From positions 62,001 to 126,000 of the forward strand of contig CAXKVR010000418.1 of assembly GCA_964058845.1 (NCBI GenBank): a stretch of DNA of 64,000 nt, in the 5' to 3' direction. The position numbers and the translations under genes were made by a program. Shown in pieces: positions 1 to 64,000 of this stretch (the first letter of the stretch is position 1; each line of letters begins with the position of its first letter). This DNA comes from Carex sylvatica. Its lineage: Eukaryota; Streptophyta; Magnoliopsida; Poales; Cyperaceae. The notes beneath the pieces were generated by a model. It was not told the origin of the DNA. It was given only the letters and a program-made list of their open reading frames with translations, and ran no database searches.

Positions 1-249
1 GTCACCCTTGGATCGATAAAAACTTGCTTATTTATAATTTTTAACATCAAAATTTTAATATTTCTTATTTCTTCAATATAAGTTTATCAGTAATAGTCCT
101 TTTATTTATTTATTTTTTTCATTTAGTGTAGTACTGACTTTTTTAGTGAATAATAACCTTTTTTTCTCTCTTTCTGCAGCATCCAACGTTACACGCACCA
201 TAGTGTCTCATATTTTTCCCACTATCACTAACGGTGGTTATAAACATAT

Positions 250-405
250 GCGAGAGAATTAGCCTTTGGTCTAATAGCAAAGGCATATGGTCTCTATGTG
301 AGAGGTTATAAATTTGAAATTCAAATGGGAGAATTCTTTGTTGTATTACAAGGGTATTAAATAGTTTGGTAGCTTGACCTCCAACTTTCACTCAAAAAAC
401 AAACA
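250..405 (+). repeat. SINE-like repeat, old copy
   Basis: This stretch matches the better-preserved SINE at 46575-46696: both contain 'aattctttgttgtatt', a 'tattaaatagt' segment and 'gcttgacctccaa', and both end in 'ctcaaaaaa'. The upstream part ('ggttataaatttgaaattc') looks like a decayed pol III B box. No target duplication is visible. It is called SINE-like because of the tail and the B-box-like motif; the internal promoter is too decayed to be sure. Confidence 0.5.
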
Positions 406-489
406 TATGCGAATAATTCGTAAATAATTGTGCTTTATTCTTTTTTTCTTATGTTTTCGAATCAAACTTCAAATCAATATTTTAAAATA

Positions 490-594
490 CGATTTTGTTC
501 ATGCATGCAGAAGACCACTGCATACCGCATAAGCGGTATACGGACGCATATGCGGATTTATATATGCATATTTTAAAATAAAAAATCACGTGTG

Positions 595-600
<6 letters not shown>
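490..600. repeat. Fragment of a GCATATGCGG-motif repeat
   Basis: Overlapping palindromic words such as 'ccgcataagcgg' and 'gcatatgcgg' occur here and again near 3940-4130, 30390-30420 and 38460-38540. They look like pieces of one hAT-like repeat family; the end near 4115-4125 reads 'gcattttaaaacactg'. No intact element or target duplication was found here. Confidence 0.35.
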
Positions 601-610
<10 letters not shown>

Positions 611-629
<19 letters not shown>

Positions 630-1010
630 TTGGGCTAAAATGAGCCATGGCTCATTTTAGCCATTTTGATTATTCAAACAACCGATCCGAACTGTTCATC
701 TTGTTCTCTATATTGAAATGTGCTTGGAGACCAAATTTTATATTTTTTTTATTTTTTTTACTATTTATTAAGAATTTTTTAAAATTGCTGATTCGATAGT
801 CCAGAAAATTTTACTGTTCACAGCAAAACAGCAATTTTAAAAAATGCTTAATAAATAGTAAACAAATTTCAAAAAATATAAAATTTGGTCTCCAAGCACA
901 TTTCAATATAGAGATCACATCTAACGGTTCGGATCGGTCGTTTGGACTTTCAAAATAAAAATACGGCATGGAGTACAAACGTTTGGTGAGCCATGGCTCA
1001 CCCAAGTCCA

Positions 1011-1064
<54 letters not shown>
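611..1064. mobile_element. Foldback MITE with palindromic tips and microsatellite ends
   Basis: The two halves (about 631-790 and 830-1006) are inverted copies around a centre near 810. The shared core includes 'ggagaccaaattttatat' on the left and its complement 'aaatttggtctcc' on the right. Each tip is itself a perfect palindrome: 30 bp at 633-662 and 18 bp at 985-1002, both centred on TGAGCCATGGCTCA. Outside these lie (TA)n(GA)n on the left and (TC)n(TA)n on the right, so the inverted symmetry continues through the microsatellites. No coding capacity is evident. Confidence 0.75.
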
Positions 1065-1067
<3 letters not shown>

Positions 1068-2572
1068 TCTCTATTATGCATCTTAAATTGAATTGGCTGT
1101 CCAAAAACTCCAACAACTGAGATTGATTGATCTAAATTCAAATTGAATCTGAATCCTCTAGTTAAATAATTTGTTTTTCTTTGTTTAATTACATCATTTA
1201 TATGCGTAGAAGTCTAAATTTAGTTCAAATTGGACTCACCACATGTATAGCCACACATATTACCACACGTATTTTCGCTCTGCATCATTGGATTTGAATC
1301 AAAAATCGTGCAGATCAAATCCAACGAGTGTATTTTTTTTCCTTGGAGCTACGCCTCCTTCCCAAGCAATTTTTTTTCCGTCTCCCTCCTCGATCCCTTC
1401 CCTTCCAAAAAAAAAGGAAAAACAACCCTAGAGCGAGCGCGAGAGAGAGACAGCGAACAATCGTCTCCCTTCCCGATCCCTTCCTCGCTCTTTTCTTCCA
1501 AAAAAGAAAAAGAAAAAAAAATCCTAGAGCGAGCGAGATAGGAGGAGACAGGACTCTACCGAGCACCGGAACAAAAACCTCCCCTCTCTTTCTCTTATCC
1601 GACCATTGAGAATTGAGCTCGAACCCTCATCCACTGTCTCTCTCTCTGAGGGCCGAAAACCCTAACTCTAGAGCAAAAATCGAACAGACGAAGCAAATAA
1701 CTACTTTAAAGGCGGTTATGATTTTCAGGTTAGAAAGTTCAAAACAGTTGATGATCAGTTCGATTTATGATTTCTAGCTTTTTCTATAGCTACATATCAG
1801 TTGTTGTTCTCAGAGAGTAAAGGTTTGTAGAAATTTTTTGTGTCTTTTTTTAATTTTGTGTAATTAGTTAAGCACCTTCCTAATTGGTTGAATTTGGGAG
1901 TAGATCATCCAATTTGAAATATTTCCACATAAGTAATTGTGCTTGGTTTGAATAAAAGAAAAAAATAATTGAAGCCATGTGATCGATTTTGAACAGTCCG
2001 GATGAAAGAATAGGAGGGTACTTCTTTTCTTAAGAAAATGAGCAGATTTGATTCCATGGATATGGTACCATGACTTCCAGAGGGAGTGTAGGATGTAGAT
2101 TATCTTAGTTATCATAATCTTGTTTTTTAATTTGTAAGAACACTGGTTATAGATTTTGTGGAAATGGAAATTTATGGGTTTGTCGCTTTTTCAAAAGTGA
2201 AAAAAAACATCTTATATCAATAGATTTGTCTTGTTGTTATACTCATAATCTTGTCATTACTACTTGGTGACATAATTTTAAACAAGGAAAAGTGGATATA
2301 TAAACAAGGAACCTCTTCTAGAAGGTTTCTTTTCACTTTGGTTTGTTCCTCGATTTATGGAAAAATTTCATACTTATTCCTACAAATTTTAAAATTTAAT
2401 CTATACCACTGCAGAATTAAAGAGTTACCTCACAACTTGATACATCATTTACTGTTATTTATTATTTGCCTTTTTTTTTCTTAATTCTATATGAATATTA
2501 ATAACAAAATCTTTTTATATTTTATTCAATTTTATAATATGTCCCCGTTGTAACGCACGGGCACAATACTAG
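1065..2572 (+). mobile_element. Probable non-autonomous Helitron
   Basis: The 5' end is read as TC at 1065 ('tcctctctatt') after an A in a TA tract. The 3' end has a hairpin (CCCGT 544-548 paired with ACGGG 557-561, counting from 2000), then 'cacaata' and CTAG at 2569-2572, followed by T. This fits Helitron rules: 5'-TC, a subterminal hairpin, 3'-CTRR, and insertion between A and T without target duplication. There is no Rep/helicase ORF. The interior from about 1310 to 1730 resembles a captured 5' untranslated exon: CT/GA-rich, with the telo-box word AAACCCTAA near 1657, ending at 'ttttcag/gttag' near 1730. The 5' end is less certain than the 3' end. Confidence 0.55.
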
Positions 2573-2577
2573 TATAT

Positions 2578-3008
2578 ATATATATATAGGAACATGCTAG
2601 CATGCTATGCGTAGCATAGAGGGCCTTCGTGCAACGGCTCAATATTTGACTTTTCAAAATCCTAACTTTTCATCTTGTTCTCCATATTAATATGTGTTTG
2701 GAGACCAAATTTTACATTTTTTGGAATTTTTTTACTATTTTTTTAGATTTATTGAAAATTACTGTTTTTTTATAGTCCAGATTTGCTGAAAACAGCAATT
2801 TTCAATAAATCTAAAAAAATAGTAAAAAAAATTTTAAAAAATATAAAATTTGGTCTCCAAACACATATTAATATGGAGAACAAGATGAACGGTTCGGATC
2901 GACCGTTAGGATTTTGAAAAGTCGAATATTGAGCCATTACACGAATGTCCTCTATGCTACGCATAGCATGCTAGCATAGCATGCTAGCATATTCCTATAT
3001 ATATATAT
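2578..3008. mobile_element. Foldback MITE inserted in a TA tract
   Basis: The left end 'ataggaacatgctagcatgc' and the right end 'gcatgctagcatattcctat' are inverted copies, and the rest of the element folds back on itself around about 2785. The core carries the same 'ttggagaccaaatttta' and 'gaacggttcggatcgacc' words as the elements at 611, 3395 and 41281. TA repeats on both sides hide the target duplication; a 9 bp 'atatatata' duplication would be consistent. Confidence 0.75.
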
Positions 3009-3376
3009 GTAAAATTTTGATTTATTGAGTGACGCACATTCCTAGCATATTCCTATATATATACATATACATGAGTGATGCACATACATGTAAAATTTTG
3101 AAAGTTTCGAGTTTATTTGCTACACGGTCAAGGGGCCAAAGAAATGAATATTTTATAAGTTAATTTATAAGTTGTTTTATATATTCAATTTTTATTATTT
3201 CTTTGACCACTTGACCGTGTAGCAAATAAACTCGAAATTTTTAAAATTTTGCATGTATATGCATCACTCATGAAGTACATGGATTTCAACAGTTTGAATT
3301 CGGCGTTTGACGTTGATCCGATATACTTTTAGAGTTGTGCTCACCAAACTCTCTTGGTGAGCACATTACACCCTAT
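3009..3376. mobile_element. Truncated copy of the 14168-type foldback MITE
   Basis: The right end 'ccaaactctcttggtgagca' followed by 'cattacaccct', and the internal words 'gagtgatgcacatacatg' and 'gaccgtgtagcaaataaac', match the intact element at 14168-14594. The left terminus is missing and replaced by partial copies of 'cctagcatattcctatata', which suggests rearrangement with the neighbouring MITE. Confidence 0.6.
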
Positions 3377-3394
3377 ATATATATATATATATAT

Positions 3395-3803
3395 AGGAAT
3401 ATGCTAGCATGCTATGCGTAGCATGGAGGGTCTTTGTGCAACGACTCAATATTCGACTTTTCAAAATTATAATGGTCAATCCTAACCGTTCATCTTGTTC
3501 TCCATATTAATATGTGTTTGGAGACCAAATTTTACATTTTTTTAAATTTGTTTACTATTTTTTTAGATTTATTGAAAATCGTTGTTTTCAGCAAATCTGG
3601 ACCATAAAGAAACAGTGATTTTCAATGAATCTAAAAAAAAAAAAAACAAATTCCAAAAAATATAAAATTTGGTCTCCAAATACATATTAATATGAAGAAC
3701 AAGATGAACGTTCGGATCGACCGTTAGGATTTTGAAAAGTCAAATATTGAGTCGTTGCACGGAGGCTCTCTATGCTACGCATAGCATGCTAGCATGTTCC
3801 TAT
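3395..3803. mobile_element. Foldback MITE, second copy of the 2578 family
   Basis: The ends 'ataggaatatgctagcatgc' and 'gcatgctagcatgttcctat' are inverted, and the core is a near-copy of 2578-3008. It is again bounded by (TA)n on both sides. There are small differences from the first copy, such as an A-run near 3637-3648, so the two inserted or diverged separately. Confidence 0.75.
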
Positions 3804-3929
3804 ATATATATATATATATATATTCATATTCATATAGTTGAATTTATTTCTATATAATCAACATAAAGTGTGACTTATTGTATATAAAAAATACAATAAT
3901 TTGGAATGGGATAGTAAAACTCCACATAA

Positions 3930-4130
3930 TGCATATGAACTTTTAATTACATGCGCTGCATATTACGTTTTTAATCTGCATATCCGCATATTCGGATCAT
4001 ATGCTCAAAACTACATGAGAGGAACTGCATAGGAGGAATTGCATGGCATTTTGAGTACAGCTGCCGACTGCATAAGCATATGCAGCCGCATATGTGGTCC
4101 ATGCGGCTGCATTTTAAAACACTGCTTCAA
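3930..4130. repeat. GCATATGCGG-motif repeat
   Basis: This holds several 'gcatatccgcatattcgg', 'gcatatgcagccgcatatg' and 'atgcggctgcattttaaaac' words in both orientations, ending 'acactg', which is a hAT-like terminus. Element limits and target duplication are not clear. Between here and 4540 I see only AT-rich DNA without features. Confidence 0.35.
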
Positions 4131-4546
4131 ATAAAATGTAAAAAAATATATATAATAAGTTTTATTCACGAATAAAATACAAGTCACAAATTATTTAGAA
4201 AAAAAAAACACCAAAAAGGCGATTATTTTTTAAGAAAATTTTATTTTTGGGAGGTTTTTTGGGTTTTTTATTTTTTGTTTCTTCATTATACCAAATTATT
4301 TTCGAATTATATCTGAATTATAAATTTTTAATCCCACCGAACCGAACTCGAACTATTTGTTTGTCATTATAGTTACATGAGAGGATAAAGGCAGGTTATA
4401 TTGTACAAATATAATGATCCAAATTCCAAACAGATTTTGCGAAGCCATAATTTCAACAAACGTCAGTAAAAGAAATTGTGTAAAATTAAAATAAATTTCT
4501 CTATATGATAACTAAAAAATATAATGCATGTCTTACGAGAGCAAGG

Positions 4547-4927
4547 CTATGGTATTTATATGCAATACGCGAAAATGCGTATTGGTTTGTAATATGAAAT
4601 AATATTTTTATTTTTAAAGTCAATATAAACTGTTTAATATAATCTTCATATAAAAATATAATTGTAGATCAAATTTATATATTTTTATAACCTTTTTACT
4701 GTTTAAAAAATAGAAAATTACTTGACCTAAAAATTTTAAATTATTCAAAAATAGTGATTTTCTATCCATCTAAGAGTAATAAAAAGATTAAAATTTAGTT
4801 TGCACAAAAATCTTCATATGGATTTTATAACAAACGGTTCATAATGACTGTTTGAATTTTAAAAATAAAAAATATTAATCCATAACACATACCAATAGCA
4901 TACTGCTATGCATAGTCATGAGCAGAG
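4547..4927. mobile_element. Decayed foldback MITE
   Basis: Left 'ctatggtatttatatgcaata' is loosely complementary to right 'gcatactgctatgcatag', and the centre 'gattttctatccatctaaga' and the flanking 'agatcaaattta'/'taaaatttagtttgc' pair as in the 55904 and 36705 elements. The copy is old and no clean target duplication is visible. Confidence 0.5.
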
Positions 4928-5091
4928 ACAAACTTTCAAGTTATGGGGATCAAACTTCAGAAGTTTTTTATGAGGATCATTTATATAAAAAAAATTACAA
5001 AAATATGGAGGTCAATTTTATAATATTTATAATATTACTCTAATTTATATAAAAATATCATGTTAAAGTATAAAAAAAATTCAAAATGAAT

Positions 5092-5318
5092 GATGGTCAA
5101 TTGACGAATTCACATCCTCCCACGTTATCGGACTGGGTACAATTGAATTTGATGGCCCAAAATTATTCTTTTTAACTTGGCACGAATCTCAAAGCAGATA
5201 TAGTACTGCCTCCTGCGTCATTCCGAGAAAGAACCGGCTGAGAGTAAATCTGGGCCGTCCGTTTCAAAATTGTGTTGAATCAGGTAATTGGGAGGATACG
5301 GATCCGTCAATTGACCCC
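5092..5318. mobile_element. Foldback MITE ending GGTCAATTGACG
   Basis: The left end 'ggtcaattgacgaattcaca' is complementary to the right end near 5300-5316 ('ggatccgtcaattgacc'), and 'atcctccca' pairs with 'tgggaggat'. An internal stretch ('cttggcacgaatctcaaag', 'taaatctgggccgtccgttt') recurs at 6450-6640 and, in part, at 44660-44880, so this is one of at least three relatives. Confidence 0.6.
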
Positions 5319-6133
5319 GTTCACTGTGAGTCGCGTCGTCTCTGACTCTCTGTACATAATATCATACTTTCACTCGTTCGAAAATGAAGTTGTTTGTGTT
5401 AGCATGCAATATTTTATGAGAAGAAAATAGAATAACCTACTTGAGAGAATTTTAACATTAATGATTTGGGAGCAAGAAACAAAGGTACCGTCTTTCGAAG
5501 AAAAAAAATCTTAAATTCTACCTAAACTAAGATGAGAGAAACTATCCGATATAATAATCGATTGATTGCAAATTTGCAATTGAATGTAAATTTTGTAAGT
5601 TGTATACAGTGCAAGTGGATTTGCTTGAACCATGTTGAAATATACATGGTGATTAAACTAAAAGCTTGCTCACCACGGAATTAATATAGATATAATTAAA
5701 TTGAAGCATGTGGGATTGACTGTCCGATGTAAATAAATTGTATCCAGAATATGATTCATTCACGTGCTCTCTCTTTGAGTCGTGATGAAGCCATCTAAGC
5801 CACTTTCTTAACTGCAGATCAGTGCAGACTGTGCAGTGATTAGCCAGTAGAATAAGTATACGGCTTCGCAGATTTAAAATGAATAGTGTCACGATTGGAA
5901 ATCATCAGAAGACTTTTATATTTAAAAATTATATAAAAAAATAATACTGGATATTAGATGGATTGAGGAAAAAATGTTGAAATTGGAGAAATCGAACGTT
6001 CGAACCAAGTGTTCGATTTATTTAGCTACCAGCCTACCACATCAAATATTATTTTATATAATTTCTGAAAAAATTCTTAGAAATTATGACTACTTTCATT
6101 CATGTATTATTGAAGAGAGAATAATAAGCTGAT
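5319..6133. other. No gene or element recognised
   Basis: This is AT-rich DNA. A 79-codon open frame on the - strand (5653-5892) has no recognisable domain and no conserved context, so it is not called. Confidence 0.6.
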
Positions 6134-6400
6134 CAGGAGCGGAACGAGAAAATCTTAATAGAGAGGTAAAAATTAAAATACAAAATTGTAGCTAGTGGGA
6201 ATTAAATTCAAACTCTTTCTAACACTACATAAGCTCTTATCATTAGATTAAAGTTAACATGTGTTCATTTATGAGAAAACTGAACTATATAAAATATTTC
6301 AAAAAAATAAAATTTAATTAATTCTTAATATATACAACTAATATTTTAAAATCATAGGAGTGGCTAAACCACCTTTTAATTGGCTTAAGATCAGCCCCTG
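6134..6400. mobile_element. hAT-like non-autonomous element
   Basis: The ends are 'caggagcgga' and 'tcagcccctg', matching the cleaner relative at 48023-48284 (ends CAGGGGCGAA and TTTGCCCCTG). The interiors share 'gagaggtaaaaattaaaat' and 'attttaaaatca' words. The flanks 'aagctgat' and 'aaggctga' are only a poor 8 bp duplication, so the copy is older. Confidence 0.55.
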
Positions 6401-6439
6401 AAGGCTGAAGCTGATCCAAGGGACACTTTTTAGCATAAA

Positions 6440-6645
6440 AGGAATCTGTATTACCCCAGATACCTGAGGTGTAAGCTATAAATCTGAACCGTTCTTTTCA
6501 TATGGCACGAATATCAAAGCATAACCCCTAAAGTCCCAATTTGTTCCGGATTGAGTTTGGCCCAGCTGAGTTAATCTGGGCCGTCCATTTTCTAAAATTG
6601 TATCTCAGTTACCTGGTGGGACACGGACTCGCATAAAAGTGCCTT
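6440..6645. repeat. Decayed relative of the 5092 foldback element
   Basis: It shares 'ggcacgaatatcaaagca', 'ttgttccggattgag' and 'taatctgggccgtccatttt' with 5170-5260. The terminal repeats have decayed to 'ggtaacctggg'-like remnants. Confidence 0.45.
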
Positions 6646-6726
6646 CATTTCAATTTTTACCATAATGTCAATGATTATTTCAGGGCCTTCATAAACCACT
6701 CACAGGTCACAGGCTCACAGCTGGTG

Positions 6727-6916
6727 GGAAATAAATCTTCTGTGATTCTAAAGAGATTGCAGGACCCTGTAATTCAAAATCTAACCTTTCACTCTTTAAA
6801 ATGCACAAATCTCAAGAACACTTATTTTTTATGCACAAATCTCTAGACATATAAATGGTTAGATATGGAATAACAGGGTCCTGCGATTCCTTTAGAATCA
6901 CAGCAGATTTATTTCC
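6727..6916. mobile_element. MULE-type MITE with a 9 bp target duplication
   Basis: The terminal inverted repeats start GGAAATAAATC and the arms pair over about 50 bp (for example 'gcaggaccctg' with 'cagggtcctgc'). The element is flanked by perfect 9 bp duplications 'cagctggtg' at 6718-6726 and 6917-6925. It is 190 bp and non-coding. A second member with its own 9 bp duplication is at 62326-62503, and a diverged one at 14637-14845. Confidence 0.85.
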
Positions 6917-7189
6917 CAGCTGGTGTACGTCAGTAGACAACCTAGAACACTTAGCTTGATAGCAGCGTTACATATAATTGTTGCATAATTTCAAAAAAGA
7001 AAATAATTGATGGAACAGGGTTTATTAAATTTATATTAATATATAAAATATGTTGTTATATTGCTTAAATACCTTGCCGTTTTGCGCTAATACAATGTCA
7101 TATTTTTATGCCTCATTTTTGTATGACAAAATTCTATGAGTTCGGCTAGTATGATATTGGTATCACATGACTCTAATAGCAAAATTTAT

Positions 7190-7500
7190 TAGATAGACTT
7201 CGAACAACTAATCTAAAATCTAAACTGTTCAAACATATTTATTTTATGAGTGATGTTTTTACATGTATTTTTTTATATTTTTTAGTTATTTTAGTATCAA
7301 ATAAAGCAGTTAAAAATGTTAAAAAATGAATTCATTAGATTACCTTAAAAACTCGCACATTTGACCGTTTGACTTGATATAGTAAATAAATTTAAAAAAT
7401 TATAAATTTTGTATTCAACACACGACTAATGAAGCATATGGGTTTGAATAGTTTGAATTCACCGTTCAAAGTTAATTCGAAAATTTTTTAAATTAATATT
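7190..7500. repeat. Old remnant of the 14168-type foldback family
   Basis: Words such as 'atgagtgatg', 'ttgaccgtttgacttgatatag', 'aatgaagcatatgggtttgaa' and 'gtttgaattcaccgttcaaa' follow the order seen in 14168-14594, but the termini are lost. Confidence 0.4.
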
Positions 7501-7949
7501 ATATAGACTAAAATAACACTGAGTTTTATGCAGATTCAAATTCTATTTTTATCAACAAACTTTTTGAACTATATTTTATTTATTCAATTTTGAACTTTCT
7601 TTCCAAGTTCTTGATATTACACCATGCAGTGCGAAACTGCTAATACAGCTTTTTCCTTGCTCTTTTAGCAAGCATATAAAAAACACCAAAAGCGAGTAGA
7701 TACTGGCACACTAAACTTTCTACGATTTCTCACCAACAAATAACATAGCCTATAATTCTGCGCCTTCTTAAACCTCCTTCCTCTCAGCAAGCATCTCTTA
7801 GGAACAACTCTCAGATAGGAAGAATATGTACCGTCCGATCAATGAATAGGCAGGCTTCTATGGACTAGTCGACTTTAAGATCAAAATGAACGGTACAGAT
7901 TCTTCTAATTTGAATCGGATTCCTGAGGGGATGTCACATCTCTGTGGTC

Positions 7950-8375
7950 CCCACCCTCTCTCCCAAATAAACGCGTAGAATTCCCGTGGAAAAAGAACCT
8001 CTCTTGTACAAAAGGACAATAAACATTTCAAATAAAGAAGAAAGAAACGGAAAACGAATCCATATCAGCTGAGGTAACACACTATTTCTTTTTATATATG
8101 AACCGTCCGATCAAAATCCCAGACAATCTGGCTCCGGGTTGAATGTAAGAGATCCTTTCAATATTCGAGCAGATTCTGATCGACCGGTCTGAATCTAAAC
8201 AGAAATATTGTGGTACCTTGGTGATACGAAAGCCTAAATAGCAGCATCAACCTAAGTACCTAACCCAAAATCAAGTAGAAAGAACCAAAAACCAGAAAGA
8301 AAGAACAAAATCTCTTCTCTGCCTTTGCTCTCCTCTCTAGTCTTTACATTTCTTCCTTTCTCTCGTTGGCTTGCC
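7950..8375 (+). promoter_or_regulatory. Promoter and 5' UTR of the DUF3511 gene
   Basis: A TATA-like 'ttttatatatga' lies near 8090. It is followed by an A/G- then C/T-rich leader ('agaaagaaccaaaaaccag', 'tcttctctgcctttgc') typical of plant 5' UTRs, running into the ATG. The transcription start is inferred, not seen. Confidence 0.4.
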
Positions 8376-8840
8376 ATGGCCGACTTCGATCGCTCCTACC
8401 ACCACAACTACTCTAGCTCCTACTCCTACAACCCCCGCCTCAGCACCGATCAAAACCAAAACCCTCCTTTCTCTCTCAACCCCTCTCGCCCCAGCACCGA
8501 TCAAACCTCCTCCTACTCCTACTCATACTCCTACAACACCTCTCGACCGAGTACCGATCAAGCACCCCCGTACGACGCTAACAACAGTTATGAGTACAAT
8601 GGGAGACTGGATATAGTGCCGAGGCAGCAGCCTCTGCCGCCGGCAGTGGTGGCGCCGAGGCCGGTGGCGGTGGTTGGGTCGTCTTCCGGGCCGTGGTGCT
8701 TTGGCGACCCCGAGATGAAACGCAAGAGACGAGTGGCGAGTTACAAGGCGTACTCAGTAGAGGGGAAGGTTAAGTCCTCGATTCGCAAGGGCTTTCGCTG
8801 GATCAAGGTTAAGTGCTCTGAGATTATTCATAGCTGGTAG
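8376..8840 (+). CDS. DUF3511 domain protein, 154 aa
   Basis: A plant-specific small basic protein of unknown function. The DUF3511 domain occupies residues 107-154 at the C terminus; its family signature is visible as WCFGDPEMKRKRRVASYK, then YSVEGKVK and RWIK near the end. The first 80 residues are low-complexity, rich in Ser, Tyr, Asn and Pro, with three repeats of (L/P)STDQ at about residues 22-26, 39-43 and 58-62. I chose the ATG at 8376 because it has a strong context (gccATGGc) and begins the usual MxDF-type N terminus; an upstream in-frame ATG-less extension to 8325 would start at a non-ATG codon. There is no intron, as is usual for the family. No signal peptide or membrane segment is seen. 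The domain call is firm; cellular role is unknown. Confidence 0.9.
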   Translation: MADFDRSYHHNYSSSYSYNPRLSTDQNQNPPFSLNPSRPSTDQTSSYSYSYSYNTSRPSTDQAPPYDANNSYEYNGRLDIVPRQQPLPPAVVAPRPVAVVGSSSGPWCFGDPEMKRKRRVASYKAYSVEGKVKSSIRKGFRWIKVKCSEIIHSW

Positions 8841-9902
8841 GAGTAGTTTGTTTCTTTCTTTGTTAAAGGAAATTTATTTGGCTGTTCATGTTGTATTTAC
8901 TCACTGTTAGCTTATCTTTTCTTGGGGGATGTATTGGGGTTGATTAGTGTCGGAAGCTTCATTCATTGAGCAGTGGAAGTGAAAAAGGTGGGATCTTCTT
9001 GTGGGAATTTGGAAAATTGGATAAATTTCTGCAGTTATAGTTAATTATTCAATTGATCTTGAAGATTTTGTATTGGTGTTATTGCTCGAAATTCGCAGCA
9101 ATTGTTCTTAACTATAGAAAAGTTTGTAGAGGTTGGATCTTGGGTTTCCTTATGGGTCGAATCTAGAAACTTATTTATGCTGTATTGATGATGCTTTATG
9201 CAATTTGGCATGGATTACAAATTTACAATGATGATCATAGCTGAAAGTTTTTGCTTTGCTTTGTTAAATAATAGACGCATTCTAGGTGGCTTTGTTGCAT
9301 TTTTCAGGATTAAGTTTACCTACCTAAATTTTAGTATTGTTCTTCTGTTAAATGTGTTCATATGGTAATGTTGCTTTTCCCTAAATTGGTACTATTAACT
9401 TGTTTAGCAGAGCACTGAGATGTTTTTATATTCGCTATATTTATGGAATTGTTAATGTTAATTTAGAATGATTTTGGAGAATATAATAAGGAAGACTGTG
9501 ATATAGATTAGCTTTGACCAACTCCAAAAGAGAATTTCAGTAAAGTATTATGAATACCTAATTCTGGCTATATTTTGGGGCATTTTTGTTGTTGATCATA
9601 ATATGATAGTTGCATTTCTTGGTGAGGCTTCTATGCAAAAACAAAACATCTCAGTATGAACCGACAACCAAGTGGCACATGTTATGGTAATTTGGCATCA
9701 TTCTTTGCTGTCTTAACCAAAGGCAGTTGTCATTTTCTCATGCCATTATAGTTTATACTCTGTCAAAGTAGAAATCTGGGTTTGACTTGCAATGAAAGGA
9801 ATCTGATTCCATATTTCCTCATCTTTTGTTTTTTCTTTCTGTAAATTAGGGAACCGAATTTTCTGCTTCTAGAGTCACTGTCGATGAATTCCATTTAAAA
9901 AA
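8841..9902. other. 3' UTR and intergenic DNA
   Basis: T-rich DNA after the DUF3511 stop codon, starting with the 3' UTR. No conserved frame, repeat termini or second gene could be recognised. Confidence 0.5.
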
Positions 9903-10127
9903 TTAAATGTGATCGGCCTCCTTTAATAGTGACCGGCCTTACATTCCAGTGACTGAGGGGTAGGAAATTCTTGCACCTGGGGTAGGTGATCTCCTTCCGT
10001 AAATTAGACCCTGCATGTCTTAGTTAAATGTGACCGACTCTACATTTCAGTGACTGAAGAGACAGAAAATTTTTGCATCCGGGAGGCATGTGATCTCCTT
10101 CCGTAAATTAGACCCTGCATGTCTTAG
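9903..10127 (+). repeat. Tandem duplication, two units of 121 and 104 bp
   Basis: Both units start 'ttaaatgtga' and end with the same 40-odd bases from 'tgatctccttccgtaaatta' to 'gcatgtcttag' (9903-10023 and 10024-10127). The middle has diverged, and the first unit has an extra 17 bp or so. Non-coding. Confidence 0.8.
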
Positions 10128-11262
10128 TTAATTCTAATAATTGTAACTTCATTAATTATTTTTTTCTCATAATTTGAATATTGAACCCAATTAGTACAAA
10201 TGTTTTTTCATGAATTCCATGAAACTCAATTATATGCAGACAACACAAGCTAGCTCCTTCATGTTCATTAATTGTTGAAATTTGGTCAAATTTGAAGTAT
10301 ATTTTGTCCTGTTCTTGCACTCTTGCCTGTTGGCCCACTAATAGTAAATGCCCAAGTTATTTTTTCTGTTCATTTTTCTATTTCTCGTAGTAAATGCCTG
10401 CTGGCCCACTAATTGTACTCTAGCCAGCCAATCACCCCTATAATTTTTAATTTTAAGTATATATATTCAAATTTAAATAGATGTTATTGTCTTAAATAAA
10501 TTTATATAGTTGAGCTCCTCTCGTAAAATCGTAAAATATTAAACGTGTGCTTGTAACTTTTGTAACTTAGTGTTAAAATTTTACTTTGTTGTCGTGGAGG
10601 GTTGTGTTAAAATCACTACCGCCACAAATCATGCATTTTTTATTTCAGTCCCTTTCGGTCTAAATTTTTCTTGTTTTGCCCCTTCTTATAAAAAAAACCA
10701 GCACTTTTTTAAGGTATGTTTATTTGTCACGGGATTATGTGGAATGAAATTTGACGGATTCGGGAATCCACTTTTTATTTGTGGGAACCTATACTTATGT
10801 TATCTACAGGAATGATTATGTAAATGTACTGAAATAGTGTTCGGTTGTACCTCGAGAATAGTTATCGGAAACTCTAATTGGTGAAAGATATTTATGGAAA
10901 TTGTGATTAATAGGTATTAATAGTTTTGTGATCAATTTTAATAATCTAAAGTGTGATAATTAATAGATAATAAAATTTAGAAAAATTAAAATAAAATTAC
11001 ATAAGTATAATAAATTAATTTTTTTTATTTGGCCATTTGTGCAAATTATATGAATGATATTAAAATAATGACAAAAACAATATGATTTTATAACTGGTGT
11101 ATTTTAGAATTAGAAAATTAAATTAAGTAATTTGAGATTGTGATAATTTTTATAGGATTTGAATGCGAGTATAAATAAGTATAATTTATTCAACATTGAG
11201 TATGAATGCATACAATATATTTTTATTAGAAGAATTGGAAGAGAGACGAAGAGATGGTAGGG
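10128..11262. other. No gene or element recognised
   Basis: AT-rich DNA. The 81-codon frame at 10570-10815 starts at a non-ATG codon and has no recognisable domain. Confidence 0.6.
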
Positions 11263-11270
11263 AAAAAATA

Positions 11271-12600
11271 GAATTTTTTTTATAAACCATAATTAATTAA
11301 ATCAAATTTAGCAAATCAGTATGATTGATTTTTTTCTTTTTTAAAAAACATAAAAGACCGAATGGTCATTTCGGTCTCCGCATTTACTTTTTCCCATGAT
11401 CGAATTGGCCACTCGGTCTCTAAGATTTTTTTTCAGTTTTTCACAATTTTTCGTGCGGCCAATGGTGTAAGGAGGTTTTTTTTTCAGACCGAATTGGCCA
11501 TTCGGTCTTCATGTTTTTTTTTAATAAACCATAATTAATAAAAAAAAAATTGTTTAGTGTAATTAATAATTATATAATTTTTTAGTTTGCATGCAAAGTA
11601 ATTTATCGACATTTTTATGAATACCCAACTTAATGTAGAGCATTCAAAAAGCGATTACACCGGCATGTAGAGCATTCAAAAATACATAGAATCGACACAA
11701 ATTTCAATATATTTGGATTTCTCTACAATTAGTTATGAATTTTCAAAATTCAGTTTTTGAAAAAACTTTAAACATCCATAACTTTAGCTAAGAAGTCGGA
11801 TTTGCGCATATAACCACTTTTCGAAAAGGGGGGCCGAGGCGTATTTGAATATCGCCCCGAGGGCCACCCCGGGCATTCGAAGCATCACAATTTCAAAAAA
11901 AATGTCATTTAGTGCCTCAAAAATCCAGTTTACACTTTCGTTCAACGGTAGACATATAACAATCGGTAATTTGTTTAGTATAATTTAGGTTTTTGTAGTG
12001 TAATTATTAATTGTAGAATTTTTTTAGTTTGCATACAGAGTAATTTAGTTTTTTGCATGTAGTATAAATTAATTGTTGAATGATTTAATTTTCTAGTGGG
12101 ATTTAAGTTTATGTAGTGTGATTATTAATTGTATAATTTTTTAGTTTGTATGTAGAGTAATTTAGCTTTTGGCATGTAGTATAAATCAATTTTGAATGAT
12201 TTAATTTTTTTAGTGTAATTTAGATTTTTGTAGTGTAATTGTAGAATAATATAGAGTAATAGAATGAATGTTAATTTTAATTGAGTTTGCATGTCATGCA
12301 TGTTAATATTTAATTGTATTTGCATGTTAATATTTTTTTGGAGGGAGAAGAAGGGTATTTTAAAAAAAAACAATTTTCTAGATACTGAATCTCCAATTCG
12401 GTTTGGGATTATTCAGATCTTCTGTGGCCGCATCCATGAAAAAGGTAAAAAATAGGAGACCGAATTGGGGATTCGGTTCCAGAAAAAAACAAATGGGATA
12501 CCGAATTCCCAATTCGGTCTTTATGATTTTTGAAAAAAAAAAAACTAATCATACTGCTTGCTAAATTTTGATTTAATTAATTATGATTTATAAAAAAAAT
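11271..12600. mobile_element. Long-TIR element with hairpin arrays
   Basis: The TIRs start 'gaattttttttataaacc' and run about 250 bp each. They are flanked by A-rich 'aaaaaata' (11263-11270 and 12601-12609), a possible 8-9 bp duplication. Each arm has three short hairpins of the type GACCGAA...TTCGGTC: 11356-11376, 11398-11418 and 11487-11507 on the left, 12384-12402, 12459-12477 and 12500-12518 on the right. The interior holds two to three tandem units of about 117 bp (11978-12210) and no transposase. It is the same family as 15368-16157. TIR length suggests a MULE relative, but the class is an inference. Confidence 0.7.
11978..12240 (+). repeat. Tandem repeat of about 117 bp inside the TIR element
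   Basis: Units 11978-12093 and 12094-12210 share 'tttgtagtgtaattattaattg', 'agtaattta' and 'gcatgtagtataaat' in the same order. A third unit starts at 12211 and breaks off. A partial earlier unit is visible near 11555-11610. Confidence 0.7.
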
Positions 12601-12916
12601 AAAAAAATAAGTTCGTTCGATCTAATTAATTTTTCTTTAGAATTTGTAAAGATATGAAAATGAACTCAAGTCCCATTTTAAAGACCATATATCTTGGGAT
12701 ATTGCGGATGGTACCAACATTCTGGCTCTAAACCAGCCGTGGTATCCGGGATGGGGTCTGACAAGAGTCCTAACGAACCGGCAAAGGAGTACTACGGTAG
12801 CCGGGTTATTTGACATGAATTTGGGACAGTGGGACACTCACAAGGTAACAAAAATTATGGGAAACGAGGCGTTGCATGGCATACTATAGGTAACAAAGAG
12901 ACCAACTAACCACTCC

Positions 12917-13858
12917 TTGCTTACTGACAGACTAATTTGGTTACCTAGCAAAACAGGCACATACACGGCAAAACAAGGTTATGAAATGTTGAGAAAATTG
13001 CATAGAGCACCACCAACCTATGGACAGGAGATGAAAGAGGCACTCGGAAAAATCTGGGAATGGGAGGGACTCATACCAAGAGTCAGAACATTCCTCTGGC
13101 GTGATATACATGGTGGGTTGCCAACAACAGCAATGCTGCACACAAGGATATGAATGCTGGATCCAATCTGCTCGCGATGTCACATCGAAATTGAATTCTT
13201 CATGCACCTATTTTTCTTCTACCCAATGGCAAGCGCAACCTGGCTGCAAGTTCAAAATCTACCACTTGACTTCACAAGAACCCTCCTCATGATCACCAAG
13301 GTACTAGATCCAGAACAAATCATAGATTTCTGTAACTTGCTTTGGGAACTATGGAAGGCAAGGAATAGTGAGGTATTTGCAGGAAAGAAGATATCCCCAC
13401 ATGGCGTGCTCAGGCTGGTCGCAACCACAACCCCTGTACCTAAACCGGCGCAATACCAACAACAAGAAGAGGTGCCCTTACCAATCCAAATACCACCAGA
13501 CACAAGAACGGTATTGGTAGACGCCTCTTAGGACACCTCAAACAGGACTGGTATCGGGATATTAATTTTTAATGAAAACAGTACACTAAGGAATACGAGA
13601 TGCACTACCACCACTGCCTATTATCCTTTCCAAGCGAAGGCACACGCACTAATACTGGTGCTGAAACAGATTGAAACAGAGGCAGCAGATCGGTATATGG
13701 TGTTCACAGACTGTAAGACACTGGTGGAAATAGTCAACACGTCAAACTTGGATTACCTGTCATCCTGGCGGGCTGGTCTCAAGTGGAGGAGTGCATTGAC
13801 ACTTGGGCAACTATGCAACATAGAGTTACGATGGTACATGCACGAAGAGAAAGGATGA
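12917..13858 (+). pseudogene. LINE ORF2 remnant: zf-RVT and RNase H
   Basis: These pieces read in order as the zinc-knuckle region and RNase H of a LINE ORF2. The RNase H acid residues are recognisable as D in 'VDAS', E in 'QIETEAAD'/'LKQIE' context and D in 'FTDCKT'. The in-frame TAG after VDAS replaces what is usually Trp in this family. There is no start, no endonuclease and no complete reverse transcriptase in the window. Confidence 0.75.
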
Positions 13859-14167
13859 CACAACCGCATAGGTTAGCGAACTATGCAAGAAGGGGCAGCA
13901 ATGCAGGGAGAACTGGTATGAAAATATGCAGCCAATTAGGAATAGAGAAGGTCTTACCATGAAACTTCTTTACACTCAACTAGTTACATAGACTCCTTGT
14001 TCCCATCATTGTAATCAGGCTAGCATAACATAGTCTACAGTAGGAACCTTTTACTGTTTTTTCAACTAGGGTAATTTTACTGTTATTTATTTTTCAGAAT
14101 GATAAGTAGGTTTTTTTACTTTACCTAAGGACATGTACTATGTTCAGAATTTCATATTCAATAAATA

Positions 14168-14594
14168 GAGCAAAGCTAGGGTGTGATGTGCTCACCAAGA
14201 GAATTTGGTGAGCACAACTCCAAAAGTATATCAGATCGGCGTTAAACGCGAAATCCAAACCGTTAAAATCCATGTACTTAATGAGTGATGCATATACATG
14301 CAAAATTTTGAAAGTTTCGAGTTTATTTGCTACACGATCAAGTGGTCAAAGAAATAATAAAAATTGAATATATAAAACAACTTATAAATTAACTTATAAA
14401 ATATTCATTTCTTTGGTCCCTTGACCGTGTAGCAAATAAACTTGAAACTTTCAAAATTTTACATGTATGTGCATCACTCGTGAAGTACATGGATTTCAAC
14501 GGTTTGAATTTGACGTTTGAAGTCGATCCGATGAACTTTTGGAGCTGTGCTCACCAAACTCTCTTGGTGAGCACATCACACCCTAGCTTTACTC
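14168..14594. mobile_element. MULE-type foldback MITE, 9 bp target duplication
   Basis: The TIR starts GAGCAAAGCTAGGGTG on the left and GAGTAAAGCTAGGGTG on the complement of the right end. Nearly the whole 427 bp folds on itself. Perfect 9 bp duplications 'caataaata' lie at 14159-14167 and 14595-14603. It is non-coding and inserted in the 3' tail of the LINE at 12640. It is the type copy for related sequences at 3009, 7190, 21485 and, more distantly, 45565. Confidence 0.9.
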
Positions 14595-14636
14595 CAATAA
14601 ATATACCTATGGGTTTTTGTCAAAAAAAAAAGAAAC

Positions 14637-14845
14637 GAGAATAAATCTGCTGCGATTCGAATTAGATGAACAGTACCCTGAAATTCCTGCTTTTTCAAAT
14701 CTAACTGTCGATTTGTTTTGAGATGCGTGTACTGAGAAACTAGCTATTTGGAGATGCGTACACAGCAAAAAATTGAGCTGTTAGATTTGAAAAAACAAAG
14801 ATTTGAAGATACTGTTCATCTAATTCGAATCGCAGCCGATTTATT
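14637..14845. mobile_element. Foldback MITE related to the 6727 family
   Basis: The ends GAGAATAAATC (left) and GGGAATAAATC (right complement) pair, and the arms hold 'atgaacagtac' / 'atactgttcat' and 'tcaaatctaactg' / 'ttagatttga'. It sits immediately after the LINE A-tail. No clear target duplication. Confidence 0.65.
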
Positions 14846-15359
14846 CCCGTATGAAACCTACATGACAATTCTTTAGTGTCATTTGCATGGAGATTCACGC
14901 TGGTGTGGATCACAAGATGGATGGATGGTTGAGGACTTGAGGACTTGAGGTTCAAGTTATGGTCAGATTAACTGACAGAATTTGATGTCATTGTCATAGA
15001 CTCCTAGTAACATCGGGCCAATGGATGCTTTTCTTACTGTTGAAAGAAATTTTGAAAAACAAATTATCTCGTGCGTCAAAAGTCTTTTCCGTCTAAAATT
15101 TTTTTTTTTTGTATCAATTTTTTTGTTGGACTACAACAGGAATTGTAGTCTTTATTTTCACTGACCTTCTCGCACCTACTTTTGCTTTCCTGCGCGCGTA
15201 CTGGTACACTGCTACAGTGATGTACTTGCTAATACTAAATAGGCTTTTTCATGTGTTTTTTCTTTTTAGGCCAGATGTTGTTGTCAACTGTCATAGGCCT
15301 TTTTAATCTCCAATAGATAGATGAAAACTAAACCGAAATAAGCACATTATCTTTGGAAC
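14846..15359. other. No gene or element recognised
   Basis: Mixed-composition DNA without conserved frames or repeat termini. The open frame at 15109-15306 has no recognisable domain. Confidence 0.6.
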
Positions 15360-15367
15360 CGTTGGGG

Positions 15368-15576
15368 GAATTTTTTTGATAAACCATAATTAAGAAAATC
15401 ATTTTTACTAATTCAGCATGATTGTTTTTTTTTTTTAAAACCACAAAGACCGGAGGGCTCCTCCGGTCTCACTTTTTTTTCTTTTTTGGGACCGAATGGC
15501 TCCTCCAGTCCCAATTTTTATTTTTTTTTCCACTTTTTCCCGTACGGCAATCTGTGTAGCATCTCTATATTTTATG

Positions 15577-15609
<33 letters not shown>

Positions 15610-16157
15610 ATATAATATATGTATGTGTATATGTATATGTATGTGTATATGTATATGTATATGTATATATATATATATATGTGTGTGTATAATATAATCC
15701 TGAATTTTTTTTATAAACCATAATTAAGAAAATAATTTATAGTTATATACTTATATACATAAATTATATTATATTATACATATATTATATTATATTATAC
15801 ATATATTATATTATATTATACATATATTATATTATATTATACATATATTATATTATATTATATTATATTATATTAGATTATATTATTTATACATATATAT
15901 ACATATACATATATTATATTTTATTATATATACATATACATATACATAAAAATAGAGATGCTACACAGATCGCCGCACGAAAAAAAGTAAAAATAAATAA
16001 ATAAAATTTGGGACCGGAGGAGTCACCCGGTCCTAAAAAAGAAAAAAAAATGGGACTGGATGAGCCCTCCGGTCTTTGTGGTTTTTGAAAAAAATAAAAG
16101 CAATCATGCTGAATTAGTAAAAATGATTTTTTTAATTATGGTTTATCAAAAAATTCC
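15368..16157. mobile_element. Long-TIR element with hairpin arrays, 8 bp target duplication
   Basis: The ends GAATTTTTTTGATAAACC and its complement define arms of about 190 bp. 'cgttgggg' is duplicated at 15360-15367 and 16158-16165. Hairpins with GACCGGA-type stems lie at 15448-15468 (9 bp perfect stem), 15488-15512, 16011-16033 and 16054-16074. The centre is a long TA-rich microsatellite region (15575-15950). Its terminal ~100 bp match the 11271 element, yet the hairpin stems differ by paired changes. No coding capacity. Confidence 0.8.
15575..15955. repeat. TA-rich microsatellite and TATATTA-type tandem array
   Basis: (TA)n and (TG/TA)n runs to 15690, then about five tandem units of 'ttatattatattatacata' from 15764 to about 15850, then further 'tatta' iterations. 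The whole centre is close to self-complementary. Confidence 0.85.
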
Positions 16158-16165
16158 CGTTGGGG

Positions 16166-16907
16166 ACTTGGGGTGTAATGATTGAAAGTGTAGGCTTTAT
16201 TTAAAAATATAGCACACAGTTAGGTGTAGGTTTCAAGCTAATTAGAGTGATTAATTTATTTTCCGTTTTACACTTTGATGCCTTTCTTTCTTCTTTTATT
16301 CTTTGTGTGACTAGTAAGACAACGAATAAATTCCAAATTGCCTCTTGATTCTAAGAGAAAATACTAACCGGCAATTTTTTTTTCTTCCATGTTAAAACAA
16401 GGTTCTTGCGCTTAGTAAAAGTTCGAATTCTACGCAGAATGAGTCTAAGTCTGACTTTACTTGAGCCCGTCACTAGCTGAGCTAAGCTGGTTCAGCTCGT
16501 TCTGTTGTGAGGCGTATATAGACTCAATATTTTCGTCAATTTGGTGCTGCGAGAATTTTTTTTTTTTCCGCAACGAGTTTCTTTCTCTTATGAAGGGCAT
16601 AAAGAGAGACAGTGAATTTAGTTTTTTTTCTTGAGCATAGGAACAAGCCGAGTTGCGTAAAGTTTAAACTCGCTCATGACGGGTCGAGCCAGAATTGAAC
16701 AAAAAAAAATACGAATTTTTTCAGAATTTATCTCGAGTGAGTCAGAAGCTACAATTTTATTTTTGTCAGTCTTAGCGCCAAGAAACATTAACACATTTTA
16801 CTAATAATACACTTATCAGGTGATTAACACTGATGTGTTGAATAATATTTTCCCCCGACACCGAAATGTTTACTAATACCATTTCAAAAAAAATAATAAA
16901 CCAAAAC
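16166..16907. other. No gene recognised
   Basis: The segment 16395-16740 contains words such as 'gctgagctaagctggttcagctcg' and 'cgggtcgagcc', reminiscent of a plant interspersed repeat, but its ends and class cannot be set. Confidence 0.4.
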
Positions 16908-17014
16908 ACTACTAAATTCTGTTAGCGAAATGGCTGTGACAATGGCTAGGTCCGGAAAACAGACTTTGGAAAAATATATACACCGCAACTAACAGAGATT
17001 GGAAACCTAACTAT

Positions 17015-17848
17015 GTGCCAGACTCAAACTTCTTTGGGCAGATGCAAGGGACAGTCATTGACCTAATTAAAACATTCACGGAGTGGATACCGGGAAACGG
17101 TATGACAATAAATTTCTGGCATGATAACTGGGGCCCAGGATTACTAGGCCATACTTTCGGAGCACTATATTCCCACGCCATAGACACCCAGATCTCACTG
17201 GCACAAACCGACCTCATGCCGCAAACACTCATCCCGCTCTCACAACAGGCAATCACTGAAATGGAAACCATGGCGAGACTCATACAACAAATGGGAAGGG
17301 TGCTCACAGCAGAGATGGATAGGCCCGTATGGCTACCAGCCCCAACAAAAGGATTCTCGGTGAAATCGGCATATCAAATCATGAAAGGAGGGCCAATGAT
17401 TAAATAAGATCTAAACCGAATATGGAAACTACGGGTGCCCCCTAAAACTAAAATGTTCACATGGCTTATGTCACTCAATAGGATTCTGACTACCGACAAT
17501 CTAGTGAGGCGGGGATGGCAACTGCCAAATATGTGCTTCATGTGCCGTCGAAATGCAGAAACGGTCAGTTACTTGCTCAATGAATGCGATACCACCCTAC
17601 TAACATACCAAATGGTCTCCCAGCAGCTATCAATACCACTGACAGAATCGGGTCAAACCAGACCCTACACAGAAGCCGGCAAATCGAAGAATTTTACAAA
17701 AAAGGGAAGGGAACTAGTGGTAATCACGCAGTTTGTTATCTGGCGTGAACAATGTAACAGGATCTTCAGAGATCAAGCAGAGAATGTAGAATTGATGCGC
17801 GTAAAGTGTACGCTAAGAAGTTTCAGTACAATAAGATGTACCTTTTAA
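17015..17848 (+). pseudogene. LINE ORF2 remnant: zf-RVT region
   Basis: Two segments in the same strand separated by a TAA at 17405-17407. The second has the zf-RVT signature C-x2-C...E-x6-E-C at about 17534-17580 preceded by WKLRVPPKTKMFTWL. The frame is lost where the inserted element begins near 17850-17880. Confidence 0.75.
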
Positions 17849-17872
17849 ACCTTAAACGCTTTTGAGTCAAAT

Positions 17873-19611
17873 TGCAAGTGCACAATTATATCAAAGTAGT
17901 ATTTTAGGTATCGATCCACAGAGAGTATGGAAAATACTTAGTTTTAAACTCTAAATAATTAATTTCAGTAAATAAAAGTAAAGTGCAATAAAGTAAAGTA
18001 AAGGGGGGTTTGTTTAAGTAATCCTAAAGGTTGGGTTTAATACCCGAGAATAAGGAATAGTAAACAATAGATGTAAATGAAATGAAAGAAAGAAATATTG
18101 GTTTGCTTTTCAAGTTGAGAAGATCTAGGGGTCTTTGGTCCACAATCCCTTGCTAATTCTATCTATTCGGTTTGTTTATATTCATGTTTGATTTAAATGA
18201 GGTTTCTAACCTAATATGTTAGCCTATTTCAATTAATTATTGATATAAGTATTTTGGTGGGTTGGGTTAATTTTCCTCGAATTTTAGGGCTGTCACCATC
18301 CTAAAGGGATATTTAACAATCACGTTCACACAAAATACATATCAATACTTAATCAATCTAGGTGTCCAAATTAGGAGTTTGACTTCAGAAATACCTACCT
18401 CACCAAAACCCTAACTCTAATTTCTGGAGATCCGGTTTATATCCTAGTGTTAATAAGATATCCTATACCTTTATGATTTGATTGATACAGGGTGGATTAC
18501 TTGACCTATGCTGGAGTTTAATGATTAAAGCGGAAAAACAGGACATAGCACGATTTCTAGCTACTTTAATTCATTAAACCAACATGGTACTTGAATTTCA
18601 AGTATATGAAATCATAAAGAATAATTCACAGAAATTACCATTAAATCAAACAATCATAATAAAAACAGTATAACCGAATAAATATAATTAAACAAGTTCA
18701 TGCATGATGACCTAAACCCCTAGAGAGAGAACTACTCACTCTTGGAGAGGTCCATTACAAAAATTGGCAAAGTAAGAAGAAATCAAATGAAAGAAAATGA
18801 TTACACCCTTTGACAAATCAAAGCCCTCTATCTTGCCGAATCTTGCTCCGGAAATCCTTCTTCTCCTCGCTTGAAAGCTTTCCTTCCTCCAAAATTTATC
18901 GCTAAGTGTGTGTAAAGAGAGAATGATGGTGTGTTGGTTGATGTGAGATTGAATGCCCCTTGGTCCCAAGGACTCTCTCTTTTATATTCAATGATTATGT
19001 CTGATTTAGAGGCTAGAAGGTGGGGTTAGTGGGTGCTCTGTTTAGCATTACTTCCCTGGCAAGTAAGTGTATTTCTGGCAGTAAAAACGCGTCCATAAGG
19101 CGCCAAAAATAGAAAAACTGTCAAACCGGGCAGTTATTGGCTTTCTGCGGGTCCAGTGCGGATGGATGACCCGCACTGCGGGTGGCTTCACCCGCACTGG
19201 GACAAGTTTCCTTATTTAACTTCTGCAATTTTATCTGGGTGCGGGTGGCACTGCGGATGGATGACCCGCACTGCGGGTGGAATCTGCTCTTCTGAAGTTG
19301 CCGAAATTTGGCCAAGTCCTGAATGCGTATGGGCTCATCCGCACTGGACTCAGTGCGTCCGCACTAGGCTCGGACTTTTCCTCTGCGCCACGAGTGCGGC
19401 TGGATTGATCCGCAGTGCGGGTGGTTGATCCGCACTGGAGGGTATTTTTGCTATTTTGCATTATTTCATGCATAGAAAAGCCAAATAACTGCAATAACTT
19501 GATTCTAGGTGTATTTTGATCATTTTACATAATAAATACAAGACAATTGGTGTTATTTCATAATAAAATCTAGATTAAATGTGTATATAATTTATGCTTA
19601 TCAAGAATCCC
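17873..19611 (-). mobile_element. Unclassified element (solo-LTR-like) nested in the LINE
   Basis: Read on the + strand it begins 'tgcaagtgcacaattatatc' and ends 'tttatgcttatca', so it has TG...CA ends. Its minus-strand start 'tgataagcataaatt' resembles plant LTR starts. It lies inside LINE coding sequence that continues on the other side. I found no matching 5 bp target duplication, no primer-binding site and no gag/pol, so a solo LTR is only the best guess. A dense array of CCGCACTG/CAGTGCGG words occupies 19130-19440. Confidence 0.4.
19130..19440. repeat. CCGCACTG / CAGTGCGG word array
   Basis: More than ten GCACTG or CAGTGC words, mostly as parts of 'ccgcactgcggg', 'gatccgcactg' or 'cagtgcgga', occur in both orientations within about 310 bp. 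Local GC is far above the surroundings. No codon structure is conserved, so the overlapping open frames are by-products. Confidence 0.8.
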
Positions 19612-19934
19612 TAATAAACCAGATGAAAGACCAGTGGATGATGACAAACATGAAAAACAAATACAAACTAGCAAGCATTTAACGAGACTGTAGAGGCTAC
19701 CATGCCTCTGGATGAGCTTCAGTTTACTACCTACTATTATTTTCCTAAATTCTATTTCAGGTTTTTTATATTTCAAAATTCATTTTTATTTTCGTAGCTC
19801 AACTGTTTTGAGCTTTGTATCACATGCTTTGTATCAGTCTTTCATAAAGACCGAACCAAATTTTTTTTATCAATCAATTAAGTAAATAGGGGCATGACCC
19901 CTATTCTTCTTTCAAAAAAAAAGACTACTAAATT

Positions 19935-20310
19935 GGAGAATTTGAAAAATATTAGGGCCTCCATTTCAATTTGCGCCTCATTTTAGGTGGGCTGCAGATT
20001 GAATTGGTGGCCTCCAAAACTCAAAAATGAACTGTAATATACTAATATTTAAGATTTTAGGAAGCCTCCAATTCAATCTGCAGCCCCCCCCCCCCCCCAC
20101 CCCAAAAATAATAATAATAATAATAATAATGAGATCGCAAATTAATTTGGAGATCCTGGTATTTTTCAAATTCCTTATAATTTGTCATATCGCAAATTAA
20201 TTTTTTAGATTCCTTATAATTTGGAGATTCTTGTATTTTTCGAATTCCTTATATATATATATATTTATTTATTTATTTATTTATTTACAGTGATATTAAC
20301 AAAAATTCGC

Positions 20311-20341
<31 letters not shown>

Positions 20342-21475
20342 TGCGGTTAGTCTTTCATGTTTTTCCTTCTTCTCTAATCAATCCTCTGGCATGTCAGACA
20401 ATTAGTAAAGCTCCAAATCTCTTCAAGTAAAAGCTTGCGAGCCAAGTTTTGATCTTACAAATTAAACAAAGTTGTTCTTGCGCTTAATGACAGCCTTGGT
20501 TATGGTGGTTTGTTATTTTATTTGGAGGGACCACAAATATTTTCATACATTTTATTACGACTCTTGAAAGGTGACTCAAATTTTCTCAGGTAACTTAAAT
20601 TTTGAGTTTGGATCGTCGTCTGATTAGAATCTGCGTCCATCTGGTCTGAAGTAATGCATGGGGCTCTTTAATATTTGTGTCACAGCAGATTTAAAGATAC
20701 CAATCTAAACCTAAAATTTGAGGTACCTTAGGTGCTATGAACTTGGTAATTTAATTAGTCTATGAATTATGATGAGGCAACATGATCTAATTGGATTATC
20801 AGCGCTGGTAAATTTAATTTTAAGCAGGATCGCTATATTTGGTCGGGTTAGGATTATATAATAAGGGCTCATCTTGATAATCATAATAATACTTTTTCAA
20901 ATAATGTATGAAAATTTAAAAAAAAAAAAACAGAAAAAAATCATGGCATTTAATTCCGAACCTTGAAACAAACAAACAAAAAACGCAGCAGGCTTAATTA
21001 TTGGGCCCACAACCTGAAAACAGCTAGAGTTGGTTAGTACATTATACATACCGACGAACTGGTCTATTTCTTTTCCTTACTTAAATAGGAATCCAGGCAG
21101 ATGCCAATAAATTTGAGCGCAATTAGAGGCTGTGGTTGTTTTAGATGGTTCACTGTATTGGCCATAGCCCTCAATCCTCATGGCGCTGTTCTATGTGCAC
21201 CTGTTCAGTAGTTCACAGTTCACACTTTACAGGACAGTTTAACCGTGTACTACAAAATCTAGCTACAGTACGTAAGAACTAATTAAGAACTATTTATTAT
21301 TGTTTTTCATCAAGCTATAGCTTGAATATTCTTCTTTTGATATATGAAAATAAATGATGAGGCAGGATCGAGAGGATGTAGAGTATGAACTTTTTTTTTT
21401 CAACATTTTAGAAAATGTATTTATTAAAGCTATATATGATAACACCATTAGCTATAACACCTAAAGTACTCGAGA
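19935..21475. other. No gene; short foldback and homopolymer tracts
   Basis: A small inverted repeat ('gggctgcagattgaattgg' near 19990 against its complement ending at 20086) is followed by a C15 run (20084-20098) and (TAA)n. A TA/TTTA microsatellite (20252-20287) precedes a C29 run (20312-20340). The rest, to 21475, shows nothing I can name. Confidence 0.6.
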
Positions 21476-21484
21476 AAAACATAC

Positions 21485-22491
21485 GAGCAAAGCTAGGGTG
21501 TGATGTGCTCACCAAATTGGTTTTGTGAGCACAACTCTAAAAGTATATCGGATTGGCTTTAAACGATAAATCCAAATCGTTGAAATCCATGTACTTCATG
21601 AGTGATGCATGTATATGTAAAATTTTGAAAGTTTTGAATTCATTTGCTATAAGTAGTGGTTTGCAAATACCCATCGGGGGCAGACCCGACCTGTACCCGC
21701 CCGTGCTCGGTACCCGGGTTACCCGTGCCCGAGCCCGGGTATGGGTCGGGTAAACGGGTACACGGGTACGGGTAAAAAACTGGTAGGGTACGATTATTTG
21801 GTTCAAAACCCGAGCAAACCCGGTCCGATTTACGCCCGACCCGACCCGACCCGACCGACCCGACCCGGACCCGTACCCGACCTGGCCCGACCCGGACCCG
21901 ACCCCGAACCCGTACCCGAACCCGTTAAAAAATTCAAAAAAATTCAAAAAAATTCAAATTTTTTTGAAATTTCGAATTTTCCGCCTTAAAAAACAGGAAA
22001 AAAAAAAAAAAAAAACGGGTACCCGACCCGGACCGCCATACCCGTGCCGGGTACCACGGGCACGGGTATAACTCGGGTAGGGTACGGGTTTTGAAAAATA
22101 TACCCGAGTATACCCGACCCGAGATACCCGTATACCCGACCTACCCGTACCCGACCCAAACCCGTACCCGACCCCGGGTACGCCCGGTCCGCCCGAACCC
22201 GGTCCGAGAGCACTACACTAGCTATAAGGTCAAGCGGTCAAAGAAATATTGAAAAAATAATACATAAAACAACTTATAAAACAACTTATATAAAAGATTA
22301 TTCATTTCTTTGACCGCTTGAACTTGTACCAAATGAATTCGAAACTTTAAAAATTTTACATATACATGCATCACTCATGAAGTACATGGATTTCAACGGT
22401 TTGGATTTATCGTTTGAAACCAATCCGATATGCTTTTGGAGTTGTGCTCACCAAACCCACTTGGTGAGCACATCACACCCTAGCTTTGATC
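21485..22491. mobile_element. MULE-type foldback MITE split by a hAT-like element
   Basis: The ends GAGCAAAGCTAGGGTG and GATCAAAGCTAGGGTG match the 14168 family. The flanks 'aaaacatac' (21476-21484) and 'aaaacatat' (22492-22500) form an 8-of-9 duplication. The left arm runs to 21653 and resumes at 22221; between them lies the element at 21654-22220. Confidence 0.85.
21654..22220. mobile_element. hAT-like element made of ACCCG(A/T) arrays
   Basis: The ends TAGTGGTTTGC and TAGTGTAGTGC (right complement) are flanked by a perfect 8 bp duplication 'gctataag' (21646-21653 and 22221-22228), the hAT size. Almost the whole 567 bp consists of iterated 'acccg', 'gacccg', 'tacccg' in the left part and the complement 'cgggta' in both parts, with a short A/T-rich centre. 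There is no transposase; the Gly/Ser- and Pro-rich open frames over it are composition artefacts. Confidence 0.85.
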
Positions 22492-23783
22492 AAAACATAT
22501 GACATATGCTGTCATATTGCAGACATTTTTATTTTTACCCAATTATTAAAATATTTTAATAAAAATAACTAGGATTTGATCAAAATTTTAAAAATGCCCA
22601 AAACGTGAAAAAAATCTACGGCCCCAAATTTTTAGTCGGAACCGCGAAAAAAATCCGCGGCCCAGTGGATTTTTTTTTTTGCACTATTAAAGGCTGCCGA
22701 TTTTTGTTTAATTAGACGACCTTTCATATTTTTTTCTAATTAATTTTAAAGTGAAACTAAAATTTTGAGATATAATCAAACTATGAATTTAATGTGTTAA
22801 GAATTTGAATCTAAAATATAAATTCTATAAATTAATAGTAATTATTCGAGTAGTTCGTGAATTTAAAAATTCGTTAAAAGTTCCGTTGAACCATTTAGAA
22901 AATAAATTAAAATTTAATTTGTATGAATAAATAAGTAATTAAATTTTAAATAAGAGTATAATTATACGAAGTTATTCGTATAAATAAATTAGGAAATTTA
23001 TAAAATTAGTTCATTTCGGAATTTACAAAACTAGTTCATTCCGGAATTTACAATCTGTTTCTGCCAGGAACATAACCTGTTTTAGCAGTTTGGGCAATTT
23101 TTGAGATGTGATATCTCACGATCTGTATGGAGATTTTGTATGAAACTTCACAGTCTTGTTCTACGATGTTAAGACTGTATGTCGGTCAATTTTCATAATT
23201 TTTGAAAATATTTTGTTATGTTAACCAGAGGTGCAAATTTGGGCTCAGAAACTGTTAGTCATAGTCTTAGTCTTAGTCTTAGCCTTATGCGTCTCTAGAT
23301 CAAACTCTTTTTTTTTTAAATCATGGCCATAGAAATTATCTACAAAAACATAATTAGATATTTCATACCAAAAATATTATTTTATCTCTACACATCTTGG
23401 ACAGTCCTTTTTATTTCTTCCAGTCCAGCGACATTTATTTTTCTTGTCCTCGTTCTTTTCTCGATTGTTACTGTCAATCCTTCTCATCTACAATTTAATT
23501 AAAAAAATAATAATTAAAAAAAACTGCGACATAATAAAATACAAATAAAGTTTACTCAAATCTAATTGAATAAGTTCATACAAATCTCAAAATTAAACTG
23601 TGAGCTGTCAACACATACAAATAAAGTTTATACAAACCTCAAAATGAAAATTGTTCACAAAATAAACTTCATCTAATTAAATAAGTTCTCAACACATTGA
23701 AATAGATCGCAAGTTAATTTCTACGACTCAGCCTAAAATGCAATTCCATTAACCGACCAGATCCCCATGATGATGTGTTCCTT

Positions 23784-24143
23784 CTAGCTGGTTGCACTGC
23801 CTGAACTTCCAGCCTCTGACTCTCTGCGAATTCTGCATGCAAAAACTTCGCATAGTGATTCGCCGGACCTCACAACTTGCGCGATCAGGCCTCTCAATGC
23901 CCCGTCATCTCTTAATGAGATTCTGACATACTTCCTTGCTTGGACCATTCGGGCCATTATTTCTAATTCCCAGCGATTCCTATTGTAGCCACTCACTTCA
24001 TAAATAAGCGATTGCAACTGCTCAAATGAGAAATTTTCGTCAACCCAGTACGTATTTACTGGAGGCTTGGAGTAACTTACTCCATTATGGTCAAAAATAA
24101 TTTTTCTTCCAAAATGTACTGAAATTCTAATATGTATGACCAA
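23784..24143 (-). pseudogene. MULE transposase N-terminal (PB1-like) fragment
   Basis: 119 codons, open, starting at an ATG. The segment IHIRISVHFGRKI, the YWVDENFSFEQLQSLIYE block and NRWELEIMARM match the layout of the PB1-like domain at the N terminus of plant MULE (mudrA-like) proteins: a short beta strand, a variable loop with a tyrosine, then 'tFxeLxxxIye'. No DNA-binding or DDE catalytic segment follows. It is intact but most likely not functional alone. Confidence 0.55.
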
Positions 24144-24169
24144 TAAACTACATTCATAAATGGTAAATA

Positions 24170-24425
24170 TTTTGTCAGTTTACTCATTTCAATTGTGAAC
24201 AGTTGTGAATAGTAGTGAACATTAGTATATGAATAGTAAAGATGTATATACACAGTATATAAACAGTAAATACATAGATGAACAGTAACTACGTAAATGA
24301 ACAGTTGGAAAAAAAATTTTACTTGATTTAGAAGCTGAACACTGCATCTCCTTTCTCCTTCTCTCCTTCTCTTTCTCTCTCCTTCTCCTTCTCTTTCTCC
24401 TTCTCCTTCTGTCTTCTCTTTCTAC
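24170..24425. repeat. GAACAGTA word cluster and CT-rich tract
   Basis: At least six 'gaacagt'/'gaatagtaa' words at 24190-24305 are followed by a (CTT/TCTCC)n tract at 24350-24425, upstream of the PB1-like ORF on its coding strand. It may be the MULE's own promoter or leader. Confidence 0.5.
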
Positions 24426-24949
24426 AAGATAAAAAAAAATGCCTATTTATAATGCAAAAAAACTAACAAAAAAAAAAGCCGGGCCGAGAAAAAATTCTGC
24501 AATTCCGAATTTTTATTCGGGGCCATAGATTTTTTCCACGTTTTGGGTATTTTTAAAATTTTGATCAGATCCTGGTTATTTTTATTAAAATATTTAAAAA
24601 AATGGATAAAAATAAAAATGTCAGGTCATATTGTATTGCAAACCTTTCAAATTTTCAAAATAATAATAATATTAATTAAAGATTTGGAGTCATGAACCGG
24701 ACTAGAAATTAAATTAAAATGGAGGTAAAAATTATATAATCAAACTTTCATTTCATGCAAAAAAAGTAATGTTAAGGCACGCATAAAAACATAAAATTTA
24801 ACTATGGCAGTCGAGTTCAAAGTAGCATAATGTTCACATTTCGAGGAAAATAATGTCGGTAAAAAATGTGTTCTAGTAAATTTGTGTGCGTATTATTTAT
24901 CGTATCTTGTTGTTTTAACACAATCAAATTATTGAGTTTTTGGATAAGA

Positions 24950-26058
24950 GAATTATTATTGTACCCCAAGTCATTATCGCTCGTTCTCTGAGTAGTTTAA
25001 CAAAAAACTTTTTAATATTGTCTAATTTTTATTTTTGACGCTAATATCGAAATATTTAAAGCTATGTTTATAACATTTTAAATGTTACTAGCAAGCATAT
25101 AAGCATTTGTCTGAAATTATTTCTAGATAATTTTAACTTTCAACTACTTTTGTCTTCAAATAAAAAAAGGAACGATTTTTTTCATCCACTATTTTTTATT
25201 TTTTCTCTGATCATTATAATTTATTTTTCCGACGATCCATGATGAATTTTACGAATCTAAAAATACGAACGTTTTCTATTCGATTCTATCTTTCAAATAA
25301 GATACATGAAGAAATAATTTTGAGTAATTTTAAAGTCATTTGTTTTTTTAAACTAAAATTCATGAGCACTTTCAATTTTCAAGTTTTTAAATCTCAGTCT
25401 ACAACCATTAAAATTTTTAAGGCTTTGTACATGAGGTTTATATGCTTTGTAAATGCAGTGTTATTGTTGAGGTTTAAATTATTTGTACATAAGGTTTATA
25501 TGTTTTATTCTAGATATTTAAAGTGTTATTAATGAGGTTTATATACTTATACATGAGGTTTATATGCTTGTAAACAGAGGTTTAAATTATTTTGAAGCAA
25601 AATAAAAAAAAAACTGAAAATCACAAAGATTTAAAGTGGCAAAAAAAATTACGACACAAATATGACTCGAAAGTTATTCTTCATGGATCTCATTTGAAAG
25701 AGAAAATCGAGTAAAAAATGTTCATATTTTTAGATTCGCAAAATTTATCATGGATCGTTGAGAAAATGGATGAGAATGATCAGAGAAAAAATAAAAAATA
25801 AAAAGTGGGTGAAAGAAATATTTTCGTTTTTGGCTTGAAAACAAAAGTAGTTAGGAGTTAAAACTATATAGATTTAGAATTTTAATGCTTGCATATAGAG
25901 ATTTAAATGCTTGCAAGTAGCATTGTAAAATGTTATAAACAAAGCTTTAAATATTTTGATATTATTGTTGGAAATGAAAGTTAGATAGCATTGAAAGTTT
26001 TTTCTGTTAAACTACTTGGAGGACGCACTCAGAAATTTTGTTTGAGATACAATTATCA
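24950..26058. mobile_element. Large foldback element, about 1.1 kb
   Basis: The arms 24950-25290 and 25690-26058 are inverted copies ('gagtagtttaacaaaaaac' pairs with 'gttttttctgttaaactac'; 'gatccatgatgaattttacg' with 'caaaatttatcatggatc'). The loop (25290-25690) holds about four 'acatgaggtttatatgc' units. No coding capacity and no clear target duplication, so the class is open. Confidence 0.65.
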
Positions 26059-26329
26059 GGCTCCTTTAAATAAAAATATTGGATGATCTGTTGGTTTCAG
26101 TAATTCTTTTACATGAAATTAGACCCTAATTTATTAGAAAAGTTAAGAAAAAAGGAGAGGTGATTTTCAAAACCAGTTAAAGTAGCAAGAGAGGTGATTT
26201 TGGAAAATGCATTACTCAATATGAATTTAGAAAATGAATATTAGAATGTTTCAAAAAAAAAATCTTATTCTTATAGAATTTTTTTTTTAAATTATGATAA
26301 ATAAAGATAATTTCCTTTTAAAGAAGTGA

Positions 26330-26680
26330 AGTGAAAGAGGAAAACTTCAAAGGAAAGAATCAACGGTAAATATAATAAGCAGTCAACAGATTAGAAAATG
26401 CACATGACATGCAACCAATGGATCTAACAGAGAAACACAGGTCACTACAAAACACACAAGCAAACGCTAATTGAACGCGTCTTTCTGCTAAACCGTGTAA
26501 AGGAAGTGACAGCCCGAACCCAACCGTCACTTGCTCTCTGCCATGTGGGGTCACCTAACCTCTCTGATTCAAGTCTCCTTTAGGTACCCCATAATTTACT
26601 CCCATTATTTGTTGTACAACAGAAGGCAGACAATATCATTAATGTATTATGAATATTGTTTGTTATTGGTAAGTAATGGT
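26330..26680 (+). promoter_or_regulatory. Distal conserved block of DUF761 unit A
   Basis: This block recurs at 39850-40110 and 48470-48720, each time upstream of a DUF761 gene. Conserved words include 'acgcgtct...ctaaaccgtg', 'gtgacagccc', 'cttgctctct', 'ccatgtgg' and, in A and C, 'ccccat..tttgttg.acaacag'. An ACGCGT box is at 26475-26480. Being kept in all three units suggests either a regulatory role or simply shared ancestry; spacing to the gene differs (1.7, 3.4 and 2.4 kb). Confidence 0.45.
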
Positions 26681-27810
26681 GAATTATAATTTGATAGTTT
26701 CTGCATAGCCTGTTTCAAGTAAAAAAAAAAAAAAAAGGAGGATTTGTGATAGGTTTGACAAATTAGCAGTTAAAAAAAAAATGTTTTTATGAAAATGAAA
26801 CTCTTATGAATTGAGCATGTGTAGTACTAGGATGGGTGCTTTGGAAATTCTCTGTGTTGTTGATTCAAATTGAATTTTATTTCTAGCCTACTCCAATTTT
26901 TTTTTAAATAAAATTTTTGAAGTAGAAGTAGGTTACCGACAAAGAATTATGCTAATGTACTAGTATTAACATATAATAGGATATATTAATGGTTCACATT
27001 AAAAAATTCATGTACAAATGATCAATTCAAATTACTTAATAAAATCATATAAAATAACATTTTTTTCACTATTTTATGGATATTTGAAAGATGACCCTAT
27101 ATGATATATGAATATTGATATTTTTCTATTGTTTTAGGATCATTTTCTAAATATACTTATATATTATAAAAAGTTAAAATTAGTAAAAAATTTGTATACA
27201 ATGTTTTAATATTTAAATTTTATTGAGCACTTATCTACATTTTCGCTATGAAAAAAGAAGAAGTAAAATTTAACCCGCTAACACATTTGTTTTTTAGCAT
27301 GAATGTGTATCTAACCTAAAATTTAAAAGTTGCTTTCATTTAATATTTTATGCTTCATTATACGGTTATGATAGTTTAATACAAACAGATTATTTATAAA
27401 GTTGTGTCCTTGAGCTTTGTTCCATGAAAAAACAATCTATTGAAAAATATTTCTCAATCAAGGAAATTTCTGGAAAAAAGATTCTAAACATAGATATTAT
27501 GTATTTTTTCGGAACTTCTAAAATGTAATTAATGATAAACAAGGCAATTTGTCATGTAAATAATTCATCAAAAATGAAAAAACAAGTTATATTAGTTTAA
27601 GAATTATAGTCCAAGACTTATTAAGCACAATTCTTTAAAAAAAAAATGTGGTATGATTAAAAAAAGCATAGATTATGTGGTGTAATTTCTTCAAGTACTA
27701 TAATGTTAGATTATATCCCTTGTTATATTTCTTGTACCAACCTATGTACCCAATAGCCTGGCCCTACGCATAATTTGTAAATCATTTCCATTAACTACCT
27801 ACCAAGTAAA

Positions 27811-28149
27811 CAGCACTGTTCTTCCAATACAAATACACAATTCTTAGAATATACAATTATACATTATTATAAGCAAACGCGTCCCACAATTGCCTCCTAT
27901 ATAAACCCTACCAACTCAACAGCACTGTTCTTCCAATACAAATACACAATTCTTAGAATATACAATTATACATTATTATAAGCAAACGCGTCCCACAATT
28001 GCCTCCTATATAAACCCTACCAACTCAACCTTCCATTCTAAACCAGCTCTCTTTCAAAGATAAAAAGTACATCAAAAAGGAATCTCAATTAGCTCTGTAA
28101 ACTCTACTCCCACTCAAAAGTCATTACTCATTCACTAAACAGAGATTTG
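27811..28149 (+). promoter_or_regulatory. Duplicated core promoter and 5' UTR of DUF761 gene A
   Basis: A 109 bp segment (27811-27919) is repeated exactly at 27920-28028. Each copy has ACGCGT (27877-27882, 27986-27991) and TATATAAA (27898-27905, 28007-28014) with 21 bp between their starts. The same spacing occurs in genes B and C, which have one copy each. The downstream TATA box lies about 140 bp upstream of the ATG, so it is the likelier start site. ACGCGT fits the CGCG-box class bound by CAMTA calmodulin-dependent factors. Confidence 0.7.
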
Positions 28150-28653
28150 ATGGCAAGAAGAAGCGCCAAATTGACTAACAGAGCATGGCGTATGCTCCGC
28201 CTCGCCGTACTCTGGGCCCAGAAAGGCGGCAAGTTCAAGCAAAACCGTGCACTTCTCCAACTTCGCTTGTTTAAAATCTTCAAACTCAGACACAGTCGAC
28301 AGTCGCCTCGATTGCAATTCGAGCGGGAGTTCTCATTCGAGGAAACACCAAGCTTCAGATTCAAGACTGCTTCTCTTCGCTTCCTTCCTTGCATTACGCC
28401 TTCTGTCGATCATGATTTTGATCAGGATGAGACTGATCTATTGTTTTATCGGCGCGAGAAGGAACATGAGCAATTTCAGTATGACAACAGAGAAGAGGGA
28501 TTTGTCGAGTTGATTGAGGAAAGGGAGAGATTAGAGGAGAAGGGGATTGATACAAAAGCAGAGGAATTTATTTCAAGGTTTTATGAAGAAATGAAGTTGC
28601 AACGACAGGTTTCTGCAATTCAGTACTATGAGATGCTTGAAAGAAGTGCATAG
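28150..28653 (+). CDS. DUF761 domain protein A, 167 aa
   Basis: A small plant protein ending in the DUF761 motif (residues about 132-163): KGIDTKAEEFISRFYEEM, then LQRQ and the YYEML end. Plants have many such single-exon genes, several of them rapidly induced by elicitors (for example Avr9/Cf-9 rapidly elicited 146); the molecular function is not known. The N terminus is basic (MARRSAK), followed by a short amphipathic stretch, a middle acidic region (about 88-135), and the motif. No signal peptide. The ATG at 28150 is the first in the transcript after the TATA box; a TTG just before it is not a plausible start. Genes B (43418) and C (50883) are close paralogues in tandem segmental copies. 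Confidence 0.88.
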   Translation: MARRSAKLTNRAWRMLRLAVLWAQKGGKFKQNRALLQLRLFKIFKLRHSRQSPRLQFEREFSFEETPSFRFKTASLRFLPCITPSVDHDFDQDETDLLFYRREKEHEQFQYDNREEGFVELIEERERLEEKGIDTKAEEFISRFYEEMKLQRQVSAIQYYEMLERSA

Positions 28654-29795
28654 AGGACCTTTGAATTTTCTTATTTATTTTTTTGAATTTTGTAAAAAAC
28701 AGAGTTCATTTACTTTAGATTTGGTTCTTTGCAATTCTTCTTTGACATTTTCATTTCTATATACTTAAAGTGTAGATGCTTCTTTGCTCTCTGAGAATTA
28801 AACATTTCAATGCAAATTTTATTATACTTATCAGGAAGACTTGGTCGTTTGATTTTGTTATTTTCATTTTCTATTCAGAACTTGGAATTGAGTTGCTCTA
28901 GTTTTGTGCTCTTGTTGTACTTTCACCGCTTGAACAGAGGAGAAAAGGTTCTCATCTTGGGAGAGTGGAAAGTGGAAACGCTATTTTTTCTTGTAAAGCA
29001 AAACATTTTTTCGTTTCTTGCATTGAAAGTTTGAAACTATATGGCCTTTCTGAAGATGTTTTCTTTAGGCATATGCTTAAAGAAATTATAATCGTTGCGA
29101 ATATATTTTTTGGTTGAAAGACCGTAGAAGATTGTATTACTAGAAAAAGTTACAAGCGAGCTGTTGTAGAATATTAGACAACTACTGTCTGTGAAAACAT
29201 ACAATTATAAACAAACTAAAAATAAACATAGATATGTGCACACGTAGACACAAATTTGAGATCTAATGATTGTAGTCTAGAGATTGTTGCGAATGTTGTT
29301 TTTGGAATTTCAAATGTTGTTTTCGGAATTTGACCTTTTCATTCTTTGTTTTTGTTTTTTTTTATGCCTTATTGCACTAGAATTGAGAACGGTCCAATAG
29401 GCGTCGAATCAAATTTAATTTGATATCTAGTCCGAGTCATTCGATCAGCAACAAAATCTGTGCGAAAAGCTTTAAGATCCGTGCAGATCAAATACGCAAT
29501 TCTTGATGCAATCAAACGGTTCCGACCATCAGACAACGCTTCGACACACTTTCATCCATTGCACTTGCAATGCCAAAAGAAACGATACAAGGCATCACTA
29601 TTTGTCAAAATATTATTTCATTTTCAAGGTCCATAAAACTATTTCGTAATTGAATTAGGCTCAAAATATATTGGGTTTCTGACATTTAAACTCGTTGATA
29701 ATTGTGAGGCTAACTATTAAGCTCTTTATTATGTGAAATTTTATGAGGCCCGCCTGAAAGCCTAATTATCATGTTGTAATCTGTACATGTAGATC
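28654..29795. other. Downstream part of DUF761 unit A
   Basis: The 3' UTR and downstream DNA match the regions after genes B and C: 'gaattttcttattta' right after the stop, 'cggaatttgaccttttcattc' near 29320 (44260, 51640), and 'gtcgaatcaaatttaatttgat' near 29400 (44327, 51717). It ends where 29640-29760 matches 53100-53200. No further gene seen. Confidence 0.6.
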
Positions 29796-29803
29796 CTCCT
29801 AGT

Positions 29804-30306
29804 TTGGGGTGTTCATCGGTTCGGTTCGATTGAACCAAATTGAACTATACAAACCAAAGTTGTAATTCGGTTTCAAAAATAGAACCGAACTAATTTAGCA
29901 TTGTTACTAAACCGAATCAAAGTTTTATTTCAGTTTGTTCGGTTCAAACCAAAATATATTAATTTTTTATTTAAAATAATTGATTTATAATAAACCAAAG
30001 TATTAAGAAATAAACCTAGATATTAAGAAATAAACCGAAGTATTTAAAGCAATTGATTAAGAAATAAACCGGAGTATTAAGAAATAAAGTGGGGCAGTCC
30101 AGACCAAATCAATAATATATAAAAGTTCGGTCAGTTCGGTTATTTCAGTTTTAAAAAATTTCAAACTAAACTGAAGTTATAATTCGTTTTTAAAAAGAAA
30201 ACTAAACCGAACCATTAAACTAAAAAAACCAAACTATTTGATCCAAACTAGTTCGATTCGGTTCAAAACCGACTAAACCTGACCCAACGAACACAGAACA
30301 CCCTTA
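29804..30306. mobile_element. hAT-like element made of GGTTCGGTT arrays
   Basis: The ends TTGGGGTGTTC and TAAGGGTGTTC (right complement) are flanked by the exact 8 bp duplication 'ctcctagt' (29796-29803, 30307-30314). The arms are iterated 'cggttcggtt'/'aaccgaac', and the middle holds repeats of 'gaaataaaccgaagtatt'. It is related, in inverse orientation, to 46900-47372. No coding capacity. Confidence 0.85.
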
Positions 30307-30399
30307 CTCCTAGTTTCCAAGTAGGAAACCTCCAAGTGTGATCTAGCAAGACATGATGGAGCAAGAAGTACCTAGCATAAATATGTAATAAAATGCGGT

Positions 30400-30860
30400 T
30401 CTATACGGCGCATATGCAGCTGTAACATAGTGACAAATGAATTATTCGGGTTTAGTTTGGTGAGATCAAAAATTTGTGATTTGGTAATAATTCGGGTATA
30501 ATTCGAGAATGATTAGGAATTATTCGGATCAGAAATCTTAGTCCTGCAAGGGAGCAAAAAAAAAAAACCAAAAACAATATTGTTCTTGAAAAAATTCGGA
30601 AAAAAATCGTGAATAATTCAAAAAATTCGGAAAAAGTTTATAAAATTTGGAAATTATTCATGTTTAATTTAATCAAAGCTCGATCAACCAAATAATTTAA
30701 TGTTCGATTCGACATTACCCTAAAAAAATATTAAACAGATATAATTTGAAAAATATTAAACAGATATAATTCAAATATTAAACAGATATAATTTGAAAAA
30801 TATTAAACAGATATAATTCGAATATAATTCAGGTATCTTGTATATGCGTTTGCAATGTCC
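30400..30860. repeat. TTCGGGTTTAATTCG-type repeat
   Basis: Iterated 'aattcgggtataattcg', 'ggaattattcgg', and four 'aaacagatataattyga' units; it is related to 52030-52370, where the order 'gatcagagatctcagtcctgcaagagagc' is nearly the same as at 30517-30545. Probably a hAT-like element whose ends I cannot set. 30860-31160 holds nothing recognisable. Confidence 0.5.
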
Positions 30861-31163
30861 AACTGCATAGAATCCCAGTATGCGGATTCAGTCTCGGAGT
30901 TGACCAAAACAAAATGCAACCCATTTAAAATATTTTATTTATAAACAAAATATTTCGGATTCTCAAGATCCGAAATAATTCAGATCCGTAACCCATTATT
31001 TGAGTTCCTAACCTGAAAATATCTAGATGCAGGACCCATCAAAATTTGCTCTCTTACTATTCCACTCGAGATATTTTATAGTCTCTTTACTTACCTCTTC
31101 ATTGTTATTAAATATTATGGGACTAAATCATAGACATAAAAACCGGAGTATTGGACAGTCTGG

Positions 31164-31342
31164 CTGCTGGGAACGCTATTATCTGCTGAGCTGTGCGGCG
31201 TTTTTAATCTGATTCGTTCGTTTTGATCGGACGGATCATATCATATCTCAAAATTTAGGCCTCTCTTATCTGGTCCGTTCGATCAAAACGAACGGACCAG
31301 TTTAAAAATTTTGTACAGCTCCGCATAGAATACTCAGCGGAG
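31164..31342. mobile_element. Small foldback element
   Basis: Left 'ctgctgagctgtgcgg' pairs with right 'ccgcatagaatactcagcgg' and 'gttcgttttgatcggacgg' pairs with 'ccgttcgatcaaaacgaacgg'. About 180 bp, non-coding; the target duplication is unclear. Confidence 0.6.
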
Positions 31343-31499
31343 GATACTCTCCCCTGAGTGCTGAGGCGCTAGGTGCTGGAAGCTGGGCTGCTTGTTGGGC
31401 CCTGTAAATCACGTCAAAATATAAAAGGGTATAATCAATCTTGCATATTTCAGCCTGATCAAACTGGCCATGTAAATCGCATCTATACTGTATCAATGT

Positions 31500-31665
31500 A
31501 AATATGTAATCAAGTGATTTTCTATCTATCTGAAAAAATAAATAAAAAATAAAAAATAAAAAATTTAATTTGCAAGTATATATTTATAGAGATTATGTTA
31601 AACAGTTCGGATGGATCGTTAAAATTTTAAAAACTCAAATATTAGACAGTTGCATAAAAATCTGA
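31500..31665. repeat. Half of a foldback MITE
   Basis: It contains 'gtgattttctatctatct', A/T-rich DNA, 'atttgcaagtatat', 'cagttcggatggatcgtt' in the order of the right half of the 36705/55904 elements. The left half is absent. Confidence 0.5.
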
Positions 31666-33461
31666 CTTGATCAGCTCGTATCGTCACGTGTTTAGATCCC
31701 TACACGATCCCATTTAATATCGTGCTATGAAAGATATGCGGCCATTTTTATTAATACCCCAAAAAAAAAAATTAACAATACCCCTGTGTTTTATTTTTTT
31801 TATTAATACCCCGACCGCCAGACCCACGGGCGGCTCATATATTGAAGGAAACTGCCAGGCCAACGGGCGGTTCTCTCCCTAAGCAAACCGCCGCCCCGCC
31901 CCCCACGGGCGGTCCGCTATTGATATGTTTTCCCCACCCGTGAGCCCTCCCTCCCTGCCTCTCATCTGCCTCAATCCGAACCCACCTCCTCTCTCTGCCT
32001 CAGTCCGAACCAGAAAAAGAAAAAAAATTGCGTCGCCGCCCCTGTCTCCACCGCCGCCACTACTGCTCTGCTCCTCTCCCTCTCGTTCTCTCCTTTCCCT
32101 CGCTCACTTTCTCTCACGCTCGGTGCCACCACTGCATTGAGCACCGTCACGGCCGCTACACCGAGCACCGCCACTGTACCAAGCTTCTCTTGAATGTAAG
32201 TTTTTTCGATTCGATTAGTTCAATTTAGGGTTAGAGTTAGGGTTAGGGTTATGATTAGTGACTCGATAATGGTTTAATTAGTTGAATTGGTTGAATTGTG
32301 ACTCGATAATGGTTGAATTAGTTGAATTAGAGTTGTTTCGAATTTGTTGAATTGCTCGAATTAGTTGAATTGCTTGAATTGCTTGAATTGCTTGAATTGC
32401 TTGAATTGTTCGAATTAGGTGCTTTATCGAATTTCTTGGATTGGAGATTATTAATAAAAAAATTATTATGGTAGAATTGCTTAAATTTTTTGAATGTGAT
32501 ATAGTTCAATTAGGGTTTATGGTTCTGAATTGTGAATTGCTTAAAAATTTAGGGTTTATAGTTCCCTTCTTTGAATTTAGGATTTATGGTTCAATTTAGA
32601 ATTATTATGGTTCAATTGTTTGATTTGTTTAAAAATTTAAAGTTAGAGTTTATGGTTTACAAAATTTAGGGTTGATGATTTTTTGAAGTTAGTTGACGAA
32701 AGACATGTATATATATTAATACAAATTAATTTTAAGTAAAAATAAATTATTTTGAAGTATATCAAAATTTGTTTAAAAATTGCATTTTTTTTTTCAAGTA
32801 AATTGCATGTTTGTTGATTACAGTAGATTTTTGTTTTTTTTGCAAATTTTCTATTTTTCTAAAATTTAATAGTAAATAAAATTTAATATTGAATAGAATT
32901 TAATGGTGAATAAAATTTAGTAGTAAATAAAATTAATTTGTTTATAAAATAGTCCCTGCCTAGGGACCTCTTTGTAACAGGACGTAAAAAGTTGTATGAT
33001 AAGTATTTTTTAATTGTAATTTCATAGAATTACTATTTACAAAATGTATAAAACTTAAGTAATATTTTCAAACATAAATTTGAATAAAAGAAATGATTAT
33101 TTTGAAGTTTATTTGATAAATTGTGAGCACAGATAGTTATTTGGTAATTGGTTATAATTAAAATTCGATTAAAATTCATGTGTTTGGATTATTGGTTAGA
33201 TATATATTTTTTAAGTGTGGTGAGATGAATGTGTGAGATTTTTTTTTTTTCATGTGTATTGAAAGATAATTTATGTTGTTAATTTAGTAATTGTCATGTT
33301 AAGTGTTAGTTGTATCATGTATTGTTATTGTGATAATAAAAATATGTGTAATTAGTATATTTTGATTAATAATTATTGTTAATTTATAATTATATTTTTT
33401 TCTATTTTATTATTAATAATAAATTTTGTGATTGATTATATTTTTTTTTTTAAATGTAGTA

Positions 33462-33634
33462 TGCGTAGATCTTCTAGATGGTGGAGAGACCCACTAGCGC
33501 TTAGAGCGGGTCCAGATGCTGTGGATCTGATTGGAGTGGGTCCGTCCTCGGTGGATCCGACTGGAGCGGGTCCGTCATCTCAGACCGGGCGTAGAGATGG
33601 TTGGCATGATCCTGACACTTTCAGTATGGGATAG
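33462..33634 (+). pseudogene. Start of an unidentified second MULE gene
   Basis: After a long AT-rich putative intron (donor near 32196 'gaatg/taagtt', acceptor 'aaatgtag' at about 33460) an ATG opens a 57-codon frame rich in Arg, Trp, Gly and Pro with repeats of GVGPSSVDPTGAGPSSQTG type. It runs into the mudrA junction and stops. Some plant MULEs carry a plant-mobile-domain gene in this position; I cannot show that here. Confidence 0.35.
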
Positions 33635-34758
33635 TCTGTCCTTGTGGATGTAGACTTGCATGTATGGGGTGGTTCACACTTCTTAATCATCCATGCTTTT
33701 CTTGCACCCGCAGGGGTTGCAAAAAGGCGAAACTCGCACTGCGAGTGAGTTTTACATAGCACAACTAACCTTGTTCGATCCCTTTTGTGTATTTTACATT
33801 CCCAATTGCCGTGAACATGAGTCTCGTAGATTTTTTTTATAAGTTCATCTATGTTGGTATAAAGTTGCCCTGGGGCAAGTTCGTCGTTGTATACAACACG
33901 AGGGCCAAAATAACTAATGTCTGCCTCTTCAAAAGCTGTGGTATCGTTGAATGTGGCAACCGGATGCTTATTTTCCCGACCTCTAATCGGGAATTTTTCT
34001 TCCCTGGATAAACCTGGTACATTTGCATCGCCATCTGATAAGTCATCGGATTCCCAAATTCCTTCGTATTCATCCCCCGTTTTTATTTCTCTTTCTAGTA
34101 TGGCATCAATAACATCAACATTAATATCAATATCAGTTCGATTAACGGGTACCGATCCTGACTCTGGCATAGTTAAAAATCTAGGGATTATAGGTGTCTG
34201 TCTGGGTGGTGGTGGTAACTCTTCAGTATTTTCAGGGGAGTTGTGGTGCCCGAAGTTGTCATAATCGGGGCTGTGGTACCTCTGGTTATCATAAGGGGAG
34301 TGGTGGTGGTACCCCTGGTTGTCATAACCAGGGCTGTGGTACCCCTGGTTGTCATAAGGGGAGTGGTGGTGGTACCCCTGGTTGTCATAATCCGAATTGT
34401 CATAACCAGAAGGTCCAGCCCCAGCTTGGGGAACCCTCTTTGAATATATGTCCATTACGGAGACCCCACTAGACTCAAATTGAGTGTACACAACTCTTCA
34501 CAAATTCGCATCTGTTATTGGAAACCTCACAAAGTAAGGTCTACCTCCCGCTCCACCCCTTTGTGAGTTGTCAATCCGTGTAGCCAATTCTATTTCATAA
34601 CTGTTGTGGTTTACAGCAGTCTTTTCATATATTATATGCTTGAGTTCCTGAAATGTGGTATTTTCATTAACCTCGAAGCCAAATGCTGCGTCTTTCGTGT
34701 AATACACGCCATCTACACCCTTTTGTAGCTTACTGCCCACATACAGTGCAGCTAACAT
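33580..34758 (-). pseudogene. mudrA-like transposase, N-terminal part, one TGA
   Basis: Two segments in the same frame, separated only by a TGA (34498-34500). The first (34758-34501) is the PB1-like domain (VYYTKDAAFGFEVNEN, TFQELKHIIYEK). The second (34497-33583) has a tandem Tyr/His-rich repeat 'YDNQGYHHHSP'/'YDNQGYHSPG', an acidic segment and then the MULE DNA-binding domain (LYTNIDELIKKIYETHVHG, CEFRLFATP, W, PPHTC). The DDE catalytic domain and SWIM zinc finger are absent. Non-functional by deletion and stop. Confidence 0.85.
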
Positions 34759-35506
34759 CTTTTACTTAACAAACTACATTTAAAAAATAATTTTATAAGT
34801 ATTATAGTAATTGTACAGTAATTATAACGAGCACAATAATAAATGGCTAATTAAAAAAATATTGGTTGCTACAGTAATACTACAGTCATTCAACAGTAAT
34901 ACTAATTAATACTACAGTAATTAACTAATTAGTAATAATTAAAAAGAATTTACAAAATAATACCTATCGTTACAGGAGATGGACGGCTGAGCGTAGCTTC
35001 TTTCTTTTTTTTTCCTTTTTGGTTCGGAATGAGGCAGAGAAGAGAGAGGAAGGGAGGTTCACGGGTGGGATAATAGATTGATAGTGGACTGCCCGTGGGG
35101 GGGCGGTTTGATTGGGGAGAGGACCGCCCGGAGGGGGAGCAGTTTGCTTGAGGAGAGAACCGTCCGTGGGCCTGGTGGTTTCCTTCAATATATGAGCTGT
35201 CCGTAGACCTGACGGTCGGGATATTAATAAAAATAAATAAAACACAAATGTATTGTTAAAATTTTTTTTTTTAGAGTATTAATAAAAATGACCGAAAGAT
35301 ATGTCAATTCACATCTAAAATCAAAATTTGAGTTATATTATTAGCCTATTAGGTGATAAAATTCCTCACACTGCCACTCGGCGCTCGTTCTGATCCACTA
35401 TTTTTGATATTTTGATTTGATATTGTATCTTGCTTCAATCCGAGCGCACATTCGGAGGATACGGATTCTGCGCACCAAACCACCCAAATTAATCTAATAA
35501 CTCTCC

Positions 35507-37814
35507 ATGGCTCTACTCTCGTAGTCACTCTCCTCGCAGCCTCGTTTCTTCCCAGTTTCTCAGGCAAAACGTCGAACACTTCTCGTGCAACCTCTCTACT
35601 ACACCACCGGCATCAAAAGACATGAGCTTTCCATCTGCCTCGCTTCCTCTAATAAATCCAATAATTCCATCTCCTCCAATCTTATCGAACTCCCCATACT
35701 TCCATTGCCTCTCGTTCTCTTCCCTGGCCAGATGCTACCTTTAAATATATTCGAGTATAGGTACCGGATTATGTTGCAAACCTTAATCCAAACGGATCTT
35801 AGGTTTGGAGTTTTATTCTCTAACCCTACCGATCCTTCTTCCGCTTCGGTTGAGGTTGGATGTGTTGCTGAGGTGGTGAAGCACCAGAGATATCCCAATG
35901 ATAATTTGTTTATCATGTGCAAAGGACAGGGGTGTGTGTGTGTGATTAATTTCCTATAATTGCAATTCAGTGGGCTTGAGAAGGGAAACATTTAATTGGT
36001 GAAGTAGGAAAAGAATAAAAGTTTCATTTCATTTCAGAAAAAAAAAAAAAAAAAAAAGATAGTTAAAAGGTCCCAATTATGGAGAAAGGTTAAATTGTAT
36101 CTGATTATTGACAAGATACAATATTTGCTGGTAAATTTTATTTTGTACCATTACATTCTGACATGTTAAAAAAATTTCACCAGAGATTGGAACAAGAACA
36201 GTTACCGTTAGCAAAAAATGCTACAAATATATTATACTTAAAAAAAATTTAGATGACAAATTAGAATTGTATAGTTAATGAAAATGTATATCAAATAGTA
36301 AAATGATACTTTTGTACAGATATCATTGTGCTTTTGCAAGACTCTTTCACCAGAAAAAAAGATCACCCCTAATTAGTTTATATTTTCTAACCTCAGGAGA
36401 GGTTTTGCATCAACTATATTCTACGCACAAAGCCGTACATGGTGGCGGCAGTGAACTGGCTGGAAGACCAGCCACCTACAGACACCGCACAAGGCGATGA
36501 CATGGAAAAGTTAATGTCAGAAGTGTAGGATTGCTTGAAGGATGTTATAAGAGTTTCAAACCGGCTTCATGGGGAGAAGAAAGGTCCTCGAAAAGCGGAT
36601 GTTGATGTAAGGAAGGAGCAGTTCCCCACTCCTTTCTCCTTCATTGTCGGGAGTTATTTTGATTTTATACCAAATGAGCAACAGGTTTGTATTTGTACTC
36701 TTTAGCGATATCTCGGCATACAGAAATGGTACAATGCATAGCGCGGATTAGTCTGTGCTATGGATCAATATCTTCTTTTTTAAAGTTCAGACAATCAATT
36801 TGAACCGTTCAATGTGATCTCTGTATGAAAATATACTTGTAGACTAAATTTTATGTTATTTTAGAATTTTTTTAGAATTTTTTTACTACGTTTTTAGATA
36901 TGTAGAAAATTACTACTTTTGAATGATAGCCTTTTAGATCAAGTGATTTTCTATCTATAAAAATTCTAAAAAAACATAAAATTTAAGCAGCAAGTATATT
37001 TTCATATAGAGATCATGTTGGACGATTCAAATTGATTGTTTGGACTTTAAAAACAAAAATGTTGATCCACAGCACGGATCAATCCGCGCTATGCATAGTA
37101 CCGTAGCCTCACTCTTGTTTAAAACTTCATTAACTGTAGTGATGTTGAGAAAAAATGGCTTGCTTGTGAGGATTTTATGGCTGTGGTATGGTACATGAAA
37201 AGATTGGTAAAGTTGCTTGTTTGACTCAAAGGAAGTAGGATACAAGCTTAATCTTTTTAAGAAGATTCTTGTAAAATTATGCATGTATTGTTAAAAATGT
37301 CAGGCTGGGTACTTGCTAGATACAGACGAATACAAGTTCAATTTTGGTGAGACACCCTCTTATATTTGGATTTTTGAATCTGATTAGTGTGACATTGGTG
37401 GTATTTGCTACTAACTCCAAAATTCAAACCAATCCACTTTTAAGTGATACGTTTACATGCAAAATTTATAATTTTTCAAATTATTTTTGGTGGTATTCAG
37501 GCTGAAATAACAGTAGCCAGACTCTGGAATTTTTTTTGTGTTTATTTGGTATATTACCAGCTAATCAGGTTTCTAATTTTACACCATGCCATCGATTAAC
37601 ACAGTCACTGGTATTATAACAGATAGCCAGACTCTGGAGTTGATGATTTCTTAAAGCCTTAATTAGTTTTCATTATTTTTAACAGGTGTTACTCGAGCTG
37701 GAGGATACAGTGGCCAGGTTCAAGAGATAGAGGGATACACTAAAGAGCATCCTTAATTACCTCACTGCCCGCTCCGCTGTGGAAGATGCTTTTCCTCCCA
37801 ATAGTCTCTTATAA
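35507..37814 (+). pseudogene. LON N-terminal-domain protein pseudogene
   Basis: Three exons read as a plant LON-substrate-binding-domain protein of the type related to Arabidopsis At1g19740: exon 1 35507-35929 (LPILPLPLVLFPGQMLPLNI, EYRYRIMLQTL, EVGCVAEVVKH), exon 2 36397-36684 (FPTPFSF, VGSYF), exon 3 37686-37814 (LLELEDTVARFKR, LNYLTAR). Together they give 280 codons with phase-0 junctions, about the family's normal length. In-frame TAG codons occur at 35522-35524, 36526-36528 and 37728-37730, and exon 1 has two extra G's at its donor (cagGGgtgtg). Active members are probably plastid proteins of unknown role. It cannot make a full protein from this sequence. Confidence 0.85.
36705..37115. 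mobile_element. Foldback MITE in intron 2 of the LON pseudogene
   Basis: 'ggtacaatgcatagcgcgg' pairs with 'ccgcgctatgcatagtacc'. The right terminus 'gtagcctcactc' matches GAGTGAGTCTATGG of the 55904 element, and the centre has the same 'gattttctatctat' motif. The left terminus has decayed and no target duplication is clear. Confidence 0.6.
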
Positions 37815-37883
37815 AGATCGCTACTGGTTATCTCGTCTTAGTTATTATACTTGTGTGAATTACTAGAGAATGCCTTTTAATTT

Positions 37884-37921
<38 letters not shown>

Positions 37922-39310
37922 GACTTTTTAATGAAGAACTTGAGAATTCTGGTTTGACTAGTAGTGCGGGATAGAAGTTAAAAGCTGTTTTTTTCATGGG
38001 GTCCTTCCTTTTTTCTTGGGATTATAGTTTGATTACTATTTTGGTTTATAGTTTTTGATAGTTTGATAATTGAAAAATGCTGTAATTTAAGATGTATAGG
38101 AGTCAGGGCAGCATGGAATACACTTTTGGTTTGATATTCTTATTATCTTATAGGTAATTGGCAATCTCAAAATTTTAATCAACTACAGTTGATTTTACAA
38201 TTAATTATTAGGCAATAATAAAATTGATGGAATTTCACATTACCTTCCATGTTATGAGGATTTTTTACGGTGAGATGAGTACAAGTATTATTTTTTAATT
38301 GATTTATGATAGTATCCATTTCTATAAATACTTTATGGCATGAATGATTCTTATATAACTTTGATTCCAGTCTTAGATATAAATTTTTTACGACATTAAA
38401 AATATTAAACTTTTTTATTTAAATATGCATATTAAATATAGATATTTAATGATAAAAAAAATCGGACATATAAGTCCGCATTAAAATTTATATATATGGC
38501 CGCATACTGTATATGCAGTATGCAAGCTTTCTGCATACCGCATCAAAACCACATTGAGCATAATACATGGCTATTCAAACAATACATATGATTTGTATCT
38601 AACTGTATCACTGATTCTTTAAAGACAATATTGTTATTGTCTATGTTAATTTTTATGTCACATGATATCCATGATAAGTCCAACATTGAAATGTAACATT
38701 CTTTCTACTTATAGCGTTCTTGATTTCGAAGTAGATTATATTAAATATGATTAACTTCTAAATCATATAACATGTTTATAATTTACATCACAGATATCGC
38801 CTTCAGAAGACGAGAGACACTAGTCATATGTTGATGATGGTCAGATCACACCAGTAAGATGTTTCAGTACACATTTGATTTTCTTCCTCCGCAGCATTGA
38901 CCCGCATCCCGGATAGTATTAAAGTGCAGTCCGGAATTCCAGGTCGCACCAGAGTAATTAACTTCTCAAACATGATCGATTTTACTTAAAAATTTAAATA
39001 GCGTTTATAGCATCATAATGAAATAGCTAAAAAAACAGTGCTATCCTCATATAGCATCATTTTTACTCAATTTCTGCTTATAATCCTTCATTATTGCATT
39101 TTCCTAATAAATCAACCTGAATTATAAAAATAATCACAATCTCGCTAAAATATTAGATTAAACTATTTTTTTTTATCTTTTCCTAGCTAAATCATAGTCA
39201 TTTTCTATGATACCATTAATACCGATCAGTAATGTTCTCAGTACTTTGATTATAAAACATTAGAACTAGAAAAAAAAAAAAGTCTGATTATGACCTCTTA
39301 ACTGTTGCAA
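37815..39310. other. Intergenic; G34 run and decayed repeats
   Basis: A run of 34 G's spans 37886-37919, 72 bp after the LON stop codon. 38370-38560 has the GCATATGCGG-type words. 39190-39310 matches 53530-53660 and belongs to the duplicated DUF761 unit. The rest shows no gene. Confidence 0.5.
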
Positions 39311-39315
39311 TTTTT

Positions 39316-39705
39316 GGGTTAATATCGCTGGAGGTTACTAAACTTTGTAATTTGTCACGAATTAGTCACTCAAATTTGTTTTGTCTCTTTTTAGTTACTC
39401 AACTTTGTCATTTGTCCCAATTAAGTCATTTTATATTTTTCATTCAAAATGTTAATAAAATATGCTCATTCTATTATTATTTTGGATAAAATATGCTCAT
39501 TTTGTTAATATTTTGGACGAAATATACTCATTCCGTTAATATTTAGACAGAATAAGAATATTCTGCTAAGGTTTTGGACGGAAGAATATAGAGCAACTTA
39601 ATTGGGACAAATGACAAAGTTGAGTAACTAGAAAGAATAAATCAAACTTAAGTGAATAATTCGTGACAAATAACAATATTTAGGGATCTCTGACAAAATT
39701 TACCC
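39316..39705. mobile_element. Foldback MITE
   Basis: 'actttgtaatttgtcacgaatta' and 'caactttgtcatttgtccc' on the left pair with 'gggacaaatgacaaagttg' and 'aattcgtgacaaataac' on the right; the ends are GGGTTAATAT and GGGTAAATTT. The loop has three copies of 'atatgctcatt' separated by 'tattttggac'. Non-coding. Confidence 0.7.
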
Positions 39706-39839
39706 AATTTGTTCTATCAGATCTTGAACCTTTTATCAGTTCAATTTAACTCTTAATTATTGCAGGAGAGGTGAATTTACAAAATAAAAATATTTTTCTT
39801 ATGTTATTTAAAAGCAATGCTTAAAAATTATGATAAAGA

Positions 39840-40110
39840 TAATTTCCATTAAAAAAGTGAAATGAAAGAGTAAAATTTCATATGAAAGAATCAAAGGAAA
39901 GGAAAATATTTAGCAGTCAACGGATTAGAAAATGCACATGGCATGCAACCGATACATACATGATAGATCTAACAGAAAAATTAAATACTACCTAAGCAAC
40001 AAAACGCGTCTCTACTAAACCGTGTAAGGAGAGTGACAGCCCGGACCCCCGTCTCTTGCTCTCTACCATGTGGGACCTCGCACCTTTCTTGAATAGTTTT
40101 TCCAAATTTT
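39840..40110 (+). promoter_or_regulatory. Distal conserved block of DUF761 unit B
   Basis: It matches 26330-26600 and 48470-48600. ACGCGT is at 40004-40009, followed by 'ctactaaaccgtgtaagg' and 'gtgacagcccggacc'. Kept far (3.4 kb) from gene B because several mobile elements were inserted in between. Confidence 0.45.
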
Positions 40111-40400
40111 ATTCGGGAAAAACTTTTATCTGCAGAAATTAAAAAATGAAAGAGAGAAAAACAGAAATAATACATTATGATTGGTAGAAAAATTAATAGA
40201 ATTTCTATCGATTTTAAAAATAAAATAGTTTGGATCGACCAGAATTCTATCGATCTAAATTTTTTTTTAATCTAATATATAGATAGAGGAAATTCTTATA
40301 TTAACTTTCTAGTAAGTATAAAAAGTTTTTCAAAAAAATAGCTATAAGATTTCTATTATATTTAAATTTTATGATATCTCCATTCTATTATTAAGCATGT
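40110..40400. repeat. Left part of the 55165-type foldback element
   Basis: 'ttatctgcagaaattaaaaaatgaaagagagaaa', 'gattggtagaaaaatt' and 'gatagaggaaattcttatatta' follow the same order as in 55165-55430. The right arm is missing. Confidence 0.55.
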
Positions 40401-40529
40401 TGGGTGTCCGATCCACCAACAGCTACGATTGAAAGATGAAACTTCGGATTTGATCTCAACCCTCCAATTACATAATTTGTCTTCTTTTGATTAAATGCAT
40501 ATGTTTTATGTATAGAAGTCTAAATTTAG

Positions 40530-40682
40530 TTAAAAACAAAGATTTAAATAGTGTTTATTGCGTCATAGCGGCATGCTTAAGAAAATGGCGCTATGGCCAT
40601 ATAGTGCCGCTATAGCGCTGATAGCGCCATAGTTTTATGGTCCAAAATCGCTATAGCGGCGCTATTTAGAACCTTAGTTAAA
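40530..40682. mobile_element. hAT-like element with GCGCTATAGCG motifs
   Basis: The ends 'aagatttaaatagtg' and 'gcgctatttagaacctt' are loosely inverted; the flanks share 'agttaaaaac' (about 40528-40537 and 40676-40686). The inside is full of 'gcgctat'/'atagcg' words. A decayed relative is at 38990-39060. Confidence 0.55.
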
Positions 40683-40739
40683 AACATACTCACCACATAT
40701 GCTGCCATACGATACGTTATAATTAAAATTAAACAGACT

Positions 40740-41165
40740 CTGAAATTTAGTGATATATTTCTCTGTTTTCTTATTTCTTTATTTTCATATTTCTCATCTT
40801 CAATTGAGAAGACTCCATATTTCATTTTCTTATTTCTTTGTTTCCTTATTTCTTCTTCATTTCTATACGGATCACAATGGAATTTTTTTTTTTTTTTTGT
40901 TATTTCTCTTTCTTTGTTTCTATACATATTGTTGTGGATAATTTAGAATATATCTCCAATATATAATATATCAATGTGTGTGTGTATATATATTCTAAAT
41001 TGAAAACAAAGAAGAAGAAGAAGAAGAATAATATAAATTGAAAACAAAGAAGAATATAAATTGGAACTTGTGTGTGAATATATATTTTTCTTATAATATG
41101 TGTGTGTGTGTATATCCTATACATACACATGATAACATTTTTTATATCATATTTTTTTCTAGTAA
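40740..41165. repeat. TTATTTC-type and TA/TG microsatellite region
   Basis: T/C-rich 'cttatttctttattttcatatttctc' iterations to about 40920, then (TG/TA)n and (AAG)n runs in partly duplicated order ('attgaaaacaaagaagaa' twice). Non-coding. Confidence 0.6.
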
Positions 41166-41280
41166 AATTTAGGTGCTATGGATAGCATAAGGTCATCCGT
41201 GCTACGGCCTCAAAAATCTATCGTATAAACTTCAAACTTCGATTTAAATAGCTCAATAAATTGGTTATATAATAAGAGAA

Positions 41281-41667
41281 GGGTTAAAATGTACCATTGG
41301 TTTTGTGCTCCAACCGTACCCCATATCTCTATCTCTGTTTACAAAGTTCAAACAGTCGATCCGAACCGTTCATCTTGTTCTACATATTAAAATGTGTTTA
41401 GAGACCAAATTTTATATTTTTATTGAATTTTTTACTATTTTTTTAGATAGGTACAAAATCACTGCATCTGGACCATCCAAAAACAGTGATTTTGTACCTA
41501 TCTAAAAAAAATAGTAAAAAAATTTCAAAAAATATAAATTTTGGTGTCTAAGCACATTTTAATATGTAGAACAAGATGAACGGTTCGGATCGACTGTTTG
41601 AATTTTGTAAACGGAGATAGAGATGTGGGGTATGGTTAGAGCACAAAACCAATGATGCATTTTAACC
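41281..41667. mobile_element. Foldback MITE with the GGAGACCAAATTTTA core
   Basis: The ends GGGTTAAAATG and GGTTAAAATGC pair, as do 'ccattggttttgtgctc' and its complement. The inner core ('cgatccgaaccgttcatctt', 'gagaccaaattttatat') is the one seen at 611, 2578 and 3395, but the outer 60 bp are different. Confidence 0.75.
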
Positions 41668-42383
41668 ATAATCATAAAATAAACTTGTAGAATACTAATT
41701 TTTACTATTTTTAAAATATTTTTACTATTTTTTATGCTTTGTGAAATATGACCCATAATAATCTAAAAATAAATGAAAATTATAAATATTTTAGGCTATT
41801 TTATAAAAAAAAAAAGTGTTATCATTGGTACTTAAAAAAAGTGTTATCATTAGAGCTGACTAGGCGAGCTCAATCTGCTCCAAAAGAGAAGAATCAGAGA
41901 AAAAGTGGAGGAGAATGGAAGGGATCGAGAGCGTAATGTAGATTTTAGCAAAATCTGTCACTTTCAAATTGAAGTGTAGATTTTATTGTTTGAAGGATTC
42001 GCCTCCCCATCGTCGTCTCCTTCCTTCTCTTTAATGGATTGTTTTTCCTCTTATTTTGGAGCACACCTTTAGAATATAAGGAGCACATCTTAGGAATGTA
42101 ATTAATGATAAACAATGAAATTTGTCATGCAAACAATTAATCAAAAATGAAAAACAAATTATATTAATTTAAGAATAATATTCCAAGACATATTAAACAA
42201 TGTTTTTTTTTTTTTTTTAAATATTAAGCATTATACTGTAACTCTTCGATTAAAATAAATAAAAAGAACAGACGAATAAAAGCATAGATTTTGTGATGTC
42301 GTGTTTTTTAAAAAAAATTAACACTTTTTATTGAGAGAATCAATTTCAATAAGTACAGATGAAAGAGTTTAAATGTCTTTTGT
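41668..42383. other. Intergenic DNA without recognised gene
   Basis: The region near 42080-42180 ('aatgtaattaatgataaacaa', 'gaaaaacaaattatatt') matches 27520-27590 and 50540-50580, so it is part of the duplicated DUF761 upstream region. Confidence 0.5.
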
Positions 42384-42391
42384 CTTTTATA

Positions 42392-42710
42392 TAGGGGTGA
42401 AAACGGGTTGGATATTCTCCGATCGAATTCGGATTCGTATTCAGAAATTAGATACGGATATCCGAATATCTGGACGGATAGTGGTACGAATATAGTTTTA
42501 AATTTTAATTATCTTTATCCGAATAGTATATATACAACATATAGTTTAATATAAATTATAAAACTATTTATGTATATATCTACAGATATCCGATATTCGA
42601 TCCGTATATGTATGTATCCATCTAATATCCGATCCGTATCCGAAAAATAAAACGGATACGAATATAGTGTAACCACTATCCGATCCGTATTCGATCCGTT
42701 TTCACCCCTA
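42392..42710. mobile_element. hAT-like element made of GGATACGAAT arrays
   Basis: A perfect 15 bp TIR TAGGGGTGAAAACGG is flanked by 'cttttata' (42384-42391) and 'cttttatg' (42711-42718), 7 of 8 matching. The inside is iterated 'cggatacg', 'atccgtat', 'gatccgta' and 'atccgaat'. 319 bp, non-coding. Confidence 0.85.
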
Positions 42711-42714
42711 CTTT

Positions 42715-43040
42715 TATGTCTCACTCATATCATATATTTATTTTTTAAAGTTTAAACTGTTGATATAAACTGCTCAACATTATATTTGTATTTTAATATG
42801 TTTGGAGACCAAATTTTTATTTTTTAACTCTTTTTTAGATATATGCAGTACAATATCAATATTTTTTATGGTCCAGAAATATGATTTGTTCTAATATTAA
42901 AAAAAAAAAAAAGCAAAAAATTATAGAAAATATATATATAATTTGATCTTTAAATAAATTTTAAAATAAAAACCATATTGAACAATTCAAATTGATTATT
43001 TGAACTTTTAAAAAATAGATATAGAATATGAGACACAATA
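42715..43040. mobile_element. Foldback MITE with GGAGACCAAATTT core
   Basis: Left 'tatgtctcactcatatcata' pairs with right 'atagaatatgagacacaata'; the core 'ttggagaccaaatttttat' pairs with 'atataatttgatctttaaa'. It directly follows the hAT-like element at 42392, whose target site lies at its edge. Confidence 0.6.
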
Positions 43041-43194
43041 CTGTACGAAAAAACATGAAGGCATTTGAACCGTGTTTAGATTTTATCTCTTCTTATATTT
43101 CTTGTACCAACCTATGTACCAATTAAATATCCTGCCCCTCCGCATAATTTGTAAATCATTAATCATGAACTAACAATAATCATTAATTATCAAC

Positions 43195-43417
43195 TATCAA
43201 GTAAACAACACTGTACTTCTTAGGCAAGTCTTAGAATATACAATTATACATTGTTATAAGCAAACGCGTTCCACAATTGCCTCCTATATAAACCCTATAT
43301 CTCCTCTAAACAACAACAACTCAAAACTTCCATTCTTAACTACCTCTGTTTTCAAACAACAAAAAGAACCTCAATTAGTAAGATTCATTACCCGTTCACT
43401 ATCTAAACAAAGATTTG
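43195..43417 (+). promoter_or_regulatory. Core promoter and 5' UTR of DUF761 gene B
   Basis: ACGCGT at 43264-43269 and TATATAAA at 43285-43292, 21 bp apart, in the conserved context 'ataagcaaacgcgt.ccacaattgcctcc'. A single copy, unlike gene A. Confidence 0.65.
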
Positions 43418-43924
43418 ATGGCACGAAGAAGCACCAAATTTACTAACAGAGCATGGCGCCTGCTCCGCCTAGCCGTACTCTGGGCCCGGAAAGGCGGCAT
43501 GTTCAAGCAAAACCGTGCACTTCTCCAACTTCGCTTGTTTAAAACCCTCAAACTCAGACACAGTCGACAGTCGCCTCGATTGCAATTCGAGCGGGAGTTC
43601 TCCTTTGAGGAAACACCAAGCTTCAGATTCAAGACTCCTTCTCTTCGCTTCCTTCCTTGCATTACGCCTTCGGTCGATCATGATTTCGATCGGGATGAGA
43701 CTGATCTATTGTTTTATCGACGCGAGAAGGAACATGAGCGAATTGAGTACGACGACAGAGAAGAGGAATTCGTGGAGTTGATTGAGCAAGGGGATCAGAG
43801 ATTAGAGGAGAAGGGGATTGATGCAAAAGCAGAGGAGTTTATTTCGAGGTTTTATGAAGAAATGAAGTTGCAACGACAGGTTTCAGCAATTCAGTACTAT
43901 GAGATGCTTGAAAGAAGTGCATAG
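43418..43924 (+). CDS. DUF761 domain protein B, 168 aa
   Basis: Paralogue of gene A with few replacements and one extra residue (EQGDQRLEEK where A has EERERLEEK). The DUF761 motif near residues 133-164 is intact, ending LQRQVSAIQYYEMLERSA. The basic N terminus and the LAVLWARKGG segment (about 18-27) are kept, so it is a full-length copy. The ATG at 43418 corresponds exactly to that of A and C. Function unknown; likely regulated as A, given the same core promoter. No sign of decay. Confidence 0.88.
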   Translation: MARRSTKFTNRAWRLLRLAVLWARKGGMFKQNRALLQLRLFKTLKLRHSRQSPRLQFEREFSFEETPSFRFKTPSLRFLPCITPSVDHDFDRDETDLLFYRREKEHERIEYDDREEEFVELIEQGDQRLEEKGIDAKAEEFISRFYEEMKLQRQVSAIQYYEMLERSA

Positions 43925-44480
43925 AGAACCTTTGAATTTTCTTATTTAATTTTTGGTTTCGTAAAGAACAGAGTTCATTTGCTTTACCTGTAGATCTTTG
44001 CAATTCTTCTTTGACATTTTCGTTTCTATATACATAAAGAATAGATGCTTCTTTGTTCTCGGAAAATTATACATTTCAATGCATTAATGTAGTTCATTTG
44101 AAATTTATTTAAGAATTCTAATTTCAATCTAAATTCATGAGTGCAGCGTGAAAATAATTCGCATTTCTGTAAAAGTTTTCTTTCGATATGCTTATTTAAT
44201 GAGATTATAATTGTTGCGAACTATATACCTCTGCATAAAAAATGTTGTTTTCGGAATTTGACCTTCTCATTCATTCTTTGTTGTTCTTAATGTATTCCTT
44301 ATTGCACAAGAATTGGTATCGAATCAAATTTAGTTCGATGTCTTGTTTAAACTATTTGATCAACAATAAAATTTGAACGAAAAAGTTTAAAATTTGTATT
44401 GATCAAATATGTACAAATTTTAATACAATCAACAGTCCTGATCAGATATTAGACCGACTGTCTGGCGAATTCAAATCCAA
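43925..44480. other. Downstream part of DUF761 unit B
   Basis: Aligns with 28654-29480 and 51315-51790 by shared words ('acctttgaattttcttattta', 'cggaatttgaccttctcattcatt', 'atcgaatcaaatttag'). No other gene seen. Confidence 0.55.
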
Positions 44481-44481
44481 T

Positions 44482-44628
44482 GAAGTAACTCGACTTTTAG
44501 ATTTTAGATCGGGATCATCCGATTCGAACCCGCAGCAATCCATTCCGAAGTGGACCGCACATATCTCAAGCGACAGATTCGAATCAGACGATCCCGATTT
44601 AAAATCCAAAAATTAAGTTACTTTAGGA
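44482..44628. mobile_element. Small foldback element
   Basis: 'aagtaactcgacttttagat' pairs with 'aaaaattaagttactt', and 'gatcgggatcatccgattcgaa' with 'ttcgaatcagacgatcccgat'. About 147 bp, in the unit B downstream region only. Confidence 0.65.
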
Positions 44629-44664
44629 GATCAGGGCCCCTGTCTGGCTGTATCCATTGCATTT

Positions 44665-44880
44665 ACAAGAATTCACATCCTCTCCAATACATGATAAGAG
44701 AATCTTTTACAATTACTAGATCTAAACTATTCTTTTTAACTTGGCACGAATTTCAAAGTCCAAAGATACTGCCCCTACTGCAATCCGAATATCAAACCGG
44801 ATGAAATTTAATCTCAAACCATAAAATGAGGATGATCTTCTGCAATACCGGAGAGGATACGGATTCGCATTTAGAATGCC
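44665..44880. repeat. Relative of the 5092 foldback element
   Basis: Ends 'gaattcacatcctctccaata' and 'ggagaggatacggattcgc' pair; 'ttttaacttggcacgaatttc' is shared with 5180-5205. Confidence 0.55.
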
Positions 44881-45127
44881 GAAAGAAACCATGCGAGACA
44901 CCACTATTTGTCAAAAGGTTATGTTGTTTTCAAGGCCGACAAATAATTTTCCTAAAAAAATTAAGCCCAATTTATAATTGACTTGGGCCATTCAATCTCC
45001 ATATAATTAGTTAATTGTTTAAGCGGGCCGATCTGTATTGTTTTAGACGGGTTTAAATTAAGCATTCTTCTGCGCAGTTCTAGTGTCCGTTTTAATGATT
45101 TCTTACTTCTTAACTCACGATGTTTTC

Positions 45128-45535
45128 TTTTTTTTTTGAAATTGCTTGATAGTGGCTACCAAGTTTACAAAAAAATAAATTTATTTACAACATCATTGTT
45201 CAATCTCTCAAAACTAAGATCTCACTAAATAAAAAGAAGCTCAAACTCAATATTGCAACCTATTCTTTCCTCCATAGCATCGAATCCACAGTTTTGTTTC
45301 TTCATGAATTTTTCTCACTAGCAACTAAGGGGGCATTCCTTTGCTTCTGAAAATGAATTCATTTCGCTGCTTCCAAATTGACCATAATAGCCCATAAATC
45401 TCGTGGCTCGTACTCTTTTCTTTTCATGCATGACTGATTTGTAGCGGCTCCATGATTTTTTCCATGTCATATGTATTGTGTCTGCTCTAACTAGCAACCC
45501 TCCCATGCAACTCCACACTTGAGCAGCATACTCAA
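45128..45535 (-). mobile_element. Short 5'-truncated LINE with 9 bp target duplication
   Basis: 'gatgttttc' is duplicated at 45119-45127 and 45536-45544. A T run at 45128-45137 is the A tail of a minus-strand insertion. The minus strand reads as the C-terminal end of a LINE ORF2 (IYGLLWSIWKQRNEFIFRSKG, from about 45404 down to 45342), in a frame different from the longer open frame there. 408 bp. Confidence 0.8.
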
Positions 45536-45564
45536 GATGTTTTCATTTGATTATATTTTCTATG

Positions 45565-45973
45565 GAGTAGAATTAGGGTGTTCTTAAATTCACCAAGTTT
45601 TTTTTGAACTAAATTCTAAAATCTATCGGATTGATTTTAAATAATAAATTTAAACCGTGAAAATCCTTTCACCTTACAAGTAATGTTTCTATATGTAAAA
45701 ATTTTAACTATCGAATTAATTTAGTATAAAGTCAAGCGATCAATATTAGAAGATATATAAATTAATTTTAATGCATGCATTGTTTGGATGTCTTTTAACC
45801 ACTTGACTCTATACAAAATTGATTTTAAGATTTTAAGATTTTTGCATGTAGACTCATCACTTAAGATAAAAGAATTTCAACGATTTGGATTCGTTATTTG
45901 AAATTAATCTGATAGACTTTAGAGTTGATTTCAGAAAGAAACTTGGTGAACATAGGAACACCTAGTTCTACTC
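45565..45973. mobile_element. MULE-type foldback MITE, 9 bp target duplication
   Basis: The ends GAGTAGAATTAGGGTGTTC and GAGTAGAACTAGGTGTTC (right complement) are flanked by exact 'ttttctatg' duplications (45556-45564, 45974-45982). The inner layout ('ttcaccaag', 'atcggattgattt', 'aagtcaagcgatc', 'ccacttgactc', 'cttggtgaac') follows the 14168 family with heavy divergence. Confidence 0.85.
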
Positions 45974-45982
45974 TTTTCTATG

Positions 45983-46566
45983 GTATCTTTTCTCTCTTTC
46001 TCCACATGCTGCCGTAGGTGTGTAAAACCAAAATTTATTCTATCTGAGCATCCGTCGTTGCGAGCTCACCGGCGACGAATTCATTGATTCAACGTCATAG
46101 AGAGCTTCACATCAAGACGCTCTATCAATCAAGATCCAATTTGACAGGTTTCCGTTGTCTCAATTCTCTCATATTTCTTTTGTTTTTCTTTTCCTTTATT
46201 TGTTGTAGTCAAGTTTTCAGTCGTTTATATTGCTAATATGGCCAAGCTTTTTAATGTTGTTTAATACTTGAATGTCATATTTTCTTACTCTTTGGTTCCT
46301 TTAGACTTTGTTCTTGCTTAAACCTGAATGGAATTAAAAAAATATTGGTTTCTTTGTACTTTTCATATATCCAATACGCTTGGTTGACGAGGAAAAATAT
46401 ACATTGTTCTGATTTTAGGCAAGTTGTTGATATTTAATTTTTCTTTCTGTTATTTAGTGCAGCTAGTTTATATTTCTTGTTATAGTTTAAATGTATCTCA
46501 GAAATTTTACAATAAATGGCCACACATTGTGATTTATTAAATTTAAGAAACCATAGGAAGAAAAAC
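45983..46566. other. Intergenic; possible exon-like stretch
   Basis: 46010-46160 has mixed composition ('ggcgacgaattcattgattc', 'gacgctctatcaatc') ending 'tttgacag/gtttcc', like a leader exon with a donor site, but it has no open frame and no downstream gene. The rest is T-rich without features. Confidence 0.3.
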
Positions 46567-46574
46567 TTTAACCA

Positions 46575-46696
46575 ATGGTCTTTATATTAGAGGTCATGGG
46601 TTCGAAATTCAGATGGATAAATTCTTTGTTGTATTGCAAATATATTAAATAGTTGGGTGGCTTGACCTCCAATCTTTACTCAAAAAAAAAAAAAAG
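46575..46696 (+). mobile_element. SINE with A tail, 8 bp target duplication
   Basis: 'tttaacca' is duplicated at 46567-46574 and 46697-46704. A 14-A tail lies at 46682-46695. The pol III B box is readable as GGTTCGAAATTC (46599-46610); the A box is weak, so the copy may be 5'-truncated. Related to 250-405. Confidence 0.75.
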
Positions 46697-46704
46697 TTTA
46701 ACCA

Positions 46705-47560
46705 GTAGTGCCAGTTCTGATGCTAGGAGTAACAGTGATGTTAATAGTTGTTGTTTTGGCTATGTTGAGACTGAGAAGAAGAAATTGGACAGGACTAGTA
46801 GTATATGTAATTGTTGTTTTGACAGCCGTCAAAACTATGTAATTGGACAGCAGTGATTCAAATTTCTTCTTTCATCACTGCTGCAGTGCTGCTCCTAGCT
46901 AGGGGTATTCATTGGGTTCGGTTTATTCGGTTTTGAACCGAACTGAATTAGTTCGGATTAAATGGTTCGGTTTTTTTGGTTTAATGGTTCGGTTCGGTTT
47001 GAAAATTTTCAAAACCGGAATAATTGAACCGACCGAACTTTTATATATTATGAAATTGATCCGGACCGCCTCGGTTTATTTCTTAATACTCCAATTTATT
47101 TCTTAATCAATTGCTTTAAATACTTCAGTTTATTTCTTAATATTCTGGTTTATTTCTTAATATACTTCAGTTTATTATAAATCAATTGTTTTAATAAATA
47201 AATTAATATATTTCAGTTTGAACCAAACAAACCGAAATAAAATTTTGATTTGGTTTAGTTCGGTTGAAATGCTAATTCGGTTCAGTTCAGTTCTATTTTT
47301 AAAACCGAATTATAACTTTAGTTTGCCTAACTCGGTTCAATTTCAACCGAACTGAACCGATGAACACCCCTACTCCTAGCAGTGATGGAGAAAGAAGAGA
47401 TTGAGAACTACTATGTAATTGGACAGCTGTCAAAACAACTATTAACATCACTGCTACTCCTAGCATCGCCACTTGTTCGAGAAATTGTTTTGACAACTGT
47501 CAAAACTATGTAATTGGACAGGACAGGACTAATAGTATGTTGAGTCACTTTTTTTTTTTT
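46705..47560. mobile_element. Foldback element split by a hAT-like element
   Basis: The left arm (46705-46899) holds 'gctaggagtaacagtgatgt' and 'tttgacagccgtcaaaacta'; the right arm (47373-47560) holds their complements or copies ('acatcactgctactcctagc', 'gacaactgtcaaaactatg'). The hAT-like element 46900-47372 lies between them, at the word 'ctcctagc'. Confidence 0.6.
46900..47372. mobile_element. hAT-like element made of GGTTCGGTT arrays
   Basis: The ends TAGGGGTATTCAT and TAGGGGTGTTCAT (right complement) are flanked by an exact 8 bp 'ctcctagc' (46892-46899, 47373-47380). Iterated 'ggttcggtt' and 'aaccgaac', plus four 'ttatttcttaat' units in the middle. 473 bp; inverse orientation to 29804-30306. 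Confidence 0.88.
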
Positions 47561-48014
47561 ATGGTATTTTAGTCACTTTTTTAATAGCCAAATTTCTCGA
47601 ACAGGCTAATTATATGTAATTCTCGAATATCTAAAATCACTTCTTATGTGACTGTTCTATATTGTTTTAAATTAAGCTCTTTTAATTATTCGTTGATGTA
47701 GAATGCAGTATTTTTGTTTGTATTTATTTATTTATTAATGTGCAGATGCATTGTAATAGTTTGTTCAAATTAAATAAATTGATTGAATGTAATATTGCTA
47801 AATGTCATTTCATGTTTTAAAATAGAAAGAATAATTTAGTCCTTAACATAATATCTGATGTAACAGTATATATTTTATTTTGTTTAAGCTCCATTACTTT
47901 AAACAAACAGCTTCTCCTTAGTACAACTAAATTTTTTAAACTGCAATGCTCTAATTTCATTATCGAACAGTCTAGCTCTTTCTTATATGTGAAATTTTAT
48001 GAGGTCCTTTGAAA
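47561..48014. other. Intergenic DNA without recognised gene
   Basis: AT-rich, no conserved frames. The end (47985-48010, 'atatgtgaaattttatgaggtcc') matches 29730-29750 and 53165-53185. Confidence 0.55.
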
Positions 48015-48022
48015 GTCCAATT

Positions 48023-48284
48023 CAGGGGCGAAATTCATGATAGAGGTGCTAAAATTAAAATGAATAATATATTGTTAATGAAAATTGAACCCAAGCTCTC
48101 CACAATCAAAAAATAAGTTCTAACCACTAAACTACAAGTACACATATAATATTTTATGAGAGGAGCTAGATTATATAAAAAGTAAAAATAAAATTTATTT
48201 AAATTTTAATGTATCTAACTAAAATTTTAAAATCATGGAGTGCCTTATCATCCGTACAGATGAATGTAGATCGATTTGCCCCTG
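48023..48284. mobile_element. hAT-like element, 8 bp target duplication
   Basis: The ends CAGGGGCGAAATT and CAGGGGCAAATCG (right complement) are flanked by an exact 'gtccaatt' (48015-48022, 48285-48292). 262 bp, non-coding; the inside has 'gaacccaagctctccac' and 'attttaaaatcatggagtg' also seen at 6134-6400. Confidence 0.88.
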
Positions 48285-48469
48285 GTCCAATTATTACATG
48301 TGGAATCAATTCAAATTAAAACATGTATTATGAATCGTCTCCACTCTAATTTGAGGATGAAGAATTTCACTAAAACTCTACATGGTTTTTCTCTCAAACG
48401 CAGTCTGATAAAATATCTCCTCCGTACAGTGATTTCTTCTCCCCCTCTCCCCACGTGCTCTCAATTGAA

Positions 48470-48720
48470 CGCTGTACAACGCTGTAAAACGCGTCTCTAC
48501 TAAACCGTGTGGTTTGTGTAATGTGAGTGACAGCCCGGACCTCCGTCTCTTGCTCTCTGCCATGTGGAGCCTCGCACCTTTCTTGAATAACTTATCCAAA
48601 TCTTCTTTGGGTACCCCATTATTTGTTGCACAACAGTAGGCAGTCGACATCATTGAGGTATTAATCGAATTATGAATATTGTTTATTATTGGTAAATAAT
48701 GGGTGATTTATTTGGTATTT
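48470..48720 (+). promoter_or_regulatory. Distal conserved block of DUF761 unit C
   Basis: ACGCGT at 48489-48494 is followed by 'ctactaaaccgtgtgg', 'gtgagtgacagcccggacc', 'cttgctctctgccatgtgg' and 'gggtaccccattatttgttg', matching 26470-26660. Confidence 0.45.
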
Positions 48721-49055
48721 TAGATTACTAACATAATGTTATGCTATTATAGTTTTATTAGCATATAATACAATATACTTATGGCTCGAATTAAAAAATA
48801 TATATGTCCAAGTGATTGATTCAAATAGCTCAATTAAAAATCTTCTAGAATATGAAAATTTTAATATTTTTAAGTTTATTTACTATTTTGTAGGATATTT
48901 GAAAGATGAACACGTGGCATATACAAATATTGGTATTTTCTATTATTTTAGGGGCATTCCCCTACTTTTAAATTGCTTAAAAGTAGTAAAAAATTATTAA
49001 GTTAGTAAAAGTTTGTATACTTATTTTAACATTGATTCTATTGAGTAGTTTAGAT

Positions 49056-49240
49056 CAGTGTTGTAAAAAACGTCCATTTAGATTGATTAATCAGCTTATT
49101 AATTGTTGGCGGTGATTAAACCGTTACTGATTTTTCTAACTAATTGATCGATTATTTTCCATTATGATCAATTATTATCGATTAATTGCTTGACGATACT
49201 TTATCCATCTGACGACCACATACTGTTATTTACAACACTG
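49056..49240. mobile_element. hAT-like MITE, 8 bp target duplication
   Basis: A perfect TIR CAGTGTTGTAAA is flanked by an exact 'gtttagat' (49048-49055, 49241-49248). The inside has iterated 'gattaat', 'ttgatcgatt', 'ttatcgattaatt'. 185 bp. Confidence 0.88.
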
Positions 49241-49367
49241 GTTTAGATAGACCATTTTGATATGAAAAAAAGTAAGGTTTAACCCGCTAACATATATATT
49301 GATTAATATTCTTATATTAGTACATTAAAATAACTCTACTAGTGAGAACTGGGCTTTAATTTAGAGA

Positions 49368-50065
49368 TAGAGTGTACAGAATACTGTCGATCCACCCGAC
49401 TCATTTAACCCGTCCGATCCGACTCGTATTTTACCGGGTTGAGATGTTACTGAGTCGGGTACGGATTGGATTTTGACAAACCCGTTATTCTGGATCGGGT
49501 CATGGATTTACTCTTAATAATCCGTTTATATCCGAACTCAGCCTCAAATCTACGTTTCTACATTTTTACAAAACTTCTCTTTCTATTTACTCCTCCCCTC
49601 ATGTTTAAAGCACTATTTATTTCTACTCAATGTTGGAACTCTGAAGATATTTAAGAGCTTTACGTTTAATTTGAATTTGAATTGTTATGTTTCTTTTATT
49701 TCATAGATTTTATATGCAATTGTTATATGTCGCTGTCTTTTTTTTTAGGATGTTACATTTTGGATATATTTTTTTGTTATGGATGTTATATGCTAAATTA
49801 TTTCTATTTTATTTATGTTTGTCACTTTTATTTGTAGCTAGTTTTAATCAAAATAGTAAAAAGATATATAATAGATTTTCGATCAAAATTATAATCCATT
49901 TAATCCGTCTAACTCGTATAACCCGTAATAACCTGTATATAAAAAAAAATAGATGGGTTGGGTTGGATTATGGGTGGATCAAATAAATAAAAAAATTAAT
50001 CCAGTGTATTCAGATTGAATTTAAATTTTAATAAAATATCATCGACCGCCCATTGTACACCCCTA
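49368..50065. mobile_element. hAT-like element with ACCCG-type arms
   Basis: The ends TAGAGTGTACAG and TAGGGGTGTACAATG (right complement) are flanked by an exact 'tttagaga' (49360-49367, 50066-50073). The left arm is iterated 'cccgtccgatccg', 'gacccg', 'gtcgggt'. The right arm has 'aatccgtctaactcg', 'tataacccg' and 'tgggttggg'. The middle is T-rich and non-coding despite a 99-codon open frame. Confidence 0.85.
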
Positions 50066-50159
50066 TTTAGAGATATTAATAAAGCCCTTTATATAAAAGG
50101 ATGGAGATTCAAAGTTCAAATGAGACAATATCTTATGAATATTTAAATTGTTTCCATTA

Positions 50160-50390
50160 ACTCAATTTTTGAATTAATGCAAAAAAAAACTCTAAAAAGC
50201 TTCACTAACCTTGACCTCTGCATTAACTCATTTTTTGAATTAATGCAGAATAAATTTAGACTGTCTAGTCCATGTTGGCACGAATATTAAAGATGTCTCG
50301 TACGTTTCACCTCGAATTGAATTGACTCATATTTTAATCAAACGGCCAAGATGCATTAACTAAAAAGTTGAGTTAATGCAGAATATGCAG
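50160..50390. repeat. Foldback repeat with TGCATTAACTCA ends
   Basis: 'attaactcaatttttgaattaatgca' (split at 50156-50182) recurs at 50221-50247, and the complement 'tgcattaac...gttgagttaatgca' is at 50352-50380. Element limits are unclear. Confidence 0.45.
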
Positions 50391-50659
50391 ATTATGATAC
50401 CTTATAAACTATTAATAAAGTGGTGTCCTCAGAACTTTCCATGGAAAAAATATATTGAAAAACATAAATTTTAATCAAGAAAATTTCTCTGATTGAAAAT
50501 TGAAACACAAATAAATATATTTTTATTTTTTGAAACTTTGAAAATTTAATTAATGATAAACAATACAAATTGCTGTGCAATAATTTCATTTTTAGTAACA
50601 TCCCTTGTTATTTTCTTGTGCCAATCTATGTGCCCAATAGCATGGCCCACTAAACAGTA

Positions 50660-50882
50660 ACTAGTAGCCAGCAACACTGTTCTTCCTAGATAATTATTAG
50701 AATATACATTACTATAAGGCATAAGCAAACGCGTTCCACAATTGCCACCTATATAAACCCTACCAACTCAATCTTCCATTCTAAACCAGCTCTGTTTCAA
50801 AGCAACAAAAGGCACAACAAAAACAATCCCAATTAGTAAGATTCATTACCCATTCGCTAATCGCTATCTAAACAAATACTTG
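50660..50882 (+). promoter_or_regulatory. Core promoter and 5' UTR of DUF761 gene C
   Basis: ACGCGT at 50729-50734 and TATATAAA at 50750-50757, 21 bp apart, in the same conserved frame as A and B ('ataagcaaacgcgttccaca', 'ttgccacctatataaaccc'). Confidence 0.65.
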
Positions 50883-51314
50883 ATGGCACGAAGAAGCGCC
50901 AAACCGACTAACAGAGCATGGCGTCTGCTCCAATTACGATTCCTTGAAACCCTCGAACTCTGGCACAGTCGACATTCGCCTCGGTTGCAAATCGAGCGGG
51001 AGTTCTCTTTTCAGGAAAGACCAAGCTTCAGATTCAAGACACCTTCTCTTCATTTCCTTCCTTGCATTACGCCTTCGGTCAATCACGATTTCGATCGGGA
51101 TGAGGCCTATCAGCGCGAGAAGGAGCATGAGCAAATTGAGTACAACGGCGAAAAAGAGGGATTCGTGGAATTGATCGAGGAAGGGGAGAGATTAGATGAG
51201 AAGGGGATTGATACAAAAGCAGAGGAATTTATTTCGAGATTTTATGATGAAATGAAGTTGCAACGACAGGTTTCAGCAATTCAGTACTATGAGATGCTTG
51301 AAAGAAGTGCATAG
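50883..51314 (+). CDS. DUF761 domain protein C, 143 aa
   Basis: Third paralogue, shorter by 20 residues near position 17 (the RLAVLWA...NRALL segment of A and B is missing, NRAWRLL joins QLRF directly) and by 4 residues near 'DEAYQREKE'. Both losses are in frame. The C-terminal DUF761 motif (EEFISRFYDEMKLQRQ, YYEMLERSA) is intact, so the gene probably still makes a protein. The ATG matches those of A and B. The deletion has 'ctgctcc'/'cttctcc' microhomology at its borders. Whether the lost segment mattered for localisation or partner binding is unknown. Confidence 0.85.
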   Translation: MARRSAKPTNRAWRLLQLRFLETLELWHSRHSPRLQIEREFSFQERPSFRFKTPSLHFLPCITPSVNHDFDRDEAYQREKEHEQIEYNGEKEGFVELIEEGERLDEKGIDTKAEEFISRFYDEMKLQRQVSAIQYYEMLERSA

Positions 51315-52020
51315 AGAACCTTCAAATTTCTTATTTATTTTATACCCTTTTTGTAAACAAAAAAGAGTTTATTTACTTTGACCTTTTCACTTCTATATAC
51401 TTAATGACTATATGATTCTTTGTTCTTTGAAAATTATACATTTCATTGCAATTTTTTTATACATATCAGGAAAACTTTGTCGTTAGATTTTGTTGTTTTC
51501 ATTTTTCGATTCAGAACTTGGAATTTGAGTTGCTCTAATTCTGTGTATTTTATAATCATAAATTCATCTTTCTCAAAAAACAAAAAAAAAGATAATCGTA
51601 AATTCATAATCCATACCTGCATTGCAAAGGTTGTTTTCGGAAGTTGACCTTCTCATTCATTTTTTTTTTCTTTATTTATAATCGTACTTGAAATTGGGTA
51701 CGGTCTGATAAGTGTATGATCAAATTTGATTCAATATCCGATTGACCGTTCAATCAACATCAAAATTAGTGCAGATCAAATTTACACAAATCTTAATGCA
51801 TTCGATCAAGTCTGACCAGATATGGAATTGAAGTTTGTCCCATGTCAGTTGAACCACCTAATTCGGTCCTACGAAGCTATGATCGTCAAACCGTTTTCAT
51901 CCATTTCACTCGCAGTGCCAAAAGAAACGGCACGAGACACCACTATATGTCAAAATATTATATTGCCTTTTTCAAGACCCACAAAAATATTTCCTAAGCA
52001 ACTATGCCCAAAATAGCAAA
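51315..52020. other. Downstream part of DUF761 unit C
   Basis: Aligns with 28654-29600 ('ttcattgcaatttttttatac', 'cggaagttgaccttctcattc', 'gccaaaagaaacggcacgagacaccactat' split words near 51916). No gene seen. Confidence 0.55.
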
Positions 52021-52029
52021 ATATAGAAT

Positions 52030-52375
52030 CCGTATCCTCCTAAGCATATGGACAAATGAATAATTTGAGTTCAATTGGATATGTTTAAAAATTCGTGATT
52101 TGAAAATAATTTGGATATAATTCAAGAATGATTCGGATCAGAGATCTCAGTCCTGCAAGAGAGCAAAAAAAAAAAAAATTCTTGAAAAAATTTGAGAAAA
52201 ATTTGCGAATAATTCTTAAAATTTGAAATTTTTTTGTAAAATTCTCGAATTATTCGGGTTTAATTTGGTCAAAGTTCGGTCAACTAAATAATTTGGCATT
52301 CGATTTCGGCATCACCAAAAAAATAAATTATTCGGGTTTAATTCGCGAATCTTGTGACTATGCTCCTAAGTACTG
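52030..52375. repeat. TTCGGGTTTAATTCG-type repeat
   Basis: Second copy of the 30400 family: 'gaatgattcggatcagagat', 'tcctgcaagagagc', 'attattcgggtttaatttgg', 'tcaaagttcggtcaacta'. Probably hAT-like; ends not set. Confidence 0.5.
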
Positions 52376-52608
52376 TCAAAGAGTATCTTTTATAATTAGT
52401 GAATCCGGATCCTTATTTTAATTTCACACAAAAAAAAAATTTGTAAAATTATTCGCAGAAGCTCTAAAGTTGTAAAAGAATTGAACTTTCGATTTTTGAG
52501 TAATCAACATTCTTAGCACTTTTTCTTCTAGCTAACTGTGCTACCTCCTCCAACTTCACACGATTTAAAGCACAAATAATACTGATCCCTGCACTATCTC
52601 AATTAGGG

Positions 52609-52817
52609 GATAGGAGTAGGTCTGATGCCCATTGGACCTACTTTTAGGTTTGATGGGCTCTATCACCATACGATCAGCATTAAGATCTGTGCGCACAGAA
52701 ATTGATAAAAACTCGCACAAATTTTAATACAGAGTGCACGAATCTTGATTCAATTGGATGGTCACAACACCCATCGAACCAAAGTAGGTCCAATGGGCAT
52801 CAGACTACTCTGACTCC
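52609..52817. mobile_element. MITE ending GGAGTAGGTC, 11 bp target duplication
   Basis: 'ctcaattaggg' is duplicated at 52598-52608 and 52818-52828. Left 'ggagtaggtctgatgcccat' pairs with right 'aatgggcatcagactactc'. 209 bp. The copy at 53323-53533 is its inverse. Confidence 0.8.
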
Positions 52818-53322
52818 CTCAATTAGGGCTTGTTTGGCTGTAAAACGAAAATCATTGTTCACGTGGAAAAACGAAATTTCACTCAAACAGAATTTTTTTT
52901 CCCCACGTGAACAGTAAAAATCAGTTCAATTTTTTTTTACAACTCATTTCTATTCCCATTCCTTTAAGCCCGCCGAACATTTCTATTCCCATTCCCTTAA
53001 GCCCGCCGAACAGGCAACATTGTTTTTGAGTTAATTAAAAACCGTAAAGTGGTGGGCAACAAAATCTAATATCAGAAAAGAAAAAAAATTGTCCCAAAAT
53101 ATATTGGATTTGTGCCATCTTAACTGGTTGATAATTGTGAGGCTAATTGTTAAACTCTTTTATCATGTAAAATTTTATGAGACCCACTAGAGCCCAATTA
53201 TTGTACACGTGAAGCCAATTCAAATCACATCTGCTCCGACAGAATAATTCCATATCCTGTAGGTATGTTGTAGCTAAATTTTACTTCACAAAATTTCTGT
53301 ACTTTTTTACTTTGATAATGTT

Positions 53323-53533
53323 CAGTTCGGAGTAGGTCCGATGCCCATTGGACCTACTTTGGTTCGATGGGTGATCTGGCCATTAAATTGCATCAAGATT
53401 TATGTACTCCTATTAAAATCCATCTGAGTTTTTATCAATTTTCGTGTGCACAGATCTTAATGCTAATTATACAGTGATAGATCTAATTGAACTTAAAAGT
53501 AGGTCCAATGCCCATCAGACCTACTCCTATCTC
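53323..53533. mobile_element. MITE ending GGAGTAGGTC, 9 bp target duplication
   Basis: 'gataatgtt' is duplicated at 53314-53322 and 53534-53542. The ends 'cggagtaggtccgatgccca' and 'gggcatcagacctactcc' (complement of the first copy's left end) match; the inside ('tttttatcaatttycgtg', 'gcacagatcttaatgct') is the complement of 52680-52715. Confidence 0.85.
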
Positions 53534-53671
53534 GATAATGTTCTATTTACTTTCATATTTTGATTATAAAATATTAAAACTAGAAGAAGACGACGAGGAG
53601 CGGTTTCCCTTCCAACAGAGGAGAAGGGAAGTAGTCTAATTATGGCCTCTGGTCAATCTAATCCTCTTAAT

Positions 53672-54469
53672 CAATGTTATCAGAATCGGACCGGATCTTA
53701 ACTCAATAAATCTTTGATTCAACAGTTTATTGGTCGGATCAACTAGTTTAATTGCTGATTTATTCAAATACAAACCAATATATATGAGATATGATGATTG
53801 TTATAAATCATTGTTAATATTGTATAATTGAAAATTCACACATACATATTCAATAATATAGTATAAAAATCAAATAATATCTATATTTCAAAATTTAATA
53901 TCTAAATAGAAAGATAATACCGATTTTATTAAAAATGATCGGATATTTTTCTTTATAGGGAAAAATATAATCATTCAACTTTATTTATTTTTATTTGATA
54001 ATTATCAAGATGCAATTTTGATAAATAGTTATGCAAATTTTAATCAATAATAAAATAACAATAATTGTGTTTTGGAAAGAAACAAATATGCACAATATCC
54101 AATACTTCTTTGTAAAATATCTTAAACATTTGAGGTTTAATGTGCAAATCTCACAAGACAAATCAAATACTATCTGTGTACCTTCTGAATTACCACAAGT
54201 ACCATGTACGGATTATGGTAGCCTACTAGTCTAGCTACCTACCTTTACTCTCTCTCTTCATTTAATGCATGTAAAGGCCACTCAAAACTGATCGGTTGAA
54301 AAAAAAAAAATTCTTTTCTTTGAAACGAATTGTGGTTTTTTAGCCAAAACCCGGTTCATTACCGGTTCAATAGCATATGTGGTCTGTTAAAAAAACCAAA
54401 CCAGAAAAAGAGTCGGTTCCGGTTTATTCCGGCCGGACGGTCCGGTCCGGTCCGGTTTTAATAACAGTG
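53672..54469. mobile_element. hAT-like element with CCGGTCCGG tips
   Basis: The ends CAATGTTATCAGAATCGGACC and CACTGTTATTAAAACCGGACC are flanked by an exact 'ctcttaat' (53664-53671, 54470-54477). The right arm has iterated 'ccggtccggtccgg' and 'ccggtt'; the left arm 'ggaccgga', 'ggtcgga'. 798 bp; the AT-rich middle has no transposase. It interrupts sequence that is continuous at 39280-39300 and 39745-39760. Confidence 0.85.
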
Positions 54470-54477
54470 CTCTTAAT

Positions 54478-55155
54478 TATTGTAAAAGATTTGGATTATG
54501 AAACTTTTAGCGGCTCGATCAATGAAACTGAATCCTCTGCCCCCATATGAATAGGATTCTTCCCTATTTCCTTTGTCTCTTCACCTTCCAAATTCAGAAT
54601 TGTTTTCCTTCTCTTCTCAATACCAACGGTGAGAAATGTTGTTGAAAGCTGAAGCAATCTTTGTCATTAGAACTTTTTTAGTTAAATCAAGTAGCAAAAT
54701 AATTTACTTGTAAGTTATTTTATATATTTTTCTGTTGTAGCTTCTAAATTTTGACACTTGGTTAGATTGGTCGGTACAGTAAATAAGAGTAGGTTATTGA
54801 GTGAAATCTATATCAATTTGCCCACAAAGTGTATTGTTTTAACTCGTTAGTAAGATTTATTGTGAAGTACTTTGTTGTGTGTTTAATATTCACCTTGTAA
54901 AAAGAAGGATTTTATAATCTATATGATTAATGATGAAATATTTGAGAATAATATATAAGCTTCATTGCAAAGTACTTTGTTGTATATTTCGTGTCTCATA
55001 TAAATTCTAAAGGGCAATTCTATAATGAAATTTAGATCATCTTTAATACGAAATTCAACATTTTTTTGTAAATTAACAAATAAGACTGAGGCTCCACAGT
55101 ACTATGCATCTTAACAGGCAATTGAATAAGAACTGATGTTCAATGACATCATCAA
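54478..55155. other. Intergenic DNA without recognised gene
   Basis: T/A-rich; repeated 'aagtactttgttgt' words (54855, 54970) hint at an old duplication. No open frame of interest. Confidence 0.5.
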
Positions 55156-55164
55156 TTCAAAAAG

Positions 55165-55652
55165 AGAAATTTTTTATTCGTAGAAATTAAGAAAAAGAAA
55201 GAGAGAGAAATAGAAAGATTACATCATATTTTGATTGGTAGAAAGATTGGTAGGATTTTTACCGATTTTAGAAATCAAAAAAATTGGAACGGTAGGATTT
55301 ATACCGATCTAAACTTTTTTTTTTATTCTGATGCATAGATAGAGGGAATTCTTATATTAGATCTTTAGTAAAGTGTAAAAAGTTTTTCAAAAATTTAATA
55401 AAATTTGTCTATTATATATAGATTTTAAGATACTTTATTAATTTTTGTAAAAACGTTTTATATTTACTAGAAAATTTTAAAGGAAAAAAAATACAAACTG
55501 GTTTTAGATCGGTAGAATTTCTACTTATTCAAACTTTTTTATTTTTAGGATCGATAGAAATCCTACCGGTTTTTCTATCAATAAAAAATATAATGTACTC
55601 TTTCTGTTTTTCTGTTTTCCTTTATTTTAATTTCTACATATAAAAAATTACC
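55165..55652. mobile_element. MULE-type foldback MITE, 9 bp target duplication
   Basis: 'ttcaaaaag' is duplicated at 55156-55164 and 55653-55661. 'gattggtagaaagattggtagg' pairs with 'ggtttttctatcaataa', and 'gtagaaattaag' with 'taatttctac'. 488 bp, non-coding; a half copy lies at 40110. Confidence 0.85.
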
Positions 55653-55903
55653 TTCAAAAAGCTGGAACCAAAAGAAGCGGGTCTTCCTTCCCCATCCTAC
55701 AACGATTGTTGTTCAATGCGGGTCTGGATTTAAGTTTGAATTCGGAATATCAGATCAAAATTTGGATCAATGAAATATAAATAACTCTTTTAATATTTGT
55801 GCTAAAACATATTGGTTCGGATCCAAACTCAAAATTTGAATTAGTTTGAAGGATTCGAATTCATTCAATGCACGAGACCCTTAGAAGTTTTTGATAAATT
55901 TAA

Positions 55904-56306
55904 GAGTGAGTCTATGGTACTATGCATATTACGATTTGGTCCGTAATACGGATTAATATTTTTGTTTTAAAAATCTTATTGGTCAATCCGAACCGTTCAA
56001 AATGATTTTCATATGAATATTTACTTGCAGATCAAATTTTATAGTTTTTAGAATTTTTTCACTATTTTTAAGATAGGTAGAAAACCATTGTTTTTGGATG
56101 GTCTAGAATTTTCAGATCAAGTGATTTTCTACCTCTCTTAAAAAATAGTAAAAAAATTCTAAAAAATATAAAATTTGGTCTGCAAGTACATATTCATATG
56201 AAGATCATGTTGAACAGTTCAGATCGACTGTTAGAATTTTGAAAATGAAAATATTGATTTGTATTACGAACTAACCCATGATATGCATAGTACCATAGAC
56301 TCACTC
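55904..56306. mobile_element. MULE-type foldback MITE, 9 bp target duplication
   Basis: The TIR GAGTGAGTCTATGGTACTATGC is perfect, with 'taaatttaa' duplicated at 55895-55903 and 56307-56315. The core has 'gatcaaattttatag', 'gattttctacctct' and 'ttggtctgcaagta'. It is the best-preserved member of the group that includes 4547, 31500 and 36705. Confidence 0.9.
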
Positions 56307-56315
56307 TAAATTTAA

Positions 56316-57000
56316 TGTTAAAATTTATCAGATTAAATCTGAATAATAAATTAAAATGTTGAAATCGATCTACTTTATTAACAATGCATTTTCTTACAAA
56401 ATTTGTAAATTTTCAAATTAATTAGCATAAGATTTACAAGTGATTTTAAAATGTTGTATAAATCAATCTTAACGATGCTGTAAATAATATATTATATAAC
56501 TTAATGTATAAATAAAAATTAATATAAGATTTTTTTTTTATCATTTATTCCAAAGTTAATAAGTACAAAATAATTCTTATATATTCATTAAGTTAATAAA
56601 AACTTTTCCTTTCCGTCTTCTCATTAGATATATTAATAAGAAAAATAATTCTTATTTATATCGTCCGCTATTCTTATTTCTTAGAGTAAATTACACTTAT
56701 GCGAAAACCAGTTCGGACCGGTAAAAAATCATTAATGTAACATATATTGACACTTCAACCAACCTTTCAGAATTTTATAGGAAATTTGAAGTATTTCCCT
56801 CAAAAAAATAGGTAGTAATTGAACTATGTATAGAAGTAAAATATTTTGATGTGAAGAAGTATGAGATTCAAAATTAGACTCCTCCAAAAATAATTACAAA
56901 GCAAATATTTTAATTTAGAAATAATAAATTTAAAACTCTTTGTTAGCATAGAATCTGACAGACGGGTTACAGAAACATGGACCAGGTCCACAGCTCGGCG
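56316..57000. other. Intergenic DNA without recognised gene
   Basis: AT-rich, no repeats with clear ends. The minus-strand frame at 56824-57018 has no domain. Confidence 0.55.
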
Positions 57001-57009
57001 TACATCTCC

Positions 57010-57771
57010 TGACGTCACGTCCCTTCAAAATCTAAAAAACTCAACGGAATTAAGGTGGGCCCCACTACACAGTAACTCACTAAAAGCATTTGAATCACTT
57101 CTGATCCTGCTCCCCACCCACGTTTGACTCGACCCTGACACGCCCCCACCTCTTTCCCAGATATCAACACCTGTTTTAAAACCAAAACTTCCTACTGCGC
57201 GATGGACCCCACAATGTTTCTTTCACTGACAATCTACCGACAATAGAATAATACAAACTAATCCATAAAGTGCGGTGTAAGAAATCTAGCAACTCGAATC
57301 CCCACTCTTCCTTGAACACGGCCTATGATTAATGGTCGCATCTTCATTTCTGTACCGACTTATATCCACCGTTTGATCATTAATCAAAGGGTGTAGAATT
57401 AATTTGCAGATAGTTTCTATGCGGAATGTTGCTTAGAGATCTCCTTGGCCGAACCGTTTGGAATTTGAAAATGGATCTCCCACTCTCTCTAGAAAAGAGC
57501 CGTTAGTTTTTATCGTTTTATACTAAATCCCCACTTTCCCCAATTTTAGTTTAATCATTTTATATTTCGTTTAACCTGCTCCTGCTATAAGAAATTAATG
57601 CGTTTATTTCTCTCTCTTTCTTTCTAGGAGAGTTAATGGTAGCTTGATAGTTTCTTTGTCTAGTCTTTTCACCTCTCCCCTCTTATTGGGTTCCTCTCAA
57701 ACCCTAGTTGCGGCCCGCCCTTTAGAGAGTTTCGTTGGATGAACAGATCAAGTCGCGGTGTATTCTATTAG
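57010..57771 (+). promoter_or_regulatory. Promoter and leader exon of the TRM-like gene
   Basis: GC content rises from about 57040. 57600-57771 looks like a leader exon: 'tctctctctttctttc', 'cctctcaaaccctagttgc', ending 'attag/gttagttt' at 57771. A leader intron would then run to an acceptor at 58187 or 58208, just before the ATG. The transcription start is not visible. Confidence 0.5.
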
Positions 57772-58214
57772 GTTAGTTTATCTTTTGATTCGGTTTTGAT
57801 TATTTTGGTTTTGAATGGGTTTTGTTCGGAATTTGATTCTCGGGATTTCTGTGGGTTTAGGGTTTTGGAACAAAGAGGGGGTCTACGAAATTTAAATCGC
57901 AGCACAGATCTTAAGGTCGCATTTATATTCTCACTTGTTTATTATTTTGTACCTTGTGATTATAATCGTTGCTACAGTATGTAATGGATTTGTATCTATT
58001 AGGAAACCTTCTCCATTAAATTGATTTGTGAAGATTAAGAGTTTGATTTTATTTTTATTTTGTGCGATTTGGTTAGAGCCTGATGGGGTCACATCGTTTT
58101 TTCAGCTTTTCCAAATATATTGGTCATTGCGTATCGGATTTCTTCATCAAATTGGAGAGAATTCTTTATGTAGATTTTAAGACATAGGTTTGTAACGCTA
58201 CAATTTAGGAAAAA

Positions 58215-61200
58215 ATGGGAATAGAGAAAGGCGGTTCTAAAGGCAGTGGCTTCTTCCACCTATTCGATTGGAACCGAAAATCCCGCAAGAAGTTATTTAC
58301 GGTTTCTCCTGGTAAAATCTTTGTCTTAATTCATTTGTGCAAAATGTAATTTATTAATGTTATTTTTCTCATCCTGTTCTTTCATCATCTTTTAGAGGGC
58401 ACCAAGCAAGGGGGGAAGAGGATAGATGAAACCTTACCATCCACCCGTCTTCGCATGGTTTGTAATCTCTTCACAATCAAAATTTCTCATTTATTTTCTA
58501 TTTACTTAAAACATTTATCATTTATCTTGGTCGGTAATTCCAGATCGATGAAGACGAGTTGGTTGGTGTGTCAAGTATTAAAGGAAGCAGTGACTATAGC
58601 TGTGCATCCTCTGTCACTGATGACGACCTTAGTGGGTCAAAAGCGCCAGGTGTGGTTGCCCGTTTAATGGGTTTGGATTCCATGCCTGTATCCACCGCCT
58701 CCGAACCATACTGCACCCCGTTTCGTGACACACGATCCTTTAGAGATAACTACGCCCTTAAGAGAAGCCCTGAGTACTGCACCCAAGATCGGTTAACCAA
58801 CAATGCACACAGAATTGAAACTAGTGGTTACATGAGAAGACCAGTCGATTTACGAGCCCAAAAAATGCCCAGCAGCCCAATTGAGCGGTTTCAAATGGAG
58901 GCATTGCCGTCTAGGTCTGCTAAGCCTCTCCCAATGACGTACCACAAGTTACTGTCACCGATAAAGAACCCCGGGTTCACATCTGCCAGAAATGCCGCTC
59001 AGATTATGGAAGCCGCGGCCAAGATCCTTGAACCAAGGCTCCAAACTGTTGGCAATGGGAGGGAGAAGGTTTGTTCTTTTGGGTCAGGTCGTGTAGGGCC
59101 CTACGCGAAAGAGAGTGTCATGGCTTCTCAAAGGACGTCTCGGCTCTTGCAAATGAGTCGGGTCCCGGTTGAATCAGGTGAGAACCAGTTTGCGAGAGGG
59201 AATAGAGAAGAGGATATCGTCATATTTAGGACGTCACCCGATCCGTATGAGGTCAGTTTGGGGAGTAGTACAAGTGGTGTTTCAAATGTCAAGGGTAATA
59301 AAGGGAAGTCAGTGTCTCTGGCGATTCAGGCAAAGGTTAATGTACAAAAAAGGGAAGGGGTAAATTTGCCAAATCGCCACTCTGGAGTTGCACAAAAAGA
59401 GCACGACGAGTCCAGGCTGAACCAAGCTTTCCGAAGCCAACCCGGTACTGGCAATTCCAGTACCAATCAAAGAACCGGTGTCAGGCAACAAAAGAAACAA
59501 GGTAGCAGTGCTTCTGCAATCTTGAAGCAAAACAACCAGAAACAGAACTGCACTGTAAACCGCAGTAAGTCTGGTACTGGCAAGTTGACCTCAAGTCAAC
59601 AAGGGAGAAAAGGAATTTCATGTGAATCCTCTTCGTCGAAACACAAGAGCTTAAGTAGACTAGCAAACAGTTCAAAACCCAGAAGCACAATCGAATTAGA
59701 AAAGGAGGCCACTTTTAGCAACAATAAGGATTTCCCACAGAAGAAGAGATTAATAGAGAGAAGCACTAGTAATTCTGACAAACACGACCAAGGTGTTCGC
59801 CAAAATGTCGTTATTGACGAATTTACGAAATGGAATAAGGAGATGAAGGATACGACTGATGTGGTCTCATTTACATTCACCTCTCCATTGGTTAAGCAAC
59901 CTGGAAATGTCCAGTACCAGATTTTGGGGGCTGAGAAGCTGGGATTGGTAGGTGGTTCAAATGGAGATGCACTGAGTCTCCTCTTGGAGCAGAAGCTGAG
60001 GGAATTGACGACTCGGATCGAACCATCGACCGATTTCGGCAGAGGTATGAGTTTTGAGTCATTGGAAAAGGATTCATCTGCTAAGGGAGAAGACATTGGT
60101 TCGTTAAATGCTGGTATTTTCAACTTCACGAAGCATCAAGCTCTTCAGGTAAGAAAAGTTGCTAAAATATTTGTATCAGGCTCTTCATCCAGCTGTTTTA
60201 CCCAAGTGCAAAACAATAATAGGATAGATGTAGGTACGAAAAGTTGCTTATATTTGTATTATTAATGTATGTATAGGGATTATACATCCCACTAAAGACA
60301 TGATATAAATTTTGTTAGTATAACCTAAGATGTAGGTGCTTGCATGTACCAGCTGTTTTACCCAACTGCAATACAATAATGAATTTAAATTAAACCTAAT
60401 ATTTATGAATTTTGGATTTTGGTGTTTAGATAGATAAACTTTTGATAAGGTCTTATATGTAGGTGCTTGCATGTACCAGCTGTTTTACGCAACTGCAATA
60501 CAATAATGAATTTAAATTAAACCTAATATTTATGAACTTTTTGAGTTTGGATTTTGGTGTTTAGATAGATAAACTTTTGATAAGGTCTTATATCCTCTTT
60601 CCTTCTCTCAATTTCATTTTTCAGGTTGTAGAAAATGGGGAATGTAGTAATTCGGTGGATGTAAATAGTAAAGAGTATGACCAGCTGAGTCCGCTTTCTG
60701 TTCTTGAAGAAGAAACATTTGTCACAAATGAAAGCTGTTGCACCTCTGAGGACTCAACCTGCAGTGATGGTAATTTTTTACATTCCTTGAACTGTTCATT
60801 TTTTTAATAGATACTCCTTGCAGTGTCTGTATGACAACTAATAATTAAGTGAAATTTTTGGTTGGCTCTCCGAAATTTGTCGCCTTTCAAAACCAACTTT
60901 ACTGTTCATTGTTCTGCACTTGTAATTAACACCCAGCATTCCACAAGTTTGCAATTAATACTACCGGTTATTGGGTTCCTAAACCCTAAACAATAGTCGA
61001 CCAAATCAGTTTATGACAAAGTTCATTCAAATTTGGAAAGAAGACATCTCTAGGATTAATTTGATAATGATTTCCTAAACAAATTTTTTAGGGAGCAAAA
61101 TTTCACCAACTTCGGTTCAAGCTCAGAACAACTTTTTGACCCCAAGAAATGTGTTCTTCAGTGTAATGGAAACAAAACTTTCTGATTCGGCTAGTTCTTC

Positions 61201-61735
61201 TATATTCGACACCTCCAAATTCTTCGACATAACTCCAGTGAAGCAACGAAAAACAAAATCCAACCCTGAACTCAATTATATAAGCGACATACTATCTAAT
61301 ACAGAACTGGAGAGAAAGGCTTTGCAGGGCACTCAACTGGACTCTCCTCTCTTCGACAAACTGGAGAGGAAAAGAGGCAGGAGCAAACTGGAGAATGAAA
61401 CTCTGTTAAGTCTAGCGGATCGAAAGCTTCTATTTGATTGCGTCAATGAGTGCTTGGATTCACGGATTGATTATAATTTCAAGGCGGGTTATGAGGCGTG
61501 GAGTAAAGGAACAGTTGTAGTTAGAAGCGGGCTCCACAAACGAGTGTATGAAGAAATTACCGGCTGGAAAAACATGGCTGACTGGAACGTAGATGAAATT
61601 GTGGAGAAGGATATGGGTACAGGTCTGGGGACGTGGATGGATTTCCGGGTTGAGGCATTTGAAGCCGGCACGGATTTAGAGGCAGAGATACTAAACTCTT
61701 TGATCAATGAGGTGGTTTGTGATATCATGAAATGA
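58215..61735 (+). CDS. TRM-family protein (DUF4378), 850 aa, 5 coding exons
   Basis: Coding exons: 58215-58311, 58396-58457, 58544-60148, 60625-60769, 61092-61735; all junctions are GT-AG and phases join. TRM (TON1-recruiting motif) proteins bind TON1 and PP2A partners at microtubule arrays. Visible motifs: N-terminal FFHLFDWNRKSRKKLF (13-28); VARLMGLDSMP (91-101, the shared TRM M3-type motif); HKLLSPIKNPGF near 150; a long Ser/Lys/Gln-rich disordered middle; C-terminal DUF4378 from about 696 to 850 with LADRKLLFDCVNECLD, GWKNMADWNVDEIVEKDM, and the TON1-binding-type end LEAEILNSLINEVVCDIM. The N-terminal layout resembles Arabidopsis TRM6/7/8, needed for the preprophase band; I infer that subgroup from memory. 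No damage is seen. Confidence 0.88.
60331..60593 (+). repeat. Tandem duplication in TRM intron
   Basis: Units 60331-60457 and 60458-60593 share nearly every base from 'tgtaggtgcttgcatgtacc' to 'gataaggtcttatat'; the second has an extra 'ctttttgagt' of about 10 bp. A further partial copy ('ccagctgttttaccca') is at 60189-60225. It lies wholly inside the intron between coding exons 3 and 4. Confidence 0.85.
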
Positions 61736-62316
61736 TAAGAGGTGAGAAATGTATTGTTAGAGATTGATTTAAGGTGGTTCTGGTTTTAGGTTCGTTTCAT
61801 GCTAGATGTCAAAAATGGATAGTCAAACATTGTATGATTTACATTGTTGGATTGGGCGTGATGCTAAGGTTTTGAATGTACTATTTTTAGCTCTCCTTTT
61901 GTTTCATTTGTTGTCTAGAATAAGGATATCAGTTAAATTATGCAGAGTTTGTATAGACTTCATGGGCCCTTTATATAAGTCAATTTATTTTCCTTTTGTC
62001 TTCTAGGCGTGTGATTTTTTTCTGAGATTGTTTGATAATACTAAGGAAATGAAATTGGTAAATTATTATATTGTCTAGACTTATTTTGTTTCAAGTAATG
62101 ATTTGTTGAAGTTCTTGACAACTTTCTTGTAGGGGTCGTACTAGCCAGTATTTAGATATTTATGTACACAATTGGCCAAGAGCTGAGCTGTGGTAAATCA
62201 GTATTATTTTTTTGAACAGTTTAAATCAATTGTTTGAAGTTTAAAAATGAAAATATTAATCCATAATACAAGCCAATCTGATTATTTACATCCATGTTTA
62301 GTCTCAAATTTCATAT
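61736..62316. other. 3' UTR and downstream DNA of the TRM gene
   Basis: No second gene. The region 62200-62280 holds 'agtttaaatcaattgtttgaag' and 'attaatccataatacaagcc', a right-half fragment of the 4547/55904 foldback group. Confidence 0.5.
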
Positions 62317-62325
62317 GAATACTAT

Positions 62326-62503
62326 GGATACAAATCTGCTGTAGAATCACAGGACTATATTCTAAATCTATCCATTTATCTGTTTGGGGATTCGTGCATA
62401 AAAAATAAGTGTTTTTGAGATTCGTCCATTTCAGAAAATAAAGGAGTGGATTTAAAATCACTGGGTCTTGCGATTCTTTTACAATCACAGCAGATTTATT
62501 TCC
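62326..62503. mobile_element. MULE-type MITE, 9 bp target duplication
   Basis: Ends GGATACAAATC and GGAAATAAATC (right complement) with 'gaatactat' duplicated at 62317-62325 and 62504-62512. 'gctgtagaatcacagg' pairs with 'ttacaatcacagc'. Same family as 6727-6916. Confidence 0.85.
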
Positions 62504-62977
62504 GAATACTATTTATACATTCGGTTTTTGAAGATGTTTTTTTTTATCTGATTTAAACCAGATTTTTATAGAAAACCGACGTGCAAATTATAGCGCATTA
62601 ACCATCATTTTTTTGACACCAGATGTGAATCTTTTTTATACGATTAGATCTGATAGATCTGTTTGTGGTCCTAAAGGATCCAAAGCACAGAGATATCACT
62701 GGCCTCCTGATCACTCAATCAAGCTTTAAAATTATTTCTCTTTGGTGGCCTTTAAATTTACATTTTTTTGCACATAACTGAACACCATCGTTTAACACAA
62801 TTGTTTACGATTTATCAGAATAAGCTGGGTCTACGGCCTAGCCCAGTGCATTATCATTTATCACAACAATGTGGGCCATAAAACTTTCTGTTTGGATTGA
62901 GTCGATTATCACTCATACAGGGTTTTAAAAACTTTATACAAATTTCTAATCAAAATTCAAGCTCCTCTCAATATCTG

Positions 62978-63303
62978 GAAAAAAATTTAGAAACCATAAA
63001 TAAAAAAATATAATTTACCAAGACAATTTGATTGGTTTTGTTTTTACAAAAACTATAAGAACCGCAATGGTACTCCAGTTCGAACATTTTTTTATTTCTC
63101 TGTATCGAATTGTTATTTCACCCCACAGCCACATGATTTTTCTCCGAAATTTGTGAAATTACCTCGGACTGAAATGACAATTCGATATATAAAACAAAAT
63201 TGAAATTAAAATATCATTTCGATTCTTATATTTTTATCAAAACAAAATCAATTAAGTTAATTTGATAAATTCTTTTTTTCTATTTATGATTTCTAAAAAA
63301 TTC
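62978..63303. mobile_element. MULE-type foldback MITE, 9 bp target duplication
   Basis: 'caatatctg' is duplicated at 62969-62977 and 63304-63312. The arms ('gaaaaaaatttagaaaccata', 'ccaagacaatttgattg') pair with the right arm over about 75 bp. A second inner hairpin spans 63104-63188 ('atcgaattgttatttca' / 'tgaaatgacaattcgat'). Confidence 0.85.
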
Positions 63304-63312
63304 CAATATCTG

Positions 63313-64000
63313 TTTCCTTTATACGGAAGTTGCTGTGGCTGATGGCATTGTCACTTTGACCTTTTTGATTTCAACACGTCAAGAAAAGCTCCATAGGTTA
63401 TATTGATTAAAGAAAATAATATTATTTTTTTCTTCAAGAAAATAAACCACGTAGGCTAACTTAGACATGAGATATAATAAAAAAAATGAATGAATAAGAC
63501 AGTTCGAGACCCATTATCTACTTTGCTGGAAAGGTGGCACGTGAAATCGAACTGATGCTATTAGGTCATTAGCTGCTGAGAGCCAGGTAGCCGACTAGAA
63601 AACTTCTTAATTTTTAGAAATTTAAAATTAAATAATTGGACTATTTTTTTCAGTTTCATTAATAAAATCGAACGGGTGGACTCACATGGTTCTAGGGCAG
63701 TTGCTCTCCTGAATTAGAAAGTTTGGTGGTGATTTATCGGTCCCGATTAATTTTACTTTTTTTGAAAAAAATTTTGCTTTCCTCTAAATGTTTGATTTGT
63801 ACATCAGATTAAATTTAGTGTTAAAATTAAAATATTTTTTAAATTATGATTGATAATTATAATTATAAATTAGAATATTATATATTATAAGTTAGAATAT
63901 TAGAAAGTATAAGTGAAAGTATTATTTTTTTATCGAATACCCGGTTATTAATGGGTTTAAATCCGATTCGATAATATCGCCCCTCCCTAAGAAAATTCTA
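63313..64000. other. No gene or element recognised
   Basis: AT-rich DNA to the window end; no conserved frame or repeat termini. Confidence 0.55.

What the first reader, a model, noticed from the sequence alone, without database searches (positions are those of the whole stretch)
11271..16157. TIR hairpin arrays whose stems differ between elements but stay self-complementary
Seen: two related long-TIR elements (11271-12600, 15368-16157) each carry 2-3 short hairpins per arm at corresponding places. In the first the stem is GACCGAA/TTCGGTC with loops such as TGGTCAT, TTGGCCA or CCC. In the second it is GACCGGA/TCCGGTC, extended to a 9 bp perfect stem at 15448-15468. Both strands of the stem changed together, while ACCG...CGGT stayed. 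The unrelated-sequence MULE at 31740 has ACCGCC/GGCGGT in its TIRs, and the MULE at 22520 has CCGCG/CGCGG on one side and CCGAA/TTCGG on the other. Inference: paired change suggests selection on a folded or dyad structure, for example a co-evolving transposase dyad site or a hairpin needed in transposition or silencing escape. I know of no named description of this for plant MULE-like elements.
Basis: partly seen in the sequence, partly recalled or inferred. Interest (0 to 1): 0.75.

Follow-up and report, generated by a model that had tools for sequence, protein, structure and literature searches.

The report
Paired binding-site arrays in plant transposon ends
The repeated small palindromes at the ends of these plant jumping genes are real and follow a strict 21- or 23-letter layout found hundreds of times in this genome; they look like paired docking sites for the jumping gene's own enzyme, and their matching changes do not closely follow changes in that enzyme.

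Summary
The hairpins are real. E1 (11271-~12601) and E2 (15368-16156, 9-bp target duplication CCGTTGGGG) are related MULEs whose arms carry two or three 21-bp dyads, GACCGRA-N7-TYCGGTC, usually about 42 bp apart. Genome-wide, GACCG..CGGTC pairs pile up at 21 bp (310 vs 7 control) and 23 bp (353 vs 39). Relatives with the same arm ends encode a MuDR-type transposase (PF10551 + PF03108).

In a tree-based test of 65 arms, two-sided changes in dyad 1 are not in excess (11 vs 8.5, P=0.22; a slid control gives 14). One-sided changes are many; at half-site C/G positions of dyad 1, 41 of 42 are C-to-T/G-to-A. The stem variant does not closely follow the transposase: one clade sits beside GGA, GAA and GTG dyads, and GGA-type elements carry a GAA-type dyad ~265 bp upstream of the transposase start. 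The spacer occurs in both orientations, a template-switching signature.

Best reading: paired half-sites for the transposase in a fixed register, inner symmetry kept mostly by palindrome homogenisation. New variant of a known kind.

The parts
11271..12601 (.). E1: non-autonomous MULE with long TIRs; 8-bp duplication AAAAAATA at 11263-11270 / 12602-12609 (low complexity, so the right end is uncertain by 1-2 bases)
   Evidence: (related copies at ten places)
11271..11346 (+). E1 left terminal block GAATTTTTTTTATAAACCATAATTAA...
   Evidence: I5, 84% complementary to the right end; I6, 81%, to the E2 right end
11356..11376 (.). E1 left dyad 1, GACCGAATGGTCATTTCGGTC
11398..11418 (.). E1 left dyad 2, GATCGAATTGGCCACTCGGTC (decayed), 42 bp from dyad 1
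11487..11507 (.). E1 left dyad 3, GACCGAATTGGCCATTCGGTC
   Evidence: (C418:73487)
12458..12478 (.). E1 right dyad 2 (read inward AACCGAATCCCCAATTCGGTC)
12499..12519 (.). E1 right dyad 1 (read inward GACCGAATTGGGAATTCGGTA)
15359..15367 (.). E2 target-site duplication CCGTTGGGG (left)
15368..16156 (.). E2: non-autonomous MULE with long TIRs, related to E1
   Evidence: (I2, I4)
15448..15468 (.). E2 left dyad 1, GACCGGAGGGCTCCTCCGGTC, 9-bp stem
15490..15510 (.). E2 left dyad 2, GACCGAATGGCTCCTCCAGTC (halves of mixed type, pair 6/16 mismatched)
15702..15741 (+). extra internal copy of the E2 terminal 40 bp, also seen inside many fetched E2 copies
   Evidence: (I14)
16012..16032 (.). E2 right dyad 2 (read inward GACCGGGTGACTCCTCCGGTC)
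   Evidence: C418:78012
16054..16074 (.). E2 right dyad 1 (read inward GACCGGAGGGCTCATCCAGTC)
16157..16165 (.). E2 target-site duplication CCGTTGGGG (right)
31813..31835 (.). 23-bp dyad of the 31740 MULE, GACCGCCAGACCCACGGGCGGCT
31850..31872 (.). second 23-bp dyad of the 31740 MULE, 37 bp from the first
22622..22660 (.). two adjacent dyads in the left arm of the 22520 MULE (counterparts of both lie in the right arm near 24485-24522)

Best explanation
Each hairpin is a dyad of two half-sites (outer core ACCG, fuller form GACCGRA) in inverted orientation, at a fixed 21-bp or 23-bp register. Most likely two protomers of the element's own MuDR-type transposase dock there through their N-terminal zinc DNA-binding domain. 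Dyads come in pairs (about 42 bp apart in the 21-bp families, about 35-39 in the 23-bp families), so each arm would load several protomers, and a further dyad ~265 bp before the transposase start may let the enzyme act on its own promoter. Shown: the geometry, its genome-wide recurrence, the conservation of half-sites over spacer (clear in dyad 1), and the link to copies that encode the transposase. Inferred: that the bound protein is this transposase, that it binds as a dimer, and the promoter role. The matching of inner bases (pairs 6-10) is real between classes but is best explained by repeated homogenisation and flipping of short palindromes (template switching) around a fixed ACCG core, not by a changing transposase specificity or a needed hairpin.
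Confidence: 0.57

Rival explanations
1. The stems are selected as folded or fully symmetric DNA: a cruciform or single-strand hairpin, or dyad symmetry including the inner bases, is itself recognised in transposition, so inner pairs are kept complementary whatever their sequence.
For: At least five classes with quite different inner bases have stems of 8-10 bp in some members (GACCGGACGG.., GACCGGAGGG.., GACCGTGGG.., GACCGAGAG.., GACCGAAAT..). Among 19 distinct classes, pairs 6/16 and 8/14 exceed shuffles (7 and 2 of 5000 reach them). In 23-mers, central pairs 10/14 and 11/13 are above expectation (40 vs 26.1, 33 vs 23.8 of 100).
Against: Mixed dyads with a mismatch at 6/16 are common, and the same mixed dyad stands on opposite strands at C1:294370 and C1:295137; 23-mer pairs 8/16 and 9/15 are not above expectation; dyad 1 shows no excess of two-sided changes on the tree (11 vs 8.5), and a slid control reaches 14.
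Confidence: 0.17
2. Co-evolution: each transposase lineage has its own half-site, and both halves change when the DNA-binding domain changes.
For: The strongly diverged transposase of the 23-bp family (38% identical over 389 residues) goes with GACCGCC half-sites, while the C701/C120 clade goes with GACCGGA-type sites.
Against: Within one clade (82-99% identity at the places named) neighbours include GGA (C120, C36, C157, C398), GAA (C1:628554, C191:132621, C76:273319) and GTG (C180, C128) dyads, some of them mixed within one neighbourhood, and GAA-type dyads sit before the gene in GGA-type elements. Ownership of a neighbouring dyad was judged by position in most of these.
Confidence: 0.12
3. 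The dyads are sites for a host DNA-binding protein (transcription factor or silencing factor) that controls the promoter in the TIR, not for the transposase.
For: One dyad lies at a nearly fixed distance before the transposase frame (255-271 bp in 7 of 8 listed copies, 645 in one); MULE TIRs are stated to hold promoters as well as transposase sites (PMC3310237, abstract passage).
Against: Short non-autonomous copies, such as C649 (about 316 bp matched), keep both dyads; two MULE groups with unrelated arm sequence share the ACCG core.
Confidence: 0.12
4. Chance or low-complexity artefact.
For: For E2 arms alone, about 1 shuffle in 40 gives one such stem.
Against: Genome-wide counts at 21 and 23 bp and the fixed pair spacing.
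Confidence: 0.02

Closest known systems
Maize MuDR/Mu TIRs with the MURA binding site
   Same: Long TIRs holding a transposase site; MuDR-type transposase domain (PF03108) found here
   Different: MURA is reported to bind a conserved ~32-bp motif (PMC3310237, passage); whether that motif is a dyad was not seen in the passage and was not tested here. Here the units are short dyads, repeated and paired
Muta1 MULE of Aedes aegypti
   Same: MULE with 8-9 bp TSDs and TIRs built of repeated short subterminal units; called a type 2 Foldback element (PMC5225508, passages)
   Different: Muta1 has a 10-bp palindromic terminal motif plus 9 copies of a 12-bp tandem repeat with 3-4 bp spacers; here the subterminal units are 21/23-bp dyads about 35-42 bp apart
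Galileo (P superfamily) TIRs with multiple THAP sites
   Same: Several transposase sites per long TIR, the first about 70 bp from the end (PMC3688188, abstract and passages); here dyad 1 starts about 80 bp from the end
   Different: Other superfamily and other DNA-binding domain; the further sites there lie in long direct repeats
VANDAL/VANC anti-silencing motifs
   Same: Short repeated motif read by an element-encoded protein, with motif change between families (PMC5735166, passages)
   Different: [quoted passage not shown] here inverted pairs inside TIRs
Template-switch evolution of short inverted repeats
   Same: Arm homogenisation and spacer inversion (PMC8604942, passages); compensatory changes in one event (PMC8794818, abstract)
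   Different: Studied there in yeast coding genes and RNA genes, not in transposon ends

Membership tests
Mutator-like elements (MULE) | Target-site duplication of 8-9 bp or a little more (range recalled) | tested here: met
   E2 CCGTTGGGG on both sides; E1 AAAAAATA, low complexity
Mutator-like elements (MULE) | Long terminal inverted repeats (TIR-MULE type) | tested here: met
   E2 arms I4 93% and I2 86% complementary; E1 arms I5 84%
Mutator-like elements (MULE) | MULE transposase in the autonomous partner | tested here: met
   PF10551 and PF03108 above cut-off in C701, C120 and C56 frames; related arm ends in C120 and C701. E1/E2 themselves are non-autonomous and their partner is inferred
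Mutator-like elements (MULE) | Transposition by that transposase | not testable with these tools
   no experiment
WRKY-GCM1 type DNA-binding domain | C-x4-C ... H-x-C zinc site on a beta sheet | tested here: met
   [not shown]
Foldback-type MULE (Muta1-like) | TIR made of tandem direct repeats | tested here: inconclusive
   units are near-palindromes; of 31 neighbouring listed pairs 22 are inverted and 9 direct
VANDAL/VANC target arrays | YAGTATTAY or AGTTGT(C/A)C motif clusters bound by VANC | not tested
   motif not searched
Selected RNA/DNA hairpin | Compensatory change beyond phylogeny | tested here: inconclusive
   dyad 1: 11 vs null 8.5, P 0.22, slid control up to 14; dyad 2: 22 vs 10, 0 of 2000 null runs reach it, but only 7 of the 22 end in a pair and a slid control gives 20; class-level test positive
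Known structured RNA | Rfam match | tested here: not met
   0 matches in 11000-16500 at gathering score

The most novel reading that the evidence does not exclude
Plant MULE transposases read a palindrome by its symmetry and register as well as its ACCG core: inner bases may be anything as long as the two halves match, so template switching supplies ready-made new valid sites and lets transposon ends diversify without breaking. This would be a sequence-tolerant, symmetry-keeping recognition code, with the same dyad used again as an autoregulatory promoter site.
Probability: 0.15. Interest if true: 0.8.

Novelty: new variant of a known kind. Interest (0 to 1): 0.5.

Why it matters
How MULE transposases recognise their long, fast-changing ends is poorly known; the one plant site seen in the papers read here is the ~32-bp MURA motif. 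A strict 21/23-bp dyad code present at several hundred places, tied to frames that encode the transposase, gives a short list of testable sites and a way to pair non-autonomous families with their enzymes. It is also a warning: paired changes in DNA palindromes can come from template switching and are not by themselves proof of selection for a fold.

Tried and rejected
Helical phasing as a general rule: 42 bp fits four turns, but the 23-bp families use about 35, 37 or 39 bp, so it was dropped. The gap scan CGGTC-N5-25-GACCG gave 545 vs 317 control; the 50 listed gaps spread from 5 to 25, with 22 at 17-20 and 13 at 11-13, only weak support for fixed dyad-dyad spacing. The tree-aware test on E1/E2 arms gave no excess in dyad 1, and sliding the partner by one column gave 14 co-changes, more than the observed 11; its tree rests on flank columns only (about 78 usable) and is weak. 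Rfam: no match. PDB by sequence: nothing relevant. Paper searches for dyads or hairpins in MULE TIRs listed no title or abstract start that describes this; they cover only the open library, and most listed papers were not opened. No other plant genome was searchable here, so spread beyond this host is untested. No VANC or MURA-motif search was made.

Rows dropped: of 67 arms, 65 had a scored dyad 1 and 58 a dyad 2, 57 both. Pattern listings show 100 of 142, 100 of 139 and 29 of 29 of the 21-mers, and 100 of 353 of the 23-mers.
Full report
WHAT IS THERE. The window lies in a 64-Mb, 950-contig assembly. The nearest transposase relatives with a species name are from Carex and Rhynchospora, so the host is probably a sedge or a near relative; that is inference. 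E1 and E2 are related non-autonomous MULEs: their outermost ~70 bp align to each other (I6 81% and I7 76%), E2 has a perfect 9-bp duplication CCGTTGGGG (15359-15367, 16157-16165) and E1 an 8-bp AAAAAATA. Searches give related copies at ten (E1) and more than 30 (E2) places. From the fetched copies 67 arms were taken. The arms begin with variants of GAATTTTTTT.ATAAACCATAATTAA, run to a T-rich tract, and then carry a 21-bp dyad at about position 80 (scored in 65 of 67) and usually a second one (58 of 67; both in 57). The distance between them is 42 bp in 27 of 57 arms and 40-44 in 45 of 57; the rest are 35-39 (6) or 50-66 (6).

IS IT MORE THAN CHANCE? In the four arms of the window, E1 stems are far above dinucleotide shuffles (0 and 1 of 2000 reach the count), E2 stems only mildly (50 and 53 of 2000). 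The genome settles it. GACCG-N11-CGGTC (21 bp) occurs 310 times (142 with A at position 6, 139 with G, 29 with C or T) against 7 for the reversed control; GACCG-N13-CGGTC (23 bp) 353 times against 39; all spacers of 5-14 together 882 against 183. Of 55 neighbouring listed 21-mers under 250 bp apart, 31 lie 39-43 bp apart; of these 18 are in the order -+, 6 ++, 4 +-, 3 --.

WHAT IS CONSERVED. On a tree from the flanks, dyad 1 A/T half-site columns change 0.5 times per column, the flank 3.35 and the spacer 10.7. In the six C/G half-site columns 41 of 42 changes are C-to-T or G-to-A and one is a transversion; in the spacer 31 of 75 are transversions. Dyad 2 is looser (4.75 per A/T half-site column; 34 of 39 C/G changes decay-type). 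For dyad 1 this is the picture of half-sites kept by the source and then decaying, probably by loss of methylated cytosine, around a freely varying spacer.

PAIRED CHANGE. Between classes the pairing is real. In the 229 listed 21-mers, pair 6/16 is complementary in 183 (91.5 expected from composition), 7/15 in 196 (163.6), 8/14 in 135 (65.1), 9/13 in 158 (114.1), 10/12 in 126 (108.8). Among 19 classes whose left halves differ by at least two bases, 50 cells pair against 28.2 in shuffles, 0 of 5000 reaching it; pairs 6/16 and 8/14 carry it, and 7/15 shows nothing (1524 of 5000). Relatedness is only partly removed by this, and 10 of the 19 classes are single sites. In the 100 listed 23-mers, pairs 8/16 and 9/15 are at expectation (41 vs 39.7, 29 vs 30.8), 10/14 and 11/13 above it (40 vs 26.1, 33 vs 23.8). 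Inside the E1/E2 family, a branch-based test finds 11 two-sided changes in dyad 1 against a null of 8.5 (P 0.22), 8 of them ending in a pair; sliding the partner by one column gives 14. The A:T to G:C change at 6/16 happened twice (the E2 ancestor and one arm of a third type). In dyad 2 there are 22 against 10 (0 of 2000 null runs), but only 7 end in a pair, and slid controls reach 20. Much of this excess is flips: in 46 E2 arms the spacers of dyads 1 and 2 are oriented RR in 14, FR in 12, RF in 8, with one undetermined or no dyad 2 scored in 12; the flipped dyad 2 GACCGGAGGAGCCACCCGGTC is the exact reverse complement of the common form, and in C803 and C284b the two arms differ. Template switching between short inverted repeats gives both arm homogenisation and spacer inversion (PMC8604942, abstract and passages) and can fix pairing in one event (PMC8794818, abstract). 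I take it as the main source of the matched inner changes. Mixed dyads, for example GACCGGACGGACCGTTCGGTC at C1:294370 (+) and C1:295137 (-), show that a mismatch at 6/16 did not stop such elements from spreading, if those two sites are, as their spacing and opposite strands suggest, the two arms of one element.

DOES THE STEM TRACK THE ENZYME? Coarsely yes: the 21-bp and 23-bp families have clearly different enzymes. Finely no: members of the C701 clade lie next to GGA dyads (C120, C36, C157, C398, and mixed ones at C336 and C387), GAA dyads (C1:628554, C191:132621, C76:273319) and GTG dyads (C180, C128). Ownership is by position for most of them, and several neighbourhoods hold more than one type. 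The sequence GACCGAATTAGGGATTCGGTC is listed at 8 places (C1, C6, C36, C96, C120, C173, C191, C398; 100 of 142 sites listed) and all 8 lie upstream of a frame of this clade, 255-271 bp from the start codon in 7 and 645 in one (start codons worked out from residue offsets where the match does not reach residue 1). In C120 the sequence shows it directly: dyad at L097 690-710, start codon at 978. So one element carries GGA-type dyads in its right end and a GAA-type dyad before its gene; position 6 is best read as a purine that the protein tolerates either way.

MECHANISM. I propose that the transposase docks as pairs on these dyads, several pairs per arm, to assemble the transposition complex, and possibly on the upstream dyad to control its own gene. 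The closest measured precedent among the papers read is Galileo, with several THAP sites in a long TIR and the first about 70 bp from the end (PMC3688188, abstract and passages); the nearest MULE anatomy is Muta1 (PMC5225508, passages). Binding, dimerisation and promoter action are inferred. The 35-39 bp spacing in 23-bp families and the preference for inverted neighbouring dyads remain unexplained.

VERDICT. A real, strict and widespread dyad architecture in plant MULE ends; the covariation is genuine between classes but does not show fine co-evolution with the transposase and does not require folding.

Noticed in passing
window 15702-15741: An extra internal copy of the E2 terminal 40 bp, present inside many of the fetched E2 copies: a third, partial TIR.
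   Followed up: partly
L097 690-710 (C120:106189-106209) and 7 other listed places: One dyad, GACCGAATTAGGGATTCGGTC, identical at 8 listed places, sits 255-271 bp (once 645) before the transposase start; candidate autoregulatory site.
   Followed up: partly
window 14168-14594 and 14635-14850: Two further inverted-repeat elements (188-bp arms, 88% complementary; 84-bp arms, 82%) between E1 and E2; the first resembles the repeat at 22201-22490 by eye.
   Followed up: no
window 11647-11979 (E1 positions 377-709): Internal part of E1 is a separate repeat with more than 25 hits of 80-85% identity, so E1 holds or captured another family.
   Followed up: no
C64:2170, 4467, 6764: The same dyad three times at a period of exactly 2297 bp: tandem duplication or assembly effect.
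   Followed up: no
31 neighbouring listed 21-mer pairs: Paired dyads are preferentially in the order -+ (18 of 31), that is, inverted relative to one another.
   Followed up: no
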